DNA from: Candidatus Auribacterota bacterium
GTDB taxonomy: Bacteria > Auribacterota > Tritonobacteria > UBA1439
NCBI GenBank assembly: GCA_026392035.1
Contig: JAPLCX010000068.1
Span: 1-42,457, forward strand
Length of the DNA stretch: 42,457 nt
Reading direction: 5' to 3'
In this document: in pieces, positions 1-42,457 of the stretch
Numbering within the stretch: position 1 is the stretch's first letter
Layout: each line of letters starts with the position of its first letter
Program-made: the position numbers and the translations under genes
The notes under the pieces: generated by a model
What the model was told of the DNA's origin: nothing
What the model saw: the letters and a program-made list of their open reading frames with translations, nothing else
Databases searched by the model: none

Positions 1-1
1 T

Positions 2-127
2 AGAGTCCGTTACGAGGCCACGACCAACCAGTGGTTTGATGACCTTGAGAATACATGGACGACGGTTCGCAAAACAACACGTTCATGGTCAGTTCAAAAA
101 ATCAAGCGATTGTGTAACTTTACTTAA
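2..127 (+). pseudogene. C-terminal fragment of an unidentified protein, cut by the window edge
   Basis: An open frame enters from the left edge and reaches a TAA at 125-127, giving about 41 residues with a composition typical of real protein (for example the run TNQWFDDLENTW). I do not recognise the family. The frame has no start in the window, so it is either the 3' end of a gene continuing to the left or a remnant. It ends where another remnant on the opposite strand begins, which suggests a recombination boundary near position 125-145. Confidence 0.35.
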
Positions 128-309
128 TGCGTTTGTATTAGAAACTGCTGGGAGTTTTCAGGACTCCAGGTATCGCTCACCCACAGGCGGAATCGGCCGC
201 AGGAGCACAGCCACATACGCCCCTGCCTATGAAGTTGGCACACAGCGACTGTCACAACCATTGCGATGGTCAACCACGGCCATATTTTTCCCGCGCTGAT
301 TTGCGACAT
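124..309 (-). pseudogene. DUF2585-like membrane protein, N-terminal remnant
   Basis: The frame starts with ATG at 309 and encodes 61 residues: a hydrophobic helix (about residues 9-24), then a cysteine-containing segment (LCSCG) and a W-S-P-E-N-S-Q-Q motif. This order resembles the N-terminal half of DUF2585 family membrane proteins, which carry a CxCG element followed by an ENSQH-like motif. The family normally continues with further helices, but here the match stops just after the SQQ motif and a TAA follows. I read it as a truncated remnant, from memory of the family. It could also be a chance small membrane ORF. Confidence 0.4.
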
Positions 310-340
310 ATGTGACTCTCTTGCTCGCTACTCCTAGTAT

Positions 341-420
341 CGGAATTGAACGGCAATCCCGCTAAGCTGGACGCGGGAGGGAGCGAGCCGTAGGCTCCCG
401 CATCCGCCCCGCCAAGGCGG
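341..420. repeat. Dispersed attC-like repeat, copy A
   Basis: It shares the left block GGAATTGA(A/G)CGGC and right block GCATCCGC with copies at 567-654, 3589-3656 and 42031-42113. The interior contains its own hairpin (GGGAGC/GCTCCC). The left core is degraded here (CTAGTAT instead of an RYYYAAC-type core). Only the shared blocks and the fold support the assignment. Confidence 0.5.
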
Positions 421-566
421 CAGTCCACCAGACCGCACATTACATTTTATCTGAGCTATTTTCAAACATCTTGATTTTCAACTAAAACGCTTCATAACTT
501 ACTCAATGCCGGAGAGATGCAGGCCGAAAAGTAGCCTGTCCCCTTTTCTCCGTCATTTATCCTTCA

Positions 567-654
567 ACTCAACATCAGGATTGAGCGGCGATTTCCCTTA
601 GCGGGACGCGGGGAAAAACAAACGCACACGCGTTCGTCCATCCGCGCCGGCAAA
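567..654. repeat. Dispersed attC-like repeat, copy B
   Basis: It begins with ACTCAAC, which fits the integron inverse-core consensus RYYYAAC. The family block GATTGAGCGGCGAT follows, and it ends with CATCCGCGCCGGCAAA. The two blocks can pair through GCGG/CCGC. No clean GTTRRRY core is seen on the right side, so the site is at best degenerate. Confidence 0.5.
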
Positions 655-996
655 ACGAGATCCCCAACCAAATTACTTCTTATATGCGATTTTCAGGCCT
701 AAAAAACGTGTCTAAGCCACTTTTAAAGGCCCTAAAATCACATAATCACTTCGTGGCCAATAAGATATCGTGGTGCGACCCCGATCTTTGTCGTCCTGGA
801 ATATCTCCCCCCGCTCGTTCCCGCGGATTGTGACGTGGTACCATGCCCCGGATATTCAATCCTCAATGGTCTTGTCATGCTCGCACTACATCAACCATGC
901 TCCTATCAGTGTATAGTAAATGTCTGACTTTTTGTTCGCCGATTTTCTTGAAATGGAGGGAAGGATGATGAGGGCTGGCTTTTACAGGGGGCGCCC

Positions 997-1069
997 GCTC
1001 GAATGACTTGTTCGCGCCGCCAGGCGCGGCAAGTCATGAGAGTCCGCCGGGCAATTCCGTCGTTCGAGC
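997..1069 (-). other. Folded attC-like site after brnA
   Basis: Read on the minus strand it opens with GCTCGAAC (1069-1062) and closes with ATTCGAGC (1004-997), an almost exact inverted pair. Inside lies a near-perfect hairpin: ATGACTTG and CGCGCC at 1003-1018 pair with GGCGCG and AAGTCAT at 1023-1037. It sits directly downstream of the brnA stop codon, where an integron attC site would be expected. It could also act as a transcription terminator for brnTA. Confidence 0.45.
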
Positions 1070-1079
1070 CTGCTTTTCC

Positions 1080-1307
1080 TCAAGCGGTCTTTTCTTTCAG
1101 CCGTTCGGAAATCCAGACCTTGATGATGGATTGGCGGGTGACCCCTAATTTTTTGGCCTCTTTGTCCAAAGAATGGATCATCCAGTTGGGAAAATCCACA
1201 TTGACTCGGCGTTGTTCTTGGTCGGGTCTTCGGGCCTTGGACAAGTCAAGATAGCTGATGACGTTCCCGCCCTTTTCAAATTTCTCATCGAATTCATTAG
1301 CTTTCAT
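1080..1307 (-). CDS. brnA: BrnA family antitoxin
   Basis: This 75-residue protein has the BrnA/CopG-like layout: a short N-terminal region (DEKFEKGGN, then YLDLSKARRP), a strand RVNVDFP that would contact DNA as part of a ribbon-helix-helix fold, then two helices ending in VTRQSIIKVWISERL. In characterised BrnTA systems BrnA neutralises the BrnT ribonuclease and represses the operon. It overlaps the upstream toxin gene by 11 bp, so the pair is translationally coupled in the usual toxin-first BrnT-BrnA order. The family call is firm from sequence pattern. Activity is inferred. Confidence 0.88.
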   Translation of the reverse strand: MKANEFDEKFEKGGNVISYLDLSKARRPDQEQRRVNVDFPNWMIHSLDKEAKKLGVTRQSIIKVWISERLKEKTA

Positions 1308-1557
1308 ACATCTGCACCTCCTCCGGCCTGGATTGTCTGACCGAGATGATTCTGGTTTTAATGCCCCGATAAGTAACGACGGCTGTCCAATGTTTCTTGT
1401 TTATTGCTCCTATAACTAACATCCTCGGCTCATCTTTTGTTCTGGCAGGGATTTCGACTCGACTGATGTCGTGCCACAGTGTTTGTGCTTCCACAAAGTC
1501 TATCCCGTGTTTTTCTTTGTTTGATCGGCTCTTCTGTTTGCCGAATTCAAATTCCAT
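1297..1557 (-). CDS. brnT: BrnT family toxin (ribonuclease)
   Basis: This 86-residue BrnT-like toxin starts with the family's N-terminal pattern (FEFGKQKSRSNKEKHGIDF) and continues with a RelE-like beta-sheet segment (VIGAINKKHWTAVVTYRG) and a C-terminal basic stretch (RIISVRQSRPEE). BrnT toxins cleave RNA and halt translation when the antitoxin is lost. The gene is first in the operon and lies 12 bp from the -10 box, leaving a leader of only a few bases. It has its own promoter, as expected for a toxin-antitoxin module carried in a cassette. Confidence 0.9.
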   Translation of the reverse strand: MEFEFGKQKSRSNKEKHGIDFVEAQTLWHDISRVEIPARTKDEPRMLVIGAINKKHWTAVVTYRGIKTRIISVRQSRPEEVQMYES

Positions 1558-1560
1558 AAC

Positions 1561-1597
1561 GGTATAAATACTATACCCTTTTGGTGTTTACCGTCAA
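1561..1597 (-). promoter_or_regulatory. brnTA promoter with overlapping operator palindrome
   Basis: On the minus strand TTGACG (1597-1592), a 16-bp spacer and TATAGT (1575-1570) form a strong sigma-70-type promoter. The -10 box lies inside an inverted repeat, GGTATA-N5-TATACC (1561-1577), which is the likely binding site for BrnA autorepression. Confidence 0.7.
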
Positions 1598-1618
1598 TTG
1601 CTTTTTTGCTCGTTTTTT

Positions 1619-1682
1619 GCTCGAACGTTGATTTTCAGCGGCGGCGCGGCTTCGCGACGTACGCTGCAAAACTTGGTTCGGC
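1619..1682 (-). other. attC-like recombination site
   Basis: Read on the minus strand it opens with GCCGAAC and closes with GTTCGAGC. The arms pair as TTTTGCAGCG against CGCTGAAAA, leaving one unpaired G on the first arm. An extrahelical base on the L'' side is the hallmark of integron attC sites. An inner CGCG/CGCG stem follows. It begins 5 bp after the stop of the small exported-protein gene, the expected cassette position. Length is 64 bp. This is the best attC candidate in the window. Confidence 0.6.
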
Positions 1683-1686
1683 AATC

Positions 1687-2010
1687 TTATTTCACTGTCC
1701 AGTTCTTGGTCGTCTTGTCCATGTAGACGGCGACATGATGCCAGCCACCTTTTCCCTTGCCGGTGGGTGACCACACGACCGTCCAACACCACTTGTCTTC
1801 TTTCGGTAGTTGTCCGTAAACTGCTTGGGAAATGTAATGCTCCGAGAGGTCTATCTCTGATTTCTTCAGGTGTTGTTCCGCCAGAGTCACGGCCTCTTTG
1901 ATTGCGATTGCTGGCTTTTCCGGCAAGACGGCAACGGACGCCTTGCTTGCGCCAAACGCGCAGAGAACCGTAACCATCGCGCATGCGATGATGATCGTGA
2001 TTCTTTTCAT
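1687..2010 (-). CDS. Small exported protein of unknown function
   Basis: The start at 2010 is chosen because GGAGG lies 7 bp upstream. This gives 107 residues beginning MKRITIIIACAMVTVLCAFG, a clear signal peptide with cleavage around residue 22-24. The mature part is about 85 residues with an alpha segment (EAVTLAEQHLKKSEIDLSEH) followed by a tryptophan-rich beta part (WCWTVVWSP, GGWHHVAVYMD). The helix-plus-strands layout recalls PepSY-type inhibitory domains, but I cannot assign it. The gene is flanked on both sides by attC-like sites, so it may be a mobile cassette. Confidence 0.65.
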   Translation of the reverse strand: MKRITIIIACAMVTVLCAFGASKASVAVLPEKPAIAIKEAVTLAEQHLKKSEIDLSEHYISQAVYGQLPKEDKWCWTVVWSPTGKGKGGWHHVAVYMDKTTKNWTVK

Positions 2011-2024
2011 ATCATTTCCTCCAT

Positions 2025-2097
2025 GCCTAAAGTTCAAGCTCACCGGCGCGCCGCATTTTGGCACATCCGGCGGAGCGAATAGTCAGGCAAGGTTAGT
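2025..2097 (-). other. attC-like site between the FG-GAP and small exported-protein genes
   Basis: Read on the minus strand the site has an ACTAAC core, arms TTCGCTCCGCCGG and CCGGTGAGCTTGAA that pair with bulged bases, and a closing TTTAGGC that differs by one base from a GTTRRRY core. It lies 32 bp past the stop of the FG-GAP gene and 15 bp before the next start codon. It is degenerate, and the call rests mainly on position and fold. Confidence 0.45.
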
Positions 2098-2128
2098 TTG
2101 CGAAAGATTTAGAATTGTATATATCGCT

Positions 2129-3544
2129 TTAGGGGCGGTCCGGACCACACGTCCCCCAGGTAACCCTCATGGTCTTCCTATCGAACATGATCACATAGGG
2201 GGTGTCATGATTCAGCTCCCGGAGGCTGCGAATCGGCGGCATCTTTCCGGCCTCCACCAGGCAAATGTAGAAGGTTACGTCATGATCGACCAGACTCTCG
2301 GGAATAGAAATATTTGGTTGGACCTTCATCGAATAAGGGGCGGATAACGGCGGAACGTTCCTGTATAACGCCTTTATCCCCGCCTCAACCGTTCCATTGG
2401 GCAGAACGGTATATATTCCTCCAGGAGGAGCGGCAACAAGGTAAACGTCAAAACTCAAAGTGACATTCTCCATCAACCTCACGACGAGATAAAACCAGCC
2501 TGTGCTCTCAAATACCCAGGGCAGCTTGGATGAACTTGGCCAAATCGTCAACGCTGGGGCAGGTGTAGGAGCTGTATTCATGAGAATCGCCACGCAACCA
2601 CAGGTGTAATCCCGCACAACAAGGTCAGGTTTGCCGTCACCATTTAAATCACCGGAGGCGAGGGATTCAATCTGGCAGCCGCCGTAATACCCGACGCCGG
2701 GAGCAAATACGCCGCTGCCGCTGTTCAGTAGAACTGTTACGTCCTGTGGCCAGTCGGCATAATTCGAACCATTATCCATAGCGATATCGGGGTTGCCATC
2801 CCCGTTAAAATCGCTCAGTACGACTGAGGAAGGTCTGGGGCCCGCCGGGTGGTCAACAGCGAACCCGAATGTCCCATCACCGTTTCCGCGAAGGACCGAT
2901 ATACTCTCATCCCCATAATTCACCACCGCGAGGTCGAGATTGCCGTCACCGTTCAGGTCATTCGCCGCGACTGAATCGGGAAGCCAGCCGACCCCATAGT
3001 TCACAGCAGAGGCGAACCTGCCATCGCCATTCCCGATAAGGACCGATATGCTTTTGCTATCCCCGTTTACCACGGCCAGGTCGAGATTTTTGTCCCCGTT
3101 GAAATCTCCGACGGCGATTGAGCAGGGAGATTTACCTACCGTATAGCCCACGGGCGCCGCGAATGCGCCGGCCCCGTTGCCGATCAGAATTGATACGCTA
3201 TCGTCATCCGAATTCGTCATGGCAATATCGAGATTTTCGTCCCCGTTAAAATCTCCAACGGCGATTGAACAGGGAGAATCACCCGCCGCATAATCAGTGG
3301 CTGCCCCAAAAGAACCGTCACCGTTGCCGAGCAAGATCGATACATCATTGTCATCGCTGTTCGGAATGGCAATGTCCAGAACTTTATCTCCATTAAAATC
3401 ACCCAGAGCGATCCCCGCCGCCCCGTTCCCCACATTGTATGTAACCGGATCCGAAAACAGCGCGCCTCCGGATTGCGCACGCGCTTCGTATTGTAATGTC
3501 ACTCCCAGTAACACGGTTAACGAAACAACTCCAAATGTCTTCAT
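2129..3544 (-). CDS. Secreted FG-GAP/VCBS repeat protein
   Basis: The ATG at 3544 is preferred over the GTG at 3550 because AGGAGG is 9 bp upstream of the ATG and only 3 bp upstream of the GTG. The product is 471 residues with a signal peptide ending near AQS (about residue 24). The N-terminal two thirds carries six repeats of the type GDFNGDxxLDIA, each a calcium-binding DxNxDGxxD loop of a beta-propeller blade, alternating with VSILLGNGDGxF strands. After a T-P-A-P linker the last 145 residues form a separate beta-rich domain that I do not recognise. Such proteins are exported and bind carbohydrate, protein or surface partners. The blade sequences are very alike, so the array may expand and contract. 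Confidence 0.85.
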   Translation of the reverse strand: MKTFGVVSLTVLLGVTLQYEARAQSGGALFSDPVTYNVGNGAAGIALGDFNGDKVLDIAIPNSDDNDVSILLGNGDGSFGAATDYAAGDSPCSIAVGDFNGDENLDIAMTNSDDDSVSILIGNGAGAFAAPVGYTVGKSPCSIAVGDFNGDKNLDLAVVNGDSKSISVLIGNGDGRFASAVNYGVGWLPDSVAANDLNGDGNLDLAVVNYGDESISVLRGNGDGTFGFAVDHPAGPRPSSVVLSDFNGDGNPDIAMDNGSNYADWPQDVTVLLNSGSGVFAPGVGYYGGCQIESLASGDLNGDGKPDLVVRDYTCGCVAILMNTAPTPAPALTIWPSSSKLPWVFESTGWFYLVVRLMENVTLSFDVYLVAAPPGGIYTVLPNGTVEAGIKALYRNVPPLSAPYSMKVQPNISIPESLVDHDVTFYICLVEAGKMPPIRSLRELNHDTPYVIMFDRKTMRVTWGTCGPDRP

Positions 3545-3588
3545 GTGCACTTACCTCCTTTTGCTATTCTACTAAATTATCTTGTTTT

Positions 3589-3656
3589 GCCCAACGTCGG
3601 AATTGAGCGGCAATCCCGCCAACGGCGGGACACGTTAGCGCATCCGCGCCGGAAAA
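3589..3656. repeat. Dispersed attC-like repeat, copy C
   Basis: It starts with GCCCAAC on the plus strand, which reads GTTGGGC on the minus strand and fits the integron core GTTRRRY exactly. It continues with GGAATTGAGCGGCAATCCCG and ends with CATCCGCGCCGG. The inner part contains a CCCGCC/GGCGGG hairpin. The opposite core is lost. It lies 45 bp upstream of the FG-GAP start and would form the outer edge of the putative cassette array. Confidence 0.55.
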
Positions 3657-3936
3657 ACCCAATTGTCAAGGATAAAGATTTGACCCCCTCCCCTCTCGCG
3701 GGTCGGATAAATCCCTGCCCGCCGGCAGGCGGGGAACCACTACAAGCGGCAGATGAATCTCCACCGCCTTACAGCGGTGGTCTCATTGGGTTCGGGCTTC
3801 GCCCGACCCGCTTCGCGGCTCCCTGCTCTCACCCCCACCCTTCCAGGTGAGAAACTCCCGCAAACTTAGAACAGTATTGACGCTCCGCTATATATGCGCG
3901 AGAATATCGGAGCTTTTAGTAGGAAATCTTTAAGAA
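3657..3936. other. Intergenic region before modA with repeat fragments
   Basis: There is no gene here. It contains the word AAAGATTTGACCCCC, which recurs at 42185-42199 after copy D, and a CCGCCGGCAGGCGG palindrome at about 3718-3733. A candidate modA promoter follows: TTGACG at 3877-3882, a 17-bp spacer and a weak GAGAAT at 3900-3905. Confidence 0.4.
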
Positions 3937-4794
3937 ATGAACCGAACTATCTGTTATCTCGCACCATTCATAGGCGCGTGCCTCCTCCTGTCCGGGTGCG
4001 GGCCGCGGGAGAAAAGCTTGCTCTTCTTCTGCGGGTCGGCGGTGAAGGTTCCGATGGAGGAGATCGCCAGGGCGTACGAGCGCGAGCGGGGGGTAAAGGT
4101 CCTGGTGAACTACGGCGGATCGGGGAGCCTTCTCTCGCAGATGGAGCTGTCGCACAAGGGAGATCTGTACCTCGCCGGATCGCCCGACTACATCAGCATC
4201 GGGGAGAGGAAGAAGCTCCTCATCCCCGCCACGGATAAAAAGGTTGCCTACCTCATCCCGGCGATCATTGTCCCGAAGGGGAATCCAGCGCATATAAGGT
4301 CTCTCACGGATCTCGCGCGGTCGGGGGTACGCCTGGGAATGGGAAACCCTGAAACGGTCTGCCTCGGGCTTTATGGCATCGAGATTCTGAATTACAACAA
4401 ATTACTGGCGCCGGTATTGAAGAATGTGGTGGTGTTCACGAAGAGCTGCGAGGACACCGCCATGCTGGCCGTGCTCGGGAAAGTCGATGCGATCCTCGGA
4501 TGGGATGTGTTCGCCTCCTGGAACCCGAAGGAGGTTGAGTGGATAAGGCTGGCACCTGATGCTATTCCACGGATTGCCTACATCGCGATTGCCATCCCGG
4601 TCTACGCGAAGGATCAAGATCTCTCTCAGGATTTCATCAACTATGTCACGGGGCCCACAGCAAAAAAGATATTTGAACATTGGGGATATATCACCGACGA
4701 GACGCGCGCCAGGGAATTCGCACCGCATGCGAGGATAGGCGGCGAGTATATTTTGCCTCACGACTATTTCAGGATACTCCGCCATGAAGAATAA
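3937..4794 (+). CDS. modA: Molybdate ABC transporter substrate-binding lipoprotein ModA
   Basis: This 285-residue protein has a lipoprotein signal peptide with lipobox LSGC and lipid-anchor cysteine at residue 21. The mature part follows the ModA/WtpA family: FFCGSAVKVPMEEI for the first oxyanion-contact serine, a GGSGSLLSQ loop for the second, and a GDLYLAGSP strand. It captures molybdate or tungstate and hands it to ModB. The gene overlaps modB by 11 bp, and modC follows, giving a complete importer. Which of the two oxyanions is preferred cannot be told from the sequence. Confidence 0.9.
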   Translation: MNRTICYLAPFIGACLLLSGCGPREKSLLFFCGSAVKVPMEEIARAYERERGVKVLVNYGGSGSLLSQMELSHKGDLYLAGSPDYISIGERKKLLIPATDKKVAYLIPAIIVPKGNPAHIRSLTDLARSGVRLGMGNPETVCLGLYGIEILNYNKLLAPVLKNVVVFTKSCEDTAMLAVLGKVDAILGWDVFASWNPKEVEWIRLAPDAIPRIAYIAIAIPVYAKDQDLSQDFINYVTGPTAKKIFEHWGYITDETRAREFAPHARIGGEYILPHDYFRILRHEE

Positions 4795-5575
4795 AATTTT
4801 TACCATTGCCTTTGCCGGCGTCCTCACGCTCCTTGTTCTTTTCCTTCTCATCCTCATCTATTCGCTCTTCGCGCAACTCCATGGTCCCGGGGCGCTCAGG
4901 GGGATCCACCGCTCGGAACTTCTCTTTGCAATCAGGCTGACACTCGTCACCGCGACCGCCGCCTCGCTCCTGGCGCTGCTCCTCGCCCTCCCCACCGCCT
5001 ACGTCCTGGCGCGCTACCGCTTCCCCCTGCGGGATGCCGTTGATACCCTCCTCTACCTGCCGGTCGTGCTCTCCCCCATCGCCCTCGGCGCGCTCCTCCT
5101 CATTTTTTTCAACACGATTCCGGGGAGGCTGGTAGACCGCGCCCTTGGAGGAGTTGTCTTCGAGGTGGGCGGGATCGTCGCCGCCCAGTTCATCGTGATC
5201 ATCGGCCTCGCGATCAGCCTCGTGAAATCAACCTTCGAGGGGATCAATCCGGTCTACGAGGGGATCGCCCGGACGCTCGGGGCAACGCGCTTCACGACGT
5301 TCACGAGAGTGCTCCTCCCCATGTCGAAAAACGGCATCGTCGCGGCGTTCCTCCTGACATGGGCGCGCGCGGTCGGCGAATTCGGAGCGACGGTGACGCT
5401 CGCGGGAGCGACACCGATGAAAACGGAGACGCTCCCGGTGGCGATCTTCCTGAGCTTCGCGAGCGCCGACATCAGCCGCGCGTGCGTCTTCATCCTGATC
5501 GCCGTGGGAATCTCGCTCGCGGTCCTGTTCATATTGAGGAAACTCCATGCTCGCACTACGCAACCTCTGCTGTAA
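4784..5575 (+). CDS. modB: Molybdate ABC transporter permease ModB
   Basis: This 263-residue inner-membrane protein has about six hydrophobic helices. The cytoplasmic EAA coupling loop reads EGIARTLGATRFTTFTRVLL, and the family-typical RAVGEFGATVTLAGATP motif follows. It forms the homodimeric channel of the ModABC importer, docking ModC on the inside and ModA on the outside. It overlaps modA by 11 bp and modC by 29 bp, so the three genes are translationally coupled. Confidence 0.93.
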   Translation: MKNKIFTIAFAGVLTLLVLFLLILIYSLFAQLHGPGALRGIHRSELLFAIRLTLVTATAASLLALLLALPTAYVLARYRFPLRDAVDTLLYLPVVLSPIALGALLLIFFNTIPGRLVDRALGGVVFEVGGIVAAQFIVIIGLAISLVKSTFEGINPVYEGIARTLGATRFTTFTRVLLPMSKNGIVAAFLLTWARAVGEFGATVTLAGATPMKTETLPVAIFLSFASADISRACVFILIAVGISLAVLFILRKLHARTTQPLL

Positions 5576-6653
5576 GGCGGGACGGTTCTCTCTTCGCGAC
5601 CTGAATCTCGATCTGGGCGCAGGGAAGTATCTTGTCCTCGTGGGCCCGACGGGGAGCGGGAAGACGACGCTCATCAAATGCATCGCGGGGCTCCTCCGCG
5701 TTTCGGGAGGCACCATCTGTCTCGGATCACGGGAGATCACGCACCTGGACCCCTCACAGAGGAACATCGGGCTCCTCCCCCAGGATTATTCCCTCTTCCC
5801 CCATCTGGACGTCCGCGGGAATATCCTGTTCGGTCCCCTTGCCAGGAGGACGCCGCGGGATGAGGCCGAGGGTCGGCTTCGCCGCCTCGCGGACGTGCTC
5901 GGGATTCGAGACTTACTGGGAAGAGGCACCGGAAATCTCTCGGGCGGCGAGGCCCAACGGGTGGCGTTGGCACGCGCGCTCATCGTACACCCTGAGGCCA
6001 TACTCCTCGATGAGCCGTTCTCGGCGGTCGACCCCGGCATGCGCACGCGCCTCTGGTTTGAGATAAAAGAAATACTCAGGCTGTTGAACGTCACCGTTAT
6101 CCACGTCACGCACAACCTCGACGAGGCCTCAGCAGTCGGCGACAGCATCGGCGTGCTGATCGACGGGATGCTCGAGCAGGTCGGCATACGGGACGAGGTC
6201 ATGCTGCGGCCGTCAACGGAGCGGGTGGCGAGGTACCAGGGGATACGGAACATCTACCGCGGTGAGATAGTGAACATCGAGCGCGGCAAGATCACGGTGC
6301 AGTGCGGCACCCTGAATATCGTCGCACTCCAGGAATCATCCTGCCGGGTCGGCCAGCATGTGACCGTCTGTGTAAGGCCGCAGGATATTAAAATCATCAA
6401 GGAGGGAGAGCCGCTCAGAGAAGAACTCAGGGACAATCAGTACGAGGCAGAGATCGTATCATCCTACCTCTGCAACGACTTTTGCAGCATGACAGTGCGC
6501 TCCTGCGTGGAGTTTGAACTGAGGTTCCCCTCGTACATCTACAGGAGGCACAACCTTTGCACGGGGAAGAAGATCACCGTCGCGATCCGCCAGGACGCCA
6601 TCGTCATCTTCCCCACAATGCCTGATCGCGCGACCGGCCAGCCGGTCAACTGA
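5547..6653 (+). CDS. modC: Molybdate ABC transporter ATPase ModC
   Basis: This 368-residue protein carries Walker A GPTGSGKT (33-40), Q-loop near 79, signature LSGGEAQ (131-137), Walker B AILLDEP (151-157) and the switch histidine near 189 (HVTHN). Residues after about 240 form the C-terminal regulatory part with TOBE/MOP-like features, which in ModC proteins can bind the anion. It drives ModB with ATP. The gene converges on pstB with an 8-bp overlap of the coding ends and no terminator between them, so the two transcripts must overlap. Confidence 0.93.
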   Translation: MLALRNLCCKAGRFSLRDLNLDLGAGKYLVLVGPTGSGKTTLIKCIAGLLRVSGGTICLGSREITHLDPSQRNIGLLPQDYSLFPHLDVRGNILFGPLARRTPRDEAEGRLRRLADVLGIRDLLGRGTGNLSGGEAQRVALARALIVHPEAILLDEPFSAVDPGMRTRLWFEIKEILRLLNVTVIHVTHNLDEASAVGDSIGVLIDGMLEQVGIRDEVMLRPSTERVARYQGIRNIYRGEIVNIERGKITVQCGTLNIVALQESSCRVGQHVTVCVRPQDIKIIKEGEPLREELRDNQYEAEIVSSYLCNDFCSMTVRSCVEFELRFPSYIYRRHNLCTGKKITVAIRQDAIVIFPTMPDRATGQPVN

Positions 6654-7407
6654 TGATTCCCTGGATATACTCCCGCGTCATCGCCTCGCGCGGGTTGCTG
6701 AAAACCCGCTCTGCGGGGCCGTGTTCTACAAGCTCGCCCATGTAGAGAAAAATCACGTAGTCGGCGAGCCGCCTCGCCTGGCGCAGGATGTGGGTCACGA
6801 GAACGATGGTGTAGCTCTGTTTGAGCTCGAGAAAAATCCCCTCGATCCGCCGGCTCGATTTTGGATCGAGAGCCGAGGTGGGCTCATCGCCCAGGATGAT
6901 CTCGGGCTCGACCGCCAGCCCCCGCGCGAGGCAGAGCCGCTGCTGCTGCCCGACAGAGAGCCTCGATGCCGGGAGCTGCAGCCTGTCCTTCACCTCTTCC
7001 CAGAGTCCCGCCTGCCTGAGATGATGCTCGACCAATTTCGCCAGTTGTCTCTTATCCCTCACTCCGTGTATCCTCGGCCCGTATGCGACATTGTCGAAGA
7101 CCGACATCGGCAGCGGATAGGGTTTCTGCGAGAGGAGCCCCATCTTCTTCCTGATGGCGGTAATCTCGACCGCCGGATCGAATATGTTCTTACCATCCAC
7201 GAGAACCTCGCCGGAAACCCTCACCCCTTCTACAAGGTCGATCAGGCGGTTGAAAGACTTCAACAGGGTGGTCTTCCCGCAGCCGGATGGACCGATGATG
7301 ACCGTGATCTTCCTGGCGGGTATGTCCACGGTTATATCCTTCAGCGCGCGCTCCTGTCCGTAGTGGACATTGAGGTTCCGCACGCGTATCTGCGCTTCGC
7401 CTGTCAT
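6646..7407 (-). CDS. pstB: Phosphate ABC transporter ATPase PstB
   Basis: This 253-residue ATPase has Walker A GPSGCGKT (39-46), the PstB-typical NRLIDLVEGVRVSGEV stretch, Q-loop SQKPYPLPMSV and Walker B IILGDEPTSALDP. The ABC signature reads LSVGQQQRL where PstB normally has LSGGQQQRL, so the second signature glycine is replaced by valine. The start is supported by AGGAGA just upstream. It is last in the pst operon, 9 bp after pstA. No phoU gene follows, although one often does. Confidence 0.92.
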   Translation of the reverse strand: MTGEAQIRVRNLNVHYGQERALKDITVDIPARKITVIIGPSGCGKTTLLKSFNRLIDLVEGVRVSGEVLVDGKNIFDPAVEITAIRKKMGLLSQKPYPLPMSVFDNVAYGPRIHGVRDKRQLAKLVEHHLRQAGLWEEVKDRLQLPASRLSVGQQQRLCLARGLAVEPEIILGDEPTSALDPKSSRRIEGIFLELKQSYTIVLVTHILRQARRLADYVIFLYMGELVEHGPAERVFSNPREAMTREYIQGIIS

Positions 7408-7416
7408 CTCGATCTC

Positions 7417-8268
7417 CTATCTCACGACGTGCCGGGCATATTTCCCCGCGAGCAATCTCGCTGCGATACTGATGACTAAAATCAACGCAGTCAGTATGAA
7501 CGCCGAGGCGTATGCCCTCTCCTGCACCTCGGGGAACGGGGTGCCCATCTGGAAGAAAATCGCCAGCGGCAACGTCGCCGCGGGGCGAAAGAGCGAACAA
7601 GGGACTGAGTCGGAGAAGCCGGCGGTGAACAGCACCGATGCCGCGTCCCCGATTCCCCTCCCGAACGCGAGCATGACGGCGGTGGCGATGCCCGGCAACG
7701 CCTGCCTGACGAGCACCTTCAACGAGGTCTCGAGCCTTGTTGCCCCCAGTGCGTACGAGGCCTCCGTGAGCTCTGCGGGCACCAATCGCAGCACCTCATC
7801 CATCGCTCTCGTCATCACCGGCAGGATGAGCAGCGCCACGGTGATGATGCCTCCCAGGAGCGAAGATCCAAGGCCGAAGAAGAGCATCAGGGTAAAGCCG
7901 AATGCACCGTACACGATGGAGGGGACGCCCCACAGCACGTCAAACGAGAAACGGGTGAAGGTCGCCAGGAGGGAGCCTCTCCTCGCATAGGCGTTCAGGT
8001 AGAGCACCACGGGAAGGCCGATGAGAAATGCGAGGAGCGTCGCTCCCCCTGCGAGATAGAGAGAGCCGATGATCGCATTGAGAATTCCACCCTCCTTCCC
8101 TAGGTAGTAGCCGCCCTTCGGTGTCTGGGTGATCATTGCGAAGCTCATGGCGGGCAAGCCCTTCACAATCACCGTCGTCACAATCAGCGCGAGGAGCGCC
8201 AGGATTATGAATGCGGAGGCGAGCATCAGGAACTTGAATATACCCTCTTCTACCTTTCTTCTGTCCAT
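7417..8268 (-). CDS. pstA: Phosphate ABC transporter permease PstA
   Basis: This 283-residue permease has about six hydrophobic helices. The coupling loop reads ELTEASYALGATRLETSLKV. The GVPSIVYGAFGF segment and the late GFSDSVPCSLFRP region fit PstA. It pairs with PstC to form the phosphate channel. The ATG lies one base after the pstC stop codon (TAG-G-ATG), with the ribosome site GGGAGGG inside the end of pstC, so translation is coupled. Confidence 0.93.
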   Translation of the reverse strand: MDRRKVEEGIFKFLMLASAFIILALLALIVTTVIVKGLPAMSFAMITQTPKGGYYLGKEGGILNAIIGSLYLAGGATLLAFLIGLPVVLYLNAYARRGSLLATFTRFSFDVLWGVPSIVYGAFGFTLMLFFGLGSSLLGGIITVALLILPVMTRAMDEVLRLVPAELTEASYALGATRLETSLKVLVRQALPGIATAVMLAFGRGIGDAASVLFTAGFSDSVPCSLFRPAATLPLAIFFQMGTPFPEVQERAYASAFILTALILVISIAARLLAGKYARHVVR

Positions 8269-8269
8269 C

Positions 8270-9166
8270 CTAATGCATCCCTCCCTCGACTCTCATGAGT
8301 ATAATCCTGGAAAATAGATTGAACAGCAAGACCACCATCAAAAGCACAAGAGACGCGAGCAGAAGCGCCGAGTCATAGAGCGGGATGGAGAGCATCTCGC
8401 CGTAGTTATTGGCGATCAGCGCCGGGAGGGGATAGGCGGGGTCCAGCACCGAGGAAGGGATCTTCGCGACATTCCCCGCCACCATGAGCACGGCCATCGT
8501 CTCTCCAAACGCCCGTGACACCCCCAGGCCGATCGCGGCAATGATTCCGGGGAGGGACCTGCGCATGACCACGTGTTTCACCGTCTGCCACTTCGTCGCG
8601 CCGAGCGCCAGCGAAGCCTCCCTGATCTCCGAGGGAACAGACCTGAACACCTCCGTGGCGACATGGATGATTATTGGAAATACCATGATCGCGAGCACGA
8701 TGCCACCGGCGAGGACAGTGTAACCGGTTGAAATGACACCAAAGAACGGCGCGATGTGATTCTTGATCATCGGCACGATCACCAGCACTCCCCAGATTCC
8801 GTAAACGACCGAGGGGATTCCGGCAAGCAGGTCGATGAGCGGGGAGGTCCATTCCCGTACCGTGCGTGGCGCATACTCAGAGAGGTAAATTGCGGTGAGG
8901 AGTGAGAGCGGAACCGCGATCGCGATCGCCACGCCCGTCACCCAGAGCGTCCCCATGATAAAGGGGAGAAATCCAAAAAGGCCCCGCAGCGGCTGCCAGG
9001 CGCGCGAACAGAGCAGTGACATCAGGGGGTGGAGCGCCAGGATCGGTCTCGACCGCTGGTAGAGGGCGAGGAGCATCAGAAAGACGAGGAGAGAAGCGCC
9101 AACCGACAGCGCCTGCGTGACGATGCGCGCACATTTGTCTTTGAATACTCTTCTGGTTCGAGTCAC
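8270..9166 (-). CDS. pstC: Phosphate ABC transporter permease PstC
   Basis: The GTG at 9166 is preferred because GAGGAGA stands 4 bp upstream. A longer frame from an ATG at 9238 lacks a ribosome site and adds a proline-rich tail atypical of the family. The product is about 298 residues with six helices, the PstC motifs GIPSVVYGIWG and EIREASLALGATKWQTVKHV, and GVSRAFGETMAVLMVAGN. It forms the phosphate pore with PstA. Confidence 0.92.
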   Translation of the reverse strand: MTRTRRVFKDKCARIVTQALSVGASLLVFLMLLALYQRSRPILALHPLMSLLCSRAWQPLRGLFGFLPFIMGTLWVTGVAIAIAVPLSLLTAIYLSEYAPRTVREWTSPLIDLLAGIPSVVYGIWGVLVIVPMIKNHIAPFFGVISTGYTVLAGGIVLAIMVFPIIIHVATEVFRSVPSEIREASLALGATKWQTVKHVVMRRSLPGIIAAIGLGVSRAFGETMAVLMVAGNVAKIPSSVLDPAYPLPALIANNYGEMLSIPLYDSALLLASLVLLMVVLLFNLFSRIILMRVEGGMH

Positions 9167-9253
9167 AGCATCTCCTCGCGGGGGTCTTACGGGGACCGAT
9201 AACGCGGGGCAGCCGGAGATCGGCGCGCCCGCACACATCAGACGCAGCGGGAA

Positions 9254-9952
9254 CTAAAAATTATATGAAACTGCCGTGCCACACACATTGCTTCCCGTCC
9301 ACTCGCCGCCTCGACCGCTCCTTTCCGCAAGCCGCATGTAGTACCAGTCAAGAGTGAGAAATTTAAAGAGCTGAAAGCTGAGGCCGCCGTAAACCCTGTT
9401 CTGATTAAACGCGATGCCATTGGTGAGGTCGAAATAAAAAGCATTTGCGGTATAGGGAGAGATCGTGAGCTTCTCCGATTTAAACACCGGGTAAGACACC
9501 TTCGGATAGAACCGGTATCTCCAGGTATAGACGTGATCCTTGTAATACCTGATCCGCATGTCGAGGCGGTTCTGAAGGGTCAGGGAGAGGTCGCCCAGCG
9601 CAAACTTATCCACCCCCAGATCGGCGAGCTTGAACTTCGGCGTCACAAAAAACATGAGTCGGTGCTCGGTATTAAATTCGCCCGGGTCTCCCTCCTGAAT
9701 ATTACCGTATTGCATCCCGAGGATGAGCCATTTCCATGGATAATAGTCCGGCCCCATGTAGAAATGGTAGTGGTAGAACTCGTCCATGTCATCACGGAAG
9801 CGGGTTTCAAAGATGCCGTTCAGATCCACCTTCTTCTTAATCACCGGAAGTTTAAATGAATAGGTGTTCCACATCTTCCAGTCATCATCCCCCCACGCCA
9901 GCGCCCCTATGAATAGTACCAGGATCGCACCGCATACTACCCGTATCCTCAT
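9254..9952 (-). CDS. DUF2490-like outer-membrane beta-barrel protein within the pst operon
   Basis: The ATG at 9952 is chosen because GGGAGGG lies just upstream. The product is 232 residues with a signal peptide ending near ALAWG (about residue 21). The mature part alternates short amphipathic strands rich in aromatic residues (WNTYSFKLPVI, YYPWKWLILGMQYG, EHRLMFFVTP, YTWRYRFYPKVSYP) and ends in an aromatic residue after AVSYNF, as outer-membrane barrels do. The pattern resembles DUF2490 proteins. It sits between pstS and pstC on the same strand, so a role in getting phosphate across the outer membrane is plausible but inferred. Confidence 0.75.
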   Translation of the reverse strand: MRIRVVCGAILVLFIGALAWGDDDWKMWNTYSFKLPVIKKKVDLNGIFETRFRDDMDEFYHYHFYMGPDYYPWKWLILGMQYGNIQEGDPGEFNTEHRLMFFVTPKFKLADLGVDKFALGDLSLTLQNRLDMRIRYYKDHVYTWRYRFYPKVSYPVFKSEKLTISPYTANAFYFDLTNGIAFNQNRVYGGLSFQLFKFLTLDWYYMRLAERSGRGGEWTGSNVCGTAVSYNF

Positions 9953-9991
9953 TCGTCCCTCCCCCTTATGTGCAACATGATACACAGCAGC

Positions 9992-10951
9992 TTACTTACC
10001 CTCGAGCTTCTTGAGCTCTCCGGAGAGCTTCTCCGCGGACAAGTTGATATAGCCTGTTTGGGGTACATACCTCTGGCCATCAGTGAGTACCCACTTCAGA
10101 AACTCATCCACGATCTCCTTCTCAGGCTTGCCCTTGCAGACAAAATAGAGCTCGCGGGCAGGTGGGGAGGGATACTTCCCATCATTTATGGCCTTCGTAA
10201 TATCACTCCTGCTTTTATAGAAATCCTCTCCCTCATCGATGCGGCCATCTCCGTTGAGATCTATCGGCAACACTTTTATCCCTTTTACCTGCGCAAGGGT
10301 CTTCGCGTCATAGACGTAATTGATATTATTGAATCCAACCCCGAGCACGTCGCTCTTCACCGCGCCCGCCAGCCCCGGGTCTCCATACACCCCCGTCCCC
10401 TGCAGATCCTCCTGTTTCCCGCCGAGGTACTCAGCCCATGTCTGAGCGGCACCGCAGGCATCGGAGCGGGTGTACACATGGATCGGGTCCTTCCGATCAT
10501 TGCCCGCGACTGCCCCCCAATTCTTAACCGTTTCACGTATCCATATCCCAACGAGGGTTTCCCTCTTCACCCCCCTGGCGAGGAGCGCCTGTATCACGGG
10601 GTTGTTCTCATTGATCGTGGAGACCACAGCGTCCTTGGTTACCGCGACCCACCACGCCCCTTTTTGCGCCTCCGAGGGGTTGATCGCACGGGACACCATG
10701 CCGATATCGGCGACACCGGCCAGCGCATCGGCCATCCCCTTGCCGGCGCCTCCCGCAGAGACATCTATCTTCACCGCCGGATGGATCTTCTGAAACTCCT
10801 CAGCCCACTTCACCGCCATCGGATAGAGCGCCCACGCACCCGAAACGGTGATTGAACCCTTCAACTCCTCTGCACCCGCACGGCCCGCGCGCATTCCCGC
10901 CTGGAGAATCGCAACGCACATCACCACTGGAATCAACAGCTTTTTCTGCAT
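9992..10951 (-). CDS. pstS: Phosphate ABC transporter substrate-binding protein PstS
   Basis: This 319-residue periplasmic protein has a signal peptide cleaved near AGAEE (about residue 27). The PstS-type SGAWALYPMAVKW and SAGGAGKGMADALAG loops would hold phosphate, and TRSDACGAAQTW is the second-lobe loop. An extra acidic loop DLNGDGRIDEGE (231-242) looks like a calcium-binding EF-hand or dockerin loop. The start overlaps the end of the Rrf2 regulator gene by 19 bp, so regulator and transporter are co-transcribed. Confidence 0.9.
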   Translation of the reverse strand: MQKKLLIPVVMCVAILQAGMRAGRAGAEELKGSITVSGAWALYPMAVKWAEEFQKIHPAVKIDVSAGGAGKGMADALAGVADIGMVSRAINPSEAQKGAWWVAVTKDAVVSTINENNPVIQALLARGVKRETLVGIWIRETVKNWGAVAGNDRKDPIHVYTRSDACGAAQTWAEYLGGKQEDLQGTGVYGDPGLAGAVKSDVLGVGFNNINYVYDAKTLAQVKGIKVLPIDLNGDGRIDEGEDFYKSRSDITKAINDGKYPSPPARELYFVCKGKPEKEIVDEFLKWVLTDGQRYVPQTGYINLSAEKLSGELKKLEGK

Positions 10952-11433
10952 ACATACCCCTTCCCTCCGCGTTCAATTCTCTTCACCTTCGCCCGTGGCG
11001 TCGGTTTCTTCCCGCGGGCGCGATTCCCTCCTCCGCCCAGATCGGCAAATGTGACGCCTTCTAAAATTCCCGCAATCGCGTTTCGCACCTCCAGCATCAC
11101 GCGACGGAGGCCACAGCTTTTCTCCTCCGGGCAGCTCACGTGGGCCCAGGTGCTCGTGCAGCCCAGCGGGGCGAGCGGCCCGTCAATGACGCGGATCACT
11201 CGCGCGAGGGTGATCTCCCGCGGGTGCCTGCTCAGCGCGTAGCCTCCGCCCAAGCCCCTCCTGCTCTGAAGCAGGCCCGCCTTTCTGAGGCTGAGCAGGA
11301 TCTGTTCGAGAAATTTTTCCGGTATTCTCTCCTTTTTAGAAATCTCGCGAATCCGCACCACGCCCTTCTCATAGTTCCTGGAGAGATGAATCATCGCCCT
11401 CAGGGCGTACTCCCCCTTTTTTGAAACCCTCAT
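10933..11433 (-). CDS. Rrf2 family transcriptional regulator
   Basis: This 166-residue protein begins with the Rrf2 winged helix (MRVSKKGEYALRAMIHLS, then IREISKKERIPEKFLEQIL and a wing SRRGLGGGYALSR). It has three cysteines at 92, 101 and 107 (C-X8-C-X5-C). IscR binds its [2Fe-2S] cluster with cysteines at 92, 98 and 104, so a cluster or redox sensor is plausible here. The C-terminal tail after 130 is glycine- and lysine-rich and unusual for the family. It heads the pst operon, so it probably controls phosphate uptake and itself. Confidence 0.88.
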   Translation of the reverse strand: MRVSKKGEYALRAMIHLSRNYEKGVVRIREISKKERIPEKFLEQILLSLRKAGLLQSRRGLGGGYALSRHPREITLARVIRVIDGPLAPLGCTSTWAHVSCPEEKSCGLRRVMLEVRNAIAGILEGVTFADLGGGGNRARGKKPTPRAKVKRIERGGKGYVCRKSC

Positions 11434-11450
11434 GCCATTGTCTCCACGAT

Positions 11451-11486
11451 ATTAGTCTACTTAGTAGGTCAACTATGTAGACAATG
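11451..11486 (-). promoter_or_regulatory. Candidate Rrf2 operator upstream of the pst operon
   Basis: GTCTAC (11455-11460) and GTAGAC (11477-11482) form a perfect inverted pair around a 16-bp spacer. Nested inside is the 11-bp palindrome CTACTTAGTAG (11457-11467). The site lies 18 bp before the regulator's start codon and contains a TTGAC sequence on the minus strand. Autoregulation is inferred. Confidence 0.55.
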
Positions 11487-11822
11487 TACCATCGGGGGGC
11501 TTGGTGGTGTCAACAAAAATATCCCGTGGTGGGGCACGCCGTTAGTCTTTGAGGGTATTTTCAGTACTTCAAAATCTCACCACGGAGGACACGGAGAAAA
11601 GAAGGAGCGCACGGAGAAAGCGAGGCAATTGTTTTATTGAGAACGCAGATTTCGCAGATGTGCGCAGATAGGAAAAACGGTTATGCGTTCCTGTAATAAA
11701 TCTGCGTTTATCTGCGTCAATCTGCGTTCAATATCTCCTTTTAAACGCTTTATCCGCTCGTATCCGCGTGCATCCGCGGCGAAATCTTTAATCCTCAATT
11801 ATCAAGCGGCTCAATTCCTGTG
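11487..11822. repeat. Intergenic word-repeat cluster
   Basis: There is no gene here. It contains CACCACGGAGGACACGGAG near 11580, AACGCAGATTTCGCAGATG near 11641, ATCTGCGTTTATCTGCGTC near 11700 and TATCCGCGTGCATCCGCGG near 11760. These are the same families that recur in other gaps of this window. The AACGCAGA and TCTGCGTT blocks face each other and could fold into a hairpin. Confidence 0.7.
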
Positions 11823-13787
11823 CTATTCGTACCGCAGCGCCTCGATCGGGTTGAGGGCGGCGGCGCTCTTAGCGGGCCAGAGCCCAAAGAGCAATCCCAC
11901 GCCAATAGAGAATGTCACCGCAAGCAGTACCGAGGACAGTGAGACGCGCACCGCCCAGCCCGCCAGGTTCGCCATGAGGGCTGAGGCGCCGACCCCGAGC
12001 GCGATCCCCGCAAGCCCTCCGCTGAACGTCATCATCGCCGATTCGATGAGAAACTGCACCATGATGTCCATGCCTCGCGCCCCGATCGCCTTGCGCAGGC
12101 CGATCTCCCTCGTCCGCTCCGCAACCGAGACGAGCATTATATTCATAATACCGATGCCGCCTACGATAAGCGAGATCGCCGCGATGGAGCCCAGCAACCA
12201 GGTCATCGTTTTCGTGGTGCTCTCGAGCGCCGCCTGCATCTCCGCCATGTTGCGGATCTCGAAGGTGTCCTCCCTTTCCTTTGAGAGCCGATGCCGCTTG
12301 ATAATCAGTTCCTTGACCGCGCTCTCCGCGGCTTCCATCACCGCAGGATCGGCGCCCTCGACATAGATCGAATCGAGGTAGTCTTTCCCGAGGAGCCTAT
12401 ACATCGCAGTGCTGATGGGGACCACCACGGTGTCATCCTGGTCGCGAGGCCCCATGGCTCCTTTTTCGGGGAGGACCCCTATCACCTGAAAGTTGATGCG
12501 GTTGATCTTCACTGTCGAACCCACCGGGTTCACATCCCCGAACAGCGCGCGAGAGACGGTGGTCCCCAGGAGGGTGACCTTCTCGCGGCTCCTGACCTCC
12601 TCCGCGGTGAAGAATCTGCCCACAGTTGGATTCGAGGCCCGCAGGTCCTTGTAATCCACGCCCGTCCCCTCGACCTGGGTGTTCCAGTTCTTGTTGCCGT
12701 AGACCACCTGCGCGCGTCCCTGAACCGCCGGCGACACCCGCCGCACCTCTGAAAACTTTGCAATCGCATCGGCATCTTGAAGGGTAAGCCGCGTCACCGA
12801 ACCAGCCTCGAGCGCCACGCCGTGAACCCGGTGGGAGCCCGAACGAACCATGAGGAGGTTGGACCCCATCGAGGCGAGCCTCTGGGCGATCGATTCCTTC
12901 GCGCCGCGGCCGAGGGCGAGCATCGCGATGACCGCGCCAACGCCGATGAGGATACCGAGCATCGAGAGCGAGGAACGCATCTTGTGGGAGCTGATCGCGC
13001 GAAGCGCCTGGCGTATATGGTCCCCTAATTCCGCCTTCCCCACTCCCGCGTGGGCACTGGCCATGAGGCTTTCGAACTGTCCCGTCGGGCGCGCCACATT
13101 ATCTTCTCCAACCTCTGGGCCTTTCTGCTCGTCAGAGATGATCCGCCCGTCCCGCATGGAGATGATCCTCCTGGCACGCCTGGCGATCTCCGGCTCATGC
13201 GTAACGATGACGACCGTTTTCCCCTGTTTGTTCAGACCCTCGAGTATCTTAATGACCTCGGCCTCGCTCTTGCTGTCGAGGTTTCCCGTCGGCTCGTCCG
13301 CGAGGATGATGGGTGGTTCGTTGACAAGGGATCGCGCGATCGCCGCCCTCTGCTGTTCTCCCCCCGACATTTCCGTGGGTCGATGAGCAGCTCGCTCCGA
13401 GAGGCCGACCTCCCCCAGCCTGGCGCGCGCTTTTTCCTTCAGGTGGCGCTGACCGGCATAGATGAGCGGGAGCTCGACATTCTCCAATGCGCTGGCGTAG
13501 GGCAAGAGGTGGAACTGCTGAAAGACAAAACCCATCATCCTGTTCCTGAGCACCGCGAGCTGGTCGTCCGTGAGTTTGGTGAGCTCGCGTCCCCCCATCC
13601 TGTATGAGCCGGTGTCGGGCCTGTCCAGGCATCCGATGACGTGGAGGAGCGTAGATTTCCCCGAGCCGGAGGGGCCGATGATCGCCACAAACTCTCCCTC
13701 TTTGACTTTCAGCGAGAGATCCATGAGGGCGTGGACGCTCGCCTTCCCCATCTGGTATGTTTTGGATATGCGTGTCAGCTCCAGCAT
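11823..13787 (-). CDS. macB: MacB-type ABC exporter (fused ATPase and permease)
   Basis: This 654-residue protein has an N-terminal ABC domain with Walker A GPSGSGKS (38-45), signature MSGGEQQRAAIARS, and Walker B ILADEPTGNLDS. A long linker follows (about 225-265), then one transmembrane helix (MLGILIGVGAVIAMLALG), a periplasmic MacB-PCD domain and three C-terminal helices with the FtsX motif ERTREIGLRKAIGAR. MacB proteins drive export of substrates from the periplasm through an adaptor and TolC. The adaptor and TolC-like genes lie directly upstream, so the exporter is complete. Substrate is unknown. Confidence 0.9.
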   Translation of the reverse strand: MLELTRISKTYQMGKASVHALMDLSLKVKEGEFVAIIGPSGSGKSTLLHVIGCLDRPDTGSYRMGGRELTKLTDDQLAVLRNRMMGFVFQQFHLLPYASALENVELPLIYAGQRHLKEKARARLGEVGLSERAAHRPTEMSGGEQQRAAIARSLVNEPPIILADEPTGNLDSKSEAEVIKILEGLNKQGKTVVIVTHEPEIARRARRIISMRDGRIISDEQKGPEVGEDNVARPTGQFESLMASAHAGVGKAELGDHIRQALRAISSHKMRSSLSMLGILIGVGAVIAMLALGRGAKESIAQRLASMGSNLLMVRSGSHRVHGVALEAGSVTRLTLQDADAIAKFSEVRRVSPAVQGRAQVVYGNKNWNTQVEGTGVDYKDLRASNPTVGRFFTAEEVRSREKVTLLGTTVSRALFGDVNPVGSTVKINRINFQVIGVLPEKGAMGPRDQDDTVVVPISTAMYRLLGKDYLDSIYVEGADPAVMEAAESAVKELIIKRHRLSKEREDTFEIRNMAEMQAALESTTKTMTWLLGSIAAISLIVGGIGIMNIMLVSVAERTREIGLRKAIGARGMDIMVQFLIESAMMTFSGGLAGIALGVGASALMANLAGWAVRVSLSSVLLAVTFSIGVGLLFGLWPAKSAAALNPIEALRYE

Positions 13788-13826
13788 GCTGGCTTCCCTC
13801 GATAAAAAGATGGTTTCTCTCTACGA

Positions 13827-14789
13827 TTACCTTGGCCTGGGCATGCTTGGCATGAACGGGTTACTCCCCGTCGCCGCGCCCTTCGGCAGTTTCTTCTTCG
13901 CACTCCTGATCACCACCGTATCATTGGTGGTGAGCCCCGAGACAATCTCCACATTCTTGTCGTCAGCAATCCCCAACGCAACCTTTTGTTTGACCGGCGT
14001 TTTCCCGTTCCCCTGGGCGAGCAGCACTTCCCCGCCTCTTTTCGTTCTCCTCACGGCCTCAAGCGGCAGGCAGAGGACATTCTCCTTGCTCGCCTCCACG
14101 ATTTCCACGACCGCGCTCATCCCGGACCGGAAGACATCCGGCACTTTTTCCGGCAACACGTCCACCTCATAAATCGTGACGTTGTTGACGGTCTTGGACT
14201 CATAAGAAATGTGATCCACCCTCGATGGGGCCTTCACGTCAGGGTACGCATCGAGGCTGACGATGGCCTGCTGCCCGACCTTCACCTTGCCGACATCGGT
14301 CTCATCAACCAGGGCGTTGACGATGAGGCGGTCGGAGAGCACGAGCACGGGGGTCGTCGAAGTGACCGTCTGCCCCGGCTCCACCGCGCGCACAATCACG
14401 TCCCCGTCAATCGGGGATATCAACGGCGTGGGCTTGTACACATCACTCCAGTATTTCAGCGCTTCCGCCCCCTGTGACCGCGCCGCGTCGAGCAGCGCCG
14501 CCCGCTCGGTCGAGCTCATCCAGGCGAGCATCTGGCCGATCTTCACCTTGTCCCCCTCGTGCACCAGTATTTCCTCGACCCGCCCGCCGATCGGCGGCTT
14601 TAACTCGAGGCGGTTCTGGGGCTCAACGTCGCCCGTCGTCGAGATGACCGCGCGGATATTGCAATAGAACGGGGTAATCTCGGTGATCGTCTCGTCGGCC
14701 CTTTTTTCGCGACGGATAATTAATATCGCGCCGACGATAATGACAATTGCCAGCGCACCAATCAAGTTTTTTAGTGTCATGTGACGCAT
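13827..14789 (-). CDS. macA: MacA-like periplasmic adaptor (HlyD/RND family)
   Basis: The ATG at 14789 has GGAG 6 bp upstream and is preferred to the earlier frame start at 14837. The product is 320 residues with an N-terminal membrane anchor (IGALAIVIIVGAILII), a split lipoyl domain (IGGRVEEILVHEGDKVKIG ... SPIDGDVIVRAVEPGQTV), a very short hairpin, and beta-barrel and membrane-proximal domains. The hairpin is much shorter than in E. coli MacA, which may change how it reaches TolC. It links MacB to the outer-membrane channel. Confidence 0.88.
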   Translation of the reverse strand: MRHMTLKNLIGALAIVIIVGAILIIRREKRADETITEITPFYCNIRAVISTTGDVEPQNRLELKPPIGGRVEEILVHEGDKVKIGQMLAWMSSTERAALLDAARSQGAEALKYWSDVYKPTPLISPIDGDVIVRAVEPGQTVTSTTPVLVLSDRLIVNALVDETDVGKVKVGQQAIVSLDAYPDVKAPSRVDHISYESKTVNNVTIYEVDVLPEKVPDVFRSGMSAVVEIVEASKENVLCLPLEAVRRTKRGGEVLLAQGNGKTPVKQKVALGIADDKNVEIVSGLTTNDTVVIRSAKKKLPKGAATGSNPFMPSMPRPR

Positions 14790-14845
14790 ACGTATCTCCA
14801 GTATCCTGTCGGTTATGCTGCGATTATGAACGGCCAATGGCTATA

Positions 14846-16135
14846 TCAGGGCCGTGGTGACACGGGCTCGCTCTCCAGAGTGCCCCCCTGCGCCTGAACC
14901 CAGTTTGCCTCCGCAACCAGGGAAGCGGCCTCTACGACCAAAAATGCTTTCTTGGCCCTCACGAGCGCATCCTCGATGATTGTCCAGTCGTCGAAGAGGA
15001 CCAACCCAATCTGATACTCGGCCCGGCTGATCTTCGCGCGCTCCTCGCCGGCGACCAGGTATTTCTGCTGCACCCCCACCTGCTCGAGGGCATCCTGGAG
15101 ATCCGTCCAGGTTTTCTCCAGCGTCAGTATGACGCCATCCCGCCCGCTCTTCTCGTCCGCCACCGCCTGGTTGAGCACTGCCCGCGTCCGGTATACCTCC
15201 GATATGCGGTTTCGCCCCGTGAAGAGCGGGTAGCTGACATTCAGCCCCAGGGACCATTCATTCTTATTCGGCGGCCAGGTGTCCACCGCGACCTTTCCCG
15301 CCTGAATATTCCCGAACACCTGCGGAAAGAAATCAGCCTTGGCAGATTTCAGGCCGTAGCGCGCCGCATCCGTCAGGGCGATGAGTTTCTGCAGAAAGGG
15401 ATTGGTGTCGGCCACATTCTCAAAATCCGGTCTCGCCGAGACCCGGTCCACCACGTCGAAAGTCCCTTCCGCAATGACCGGGATCAGGTGAGTGCGCCCC
15501 ATCACCTTGCTCAACCGCCTCTGGCCAAGCAGGATGGCGCGCTCGGCCTGCTCGACGTCATACTCCGCCTGGGCGAGGTCCGCCTGTGCGAGGAGGAGCG
15601 ACCCCCTGTGCTCCCTCCCCGCCTCATAACGCAACCGCACAAGGTCGGCGTTCTGCCGGCGGCGCTGCTCGATATCCCTCGTTATGTTCAGGAGCTCCTG
15701 GGCGCTAAGGAGGTCGGCGAAGGCATTTCGAAGGCTGAGCCTGACCTGTGAGGATGTGACGACATAACTGTACCGCGCAGCGGTAATCTCGTTGCCTGCA
15801 CGCTCTACACTGAAGACGGTTTTGAATCCGTCGAAGAAGAGCTGTTTACCCGACAACTGCATGCTGTGTGCATTCGTGGTATCCAGACCGCTCCCCCCCT
15901 CCCTCCCGTCGTCCATCGATGCGTTTACCTGAGGGAAGAGCGGGCTGGCCTTGATAGACCTGTTGGCTTTTGACTGGGCTATAACCTCCATTGCGGAGAC
16001 CAGGTCGGGATTGTACCTCTTGGCCTCCTGCACGCACGCCTTCCAGGCCATGACTTCCGCAGAAGACTCGCCCCTTGCCGCCGTGCCGCGGAGGATGAGA
16101 ACGAGAGTCCATAGAATAATTGTGCCGCGCCTCAT
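14846..16135 (-). CDS. tolC: TolC-like outer-membrane efflux protein
   Basis: The ATG at 16135 is preferred, 4 bp after the stop of the AbrB-type gene, with AGGTGAGGAG in front. The product is 429 residues with a signal peptide ending near ARGESS. Two long helical repeats follow the outer-membrane efflux family: ARRYSPDL-like ACVQEAKRYNPDLVSAMEVI, the first-repeat coil around residues 130-200, and a second repeat with NVSYPLFTGRNRISEVYRTR. It forms the trimeric outer-membrane exit duct for the MacAB pump. Confidence 0.88.
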   Translation of the reverse strand: MRRGTIILWTLVLILRGTAARGESSAEVMAWKACVQEAKRYNPDLVSAMEVIAQSKANRSIKASPLFPQVNASMDDGREGGSGLDTTNAHSMQLSGKQLFFDGFKTVFSVERAGNEITAARYSYVVTSSQVRLSLRNAFADLLSAQELLNITRDIEQRRRQNADLVRLRYEAGREHRGSLLLAQADLAQAEYDVEQAERAILLGQRRLSKVMGRTHLIPVIAEGTFDVVDRVSARPDFENVADTNPFLQKLIALTDAARYGLKSAKADFFPQVFGNIQAGKVAVDTWPPNKNEWSLGLNVSYPLFTGRNRISEVYRTRAVLNQAVADEKSGRDGVILTLEKTWTDLQDALEQVGVQQKYLVAGEERAKISRAEYQIGLVLFDDWTIIEDALVRAKKAFLVVEAASLVAEANWVQAQGGTLESEPVSPRP

Positions 16136-16139
16136 CTCC

Positions 16140-16385
16140 TCACCTGCTTTTTTTTGAAACCTTCTTCTCCAGCCGCGCAATCATCTTCGCCGCCTGTTTC
16201 AAAAAGGCGTTGAAATCGTCCGCGCGCATGAGGCCGATGATCTTTCGCTCGGGCTTGACCATCACCATGAGCCGCTCGCCGGGCCGGATCCGCAATAGCT
16301 CCCTCACCTCGGCGGGTATGACAATCTGTCCCCGCTCACCCACCGTTGCGGTGCCGTGCACCTTGCCTCTGAATATTCCGTTCAT
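16140..16385 (-). CDS. AbrB/MazE-type swapped-hairpin DNA-binding protein
   Basis: The ATG at 16385 has GGGAGG 8 bp upstream, giving 81 residues. The AbrB domain is clear: GTATVGERGQIVIPAEVREL, then RIRPGERLMVMVKPER. A basic helical tail (ARLEKKVSKKSR) follows. Proteins of this kind act as transition-state-type regulators or as antitoxins. No toxin gene is next to it, and it is the first gene before tolC-macA-macB, so a regulator of that exporter is the more likely role. Confidence 0.82.
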   Translation of the reverse strand: MNGIFRGKVHGTATVGERGQIVIPAEVRELLRIRPGERLMVMVKPERKIIGLMRADDFNAFLKQAAKMIARLEKKVSKKSR

Positions 16386-16565
16386 CTCACGACCCTCCCG
16401 CCTGATAGCAGGCCGGTTGTCAGGCAATATGATATGTATGAATAGTATGATATATCTACTGCCGGCGCCAATCAATATAAAAACTACCGTATGACTGCAT
16501 ATATAAAAATAGCGCCCGGTCTACGCTCCCTTCTTGCCAACCTCATTCGCACACTCGCGCGCGGA

Positions 16566-17147
16566 TTACATCAGTTTTTCATAATAGCGATAAAGCCTCT
16601 TGCGCAGATTGTTCTTGGCCCGGTGAAGCAAGGCATCGACGGCTGACACCGTTGTCCCAAGAATTTCCGCAATTTCTTTATTGGAAAAGTCATGATACTT
16701 GCTCAGCGTGATGGCCATTCTCTGGTTTTCCGGCAATATGCCTAATGCATGCTGCAGAACGCGATATCGTTCCCGCCTTTCCATCTCGGCATCCGGGAGG
16801 CTGCTGCGGGGGGCGGGAAGTTTCTCGATCTGATTGTCTATGCCTATCAATGTTTGAATGAATCCGAACCTTTTTCTCCTGTTTATCCTCCGGATAAAAT
16901 CCAGGGACTTGGCCACTGCGATCCGATAAATCCAGGTGGACAATTTTGACTCTCCCCGAAAATCGGAAATGGACCGGTAGACCTTAATAAAGACTTCCTG
17001 GGCTATATCCTCGGCATCTTCTCGGATAAAGACGAACCTGTAGCATATATTGATAACCAGCTCCTGATGGAGTTCCACAAGTCGTTTAAATGCTTCCGGG
17101 TTCCCGTCTTTTAAATCTTGCAGCAGTTCCAAATCTTCCATGGACAT
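16566..17147 (-). CDS. ECF-type RNA polymerase sigma factor
   Basis: The ATG at 17147 follows AAAGGGG at good spacing, giving 193 residues. Region 2 spans about 10-90 with the hallmark DAEDIAQEVFIKVYRSI and STWIYRIAVAKSLDFIRR. A linker of about 35 residues follows, then region 4 (LPENQRMAITLSKYHDFSNK with a helix-turn-helix GTTVSAVDALLHRAKNNLRK). Such factors are normally held by a membrane anti-sigma and released by an envelope signal. Two small anti-sigma-like membrane proteins and two Spy-like sensors are encoded just upstream on the same strand. Confidence 0.92.
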   Translation of the reverse strand: MSMEDLELLQDLKDGNPEAFKRLVELHQELVINICYRFVFIREDAEDIAQEVFIKVYRSISDFRGESKLSTWIYRIAVAKSLDFIRRINRRKRFGFIQTLIGIDNQIEKLPAPRSSLPDAEMERRERYRVLQHALGILPENQRMAITLSKYHDFSNKEIAEILGTTVSAVDALLHRAKNNLRKRLYRYYEKLM

Positions 17148-17318
17148 CGCAGCCCCTTTATAACACCCCACACCGCAACAAGATGGAAGGCACGATGTCC
17201 GGGATGCTCCGGACCTCGCCTCGCAACCAACGATGAATCGATGGGATACCGCGGTGACAGTCCGGGAGCTTATCCGAATCAGGTATCCATGTGCAGAACA
17301 ATGTGCTGACGGTTGTCC

Positions 17319-17894
17319 TCACCATGGTGGCGGCTCGCCCCGCGGGCCAGGCCCGGGTGGCTCGTGATGTTCGGGGGGGCCGTGATCTTCGGGCGGGCCA
17401 TGATCTTCGGGAGCGACCGGGGGAGCGAACATCCTGAGAAGATCGTGAATGAGCGCGGCGAACTCTCTCTCATGCTCGGGCCGGCACACGGATTTAATAT
17501 CCTGGAAGTGCATAAACAGGAGGTGTGCCTTCTGAGCTTCCTTCGTGCCGATTTCGCCCGCCAGTTCATTCACCTTCGCGTAATCGGGCGAAGGAACAAG
17601 GAGTTGCTCCATGACCGCTTTCAGGAGATCATTGATTTCGCGTTGGAGGGCATCCGCACGGGCAAAAAACTGTTTTTGCTGAGCTTCAACCTGCTCCGAC
17701 TGTTGCTTTGTGAGTTTCAGCTCCTTTTCGATAAAACGTGTGATGTCGGGCCCTCTCCTTCCGCCATGGGGAAATGGTCCCATGCGAGGCCGCATCCGCT
17801 GTTGATACCACACCGTTCCGAGGGCGCACAGGTTCAGAACAACAAGAATGGCGATCGCCCAGGCAGTTGCCCGCTTTTTCGTAAGAATGTCCAT
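17319..17894 (-). CDS. Spy/CnrX-like periplasmic sensor protein, membrane anchored
   Basis: This 191-residue protein has an N-terminal transmembrane segment (WAIAILVVLNLCALGTVWY) and a helical periplasmic domain. The LTXXQ-like motif reads KLTKQQSEQVEAQQKQFFA, and the domain continues with long amphipathic helices up to VCRPEHEREFAALIHDLLRM. The family includes Spy, CpxP, ZraP and CnrX, which sense misfolded protein or metals. The C-terminal 40 residues are a histidine- and proline-rich tail (repeats of PEDHGPP), a plausible metal-binding element. A strong AGGAGG stands before the start. It lies 23 bp after one anti-sigma-like gene and upstream of the sigma factor. Confidence 0.82.
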   Translation of the reverse strand: MDILTKKRATAWAIAILVVLNLCALGTVWYQQRMRPRMGPFPHGGRRGPDITRFIEKELKLTKQQSEQVEAQQKQFFARADALQREINDLLKAVMEQLLVPSPDYAKVNELAGEIGTKEAQKAHLLFMHFQDIKSVCRPEHEREFAALIHDLLRMFAPPVAPEDHGPPEDHGPPEHHEPPGPGPRGEPPPW

Positions 17895-17916
17895 GCTGTT
17901 CCCTCCTCTCAGACCG

Positions 17917-18255
17917 TCAATAACCGTAGCCGCCTTGATAGAGCGAATACTTACTGGCGAATGCCGTCAGGCTTTCCTCTCGACTCTCCGATTGAGACCC
18001 GCTCTCTTGAAAAAAACATATCCCCAAAACAACATTGAGCGTCACAAGGAGCGCCAGGAGCGCAGGGCGCAGTGTGCGCCCACTTAAAATCATGGCGATC
18101 ATCCCCTCCCTTTGCGCTCCGAGGCCCCCAAGCCTCCCCTGAAGACGCGTGTAGAAGAATGGATTGCCCGCAATTGTTTCAATCTCGTCAAAACACCGAA
18201 GCGTTTCTCCGACTTCCCGTTCGATCAGCTCTTTCCTGTCCGCTATCTTCCGCAT
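17917..18255 (-). CDS. Anti-sigma-like single-pass membrane protein, copy A
   Basis: The ATG at 18255 has AAAAGGGG 7 bp upstream. An earlier in-frame GTG at 18315 has no comparable site. The product is 112 residues with a charged cytoplasmic part (KELIEREVGETLRCFDEIET, then NPFFYTRLQGRL), one transmembrane helix (LRPALLALLVTLNVVLGICFF) and a short periplasmic tail. The layout and position beside an ECF sigma factor and a CnrX/Spy-like gene suggest a CnrY-type anti-sigma factor. It lacks a zinc-finger motif. A copy with about 98% DNA identity lies at 19407-19796. Confidence 0.7.
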   Translation of the reverse strand: MRKIADRKELIEREVGETLRCFDEIETIAGNPFFYTRLQGRLGGLGAQREGMIAMILSGRTLRPALLALLVTLNVVLGICFFQESGSQSESREESLTAFASKYSLYQGGYGY

Positions 18256-18318
18256 ATACAAACCCCTTTTGCTTTCCACTATATTTGACGTCATTTCCTC
18301 AATAAACTTGCGCACTAT
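17929..18318. repeat. 390-bp duplicated segment, copy A
   Basis: It aligns without gaps to 19407-19796 with 6 mismatches that I can count (about 98.5% identity). The duplicated block covers almost the whole anti-sigma-like gene and its ribosome site, and identity drops sharply at both ends. Confidence 0.9.
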
Positions 18319-18551
18319 TTACATCACGCAAGAATCAGAGTCTATAGTCACCTTCTTGAAACCATATTTTACCAGAGAGAGCCAGTTCTTTACCAACTGG
18401 TTATCGTTATAAGGTAAGATCGGTTTGGGGAGCGAGGGGAAGAGCCAAAGCGCGAGGAGAGCAGCTCTATGGTCATGGGGCCAGGGGGAAGAATGGCCAT
18501 GCTTCGCCTGAGGATGAGTATCTGATGAGCAGCGGTCCTGCCGGCGGACGT

Positions 18552-18591
18552 GAATGTGGAGCTGCCCTTGCCGCCGGGCAGCTCCACATTC
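18552..18591. terminator. Strong hairpin between the second Spy-like gene and anti-sigma copy A
   Basis: GAATGTGGAGCTGCCC (18552-18567) pairs perfectly with GGGCAGCTCCACATTC (18576-18591) around an 8-base loop. No U-run follows on the minus strand, so it may be a rho-independent-like pause site, an mRNA-stabilising stem or an attenuator. The rest of the 18319-18646 gap shows no gene. Confidence 0.6.
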
Positions 18592-18646
18592 TCCGTTCAT
18601 CCCTGCCGGGGCGATTGGCTAAACCGCCTGCAGGGCTTCATTCTCA

Positions 18647-19213
18647 TCACTGTTGAAAAGGACGGGGACCCTCGTCTTGCGGCGATAGATCCTGACCCTC
18701 AAAGCCGGGTCCATGCCAGCGGCGTGCATCCCGGTCAGGAGGACGCTGTCCCTGCATTTTGGAAAGAACTTCATCGCCCAATATGCTCCTCACCTGCAGT
18801 CCGGAGGCGATGTCCAGTTTGAAGAGCTCGCCGCGCACCTGATTGAGCGCATCCACTGCCTTCAGCACGACCTTCTCATCCACCGGGCGTGACCTCATGG
18901 AATAATTCAACGTCAACTCCTCCTTCTCTATGTCAGCCCTCAGATCAATTCGCTTCTGCTGCTGTTCATACTCGACCTGCATCAGAGCATTGATCTGCTT
19001 TTCAGTAGCCCCGGCCTTCGCCAATTGCTCAGGCGCTGGCATCGGAGGATGCGGTGGGCATCCCGGTACCGGCGCTCCGACACATTCCCCGCCCGGCCCG
19101 CCCGGCCCACCCGGCCCCTTAGCGTCGCGCGGTCCGAACGGACCTGCCAGAATCACCGTGGCAGCCAGCGAGGCGATAACGAATGCTGCAATGAATACTG
19201 TTACGACCTTCAT
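18647..19213 (-). CDS. Spy/CpxP-like periplasmic protein
   Basis: This 188-residue protein has a signal peptide (MKVVTVFIAAFVIASLAATV, cleavage near ILAGP) and a good ribosome site (AAAGGAGG). A Gly-Pro-rich linker (GPGGPGGPGG) with two cysteines precedes a helical domain containing GATEKQINALMQVEYEQQQK and a long second helix. This is the arrangement of the Spy/LTXXQ zinc-resistance family, soluble periplasmic chaperone or metal-sensor proteins. The tail is charged and disordered. It lies downstream of anti-sigma copy B. Confidence 0.75.
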   Translation of the reverse strand: MKVVTVFIAAFVIASLAATVILAGPFGPRDAKGPGGPGGPGGECVGAPVPGCPPHPPMPAPEQLAKAGATEKQINALMQVEYEQQQKRIDLRADIEKEELTLNYSMRSRPVDEKVVLKAVDALNQVRGELFKLDIASGLQVRSILGDEVLSKMQGQRPPDRDARRWHGPGFEGQDLSPQDEGPRPFQQ

Positions 19214-19391
19214 TTTGAACCTCCTTTCGGTTCGATCGTTCCTGTTGTTGACGGTTAAAATTACGCTCCTTGCGGTGTTGGTGTCTCACCTCCTTTCGAT
19301 ATGCCCTTGATCTGCAGAGATACACCCCACTAGATGCCTCCGCTTTTCCTTTTTACTTGATCAGACGATATGGACATTACATTTCGCTGGA

Positions 19392-19733
19392 TTACAGAAC
19401 CATAATGCCGCCTTGATAGAGCGAATACTTACTGGCGAATGCCGTCAGGCTTTCCTCTCGACTCTCCGATTGAGACCCGCTCTCTTGAAAAAGACATACC
19501 CCCGAAACAACATTGAGCGTCACAAGGAGCGCCAGGAGCGCAGGGCGCAGTGTGCGCCCACTTAAAATCATGGCGATCATCCCCTCCCTTTGCGCTCCGA
19601 GGCCCCCAAGCCTCCCCTGAAGACTCGTGTAGAAGAATGGATTGCCCGCAATTGTTTCAATCTCGTCAAAACACCGAAGCGTTTCCCCGACTTCCCGTTC
19701 GATCAGCTCTTTCCTGTCCGCTATCTTCCGCAT
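19392..19733 (-). CDS. Anti-sigma-like single-pass membrane protein, copy B
   Basis: The ATG at 19733 has the same AAAAGGGG site as copy A. The product is 113 residues and differs from copy A only at a few positions (Arg to Ser before LQGRLGG, and VLGICFF to VSGVCLF in the membrane helix) until the last residues, where copy A ends YGY and copy B ends IMVL. It has one transmembrane helix and a charged cytoplasmic part, consistent with an anti-sigma role. It is the most upstream gene of the block and is divergent from alsT. Confidence 0.7.
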   Translation of the reverse strand: MRKIADRKELIEREVGETLRCFDEIETIAGNPFFYTSLQGRLGGLGAQREGMIAMILSGRTLRPALLALLVTLNVVSGVCLFQESGSQSESREESLTAFASKYSLYQGGIMVL

Positions 19734-19796
19734 ATACAAACCCCTTTTGCTTTCCACTATATTTGACGTCATTTCCTCAATATACTTGCGCACTAT
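19407..19796. repeat. 390-bp duplicated segment, copy B
   Basis: This is the gap-free partner of 17929-18318. The two units lie 1478 bp apart in direct orientation, with the Spy-like gene and the 18552-18591 hairpin between them. The near identity implies a recent duplication or ongoing gene conversion. Confidence 0.9.
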
Positions 19797-19903
19797 CTGC
19801 AATAATTTTTGTACGTATGAGAGTCATCTATTTGGGCAAATACGCGGCGCTGATGTTTTTAATGCCTGTCACTGCAGCCGGAATCTCGTCTCTCCCATAT
19901 AAT

Positions 19904-19932
19904 TTGATTCGGCTCGGCGGGGACGCTATACT
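19904..19932 (+). promoter_or_regulatory. alsT promoter
   Basis: TTGATT (19904-19909), a 17-bp spacer and TATACT (19927-19932) form a sigma-70-type promoter about 80 bp before the alsT start codon. Confidence 0.65.
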
Positions 19933-20011
19933 GGTGGCCATTTTTATAAAAGATATTTATGGTTCTCCACCAGCCTTGGCGTTCGCGGTGGTGCATCGCA
20001 GGGGATAGCAG

Positions 20012-21385
20012 ATGAATGAAATCGGGGAATCACTGGTACGGCTGAGCAACATCGCATGGGGCCCTCCCATGCTGATTCTGCTCTTTGGCACCCACATCTA
20101 CCTTACCTTCAGGCTCCGCGTGATCCAGAGATATACCTGGAGGGCGATAAAAATCTCCCTCTCTCGCACACGCGAGGGGGAGGGCGATATCAGCCACTTT
20201 GGCGCGCTGATGACGGCGCTCGCCGCCACCATCGGCACCGGTAACATCGTGGGCGTTGCCACTGCGGTCGCCGCCGGCGGGCCTGGCGCGGTGCTCTGGA
20301 TGTGGCTCACGGGTGTCTTCGGGATCGCAACCAAATACGCGGAGGCGGTGCTATCGGTAAAATATCGCGTGACCACGAGAGACGGCTGCATGGCCGGCGG
20401 GCCCATGTACGTACTCGATCGGGGGATGCACTGCCGCTGGCTCGGCCTCATCTTCGCCGCGCTCACCGCGATCGCCGCATTCGGCATCGGCAACATGGTG
20501 CAGGCCAACTCCATCTCCACCATGGTCTATGAGACCTTTCACATTTCGACATGGATTACCGGCATCATCATGACCGTGCTCACCGGTTTCGTCATGCTCA
20601 AGGGGATCAAATCAATCGCCCGCGTGTGCGAGGTCCTGGTGCCGTTTATGGCGATCTTCTATATCGGCGGCTGTCTCATACTCCTCACCATGAAGTTCGA
20701 CTCCATCCCGGCAACCATTCACCTGATTTTCACGAGCGCCTTCACCGGTCACGCTGCGATGGGCGGTTTCGTGGGCGCAGGAGTCAGGGATGCGATCCGC
20801 TACGGCATCGCGCGGGGACTTTTCTCGAACGAGTCCGGCATGGGGAGCGCACCGATCGTGGCCGCCGCGGCTCAGACCAGGAACCCCGTCAGGCAGGCGC
20901 TCGTCTCCTCCACCGGGACGTTCTGGGATACCGTGGTGGTGTGCGCCCTCACCGGCCTCGTCATCGTGAACTCGGGGGAGTGGGTAAAAGGCCTGCAGGG
21001 CGCCGGCCTCACGAGAGCCGCCTTCACCGGCATTCCTCTCATCGGCCCTGCCGTCCTGACGGTGGGCTTATTCACGTTCGTCGCGTCGACGATTTTCGGC
21101 TGGTGCTACTATGGTGAGAAGGCGGTTGAGTACCTGCTGGGGACGTACGCGGTCGAGGGGTACCGGCGCCTCTGGGTCGCCGCGGTGATGGTCGGGTCGG
21201 TGGTGTCGCTCCCCTCGGTCTGGTCTTTTGCGGATATCGCGAACGCGCTCATGGCCATCCCGAATCTGATTTCCCTTCTGGTGCTGAGCGGGGTGGTCGT
21301 CGCAGAAACGCGCGCGCATCTCTGGGGGGAAATTAACTTTCGTATTCCACCACGGAGACACGGAGGGCACGGAGATGGTGCATAG
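20012..21385 (+). CDS. alsT: Sodium:alanine/glycine symporter AlsT/AgcS
   Basis: This 457-residue membrane protein has about ten helices. Family motifs are visible: LAATIGTGNIVGVATAV for sodium and substrate binding, GGPGAVLWMWLTGVFG, KYAEAVLSVKYR, and RGLFSNESGMGSAPIVAAAA. It imports alanine or glycine with Na+. The start has AGGGG at proper spacing. The last dozen residues (PPRRHGGHGDGA) are encoded by a CACGGAGG intergenic repeat, so the original stop codon seems to have been lost and the tail rewritten. The gene is monocistronic. Confidence 0.93.
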   Translation: MNEIGESLVRLSNIAWGPPMLILLFGTHIYLTFRLRVIQRYTWRAIKISLSRTREGEGDISHFGALMTALAATIGTGNIVGVATAVAAGGPGAVLWMWLTGVFGIATKYAEAVLSVKYRVTTRDGCMAGGPMYVLDRGMHCRWLGLIFAALTAIAAFGIGNMVQANSISTMVYETFHISTWITGIIMTVLTGFVMLKGIKSIARVCEVLVPFMAIFYIGGCLILLTMKFDSIPATIHLIFTSAFTGHAAMGGFVGAGVRDAIRYGIARGLFSNESGMGSAPIVAAAAQTRNPVRQALVSSTGTFWDTVVVCALTGLVIVNSGEWVKGLQGAGLTRAAFTGIPLIGPAVLTVGLFTFVASTIFGWCYYGEKAVEYLLGTYAVEGYRRLWVAAVMVGSVVSLPSVWSFADIANALMAIPNLISLLVLSGVVVAETRAHLWGEINFRIPPRRHGGHGDGA

Positions 21386-21543
21386 GGTTACTGCATGTTG
21401 GTGTATAAACCACTGAGGACACTGAATACACAGAGTAGTGTTCTGGTGTTTCAGCGGTTTCTGTGTTTACAGTGGTGCTGAACTGTCCTGGTAGTCTCAG
21501 TCGCTTTCTATCCCTCCGTGTTCTCCGTGCCTCCGTGGTAACA
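21345..21543. repeat. Nested inverted repeats at the alsT 3' end
   Basis: The outer arms are CACCACGGAGACACGGAGG (from 21349) and the facing CTCCGTGCCTCCGTGGT (to about 21541). The inner arms are ACCACTGAGGACACTG (from 21409) and a facing CAGTGGT (21470-21476). The outer left arm lies inside the alsT coding end. The whole could fold into a long stem and may serve as a terminator. Confidence 0.7.
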
Positions 21544-21592
21544 CTCGTTTAATCTTTTTCTTCGTGGAAATCTTCGCCGCCGTAATCCTATC

Positions 21593-21622
21593 TTGACTGC
21601 GCACGGAGAGCTGTACTATCAT
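21593..21622 (+). promoter_or_regulatory. Promoter of the microcompartment shell operon
   Basis: TTGACT (21593-21598), an 18-bp spacer and TATCAT (21617-21622) stand about 68 bp before the BMC-H start codon. The gap 21386-21689 otherwise holds only the repeats noted above. Confidence 0.6.
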
Positions 21623-21689
21623 ACGCTCTATCTGAACCATCGCGGTGGAGGGGCTCTCACGCCGCCACGTACCGCACGGAGGATGAGCT

Positions 21690-21980
21690 ATGGCCGAAGC
21701 ACTGGGAATGATCGAGACGCGTGGGTTTGCCGCCATGGTCGAGGCGTCCGATGCCATGGTAAAGGCAGCCAAGGTTGAACTGGTGAGCTATGAGAAGATC
21801 GGGGGGGGCTATGTCACCGCCATCGTTCGGGGCGACGTCGCGGCGGTTCGCGCAGCCGTTGAAGCCGGCGCGCGCGGAGCGGAGAAAGTCGGAGAGCTCG
21901 TCTCCGTGCACGTGATACCGAGGCCGCACGCAAATGTGGACGCCGTCCTGCCCCTGGGCCGCCCCCAGGCGGAGGATTGA
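21690..21980 (+). CDS. Microcompartment hexameric shell protein (BMC-H)
   Basis: This 96-residue single BMC domain of the PduA/EutM/CsoS1 type opens with [20 protein letters not shown]. The strand [20 protein letters not shown] and the helix [14 protein letters not shown] follow, then [14 protein letters not shown], the usual end of the fold. Six copies form a flat hexamer that tiles the facets of a protein organelle, with a central pore. GGAGG lies 7 bp before the start. It is the first of four shell genes and the only hexamer gene here. Confidence 0.95.
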
Positions 21981-22018
21981 CCACACTCCTCCCAACTCCC
22001 TCCCCCAATCCCCATTAT

Positions 22019-22060
22019 TGGGATTTGGGATTTGGGATTTGGGATTTTATCTGGGATTTA
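22019..22060 (+). repeat. GGGATTT array before BMC-P1
   Basis: Four near-perfect 7-bp units of GGGATTT are followed by TATCTGGGATTTATCCCGG. It lies in the 94-bp spacer between the BMC-H and first BMC-P genes. The complementary array is at 23068-23131, on the other side of the three BMC-P genes. Confidence 0.85.
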
Positions 22061-22074
22061 TCCCGGAGGGATTG

Positions 22075-22386
22075 ATGCAGCTCGGCATAGTGATGGGAAC
22101 GGTCGTCTCGACGAATAAGAGCGAGAACATTCAGGGATTGAAGCTCCTGCTCGTCCAACAGCTCTCTCACACCAACAAGCAGCTCAATAACTATGTCGTC
22201 GCCGTCGACGTCGTGCAGGCGGGGATCGGCGACGTGGTGCTCTACTCAGAGGGGAGCTCCTGCCGGCAGACACAGCTCACCGACAAGAGGCCCGTCGACG
22301 GCGTGGTCATGGCGGTCGTTGACACGTGGGAAGTCGGGGGAAAAGAGATATACAACAAATCCCAGGCAGACACATTACAGAAATAA
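22075..22386 (+). CDS. Microcompartment pentameric shell protein (BMC-P, EutN/CcmL), first copy
   Basis: This 103-residue protein starts at the ATG at 22075, with GGAGG upstream. An upstream open frame is non-coding repeat. The fold signature is the N-terminal strand GIVMGTVVSTNKSENIQGLK, then LLLVQQL, YVVAVDVVQAGIGDVVLYSEG, and the C-terminal VDGVVMAVVDTWEV. Five copies form the pentamer that caps shell vertices. The C-terminal extension KEIYNKSQADTLQK is longer than in the next copy. It is separated from BMC-P2 by a 70-bp hairpin spacer. Confidence 0.92.
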   Translation: MQLGIVMGTVVSTNKSENIQGLKLLLVQQLSHTNKQLNNYVVAVDVVQAGIGDVVLYSEGSSCRQTQLTDKRPVDGVVMAVVDTWEVGGKEIYNKSQADTLQK

Positions 22387-22387
22387 T

Positions 22388-22447
22388 TTGCACCTGATCT
22401 TACTGATATACCTGATGCTTCATAGCAATCAGAGTAATCAGGTGCAA
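22388..22447 (+). repeat. Hairpin spacer 1 between BMC-P1 and BMC-P2
   Basis: TTGCACCTGAT (22388-22398) pairs with ATCAGGTGCAA (22437-22447), with further partial pairing inside (TTACTGAT against ATCAGAGTAA). The surrounding 110 bp, including the start of the next gene, is nearly identical to 22730-22834. Confidence 0.85.
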
Positions 22448-22456
22448 TAACTGAAC

Positions 22457-22729
22457 ATGAAAATCGGCAAAGTGATCGGCACGGTGGTGGCGAGCAGCAA
22501 GGTGGACTCGCTCACGGGAGTGAAACTGCTCCTCGTACAGCCGCTTGACGAAGACGGCGCGCCCTCCGGCGAGCCGGTCGTGGCATGCGACACACAGCAA
22601 TCAGGTCCCGGCGAAACGGTTTTCTACATCGGGGGACGCGAGGCATCGCTGCCGCTGCCGGAGCCGTTCAACCCATCGGACGCCACGATTACCGGGATCA
22701 TCGACAGGGTGACAAGAGAAGTGAAATAA
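22457..22729 (+). CDS. Microcompartment pentameric shell protein (BMC-P), second copy
   Basis: This compact 90-residue EutN/CcmL protein runs from MKIGKVIGTVVASSKVDSLT through GVKLLLVQPL, VVACDTQQSGPGETVFYIGG and ATITGIIDRVTREVK. It is a vertex pentamer subunit. The first 15 codons are nearly identical in DNA to those of the third copy, because both genes sit after a duplicated hairpin spacer. Downstream of that point the two proteins diverge strongly. Confidence 0.92.
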   Translation: MKIGKVIGTVVASSKVDSLTGVKLLLVQPLDEDGAPSGEPVVACDTQQSGPGETVFYIGGREASLPLPEPFNPSDATITGIIDRVTREVK

Positions 22730-22731
22730 TC

Positions 22732-22790
22732 TGCACCTGATCTTACTGATATACCTGATGCTTCAGAGCAATCAGAGTAATCAGGTGCAA
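22732..22790 (+). repeat. Hairpin spacer 2 between BMC-P2 and BMC-P3
   Basis: TGCACCTGAT (22732-22741) pairs with ATCAGGTGCA (22780-22789). It differs from spacer 1 at only two positions before the following start codon. Equal 70-bp spacers follow the first and second pentamer genes. Confidence 0.85.
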
Positions 22791-22799
22791 TAACTGAAC

Positions 22800-23153
22800 A
22801 TGAAAATCGGAAAAGTCATCGGCACGGTGGTGGCAACGCTGAAGCACGAGGGATTCAATGGGCGGAAGCTCCTCCTCGTGCGCCCCGAGGATCCTCACGG
22901 CAAGAAAACGGAGACGCCCGTCGTCGCCGTGGATACGGTCCGGGCGGGCGTGGGTGACCATGTGCTCTTCGTGGACGAGGGGAACTCCGCCCGGCAGGTT
23001 CTCGACTGGACCGATGGCTGCGTCAGGGCAGTCATCGTGGGCTACATCGACGAGGTGAACCTCGCCGAAAATCCCAAATCCCCCCTCGGCTTCGCTCGGG
23101 ACAAGCGCATCCCAAATCCCAAGCAAATTTCAAACCATCGACCTGCCCGATAA
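22800..23153 (+). CDS. Microcompartment pentameric shell protein (BMC-P), third copy with a repeat-derived tail
   Basis: This 117-residue EutN/CcmL protein has N-terminal strand MKIGKVIGTVVATLKHEGFN, then RKLLLVRPED, VVAVDTVRAGVGDHVLFVDE and VRAVIVGYIDEVNLA, where the family usually ends. The remaining 25 or so residues are encoded by an AAATCCC/GCTCGGGAC repeat (residues FARDKRIPNPK), so the frame has run through an inserted element. Three different pentamer genes in a row is a feature of the PVC-type microcompartment loci. No enzyme gene follows. Confidence 0.9.
   Translation: MKIGKVIGTVVATLKHEGFNGRKLLLVRPEDPHGKKTETPVVAVDTVRAGVGDHVLFVDEGNSARQVLDWTDGCVRAVIVGYIDEVNLAENPKSPLGFARDKRIPNPKQISNHRPAR
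23068..23131 (-). repeat. AAATCCC array with a PERSRG-type hairpin
   Basis: AAATCCCAAATCCC blocks flank the hairpin CCCTCGGCTTCGCTCGGGAC. On the minus strand its translation contains ACPERSRG, a peptide signature I know as a widespread dispersed repeat. It is inverted relative to the array at 22019-22060 and overlaps the coding end of BMC-P3. The stretch from 23132 to 23268 holds no gene I can defend. Confidence 0.8.
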
Positions 23154-23268
23154 ACCTGCGGAGAAAATCGTCGGCAGCGAAGGTCATGAGAAGCTCGACC
23201 AACTTCACCACGAGATTATTTATTATGACGTGACCAGCCCGGCCCCTGACGTCCACATTTTGGCACGA

Positions 23269-23297
23269 TTGACGCCCTGCGATTATGGTGCTATCAT
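23269..23297 (+). promoter_or_regulatory. Promoter of the HicB/HicA-like pair
   Basis: TTGACG (23269-23274), a 17-bp spacer and TATCAT (23292-23297), with an upstream TG (TGCTATCAT), form a good sigma-70 promoter 25 bp before the first start codon. Confidence 0.65.
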
Positions 23298-23321
23298 TTT
23301 AGCGGGACGAAAGGAGGGGGC

Positions 23322-23705
23322 TTGAAAGATATGAAGAAATACGCCGGACGCGCAATAGCTATCTGCAAGGATACGCAGCATGAAAGGCCGATAATACTCA
23401 CTTGTCTGGAATACAAAGACGCTGGCCACTTTATCGCTCATTGCCTTGAATTCGACCTCGTGGCTCAAGGGGGGAGCCTCGGCGAAGCAAGGGAAAATCT
23501 TGCTGATTTGATCTCATCCCAAGTCACGTTCGCATCCGAAAAGGGGCTACTGCCTAAATCCCTCTTTCATCCCGCCCCTGCGCGGTACTGGCAGATATAT
23601 TTTGAGCATAGAGCAAAGCTCGCGCGGCAGTATATCCTCAAGCGGAAATCCATCTCGCCGAGGGTGATCCTGGACAAGATGAGCTGCGCTTATGCACACG
23701 TCTGA
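23322..23705 (+). CDS. HicB-like antitoxin
   Basis: The TTG at 23322 is the likely start, as AAGGAGG stands 5 bp before it. The ATG at 23331 would be too far from that site. The 127-residue product has the HicB partial RNase-H-like core: PIILTCLEYKDAGHFIAHCL followed by EFDLVAQGGSLGEARENLAD. In HicB this degenerate fold blocks the HicA toxin and usually carries a DNA-binding region. Here the C-terminal half is basic and not obviously a ribbon-helix-helix. It overlaps the next gene by 14 bp, with antitoxin before toxin, the reverse of the usual HicA-HicB order. Confidence 0.68.
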   Translation: MKDMKKYAGRAIAICKDTQHERPIILTCLEYKDAGHFIAHCLEFDLVAQGGSLGEARENLADLISSQVTFASEKGLLPKSLFHPAPARYWQIYFEHRAKLARQYILKRKSISPRVILDKMSCAYAHV

Positions 23706-23934
23706 CAAGCCCCTTACCTATGGCGAGCTCCTCAGAATCGTAAGTCGGTTCAGCATCGAGATTAAAGAGCGCGGCAACAAATGCTTCCTTTTTCACCCAG
23801 ACATCAATGGTAGACCGGCCATTTATACGCTGCACAAACCGCATAGGAAGAACGACGAGTATTCCCGTCCAGTAGTAGCCGCAATCAGGAGACGGTTCGG
23901 TATCTCTCTGGATGATTTCTATTCCAAGAAGTAA
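23692..23934 (+). CDS. HicA-like toxin
   Basis: This 80-residue small basic protein has the HicA (YcfA) layout: helix YGELLRIVSRFSIEIKERGN, then a strand with the conserved histidine region CFLFHPDINGRPAIYTLHKP, and a C-terminal helix VVAAIRRRFGISLDDFYSKK. HicA toxins bind and cut mRNA with a double-stranded-RNA-binding-like fold and one catalytic histidine. Two histidines (in FHP and LHKPH) are candidates. The frame overlaps the antitoxin gene, so synthesis is coupled. The family call is from pattern and could be a divergent relative. Confidence 0.68.
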   Translation: MHTSDKPLTYGELLRIVSRFSIEIKERGNKCFLFHPDINGRPAIYTLHKPHRKNDEYSRPVVAAIRRRFGISLDDFYSKK

Positions 23935-23971
23935 AGCATGATGGGAAAATGATTTGATTGGAAGTTGGAAC

Positions 23972-25789
23972 TTATCTGGGACTTGGGATTTGCTCCTCAG
24001 GGGTTCTCGTCCCGAGACCTCGTTCGGGGTCGAGGGAGGATTTGGGATTTAATTTCTCCAGCTCTCCCCTCGCCATAACCGCAATCTCTTCCGCGGCGCG
24101 CGGCGCGTCCAAGAGACGCGCCTCTTTCGAACCTCGGTGCTTGATCTCAATCTTCCCCTGGGCAAGCCCCTTCGGCCCAACGATGACCCTCAGCGGGATC
24201 CCGACGAGATCGGCGTCCTTGAACTTGACCCCCGGCCGTTCATCGCGGTCGTCCAGGAGTACCTCGACACCCTTCTCACCCAGCGCCCGGTAGAGCTCCC
24301 CGGCAACCTTCATCGTCTCCTCATCGCTCACGTTCATGGGGATGATCTCGACATGGTATGGCGCGATTGACATCGGCCATATTATCCCGTTCTCATCGTG
24401 GTGCTGCTCGATAGTGGCGGCGGCGGTTCTGGTGACGCCGATCCCGTAGCAGCCCATGACGAACGGCTTCGCGACGCCATCCTTGTCCGAAAATGTCGCC
24501 CCCATCGATTCGCTGTATTTCTTCCCCAATTTGAATATCTGACCCACCTCGATCCCGCGGTAGGCGGTGAGCGCCTGTCCGCACTGCGGGCATTTATCCC
24601 CCTCGCGCACGAGGAGGAGATCGTGCCATTCATCAACGGAGAAATCCCTCCCCTCGCACACACCCGTGAGATGGTAATCTGTTTTGTTTGCGCCCGTGAC
24701 ACCGTTGCAGATGCCCTCAATGGTAACTTTATCTGCAATGACACGAACCGTGCTCCCCTGCAGTCGGAGCTTGACCGGCCCCGCGAAACCCAGGGGAGCG
24801 CCGGTGATTTTATAAATGGTCTCCTCGCCGGCGAGCGCGACCTCGTGCGACCTCAGCGCCTTCTGGAGCTTCGCCTCGTTCACGTCACGATCTCCGCGAA
24901 TGAGCACGACAACCCCCTTCCCCGCCGCTTCGTAGACGAGGGTTTTAATGAGCTTCTCGGGCGGGACCTTGAGGAAAGCCGCCACCTCCTCCACCGTCTT
25001 GTACCCCGGCGTGTGGACCTCGCGCAATCCCTCCATCGGCTCCTTGAGTTTCGTGGGGATTGGCGGGTTGCCGATGGCGGTGTCAGTGGTTGCGGCGTAC
25101 CCGCATTTCGTGTCCGGGCAGGAGATCACCACTGTTTCTCCGGATGAGGCGAGCACCATAAACTCATGTGTCACCTTCCCCCCCATGATCCCGGGGTCGG
25201 CAAGCACCGCCCTGAAGTTGAGGCCGCACCGGGCGAATATCCGCGAGTACGCCTCGTTCATGACCTGGTAGTAGTCGTCGAGGGACTCCTCATCCCGATG
25301 GAAAGAATACGCGTCCTTCATGGTGAACTCACGCCCGCGCATGACTCCGAAACGGGGCCGGACCTCATCACGGAACTTCGTCTGGATCTGGTAGAGGCAG
25401 AGGGGAAGCTCCTGGTACGATCGCACCTCACCCCGGACCGTGTGTGTGATGATTTCCTCGTGCGTGGGGCCGAGCGCGAACTCCCTCTCGTGCCGGTCCT
25501 TCAGGCGCATGAGCTCCTTGCCATACTCGTCCCAGCGGCCGCTCTCCTTCCAGAGCTCTGCGGGGCTGAGGATGGGGAGAAGCAGCTCCTGGGCGCCCGC
25601 GCGGTCCATCTCCTCGCGCACAATCTGCTCCACCTTCCTGATCGTGCGCCAGCCGAGGGGGAGGTAGGTATAAATCCCCGCGCCGAGTTTGCGCATCATC
25701 CCTGCGCGGATCATGAGCTTGTGGCTTACGATCTCAGCCTCAGCCGGGTCTTCTTTCAGCGTCGGTATGAATGCCTTTGTCCAGAGCAT
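23972..25789 (-). CDS. proS: Prolyl-tRNA synthetase, bacterial type with editing domain
   Basis: The ATG at 25789 begins MLWTKAFIPTLKEDPAEAEI, the true family N-terminus. The upstream open frame is GGGATTT repeat. The 605-residue enzyme has the class II catalytic core (motif 2 around KFRDEVRPRFGVMRGREFTM), a YbaK-like editing insertion (about residues 230-390, including KGVVVLIRGDRDVNEAKLQK), a CPQCG segment and a C-terminal anticodon-binding domain. It charges tRNA-Pro. After ELEKL the last two dozen residues come from an inserted repeat (SLDPERGLGTRTP), so the original stop was lost. No ribosome site is visible before the start. Confidence 0.95.
   Translation of the reverse strand: MLWTKAFIPTLKEDPAEAEIVSHKLMIRAGMMRKLGAGIYTYLPLGWRTIRKVEQIVREEMDRAGAQELLLPILSPAELWKESGRWDEYGKELMRLKDRHEREFALGPTHEEIITHTVRGEVRSYQELPLCLYQIQTKFRDEVRPRFGVMRGREFTMKDAYSFHRDEESLDDYYQVMNEAYSRIFARCGLNFRAVLADPGIMGGKVTHEFMVLASSGETVVISCPDTKCGYAATTDTAIGNPPIPTKLKEPMEGLREVHTPGYKTVEEVAAFLKVPPEKLIKTLVYEAAGKGVVVLIRGDRDVNEAKLQKALRSHEVALAGEETIYKITGAPLGFAGPVKLRLQGSTVRVIADKVTIEGICNGVTGANKTDYHLTGVCEGRDFSVDEWHDLLLVREGDKCPQCGQALTAYRGIEVGQIFKLGKKYSESMGATFSDKDGVAKPFVMGCYGIGVTRTAAATIEQHHDENGIIWPMSIAPYHVEIIPMNVSDEETMKVAGELYRALGEKGVEVLLDDRDERPGVKFKDADLVGIPLRVIVGPKGLAQGKIEIKHRGSKEARLLDAPRAAEEIAVMARGELEKLNPKSSLDPERGLGTRTPEEQIPSPR
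23975..24052 (+). repeat. GGGATTT array with hairpin overlapping the proS 3' end
   Basis: ACTTGGGATTTGC and GGATTTGGGATTTAA flank a hairpin-prone segment (CCCGAGACCTCGTTCGGGG). It lies inside the coding end of proS and is inverted relative to the array at 25796-25846. Confidence 0.8.
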
Positions 25790-25795
25790 GGTTTC

Positions 25796-25846
25796 AAATC
25801 CCAAATCCCAATCTCTAAATCCCAAATCCCAAATCCCAAATTCCAA
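25796..25846 (-). repeat. AAATCCC array in the proS leader
   Basis: It contains AAATCCCAAATCTC-type units followed by three perfect AAATCCC units (on the minus strand GGGATTT). It lies between the proS promoter and start codon and occupies the place where a ribosome site would be expected. Confidence 0.85.
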
Positions 25847-25913
25847 TAATGTTAAAAACTACTATAAAAAGCGTGCCGGGCTGCCGGAGTCTCTTCCGCC
25901 CCGCAGAGATGCT

Positions 25914-25941
25914 ATTCTACCCGCTTTTCACATAGTGTAAA
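25914..25941 (-). promoter_or_regulatory. proS promoter
   Basis: On the minus strand TTTACA (25941-25936), a 16-bp spacer and TAGAAT (25919-25914) form a sigma-70-type promoter. The predicted leader is about 120 bases and contains the GGGATTT array. Confidence 0.6.
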
Positions 25942-25964
25942 GCCCTTGTGCAAGGAGGACTTTA

Positions 25965-27017
25965 TTATTGAATAAGGACTTCCGCCATGGTCATCCCAAG
26001 TGCACGGCGGGGAAGTGGCTCCGCGTACAGTGGGAACAGGCCAAGATAGATTTTATAAACCCCGGGGGAGATACGCGGTTTGATCATCGTCTCGGTCAGC
26101 GTCTCGCACCACACGCTCTTCAGTCCCCTGCGTCTGCCGATGAACGGTGAGATCCCCGGAGCCAGCTTCCGCCTCTTCGTAAAAGAAAGCTCCTGCCCCG
26201 ATGGCGTGACGATCACCGCATACGCTTTAAACGGGCCGTCCACGGGACCGACAATCGCGTCGAGAGAGAACGGGCTCCCCCTCGTCACGCGTGCGCTGCT
26301 CGGGGCTGCGTAGATGTTCGCGAGCGGCGGGAGGCCCAATATTTTCCTCGCCTCCTCCGGCGTGGCGATCGGCCGCTGTGCCGCCCGGGCCATGGAGATC
26401 GACTGTCTGAGATAATCCAGATTCGTCGGCTTCCGCTTGTACGGCCATCCCGAGCTATCGTGAAGCCCAAGGCGCAGATGGCCGCCCCTTGAAATCGTCT
26501 CGCGTATAATGCCCATCGCCTGCTGACCCACGGCAACGGTCACGGGGTTATCCTCCTCGCGTGTTGAATCGAATTCGATCCGCTTATTGCAGCGGACCCA
26601 CTCCTCGACTTCCTTCCCCGCTCCCCCGAGATCGCAATCGATGATGAGATCCGGCGCCGCGGCGAGCACCTCGCGGAGGAGCGCGCGATAGTTATTCACG
26701 TCGCGGTCAAAATGATAGTCAGCCGGCGAACTCTCCGCGGCAATCGGCTGTAGACGCACCATTGATGCCCCGATCTGAGCGCACGTTTTAATCTCCTCAA
26801 GATACTCTTTCCGGCGCGCGGGGGTTTCGCGCGATATCGCGCCGCCCGGTTCAGGGAGCAGGGCGACCTCTATGATCAGGGGGGGGCCTTTACGCGCCGC
26901 TTTCTGTGCCGTACGACGCGTGACACCCCCGGCAGGCGCCCTCGTGACCTGCGGATCAATGCTGACGCATCCGCACACAACGAGAAATAGAATGGCGAAG
27001 CTATTGATTGCTCTCAC
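25965..27017 (-). CDS. Lipoprotein with a degenerate BKACE (DUF849) domain
   Basis: This 350-residue protein has a lipoprotein signal with lipid-anchor cysteine 17 (VCGC). Residues 45-230 match the BKACE fold family (beta-keto acid cleavage enzymes, DUF849): a first barrel strand PLIIEVALL, then GASMVRLQP, PDLIIDCDLGG, and the unmistakable end RGGHLRLGLHDSSG followed by SISMARAAQRPIATPEEARK and ILGLP. BKACE enzymes hold zinc with an H-x-H pair and the Glu of a G-x-E-D motif. Here these are Arg88, Gln90 and His186, while Arg182 and Asp187 are kept. The barrel is about 85 residues shorter than usual. Residues 231-350 form an unassigned beta-rich domain. It is probably a binding or structural protein, not a classical BKACE. 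Confidence 0.7.
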   Translation of the reverse strand: MRAINSFAILFLVVCGCVSIDPQVTRAPAGGVTRRTAQKAARKGPPLIIEVALLPEPGGAISRETPARRKEYLEEIKTCAQIGASMVRLQPIAAESSPADYHFDRDVNNYRALLREVLAAAPDLIIDCDLGGAGKEVEEWVRCNKRIEFDSTREEDNPVTVAVGQQAMGIIRETISRGGHLRLGLHDSSGWPYKRKPTNLDYLRQSISMARAAQRPIATPEEARKILGLPPLANIYAAPSSARVTRGSPFSLDAIVGPVDGPFKAYAVIVTPSGQELSFTKRRKLAPGISPFIGRRRGLKSVWCETLTETMIKPRISPGVYKIYLGLFPLYAEPLPRRALGMTMAEVLIQ

Positions 27018-27399
27018 GCTTTTCCCCTCTCATCCTCCCCTCCATCTCATTCAGTCTCCACTCGATTGATGAGAGGACCCAGAACATGAAATGCATCTGC
27101 CTCAAAAACGTATGGAGCAGGTACATGATCTTGACCGAGATGAGAATGACGCCGATCTCGATCATCGGCAGCACGAGCCTCCCGTGGGTGACGATCGAGA
27201 TAAGAAAACAGACAGCAATGACCAACCCGAAGAGCACATTGAACAGCTTATGCCTGAAGGTGGGAACGCCTCCGATCTTGCCGATGATGGCGCGTATGCG
27301 TTCCTTTTCGCGCTTGAACTGTTCGATCTCCTCGGCGAGGGTGTGCTCCTTCTCGCGATCTATCCGCGCTGACTCATCGTTCCTCATGCGCCATACCAT
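27001..27399 (-). CDS. Small membrane protein with N-terminal coiled coil
   Basis: The ATG at 27399 has GGAG 5 bp upstream, giving 132 residues. The N-terminal part is charged and predicted coiled coil (REKEHTLAEEIEQFKREKER). Two transmembrane helices follow (VLFGLVIAVCFLISIVTH and LPMIEIGVILISVKIMYLL), then an amphipathic tail (FWVLSSIEWRLNEMEGRM). I do not recognise a family. It overlaps the BKACE-like lipoprotein gene by 17 bp, so the two are likely made together and may act at the same membrane. Confidence 0.65.
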   Translation of the reverse strand: MVWRMRNDESARIDREKEHTLAEEIEQFKREKERIRAIIGKIGGVPTFRHKLFNVLFGLVIAVCFLISIVTHGRLVLPMIEIGVILISVKIMYLLHTFLRQMHFMFWVLSSIEWRLNEMEGRMRGEKRESNQ

Positions 27400-27540
27400 A
27401 GCAGCTCCGAAGCCTGCGTTCAACCATAAAAACCCCCCTCATGACCTGCGATTTTTTCCTGCGATTTTTTCTATCCAACCGGTTTAAAATAACATAAACT
27501 ACGTGGCGCATCAATCGACGAAAGTGCCCATTGAAAAAAG

Positions 27541-29589
27541 ATGTGGCTCAACATCGTATTTAACCTCTGCACCATACTCTTTGCCCTCGCCGCCCTGTAT
27601 GTTTTCCTCATCGGCGATATCGCCCTGCGCCTCGGAGAGGTGCGCCTCAGATGCCACCATCTCCTCACGCCGCTCTTATACCTCATCATCCTGCTCTTTC
27701 TCAAGCTGATATTTGCCAGGCAGGCACCGTTCGCGCGCATAAAATCCTGGTTTGAGAGGAACAGGCGAACCATCCTCCTCGCGCTCCTGATCACCGCAGC
27801 ATCCGCGCTCCCCCGCTTCTGGAATCTCGGCGGCCACAGCCTTGAGCCCGACGAGCTCCCCTGGATAGAGCACGGGAAAAACCTCATTGCCAATCTGCGC
27901 GCGCGCGAATTTAAAAAAGCGACCTCCCGCCTGTCTTATCCGGGAGTGCTCCCCGCGGCGCTCATCGGCTCCTCCCACATCTACCTTGGCAAAAATACTT
28001 CGCGCCTCAGCTTTGATCTCCTGCCCCCGCTCGTCGCGGCGCGATTCCCGATTGCCCTTGTCGGAACCGCGACCGGTCTCCTCCTCTACCTCCTCGGCCG
28101 CATAGCGTGGGGCGATGAGACGGCATTCTGGGCCGCCCTTATGCTCTCATTCTATCCCCAGCATATCGCGCTCTCCCGCGTCGCCCACGTGGACTCCACG
28201 CTCACCCTCTGCTTCATGCTCTCGCTGCTGTGCTACCTCATCTACACCGACCGCCGCCGCCTTCCGTGGAAGATCGCATCCTCGATCTGCTTCGCACTCG
28301 CCCTTCTCACCAAGGCGACCGCCGTGTCAATCCCCCTCATACTGTTCACATGGAAGGCCGTCGTGCGCCTGCGGAAGCGTGACGACAGTTTCCGCTTCTG
28401 GGAGGTGAGTGATCTCGGCTGGCTCGGCCTCGCGCTCGCCCTCTACTTTCTGCTTTTTACCCGACTGTGGTATGAACCCCACGAAATCTTCTGGAGCAAC
28501 TATGTGCGCTATCTTCCTCCGACCGCAGGGCTCGTTGCGACAATCAACATGCTCGCCGACCTCCCCTGGCTGCAAACAGGGGGTGTACTTCTCTGCGCGT
28601 ACATACTGTTCACCGTGGCGGCGAGGGTGTGGGGAAAACGCGCGACTGATTTCCTGACGTCTCGCTCGCTGCGCTCGGGAGCAGCTCTGCTGTTTCTCTG
28701 CTTCGTGTTCATCCAGATCTTCCGGAAGCCTATAGTAAATGAACTACTGCACCTATCCGCGATGTCCTATCTGGGAGACATCGGCCACGTAAAGTACTGG
28801 ATGGGGAGGATCGTCACTCATCCACCCGGCTGGTTTTATCTTTTCATGCTCCTCATCTGCACCCCGCCGCTCATGCTCCTGCTTCTGGTCAGCGGCCTCA
28901 TCCGGCCCTGCGTAGCGCGGAGTGGGGAGCGCGCCGGGGACCGCGGATACCTGCTCTGCCTTATCGCTTCCGTTATGTTCATCACCATCATGAGTCTGGG
29001 ACACAAAATGGCGCTCCGCTACATTGCCCCTGTGATGCCGTGTCTATGCCTCATCTCGGCAAGCGGCCTCGTGGGAATAATGAACTGTTTCCCTGCGCTC
29101 GCTCTCCCGGGACGCGCGGCCGTCCGCAGCGCGATAGTACTGCCGCTCATAGCCTCCCTCATCGTACCCCTCGTCAAGGTCGCTCCCTTCTATGGCATAT
29201 ACTGCAATTTCTTGGTGGGCGGGCCGGCTGGAGCATCCCGTCGTGTCTCACTGGGATTCGGCGTGGGGACAAAGGAAGCCGTGGCGTATCTCAAGGCGCA
29301 CGCAAAGAGTGGAGATTCCATCTTCGCCGTGGGAATTGCAGGCGACTTCAGGTATCACTGGGCTCACGATCCGCCCGCCGCCCCCCCCGATGTCCTTATC
29401 AATGCGGCGAAACCGTCCCATGGTGACTGGCTGGTGATTCCCCTGGGGCACCGGATGAGAAATCCGAGGATAGAAAAGTTCCTTCAGACTCACACGCCGA
29501 AGAAGGTGTACACGGTGACAAAAAGCGGCGTTGGTTTCGTGGATATTTACAGACTCGGATATGAGCCCGCGTCGGTGACACCGCAGTGA
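27541..29589 (+). CDS. Membrane glycosyltransferase of the GT39/PMT-ArnT type
   Basis: This 682-residue integral membrane protein has about twelve helices. The first periplasmic loop has the catalytic-type acidic motif LEPDELPW (Asp104-Glu105), and the conserved AFWAALMLSFYPQHIALSRV stretch follows, as in dolichyl-phosphate-mannose mannosyltransferases and ArnT. Such enzymes move a sugar from an undecaprenyl-phosphate carrier to protein, lipid A or another glycan in the periplasm. An N-terminal extension of two extra helices precedes the core. The coding end overlaps ispE by 43 bp tail to tail. Acceptor and sugar are unknown. Confidence 0.82.
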   Translation: MWLNIVFNLCTILFALAALYVFLIGDIALRLGEVRLRCHHLLTPLLYLIILLFLKLIFARQAPFARIKSWFERNRRTILLALLITAASALPRFWNLGGHSLEPDELPWIEHGKNLIANLRAREFKKATSRLSYPGVLPAALIGSSHIYLGKNTSRLSFDLLPPLVAARFPIALVGTATGLLLYLLGRIAWGDETAFWAALMLSFYPQHIALSRVAHVDSTLTLCFMLSLLCYLIYTDRRRLPWKIASSICFALALLTKATAVSIPLILFTWKAVVRLRKRDDSFRFWEVSDLGWLGLALALYFLLFTRLWYEPHEIFWSNYVRYLPPTAGLVATINMLADLPWLQTGGVLLCAYILFTVAARVWGKRATDFLTSRSLRSGAALLFLCFVFIQIFRKPIVNELLHLSAMSYLGDIGHVKYWMGRIVTHPPGWFYLFMLLICTPPLMLLLLVSGLIRPCVARSGERAGDRGYLLCLIASVMFITIMSLGHKMALRYIAPVMPCLCLISASGLVGIMNCFPALALPGRAAVRSAIVLPLIASLIVPLVKVAPFYGIYCNFLVGGPAGASRRVSLGFGVGTKEAVAYLKAHAKSGDSIFAVGIAGDFRYHWAHDPPAAPPDVLINAAKPSHGDWLVIPLGHRMRNPRIEKFLQTHTPKKVYTVTKSGVGFVDIYRLGYEPASVTPQ

Positions 29590-30431
29590 AGGAATGTCCC
29601 GTCCATTAACTCGTGCCTGATCGCTTCAGCGAGCCGCCGGGCAGCGGCCCTGTCCTCCGCGATCCCGAACACGCTCGGCCCGCTCCCGCTCATGCACGCG
29701 CCGAGTGCGCCATGTTTCCGTAGCGCCCGCTTGAGTCTCTCTACCTCCCGCATCTGCGGGCCCACGCTGGACTCAAGGCGATTGTAGAGCGCGCCGCTCA
29801 GTCTCACCGGATCGCCGGAGGCGAGGGCGTTGAGGAACTCATCCTCACCGACGTGCGGTTCTCCGACAGCGGGAGTGAGCGCGGCGTACACGTCAGCGGT
29901 TGAAACGGCTATCGGCGGCGTTACGAGTACATACGGGTATGACGCGGCATGCTCCAGCGCGGTCACGTTCTCCCCTCTCCCCGCGCACAGCGCCGTCCCC
30001 GCGTTGATAAAAAATGGGACATCCGAACCGAGCCGGGCCCCAATCTTCTCCAGTTCCCCCGGGGCCATCTCCAGCCCCCAGAGCTCGTTGAGGCCGCGCA
30101 GCACTCCCGCCGCGTCGCTGCTCCCACCCCCGAGCCCCGCGGCGACGGGGATCTTCTTGGTGAGCGTGATGCGAACCCCCCTGCCGCGCCGGGCGTGGCG
30201 GCGCATCTCGTCGGCGGCGCGCCAGCAGAGATTGCGCGAGCCAACAGGGAGGGAGGGCAGGTCGCAGGAGACGCTGATCAACTCACCCTGTTCCTCGAGG
30301 GAGAGCGCGTCGTAGAGGTCTATCGCCTGCATGACGGTGCGGATCTCGTGGAAACCGTCCGATCTTTTTCCCCGCACGTCAAGGTAGAAATTGATCTTGG
30401 CGGGGCAGCGGATGGAAACGGAATGCTTCAC
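29547..30431 (-). CDS. ispE: 4-diphosphocytidyl-2-C-methyl-D-erythritol kinase IspE
   Basis: This 294-residue GHMP kinase has an N-terminal strand with CPAKINFYLDV (catalytic lysine in the PAKIN motif), the glycine-rich phosphate loop PVAAGLGGGSSDAAGVL (95-111), and the C-terminal GACMSGSGPSVFGI motif. It phosphorylates CDP-methylerythritol in the non-mevalonate isoprenoid pathway. The start is a GTG with only a weak ribosome site. The gene follows a TPR lipoprotein gene after 57 bp and is probably in the same transcript. Confidence 0.95.
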   Translation of the reverse strand: MKHSVSIRCPAKINFYLDVRGKRSDGFHEIRTVMQAIDLYDALSLEEQGELISVSCDLPSLPVGSRNLCWRAADEMRRHARRGRGVRITLTKKIPVAAGLGGGSSDAAGVLRGLNELWGLEMAPGELEKIGARLGSDVPFFINAGTALCAGRGENVTALEHAASYPYVLVTPPIAVSTADVYAALTPAVGEPHVGEDEFLNALASGDPVRLSGALYNRLESSVGPQMREVERLKRALRKHGALGACMSGSGPSVFGIAEDRAAARRLAEAIRHELMDGTFLHCGVTDAGSYPSL

Positions 30432-30488
30432 AGTGATAATTCTTTCCAGGCAGGGCAGTGCGTGTACGTTAGGCTTTAAACTTTCTGC

Positions 30489-32027
30489 TTATTGCCGCTC
30501 GTGCACCACTTCTTTCTTTCCACCCTTCCCCGGCTCCCCCGCGGGGTGTTTAATTTCAAGCCTGCTGCGGAGCGCGTCGATCTTCTGCTTCACCGCTTCA
30601 TTCTTGGGATCGAGCTTCAAGGATTTGTTCCACTCCTCCATCGCCTCTTTCCACATCTTGTTTTCGTGATACGCGTCGCCGAGGTGATCGAGGACCACGG
30701 GATCGTCCCCGACGAGCTTCGCGGCCCGCTGGATCGCTTTCAACGCCTCGCTATACTTGCCCTGTTTGTAATACACCCAGCCCAGGCTGTCAATGTATGC
30801 CCCGTTGTCAGCGTCAATGGCCAATGCCTTCCCGATGAGCACCTCGGCCTCATCGAGGCGCATCCCTTTTTCAGCGTACATGTATCCGAGGTAGTTATAT
30901 GCCTCGGCGTTATTTGGATTCAGCTCGATCGTTTTCTTGAATTCCGCAACCGCCTCATCGAAGCGGCCCAGTTTCTCGTACGCGCCCCCGGTGTAAAAGT
31001 GAACCGTGCTGCCGTCGGCTCCGAGCTTCAGCGCCCGACCATAGGCTTCAATCGCCTTCGCATAGTCACCCATCGCTCCATAGGCGAGCCCCAGGTAGAA
31101 ATGCAGCGCTGACGACTCAAGTCCCTCCGCACAAGCCTCCTCGAGGAGATCCACCGCTTCCTCTTTCTTATCCTCCATGAGGTAAATCTGCGCCAGGGCG
31201 AGGTAGCCTCGAACCTCGTGTGGCATGAGTTCAATGAGGAGCTGGAAACGACTCTCTGCCTTATCAAGCTCGCCCTGCTCCTTGTAGAGATTGCCGAGGG
31301 AGGCGTATATCTCGAGCTTGAGCGGATAAATCTTGAGTGCTTTCTGGTATTCCTCGATCGCCTCCTCCCGCCGGTCGAGGAGATCGTACACCTGGGCAAG
31401 CTTATAGTGCGTGTCGAACACACCGGGCGCGAGTTCTGCTGCCCGTTTCAAGCCCTCCACGGCGGGGCTGATATTCTCCTCGCTGCAATAGAGCAGGCCG
31501 AGCTTGAACCAGAGCCTCCACTGATCGGGGCGGGCGCGGGTGGCCCTTTCAAACACCTTAATGGCGTCATCCCGGCGATCTTCGTTGAAATAGAGCTGAC
31601 CGAGGGAAAGGTAGCCTTCCTCGTTTGTGGGATCTAATTTGATTGCTTCTTCAAATTCATTGACGGCTTTTTTGAGATCGCCATTCGCATAGTACGCCCT
31701 GCCCAGGAGCATGTGCGCATCGACGAGCGCACGATCTTTCTCAGTCGCCTTGCGACCCTCCTCTATGGCCCTCTTGAAATCCTGCCTCCGCAGGTACAGG
31801 TCACCGAGTTTGAGGTTGATCGCGGCTGCCCCGGGATCAAAGCTGAGGGCGGTGACAAATTCCTCGGTGGCGGCCTCCAGCTTTCCCTCCTTTTCCAGGA
31901 AAGCGCCGAGGGTGTAGTGCAGATATGCCTGCGGCCTATCCACGTACGCATAGGACGGCGACAGGGCTTTCGCCCGCGGCGCCGGGTGGAGACGGAGCCC
32001 GGCACACCCGAAGAGCGGAACGCACAC
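30489..32027 (-). CDS. TPR-repeat lipoprotein
   Basis: This is about 512 residues of consecutive tetratricopeptide repeats, roughly twelve to thirteen units with the pattern AYxxLGxxYxxxGxxxEAxxxFxxAxxLxP (for example AEAYNYLGYMYAEKGMRLDE). The GTG at 32027 is the only conventional start in the frame, but it falls inside what looks like a signal peptide: the codons upstream continue in frame as SRSVALIAVV before CVPLFGC, a good lipobox. A rare start codon (ATT near 32060) or a sequencing error is possible. TPR lipoproteins act as scaffolds for envelope assembly or secretion. It follows the AURKAIP1-type gene and precedes ispE. Confidence 0.85.
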   Translation of the reverse strand: MCVPLFGCAGLRLHPAPRAKALSPSYAYVDRPQAYLHYTLGAFLEKEGKLEAATEEFVTALSFDPGAAAINLKLGDLYLRRQDFKRAIEEGRKATEKDRALVDAHMLLGRAYYANGDLKKAVNEFEEAIKLDPTNEEGYLSLGQLYFNEDRRDDAIKVFERATRARPDQWRLWFKLGLLYCSEENISPAVEGLKRAAELAPGVFDTHYKLAQVYDLLDRREEAIEEYQKALKIYPLKLEIYASLGNLYKEQGELDKAESRFQLLIELMPHEVRGYLALAQIYLMEDKKEEAVDLLEEACAEGLESSALHFYLGLAYGAMGDYAKAIEAYGRALKLGADGSTVHFYTGGAYEKLGRFDEAVAEFKKTIELNPNNAEAYNYLGYMYAEKGMRLDEAEVLIGKALAIDADNGAYIDSLGWVYYKQGKYSEALKAIQRAAKLVGDDPVVLDHLGDAYHENKMWKEAMEEWNKSLKLDPKNEAVKQKIDALRSRLEIKHPAGEPGKGGKKEVVHERQ

Positions 32028-32100
32028 GACCGCGATAAGGGCGACGCTTCGCGAAATCCTTAGCCGCCGCCCCTCGCTTGAATCACCAGCAGTTAAAAAC

Positions 32101-32196
32101 CTACCTCTTCCGCTTCTTATGCCGGTCCTTCCTCATCCTTTTCTTGCGCTTGTGCTTCGAGATCTTGTGTTTCCTTTTCTTTCTGCCGCACGGCAT
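32101..32196 (-). CDS. AURKAIP1/COX24-type very small basic ribosomal peptide
   Basis: A 31-residue ORF begins MPCGRKKRKHKISKHKRKKR and ends in a run of Arg and Lys. It matches the short AURKAIP1/COX24 domain proteins (about 30 residues in Bacteroidota and relatives, starting MPSGKKRKRHK), which are related to the mitochondrial small-subunit protein mS38. Over half of its residues are basic. A G-run (GGGGGGTGAT) upstream can serve as ribosome site. It is the first gene before the TPR lipoprotein and ispE. Easily missed because of its size. Confidence 0.82.
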   Translation of the reverse strand: MPCGRKKRKHKISKHKRKKRMRKDRHKKRKR

Positions 32197-32217
32197 GGCG
32201 ATCACCCCCCCTGTTGA

Positions 32218-32322
32218 AATCCCAAGTCCCAAACTCCAAATCCAAAAATAAAAGTCCCCGCAACTATGTATGGTACCTTCATTTCCTTCGCTCCGTTATT
32301 GGGATTTTGGATTTGGGATTTA
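32218..32322. repeat. Inverted AAATCCC / GGGATTT pair downstream of hisG
   Basis: The left arm AAATCCCAAGTCCCAAACTC (from 32218) faces the right arm GGGATTTTGGATTTGGGATT (from 32300). The loop is about 60 bp. It fills the gap between hisG and the small ribosomal gene. It begins within 5 bp of the hisG stop codon and may terminate the hisG transcript. Confidence 0.75.
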
Positions 32323-32326
32323 GCTT

Positions 32327-33196
32327 TTACGGTATTACCTTATTCAGCGGGTACTCGATGATCCCCTCCGCCCCCGCCTCCTTCAGCCTCGGCACAATGG
32401 AGCGAAATGCCTTTTCATCAAGTATGGTTTCAACCGCGTACCAGTCCTCTTCGCTCAATTTCGAAACCGTGGGTCTGCGGAGCGCCGGAAGGAGGGCGGT
32501 GACCATCTCCAGGGAGGCAGCCGGGACATTCATCTTCACACCGACCTTGGCCTCCGCGGCGAGCGCCCCCTTGAGCAGCATCGCGATCTGATTGATCTTG
32601 CCCCTTTTCCACTCATCCTTTAGGGAATCCCTGTTGGCAATGAGCCTCGTGGTAGATTCCAGGAGCGTATCGATCACCCTCAAGTTATGAGCCCGGAGCG
32701 AACTCCCGGTCTCCGTGAGTTCCACAATGGCGTCCACAAGCTGGGGGACCTTGACCTCCGTGGCTCCCCACGAAAACTCAACATGGGCGCTGACCCCCTT
32801 CTTTTTGAGATACTTCTTCGTAATGTTCACCACCTCGGTGGCGATACGCTTCCCCTCGAGGTCAGCCACCCCCTGGATGGATGAATCGTCCGGGACGGCG
32901 AGGACCCACCGCACGGGTCGGAACCCCTGCTTGCCGTACACAAGGTTCGCGACCTCTTCGACCTTCGAATCGTTCTCGAGAATCCAGTCGAGGCCGGTCA
33001 GGCCGATATCGAGAACCCCCTCCTCGACATAGCGGGAGATCTCCTGAGCCCTGATGAGCACCCCCTCAAGATCCTCATCGTCAATACGCGGGATGTACGA
33101 CCGGCCGCTCACGCTTATCGCGAATCCCGCCTTGAGAAACAGGTCAAACGTGGATTCCTGCAAGCTCCCCTTGGGAAAGCCGATTGAGAGTTTCAA
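32327..33196 (-). CDS. hisG: ATP phosphoribosyltransferase HisG, long form
   Basis: This 289-residue enzyme starts with TTG ([20 protein letters not shown]) and has AGGAA about 7 bp upstream. The catalytic half has [25 protein letters not shown] for phosphoribosyl pyrophosphate binding, and [19 protein letters not shown]. The C-terminal third (from about residue 215, [20 protein letters not shown]) is the regulatory ACT-like domain of the long form, which allows feedback inhibition by histidine without HisZ. It catalyses the first step of histidine synthesis. No other his gene is nearby. Confidence 0.95.
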
Positions 33197-33240
33197 CTCA
33201 CTATTCCTTTCCTATCGGTATTGTTGCTCTGCAAAGCGAT

Positions 33241-33270
33241 ATAGTATCACACGATCAGCCGGCCGCGCAA
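33241..33270 (-). promoter_or_regulatory. Candidate hisG promoter
   Basis: On the minus strand TTGCGC (33270-33265), an 18-bp spacer and TACTAT (33246-33241), with an upstream TG, stand 44 bp before the hisG start codon. Confidence 0.5.
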
Positions 33271-33760
33271 AACAAATCCTTCGGGGATAAGGCCGCAGTT
33301 ATGCTCTGGTGCCATTCCCGTCCCGCCAAGCGGGAGGAATCCAGCATCCACACTGGACTCCTGCTTGAGTTTATCCCGGCAAAAGCTTGGGCAGGAGTGA
33401 CCGAGATGCGCCCTCTAGCCCACCCATAGTAATCAGTTTTGCAGGGGTAACGGTAAATGATGTTCGCCACGGATTTTCACGGATAACCATACGGATGGCC
33501 GCAGATGAAGCTTTCTTTTCATCTGTGAATATCCGTCATAATCCGTCCCGCTTAGCGGGATCCGTGGCCCCACTCTATAAGTGACCCCTTACCACCCATA
33601 GCTGATTTTCAGCGACTTCAGTGCCTTCAGTGGTTAAGCGTTTTTACCACCGAAGTAGTGTGCCTCCGCTCCGTGTACTCCGTGCCTCCGTGGTTAATCC
33701 TAAACGGCGCACCCCTCATAAGTGGCGGGGAGCCCGAACTTCCACCGCCCGCCGCCCTTG
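33271..33760. repeat. Gene-free stretch with word repeats
   Basis: There is no gene here. From about 33475 it holds ATTTTCACGGATAACC and TGAATATCCGTCATAATCCG (ATCCGTG family). From about 33612 it holds CTTCAGTGCCTTCAGTGGTT and CCGTGTACTCCGTGCCTCCG (the reverse of CACGGAGG). These belong to the families also found near 11580, 21350, 36250 and 39080. Confidence 0.7.
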
Positions 33761-33769
33761 TGCTACCAT
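33761..33769 (+). promoter_or_regulatory. Extended -10 element immediately before a start codon
   Basis: TGCTACCAT ends 6 bp before the ATG at 33776. Transcription would begin at or just next to the start codon, giving a leaderless mRNA. No ribosome-binding site is visible. Confidence 0.5.
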
Positions 33770-33775
33770 AGCCCC

Positions 33776-36232
33776 ATGCAGAAGACGATCGCTGTCTTCC
33801 TGATCTCCGCCGCCACCCTGCTGCTGGAGATCTCCTTCACGAGACTCCTCTCCGTCACACACTGGCACCACTTCGCGTTCCTCGTCATCAGCACCGCGCT
33901 CCTCGGCTTCGGGGCGAGCGGCGTTCTCCTCTCGGCGTGCGGAGAACGCTTAAAAAAGCACCGGAATGGCGCTCCCGCGCTGTGCGCGGCGCTATTCGCC
34001 GCGAGCGCGCCGGCGGTGTTCTTCGCCGGCAACCATCTCAACTTCAATGAGATCCTTTTTTCATGGGAAATCCGGCCGATATTTTCTTTCCTGCTGTTCT
34101 ACCTCCTTTTCGCCATCCCGTTCTTCTGGTCCGGGTGCGCCCTCGGGAGCATCATGTATCTGGAGGCTTCTCAGATCGGGAGCGTCTACGCGGCGAGTTT
34201 GTACGGCTCGGCATTCGGCTGCGCGGCGATCTTCTTTTTATTCACGCCGTTTGGCGGCGTGAAAATCGTCTTCCTGTGCGCGCTGGGGGGGGCTGCTTCG
34301 GCAATCCTCTTCAACGGGAAATCACGTTCCTGGCTCACTGCGGGAGCCCTCGCTCTCGTGATCATCACCGCACTACTCCTCCGCCTCCTCTCCCCGCCCT
34401 TCGAGTTGCGCGTATCACAGTTCAAAGCACTGAGCTACTTCCTCTCCCTCCCCGACGGCGCCATCCTTGAGACGCGGTGGAACATGATCAGCCGGACCGA
34501 CGTCGCGTCCAGCCGCTTTATCCGAATCCCTCCGGCGGGCCTGAGCCTCAACTTTAAAGGTGACATCCCGCGGCAGCTCGCGCTCACCTCGGACGCCGAT
34601 TCACCGTCCCCGGTCACCGCCTCCAGCGGCGCTCCAGGGGAAATGGCATTTTCGCGCGCCGCCCTCGCCGCGCTCCCCTACCGCCTGCAAAGGACGGGGA
34701 GCGCGCTCATCATCGGCGCGGGGGGCGGGCTGGACGTCCTCACCGCGCGTTCCAGCGGTGTCTCTCTGATAGACGCCGTGGAGATAAACCCCGATGTCAT
34801 CGAGCTCCTCACGAGCCGATTCGCCGCATATTCCGGCAGCCTCTTTTCACGGCCGGGGATACGCCTCATCCAGGCCGACGGTCGAAACTACCTGAGGCGG
34901 GTCGGGCGGCGCTATGACGCCATCCAGATCCCGATTATGGAATCCGTCGCCGCCTCATCCGCCGGCGTGCGCAGCTTCAGCGAAGACTACCTCTACACCG
35001 TCGAATCGTTTCGCGACTGTCTCACGCGACTCACCCCACGCGGCATCCTCTGCGTCGCTCGCTGGATCAAATACCCCCCGCGTGATTCCCTTCGCCTCCT
35101 CGGCCTCGGGCTGACCGCGCTGGAGTCGGGAGGCTTCCCGCGCCCGCACCGGCATCTCATGCTCATCCGGAGCTGGTCCACCACCGCGCTGCTCATGTCC
35201 CCTGGTGAATTTACCGACGCGGATATCCTGGCGGCGAAGGAGTTTTGCAGTGAAATGGGATTCGATCCCATCTACTTTCCGGGGATCACGCCGGCCGACG
35301 CCAACAGGAACAACAGGCTCCGTGAAGACCTCTACTTCATCTTCGCGACAGGGATGATCGACAAGAAGAGCAGGGCGCGGTTCTTCAGCGACTATTTCTT
35401 CGACGTCAGCCCGCCCACGGACGACAGGCCGTTTTTTTCCGACTTCTTCAAAGTGAAGGCGCTCCCGTATCTGTGGCGGAGCATGGGGAGGGAGTGGACG
35501 CCCTTCGCTGAGTGGGGCGAGCTGGTCCTGATCGCCCTCCTTTTGCAGGCAGCAGTGGTGTCAGCACTCCTGATCCTCATGCCGCTCATGTTCTCCGGAT
35601 ACCGGCACGCCTCGAGTCCGCGACCCTCCCCGACAGCGGCAGTGCGCTGTACGGGGACGAGAGAACTGCGGCTCCTGTGCTACTTCTTCATGATCGGCCT
35701 CGCGTTCATCACCGTTGAAATCATCTTCGTGCAGAAATTTGTCCTCTTCCTCGGCCACCCGGCTCACGCGATGAGTATCGTGCTCTCATCCCTCCTCCTC
35801 TGGGCCGGCCTCGGCAGCCGATGGACCGAACGGGGTGAACATCGCAGGCCGCTCGCGCTCCTGTGCGCCCTGCTCGCGGCCTACGCGTGCGGCCTCTCTC
35901 CGCTGCTCGCTATCGTGATCGGCCTCCCGATCCTCGCACGGATCGCGGTCGCCGTGGCGCTCATCTCGGCGCCGGCATTTTTGATGGGGACGGCATTCCC
36001 ATCGGGGATCAGGGCAGCCTACGACCTCGCCCCCGCGCTCATCCCATGGCTGTGGGCGGTGAACGGCGCCGCGTCGGTGTTCGGCGCGGTGGGCGCGGTG
36101 TGCGTCGCCCGCGCCACCGGTTTCAGTGTTGTCATCGCGCTCTCCGGCGCGCTCTACGCGCTCGCCTCACTCGCCACCGCCGGCCTCCAGGGTAGGGGGC
36201 GTGCATCGCGCTCTGTGAGGCCTCGGTTGTGA
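33776..36232 (+). CDS. Polytopic membrane protein fused to a spermidine-synthase-like domain
   Basis: The ATG at 33776 starts MQKTIAVFLISAATLLLEIS, a typical first helix of this family, giving 818 residues. The N-terminal part (about 1-210) has six or seven helices. A cytoplasmic domain (about 310-470) has the Rossmann fold of spermidine synthases: LIIGAGGGLDVLTARSSGV for the nucleotide loop, IDAVEINPDVIELL and IQADGRNYLRRVGRRYD. The C-terminal part returns to several helices. The polyamine-synthase acidic pair is not clear, so the substrate is uncertain; related fused proteins are widespread but uncharacterised. The mRNA seems leaderless. Confidence 0.85.
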   Translation: MQKTIAVFLISAATLLLEISFTRLLSVTHWHHFAFLVISTALLGFGASGVLLSACGERLKKHRNGAPALCAALFAASAPAVFFAGNHLNFNEILFSWEIRPIFSFLLFYLLFAIPFFWSGCALGSIMYLEASQIGSVYAASLYGSAFGCAAIFFLFTPFGGVKIVFLCALGGAASAILFNGKSRSWLTAGALALVIITALLLRLLSPPFELRVSQFKALSYFLSLPDGAILETRWNMISRTDVASSRFIRIPPAGLSLNFKGDIPRQLALTSDADSPSPVTASSGAPGEMAFSRAALAALPYRLQRTGSALIIGAGGGLDVLTARSSGVSLIDAVEINPDVIELLTSRFAAYSGSLFSRPGIRLIQADGRNYLRRVGRRYDAIQIPIMESVAASSAGVRSFSEDYLYTVESFRDCLTRLTPRGILCVARWIKYPPRDSLRLLGLGLTALESGGFPRPHRHLMLIRSWSTTALLMSPGEFTDADILAAKEFCSEMGFDPIYFPGITPADANRNNRLREDLYFIFATGMIDKKSRARFFSDYFFDVSPPTDDRPFFSDFFKVKALPYLWRSMGREWTPFAEWGELVLIALLLQAAVVSALLILMPLMFSGYRHASSPRPSPTAAVRCTGTRELRLLCYFFMIGLAFITVEIIFVQKFVLFLGHPAHAMSIVLSSLLLWAGLGSRWTERGEHRRPLALLCALLAAYACGLSPLLAIVIGLPILARIAVAVALISAPAFLMGTAFPSGIRAAYDLAPALIPWLWAVNGAASVFGAVGAVCVARATGFSVVIALSGALYALASLATAGLQGRGRASRSVRPRL

Positions 36233-36653
36233 GCGGTACGCCATTTAGCATTGACCACGGAGGCACGGAGAAAAACATGATAGGTTCTCATCGCGGATTT
36301 TCGCGGATATGCGCGGGTTAAATTCATTTTCTCACATCTCCCGGAGGGAATCGGTGTGTATCCGTGTTCATCCGTGGCTAATCGGTATTCTCCGCATTAC
36401 ACGTGTGCAAAACTTTTTTTGAGAAAGTTTTTCAAACTGCATGATTGTCTTATTAACACTGAGGACACTGAAAAATCTGTGTTCATCTGTGTCTATCCGT
36501 GTGAATCTGTGTCACACGTCAATCTCTGTGTCCCTGCCTACCGGCAGGCAGGCTCTGTGCTCTCTGTGGCTACTTGAATTTTGGTTGCGGCCCCGGTGTA
36601 ATCGAGGAAATATCGGACTGCGCAATTTCATGTCGAGGGCGCTCCAGGAACTA
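36233..36653. repeat. Gene-free stretch with word repeats and an A/T-rich hairpin
   Basis: It contains CCACGGAGGCACGGAGAAA (36253 on), CATCGCGGATTTTCGCGGAT, ATCCGTGTTCATCCGTGGCT, ACACTGAGGACACTGAAAA, CATCTGTGTCTATCCGTGTG, and a CTACCGGCAGGCAGGC palindrome near 36538. A hairpin AAAACTTT/AAAGTTTT near 36410-36437 could act as a terminator for the upstream gene. Confidence 0.7.
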
Positions 36654-36662
36654 TGGTATACT
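36654..36662 (+). promoter_or_regulatory. Extended -10 element before the BamE-like gene
   Basis: TGGTATACT ends 9 bp before the ATG at 36672, again predicting a leaderless or nearly leaderless transcript. No good -35 box is visible. Confidence 0.5.
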
Positions 36663-36671
36663 GAGCGCGCT

Positions 36672-37043
36672 ATGAAGATTCTCATGCATGTCGCCGCCTG
36701 GGCGGCGCTCCTTGTCGCATTCCCGCTCAATGCCGGAACAGATCCCTCCCGAGCCTCAGGGCAACCGCTTCCCGTGAAACAGGCGCCATCGAGACGGATT
36801 GACGGGGACGAATGCCAGCGGAGGCTCCTGAAGCAGCAGGAGATCAAAGAGGCGATCCGCGAAAAACGCGTCATCGTGGGCATGACGCAAAAAGAGGTGC
36901 GCTCGGCGTGGGGCTGGCCCGAGCTCACACACCCTGTCCAGGGAATTGATGAATCCACCGACCGGTGGACATTCAGGCGGAAGGGGCAGGGCATGGTGGA
37001 CCTCTACTTCCAGAACGGCATCCTGGTGCGCATTGTCCGTTGA
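36672..37043 (+). CDS. Small exported protein with a BamE/SmpA-like domain
   Basis: This 123-residue protein has a signal peptide (MKILMHVAAWAALLVAFPLN, cleavage near NAGTD). After a basic linker and a helix (ECQRRLLKQQEIKEAIREKR) comes the small two-layer domain VIVGMTQKEVRSAWGWPELT, then DRWTFRRKGQGMVDLYFQNG and ILVRIVR. The GMTQKEV-x-WG-P-strand-strand order is that of SmpA/OmlA (BamE) and related lipoprotein domains. No lipobox is present. It may bind an outer-membrane partner; its role is not known. Confidence 0.72.
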   Translation: MKILMHVAAWAALLVAFPLNAGTDPSRASGQPLPVKQAPSRRIDGDECQRRLLKQQEIKEAIREKRVIVGMTQKEVRSAWGWPELTHPVQGIDESTDRWTFRRKGQGMVDLYFQNGILVRIVR

Positions 37044-37166
37044 ACTCCAGATGCCGCTCATCCCCCCGCGCCCGCAACTCGCACACCAGGAATTAACTAC
37101 GACCAAATATATAAATTGACGTGCGCATTTGTTTGAAGTTAGTAACTGGAAACCGCGGTCCCTTCG

Positions 37167-37175
37167 TGCTAGACT
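37167..37175 (+). promoter_or_regulatory. Extended -10 element before the phosphatase gene
   Basis: TGCTAGACT ends directly before an ATG at 37176 and 9 bp before a second in-frame ATG at 37185. Transcription should start near 37182, so the second ATG is the probable start, with almost no leader. Confidence 0.5.
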
Positions 37176-37184
37176 ATGCGTACC

Positions 37185-37661
37185 ATGCCGTCTAATTTCT
37201 TCTGGTTTTCAAGCAACATGATCGCGGGTATGGAGCGGCCGGGGAGCCACTGCTCCATCGAGGACGACCTCGCCTTTTTGAAGCGCGCGGGGATAGAGAT
37301 TGTGATCTCCCTGACCATCGATCCGCTCCAGAGGCTCGCCGCCGACCGATACGATTTTGAGCTCTTCCATATTCCGATCGCCGATGGCGCCGCGCCCACC
37401 ATCGCGCAGATCGAGCATTTCGTGAGCTACCTCAACTACGGTCTGCGCGACGGGAAAAAGATGGTCGTCCACTGCGGGGCGGGATACGGGAGGACGGGGA
37501 CGATGTTTGCGTGCTACCTGGTCAACCGCGGCGCGACCGCTGAGGGGGCGATCATGGAGATGCGGAAGAAAATGCCGCTCGCGATCGAAAACACGCAGCA
37601 GGAGGCGCGGATCGCCGACTACGAACGCTACCTGAATGGGAGAGAAACCAGGAGCGAGTAG
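37185..37661 (+). CDS. Dual-specificity / tyrosine-type protein phosphatase
   Basis: The product is 158 residues from the ATG at 37185 (161 from 37176). The phosphatase signature HCGAGYGRTGT gives the CX5R loop with nucleophile Cys97 and Arg103 (numbering from 37185). The general acid is likely the Asp in HIPIADGAAPT. The N-terminal sequence (NFFWFSSNMIAGMERPGSHC) is typical of the archaeal/bacterial dual-specificity phosphatases. There is no signal peptide, so it acts in the cytoplasm. It lies 141 bp after the BamE-like gene and 114 bp before glyS, with its own start signal. Target is unknown. Confidence 0.88.
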   Translation: MPSNFFWFSSNMIAGMERPGSHCSIEDDLAFLKRAGIEIVISLTIDPLQRLAADRYDFELFHIPIADGAAPTIAQIEHFVSYLNYGLRDGKKMVVHCGAGYGRTGTMFACYLVNRGATAEGAIMEMRKKMPLAIENTQQEARIADYERYLNGRETRSE

Positions 37662-37700
37662 CCGGCAGTTCGTCGCTCGCACACCCATCTGCATGACCGT

Positions 37701-37758
37701 TTGCTGGGTGGATTTTCTCATTGTATCATATCTCGATAGCTCGATGGCTCGATAGCTT
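37701..37758 (+). promoter_or_regulatory. glyS promoter and a short direct repeat
   Basis: TTGCTG (37701-37706), a 17-bp spacer and TATCAT (37724-37729) form the promoter. The leader begins with three near-identical direct units of CTCGATAGCT-like sequence (37732-37758), of unknown meaning, before GAGGAGG. Confidence 0.6.
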
Positions 37759-37775
37759 AAGAGGAGGTCACCTAC

Positions 37776-39065
37776 ATGATGGACGCACTTGTCTCCCTCT
37801 GCAAACGGAGGGGGTTTATCTTTCAATCAAGCGAGATCTATGGGGGGCTCAACAGCTGCTGGGACTACGGCCCCCTCGGCGTCGAGCTCAAGAACAACAT
37901 CAAGCGCTTCTGGTGGCGGTCCATGACCCAGCTCAGGGACGATGTCGTGGGGATCGACGCGGCAATCCTCATGCACCCGTCTGTCTGGGTCGCCTCGGGG
38001 CACGTCGAACAGTTCAGTGATCCGCTGGTCGATTGCAAGTCCTGCAAGCAGCGCTTCCGTGAAGATGAGATCAGTGGCGGCAAATGCCCCCGCTGCGGCT
38101 CGCGGGAGATCACCCCCCCGCGGCAGTTCAACCTCATGTTCAAGACCTACATGGGGCCCGTCGAGGAGGAGAGCGCGATCGTGTACCTCCGGCCGGAAAC
38201 CGCCCAGGGCATCTACGTCAACTTTCTCAACGTGCTCACCCCCGCGCGCCAGAAGATACCCTTCGGCATCGCCCAGATCGGGAAGGCGTTCCGGAACGAG
38301 ATCTCACCCGGCAACTTCATCTTCCGCACGCGCGAGTTCGAGCAGATGGAGATGCAGTTCTTCGTCAAACCGGGGACCGACATGGAGTGGCTGGAGAAGT
38401 GGAAGGCCGAGCGCCTCGCGTGGTACGGCGAGCTTGGTTTGAACAAGGACAAGCTGCGCCTGCACCAGCACCCCAACAAGGAGCTCGCCCACTACGCAAA
38501 GGACGCCTACGATATCGAATACGAGTTCCCCTTCGGGTGGAAGGAGCTCGAGGGGATTCACAACAGGACCGACTACGACCTCTCGCGGCACCAGACCCAC
38601 TCGGGTAAGGACCTCTCGTACTTCGACGACGAGACCAAAGAGCGGTACATACCGTACATCATCGAAACCTCGGCCGGAGTTGACCGGACGCTCCTCACCT
38701 GCCTCGTGGATGCCTACCGGGAGGAGGAGGTGCGCGGGGAGAAACGGGTGGTGCTCAAGCTCCACCCGCGCATCGCGCCGATGAAGGCCGGCGTCTTCCC
38801 GCTCGTGAAGCGGGACGGCATGCCCGAAATCGCCCGCAGGGTCGAACATGAGCTCCGCACCCATATGCCCGTCTTCTACGATGAGACGGGCTCGATCGGG
38901 CGTCGCTACCGCAGGCAGGACGAAGCAGGGACGCCGTTCGGCATCACGGTTGACTCACAGACGCTCAAGGACAAGACCGTGACGGTGCGCGACCGCGACA
39001 CGATGGCGCAGGAGAGGGTGAAGATCGGCGACCTGGTAGACGTCCTCCTGAAGCGGTTGTGCTGA
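37776..39065 (+). CDS. glyS: Glycyl-tRNA synthetase, dimeric (alpha2) type
   Basis: This 429-residue class II enzyme begins [20 protein letters not shown], with the family [19 protein letters not shown]. It carries a four-cysteine zinc-like site (Cys87, 90, 104, 107: CKSC and CPRC) and the catalytic [16 protein letters not shown] and [20 protein letters not shown] motifs. An anticodon-binding domain follows ([20 protein letters not shown]). It charges tRNA-Gly and is of the single-chain type found in archaea, eukaryotes and many bacteria, unlike the alpha2-beta2 GlyQ/GlyS. GAGGAGG lies before the start. Confidence 0.95.
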
Positions 39066-39268
39066 CGCTCCACGGATTACCACTAAAAGATCCGTGCGAA
39101 TCTGTGAAATCCGTGGATAATAACATAAAGGGCTCATGACGGATTTTTGTGATGCTTATACCAGTCAGAACGAACACAATTCGCCACAAACGGCCTTATT
39201 TTTCGCATAAATCACGTTGTTTGCTTTTGTCCAGTATCTCCCAAGATAATAGGAGATTGGTTTTTCAC
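39066..39268. repeat. Intergenic repeats after glyS
   Basis: CTCCACGGATTACC, AAAGATCCGTGCGAATCTGTG and AAATCCGTGGATAATAAC (39070-39123) belong to the ATCCGTG family and form an inverted pair (CCACGGAT and ATCCGTGG). From 39130 to 39268 I see no gene. Confidence 0.65.
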
Positions 39269-39414
39269 TCCACCGTCTCGCCGCGGCGGGGGACCTCCGC
39301 GTTCCTCCCTGTCATCGCCCGAACCGCCTCCGCAAGGGCGACCGCCTGATCTTTTTCCCCGTGGACAAAGAAGTAGCGCGTGACCGCTCCGTCCGTTTCC
39401 TCAACGTACTTCAG
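39269..39414 (-). pseudogene. Duplicated 3' end of the beta-CASP RNase gene
   Basis: It aligns without gaps to 39587-39732, inside the intact gene, with three mismatches in 146 bp, at an exact offset of 318 bp. It encodes about 48 residues ending ...RRGETVE and a stop, but has no start. It is a leftover tail from a local tandem duplication. Confidence 0.9.
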
Positions 39415-39586
39415 CAGGATGATTGGGGTCAAACCCGAAGTTCTAAGTTTGAATTTGTTGAAATTCTAATCGCTCGCTTCGATAATCTCCCATCATCAGT
39501 ATAGTAGGGTTTGACCCTGATGCCTCCCGGATTCGCGCCCTCGCGAAAATCCGTGTTCATCCGTGGCTTACCATTAAAGCTGTAGT
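39415..39586. repeat. Segment between the two gene tails, with inverted GGGTCAAACC-type arms
   Basis: GGGGTCAAACCC (39425-39436) and GGGTTTGACCC (39507-39517) face each other about 70 bp apart, so the piece between 39415 and 39520 looks like a small palindromic insertion. An ATCCGTGTTCATCCGTGG block follows (39549-39566). The related word TTTGACCCCC also occurs near 3676 and 42189. Confidence 0.6.
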
Positions 39587-40971
39587 TCCACTGTCTCGCC
39601 GCGACGCGGGACCTCCGCGTTCCTCCCTGTCATCGCCCGAACCGCCTCCGCAAGGGCGACCGCCTGATCTTTTTCCCCGTGGACAAAGAAGTAGCGCGTG
39701 ACCGCTCCGTCCGTTTCCTCAACGTACTTCAGGAGCTCACCGCGGTCGGCGTGCGCGCTGAAGGCATTGATCACCACGACCTCCGCTCTCAGCCGGTGCA
39801 TCTCGCCGAAGATCTTGATCTGCGGCACCCGCTCCACGATGCGCTTGCCGAGGGTGTGCTCGGCGCAGAAATTGACGATGAGAATGGTGTTCCTGGGATC
39901 CTCGACGTTGTTCTTCAGATGATGGAGGATGCGGCCCGCCTCGCACATCCCGGACGAAGATATGATGACGCAGGGCGTTTTAATGTCGTTCAATTTTCGG
40001 GACTCGCTCGCGCCGCGGATGTAACGGCACATTTCAAAGCCGAACGGGTTCGTTGAGTTCATGATGTAGCGGTAGGTCTCCTCGTTGTAGCATTCCGGAT
40101 GGAGACGGAAGATCTCGGTCGCGCTCACCGAGAGGGGGCTGTCAACGAACACCGGGAGCTCCGGGATGCGCTTCGACTGCATGAGGCGGTAGAGGGCATG
40201 GATGACCTGCTGGGTGGCGCCGACCGAGAAGGCGGGCACGATGATCTTCCCGCCCCTGCCCCTGGTGCGGTTCACCGCCTCAGCCAGCTTGTTCTCCGTA
40301 TCCTCAATGGGGCCGTGCATGCGGTTGCCGTAGGTGCTCTCCATGACGAGAAAATCGAGGCCCGGCACAGGCGTGCGCGAGCGGAGGAGCGCCATCGTCT
40401 CCCGGCCGATATCGCCGGTATAGCCAAACTTGATCGCCCTCCCGCTCTCCTCAACCTCCAGCACCACAATCGCCGAGCCGAGGATGTGGCCCGCGTCCTT
40501 GAAGGTGAGCTGAACGCCGGGGAAGAGCGGCAACGGGCGGTCATAGCTCACCGTGACGAACTGCCGCAGCGATCTTTCCGCTTCCTCCTTGCTGTAGAGA
40601 GGCTCGATGAAGGGCGTACCGCTGTTCTTATGTTTCTTATTCAGGTAGGCGGCATCATCCTCCTGGATGTGGGCGCTGTCCAGGAGCAGAATCCCGCAGA
40701 GGTCGCGCGTCGCGGGGGTTGAGTAGATCGTGCCCTGGAACCCCTTCGTGCAGAGGGTGGGTATATTGCCGCTGTGGTCGAGATGAGCGTGTGAGAGAAT
40801 GAGACAGTCGATCCGAACAGGGTCGAAGGGGAGTGTACGGTTCCGCTCGGCAGCTTCCTGGCGGCGCCCCTCAAAGAGGCCGCAGTCGAGAAGGATTCTC
40901 TTCCCCGCTGCCTCGACGAGGTGCATCGATCCGGTGACTTCCCGTGCGCCACCGAGGAAGGTTACTTTCAT
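39574..40971 (-). CDS. Beta-CASP metallo-beta-lactamase family ribonuclease
   Basis: This 465-residue protein opens MKVTFLGGAREVTGSMHLVE and carries the zinc-binding motif HAHLDHSG (61-68), a second histidine in KDAGHILGSA, the aspartate in GYTGDIGR, and beta-CASP motifs (MESTYGNR, GGKIIVPAFSVGATQQVIHA, ISSSGMCEAGRILHHLKNN and NAFSAHADR). It belongs to the YSH1/CPSF-73-like COG1236 group, which cut or trim RNA. The ribosome site is weak. The last 50 codons exist in a second partial copy downstream. Confidence 0.92.
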   Translation of the reverse strand: MKVTFLGGAREVTGSMHLVEAAGKRILLDCGLFEGRRQEAAERNRTLPFDPVRIDCLILSHAHLDHSGNIPTLCTKGFQGTIYSTPATRDLCGILLLDSAHIQEDDAAYLNKKHKNSGTPFIEPLYSKEEAERSLRQFVTVSYDRPLPLFPGVQLTFKDAGHILGSAIVVLEVEESGRAIKFGYTGDIGRETMALLRSRTPVPGLDFLVMESTYGNRMHGPIEDTENKLAEAVNRTRGRGGKIIVPAFSVGATQQVIHALYRLMQSKRIPELPVFVDSPLSVSATEIFRLHPECYNEETYRYIMNSTNPFGFEMCRYIRGASESRKLNDIKTPCVIISSSGMCEAGRILHHLKNNVEDPRNTILIVNFCAEHTLGKRIVERVPQIKIFGEMHRLRAEVVVINAFSAHADRGELLKYVEETDGAVTRYFFVHGEKDQAVALAEAVRAMTGRNAEVPRRGETVELQL

Positions 40972-41005
40972 GGGATCAATAGAGCCCTTTTCTCGGATGG
41001 TGAAC

Positions 41006-41932
41006 TTACACCACGGTGGCGTCGTTACTCTTCGATGCCGATTTGACGATACTCCTTATTGTTTCTGTCAGTTCCAATGGAAACATGACAACCGTATTCG
41101 CGGGACCAGCCCCAAGGCTGTCGATCGTCTGAAGTGTTCGCAGTTTCATCGCCCCCGGTGTCTGCTCCATGATGACGGCGGCGGCGGCCAGATTCGTCGC
41201 CGCAATCTTGTCGCCCTCCGCCTTCGTAATCGTGGCCCGCTTCTCTCGTTCCGCCGAGGCTTGCCGGGACATGATTCGCTTCAAGTCTTCCGGCATTTCG
41301 ATGTCCTGAAGGCGAATGGAATCAATATGCAATCCCCAATCCTTGATGTGTTCCTCCACCACCTCGGCAATCCGCTTCTGAATATGCTCTCGCTCCGACA
41401 GGAGTTCGTCCAGCGAGAGTCCGCCAACGACGTCTCGCAACGTAGCCTGCGCGTACTGGGCGATGGCAAAAGCGAAGTCCTGGATTCGAATGACGGCCTT
41501 CTCAGCGTCCGCCACCAGGAAAAAGAGGACGCCGTCAATGGCCGCGGGAACATTGTCCTTGGTAATCACCTGCTGGCTGGGAATGTTCAGAGTAAGCAAG
41601 CGCAGATCTACAAACCGGACATTGTCAATGAAGGGAATGATATACATGATGCCCGGCCCTTTGACCGACCGAAACTTGCCGAGCCGGAGCACCACGCCCC
41701 GTTCCCACTGCGGGGCAACGCGAATACCGGAGACGACAATTCCCCAGATGACCGCAAAGATGCCCTCGGCCACGCCCCCGGCGACTTTCTGCATGTTGGT
41801 TCCGCGCCCCAGGCCCAGGAAGAGCACGAGGCCGAGAATGACGAAAGGGACAAAGAAGATAATTCCCCGTAACGGCCCTCCTATGGAAACGTGTCCCCGC
41901 TGCGGTTTCGCATAGACTTTTTGTGTGTCCAT
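41006..41932 (-). CDS. Slipin / stomatin-like SPFH membrane protein
   Basis: The ATG at 41932 has AAAGGAGG 8 bp upstream, giving 308 residues. There are two N-terminal hydrophobic segments (IIFFVPFVILGLVLFLGLG and GIFAVIWGIVVSGIRV). The SPFH domain follows (VAPQWERGVVLRLGKFRSVK, then GIMYIIPFIDNVRFVDLRL, and LRDVVGGLSLDELLSEREHI). A long coiled coil (RQASAEREKRATITKAEGDK) and a C-terminal oligomerisation segment complete it. Slipins form large cage-like membrane assemblies and usually pair with an NfeD protease. No NfeD gene is in the window. It lies 34 bp upstream of the RNase gene on the same strand. Confidence 0.9.
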   Translation of the reverse strand: MDTQKVYAKPQRGHVSIGGPLRGIIFFVPFVILGLVLFLGLGRGTNMQKVAGGVAEGIFAVIWGIVVSGIRVAPQWERGVVLRLGKFRSVKGPGIMYIIPFIDNVRFVDLRLLTLNIPSQQVITKDNVPAAIDGVLFFLVADAEKAVIRIQDFAFAIAQYAQATLRDVVGGLSLDELLSEREHIQKRIAEVVEEHIKDWGLHIDSIRLQDIEMPEDLKRIMSRQASAEREKRATITKAEGDKIAATNLAAAAVIMEQTPGAMKLRTLQTIDSLGAGPANTVVMFPLELTETIRSIVKSASKSNDATVV

Positions 41933-42265
41933 ACGGCGAGCCTCCTTTTGTTGTTGGTTCATGAAACCCTCCAGAGTTCAGCACTCAGTTTATCATATTC
42001 CACATCGTCACATGCCCCTCTTCAATGCTGAACGCCGGAATTGAGCGGTGATCACGCTCAACGGAACGCTGGAAGGGAGCGAGCCGAGGGCTCGCGCATC
42101 CGCGCCGGCAAGGCTGTCATTGTTCAATATCTGTCCTTACCTAAAAAGTGAAGTACCTCGCGCTGCTGGTGAAATGTAAAGTTAAAAGATTTGACCCCCA
42201 TCTCACGGGGAAAGCAGAATCAGATCTCGACTATTGACCAACGAGGAGCGTCTTGTTGGGCATGG
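41933..42265. other. Intergenic region with attC-like copy D
   Basis: I find no gene here. It holds copy D of the dispersed repeat and the word AAAGATTTGACCCCC (42185-42199), shared with the region after copy C. Confidence 0.5.
42031..42113. repeat. Dispersed attC-like repeat, copy D
   Basis: AACGCCGGAATTGAGCGGTG on the left and CGCATCCGCGCCGGCAAGG on the right match the other copies, with an interior hairpin around GGGAGCGAGCCGAGGGCTCGC. The left core reads GCTGAAC, one base off the RYYYAAC consensus. It lies between the MazF-like gene and the slipin gene. Confidence 0.55.
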
Positions 42266-42457
42266 TTATGTGATCAGCAAAACGCCGAGTTTATTAAGAA
42301 CCTCGGACAATGTGGCCTCCGGGAGCTTACAGCAATACTGCGTATTCCTGGCCTGCCAATCAAGGCTCTTAACTTGATCGGATAAAATGACGCCGGAAGC
42401 TTTCAGCCCAGGAGGGATGCGCACTTCGAACGGATAACCTTTGATTTGAGTGGTAAT
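42266..42457 (-). CDS. MazF/PemK-type toxin, C-terminal part (cut by the window edge)
   Basis: An open frame enters from the right edge on the minus strand and ends at TAA (42268-42266), giving 63 residues. It has the characteristic PemK/MazF second half: TTQIKGYPFEVRIPPGLKAS, then GVILSDQVKSLDWQARN, and a final helix LPEATLSEVLNKLGVLL. Such toxins cut mRNA at short sequences. The start and the antitoxin must lie beyond the window. It is followed after 152 bp by attC-like copy D, so it too may be cassette-borne. Confidence 0.85.
   Translation of the reverse strand: MTTQIKGYPFEVRIPPGLKASGVILSDQVKSLDWQARNTQYCCKLPEATLSEVLNKLGVLLIT

Follow-up and report, generated by a model that had tools for sequence, protein, structure and literature searches.

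A zinc-less, exported lipoprotein of BKACE descent in an uncultured family of Auribacterota

Introduction

Known BKACE proteins are zinc enzymes of the cytoplasm. The family (PF05853, formerly DUF849) includes Kce (2y7d) and BKACE15 (8rio). The proposed catalytic base of BKACE15 is Glu171 (PMC11961710). In the PDB sequence of that protein, Glu171 lies on strand 5 within R-F-E-F-E-C-Y-D, and Arg254 lies within G-G-H-V-R. The cis-epoxysuccinate hydrolase (5zmu, 5zmy), which catalyzes another reaction, belongs to the same superfamily: it has a full-length barrel and a strand-2 histidine pair, V-H-F-H, but its strand-8 sequence, GLGDY, departs at the zinc glutamate position, as does that of the protein described here. 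Finally, three-quarter, (β/α)6 part-barrels, which have lost two β/α units, have been described among splice variants and engineered fragments; the published listing gives them as folded, yet without activity (PMC3741200).

Here we describe a lipoprotein of an uncultured Auribacterota family. Sequence comparisons indicate that a normally cytoplasmic zinc enzyme has been turned into an exported lipoprotein and kept in all six genomes of the family that were examined. In contrast to the reported part-barrels, the window family is a naturally fixed, exported and conserved bacterial protein. A search of the open-access literature found no exported BKACE and no TIM-barrel pseudoenzyme lipoprotein; this is weak evidence, but it agrees with the first-pass annotation of this DNA, which had considered an exported, non-zinc BKACE to be undescribed.

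The gene and its product

The window, as the term is used here, is the whole stretch of DNA analyzed: the 42,457 nucleotides of contig JAPLCX010000068.1. The lipoprotein gene occupies positions 25965–27017 of the minus strand, starts with GTG and encodes 350 residues; its assignment rests on the open reading frame, the Pfam match and orthologues in five further genomes. The N-terminus, M-R-A-I-N-S-F-A-I-L-F-L-V-V-C-G-C, was judged by inspection to be a short type II signal peptide (26967–27017, minus strand) with the lipobox L-V-V-C-G/C17. The lipobox had been noticed in the first-pass annotation, and its cysteine is found in five of the six orthologues; the sixth (G005) starts with a signal-peptide-like sequence that does not contain it. 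Together, the signal and lipobox support the view that the window protein is an exported lipoprotein. Its C-terminal module, typical of exported proteins as described below, also supports export and, indirectly, an envelope location with lipidation.

Pfam returned a single match for the 350-residue protein, to BKACE (E = 5.1e-19; score 69.1 bits, curated cut-off 24.8 bits). The match falls in two stretches, profile positions 1–95 and 203–274, with no match between them. In place of the intervening 107 profile positions (96–202) the protein has roughly 20 residues, which leaves the barrel short by about 85–88 residues, or a quarter of its length, consistent with an initial estimate of 85. The BKACE-derived domain comprises residues 46–232 (26322–26882, minus strand) and carries the strand-8 signature G-G-H-x-R-x-G-L and the C-terminal helix ATPEEAR-x-x-LGL of BKACE enzymes. 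With a profile of the orthologues, the best-matching relative of known structure was Kce (E = 8e-10). On these sequence data, the core of the lipoprotein descends from a BKACE enzyme, as had been proposed. The genome encodes no BKACE-family protein besides the window protein.

Loss of the zinc site and catalytic base

A survey of 384 genomes gave a BKACE match in 56, and 42 BKACE enzymes were aligned for comparison with the lipoprotein. All 42 keep both zinc histidines, the zinc glutamate, the next aspartate and the strand-8 arginine. In the alignment with Kce, Arg88 and Gln90 of the window protein occupy the positions of the two zinc histidines, and His186 that of the zinc glutamate, exactly the replacements that had been read from the window sequence. 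The first two lie where strand 2 ends, in R88-L-Q90-P91 (26745–26756, minus strand), a segment that is R-x-Q-P in all six orthologues and H-x-H in all 42 enzymes; the third (26460–26462, minus strand) is His or Arg in the six orthologues and Glu in every enzyme. Thus, the complete H-x-H plus Glu site is present in 42/42 enzymes and 0/6 orthologues, and the alignments indicate that all three zinc ligands have been lost from the lipoprotein family. By contrast, the strand-8 arginine, equivalent to Arg254 of BKACE15, and the nearby glycine are retained as Arg182 and Gly184, both invariant in the six orthologues.

The catalytic base has also gone from the window protein, because strand 5 falls inside the deleted segment; Arg182 persists despite this loss. 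Because the protein lacks the metal and the base and is outside the compartment of the cofactor, CoA-dependent cleavage of a β-keto acid by the window protein appears very unlikely. The protein is of BKACE descent but fails on zinc, on catalytic residues and on the eight-stranded barrel, and it should not be classed among the BKACE enzymes. An annotation as 3-keto-5-aminohexanoate cleavage enzyme would mislead here.

Orthologues and conserved residues

A single-sequence search of genome contigs initially gave no match; relatives were recovered with a profile. Among 98 genomes searched, full-length orthologues of 41–52% identity were found in five other genomes of the family and in none outside it. 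A profile search of 44 genomes of the phylum likewise yielded six carriers, the other 38 being without an orthologue. All six orthologues have a match to the BKACE family.

Residues invariant in the six orthologues include Glu50, Arg88, Gln90, Pro91, Asp127, Asp129, Arg146, Glu148, Arg182, Gly184, Trp191 and Pro192. Several are distinctive of the lipoprotein family: position 127 is Asp, in place of the Gln, Asn or other residues of BKACE enzymes; position 129 is Asp, in place of Ser, Thr or Gly; and position 50 is Glu, in place of what is mostly Thr. Chance is excluded as the source of these substitutions because the orthologues in six genomes share them. The pattern of conservation indicates that the former zinc site has been rebuilt with fixed residues, and not left to drift.

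Predicted structure

The structure of the window protein was predicted with AlphaFold2 from an alignment of the six orthologues, both for the whole protein (pLDDT 82.8; pTM 0.79) and for the barrel alone (pLDDT 87.0; pTM 0.86). The predicted strands span residues 49–51, 86–89, 125–128, 147–150, 159–162 and 180–183, and the predicted helices correspond to helices 1, 2, 3, 7 and 8 of the BKACE fold. More specifically, the model is a compact (β/α)6 barrel equivalent to BKACE without the segment from helix 4 to helix 6, which includes strands 5 and 6; a complete (β/α)8 barrel is absent. Within the barrel, the invariant residues are grouped where strands 2, 3, 4 and 8 end, on the side that bears the active site in BKACE enzymes. 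The loop after strand 8 (residues 186–195) was predicted with low confidence, making the shape of the pocket mouth uncertain.

In Foldseek searches of the PDB with both models, the top 28 chains were all BKACE, DUF849 or cis-epoxysuccinate hydrolase structures, although Foldseek also draws on sequence, so that this result overlaps in part with the profile evidence. With the barrel as query, TM-scores were 0.59–0.75. The predicted fold is therefore that of a BKACE-related barrel. The first-pass annotation had named two outcomes that would speak against its view, a fold unrelated to the TIM barrel and zinc ligands kept by homologues; neither was encountered. This conserved, exported branch offers a natural test of how a TIM barrel may shed catalysis and two β/α units while remaining folded and under selection.

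A second zinc-less group in another phylum

Searches for BKACE proteins identified two further zinc-less lipoproteins in another phylum, L084 (G299:C39:7877-8656) and L085 (G162:C97:15215-15994), and a profile search found a third protein of this type, L097 (G388:C602), whose frame is cut at the N-terminus. Seven genomes of that phylum were searched, and three have the gene; a broader search of 195 genomes of another phylum gave no match. L084 and L085 have a lipobox and, from N- to C-terminus, IPT/TIG, BKACE-like and propeller domains. The group has no zinc site, the residues at its zinc positions being Q/R, H/F and Q/N, and has in common with the window family the W-P motif after strand 8 and a similar strand-2 region. 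Unlike the window protein, which has neither IPT/TIG nor propeller domains and a shortened barrel, these propeller lipoproteins have a full-length barrel region (profile positions 21–273), do not carry the Ig-like module and do not adjoin proS. By inspection, L084 neighbours an aspartokinase-like gene, and L085 neighbours LL-diaminopimelate aminotransferase-like and dapF-like genes.

In a maximum-likelihood tree of 51 sequences, the three proteins grouped with the window family, apart from the 42 enzymes, with support of 99/97, although both groups sit on long stems (1.4–1.5), and long-branch attraction may have played a part. In favour of a true relationship are the common W-P motif, the strand-2 region and export. 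Few of the pocket residues of the window family are kept in the propeller lipoproteins, in which Arg182, for example, is replaced by Ala or Val. We therefore cannot claim a shared ligand for the two groups.

The C-terminal Ig-like module

The extra β-rich domain noticed in the first-pass annotation is indeed present. It is predicted to be an Ig-like β-sandwich of residues 233–350 (25968–26321, minus strand; pLDDT 92–97) without a significant match in Pfam, and it proved to be a family-specific module in which many exported proteins end, frequently behind a Pro/Thr-rich linker. Its hosts, classed by inspection, include propellers, a β-helix protein, a metallo-β-lactamase-like protein and an SGNH-like protein. 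Counting the lipoprotein, a profile of the module gave 30 matches in G000, 27 in G001, 14 in G002, 17 in G003, 2 in G004 and 15 in G005, about 100 places overall, and none in the remaining 38 genomes of the phylum. The module is possibly a surface-sorting or attachment domain. This use of an otherwise Pfam-unmatched module on many exported proteins of one Auribacterota family has now been brought to light.

Function of the barrel

We favour, with moderate confidence, the view that the protein is an envelope pseudoenzyme, held by its lipid and reused to bind a ligand or a partner; this function is inferred from sequence and from the predicted model. According to this view, the lipid anchor would hold the BKACE-derived pseudoenzyme at the envelope. 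The mouth of the barrel, remodelled around the invariant Glu50, Arg88, Gln90, Asp127, Asp129, Arg182 and Trp191-Pro192 together with His/Arg186, is the former active-site face and might bind either a partner protein or a small ligand of polar or anionic character. A common role in surface attachment or spacing would fall to the Ig-like domain. A tentative further reading is that Glu50, Arg88, Gln90, Asp127 and Asp129 form a new non-zinc site in a naturally evolved, lipid-anchored and exported BKACE barrel of six strands, which would serve the envelope as a specific receptor or as an enzyme, within an exported BKACE-like clade spanning two phyla.

It is also conceivable, though we consider it doubtful, that the protein is purely structural, the shortened barrel being a stable spacer or docking block that carries the Ig-like domain and has no ligand pocket. 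The C-terminal module is, after all, common to many exported proteins, most of the pocket residues are not common to the related propeller lipoproteins, and proS is the only conserved gene partner. A simple block does not readily account for the stronger conservation of the barrel, whose pairwise dN is 0.24–0.45 as against 0.37–0.75 for the Ig-like domain, nor for the clustering of the invariant residues on the BKACE active-site side.

It is improbable that the protein is active at the envelope as an enzyme of new chemistry. In that case, Glu50, Asp127, Asp129 and Glu148 would form with Arg88 and Gln90 a site that is metal-free or holds another metal and acts on a small extracellular substrate. 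The invariance in six genomes of the charged residues facing the former active site is consistent with this, and the cis-epoxysuccinate hydrolase shows that the BKACE fold can change its chemistry. Nevertheless, no known catalytic-site motif was recognized, and the inactivity of the published (β/α)6 part-barrels argues against it.

Genomic context

The lipoprotein gene lies directly upstream of proS, encoding proline–tRNA ligase (23972–25789, minus strand; identified by Pfam), and on the same strand, in all six genomes. At its other end, its start overlaps by 17 bases an ORF (27001–27423, minus strand) that encodes a small coiled-coil membrane protein. The first-pass annotation had taken this overlap to couple the two genes. 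The overlap is real, and in one other genome (G004) the coiled-coil gene also adjoins the lipoprotein gene, upstream and in the same order, making two of six; these observations would be expected of a two-gene envelope complex. However, no match to the membrane protein was found in the other four genomes that carry the lipoprotein, and the membrane protein occurs without the lipoprotein in eight further genomes of the phylum, with unrelated neighbours in the five of those that were read. We therefore reject the pairing, to which we attach a very low probability, on the distribution and neighbours of the coiled-coil gene across the phylum, and regard the membrane protein as a separate protein. 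Its family (27001–27423 of the window and L122–L126) occurs here and there across the phylum, its neighbours varying from place to place, and corresponds to no Pfam family.

The missing ligands and the gap of about 88 residues look like decay, but a pseudogene or assembly artefact resembling a shortened BKACE can be dismissed as next to impossible, the orthologues already refuting it: six separately assembled genomes have intact frames of the same shape at the same locus with the same invariants, and dN is below dS in the barrel for every pair (dS being near saturation).

Some minor features of the locus were also observed. In G004, the lipoprotein frame (L027:2041-4845, contig C284) continues without a stop into proS (...ITVECEFLFWTKAFIPTLKE...). 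This may reflect a fusion of the two genes in frame, initiation of proS within the lipoprotein frame or an error of assembly; the two genes are separate in the other five genomes. A large frame in G002, considered as a second fusion with proS, proved to be another reading frame.

Beside proS, positions 22000–23153 of the window contain three consecutive EutN/CcmL-like microcompartment vertex genes, two of them confirmed by Pfam, and by inspection no other shell genes were recognized in the window. Inspection showed EutN-type sequence beyond proS in relatives as well. Since the interior of a microcompartment is out of reach for an exported lipoprotein, we make no claim of a functional link. Lastly, GGGATTT heptamer-like repeats, which translate as GIWDLGF, occur between genes at 25800–25850 and near 22000 of the window, and are present in the relative L026 too.
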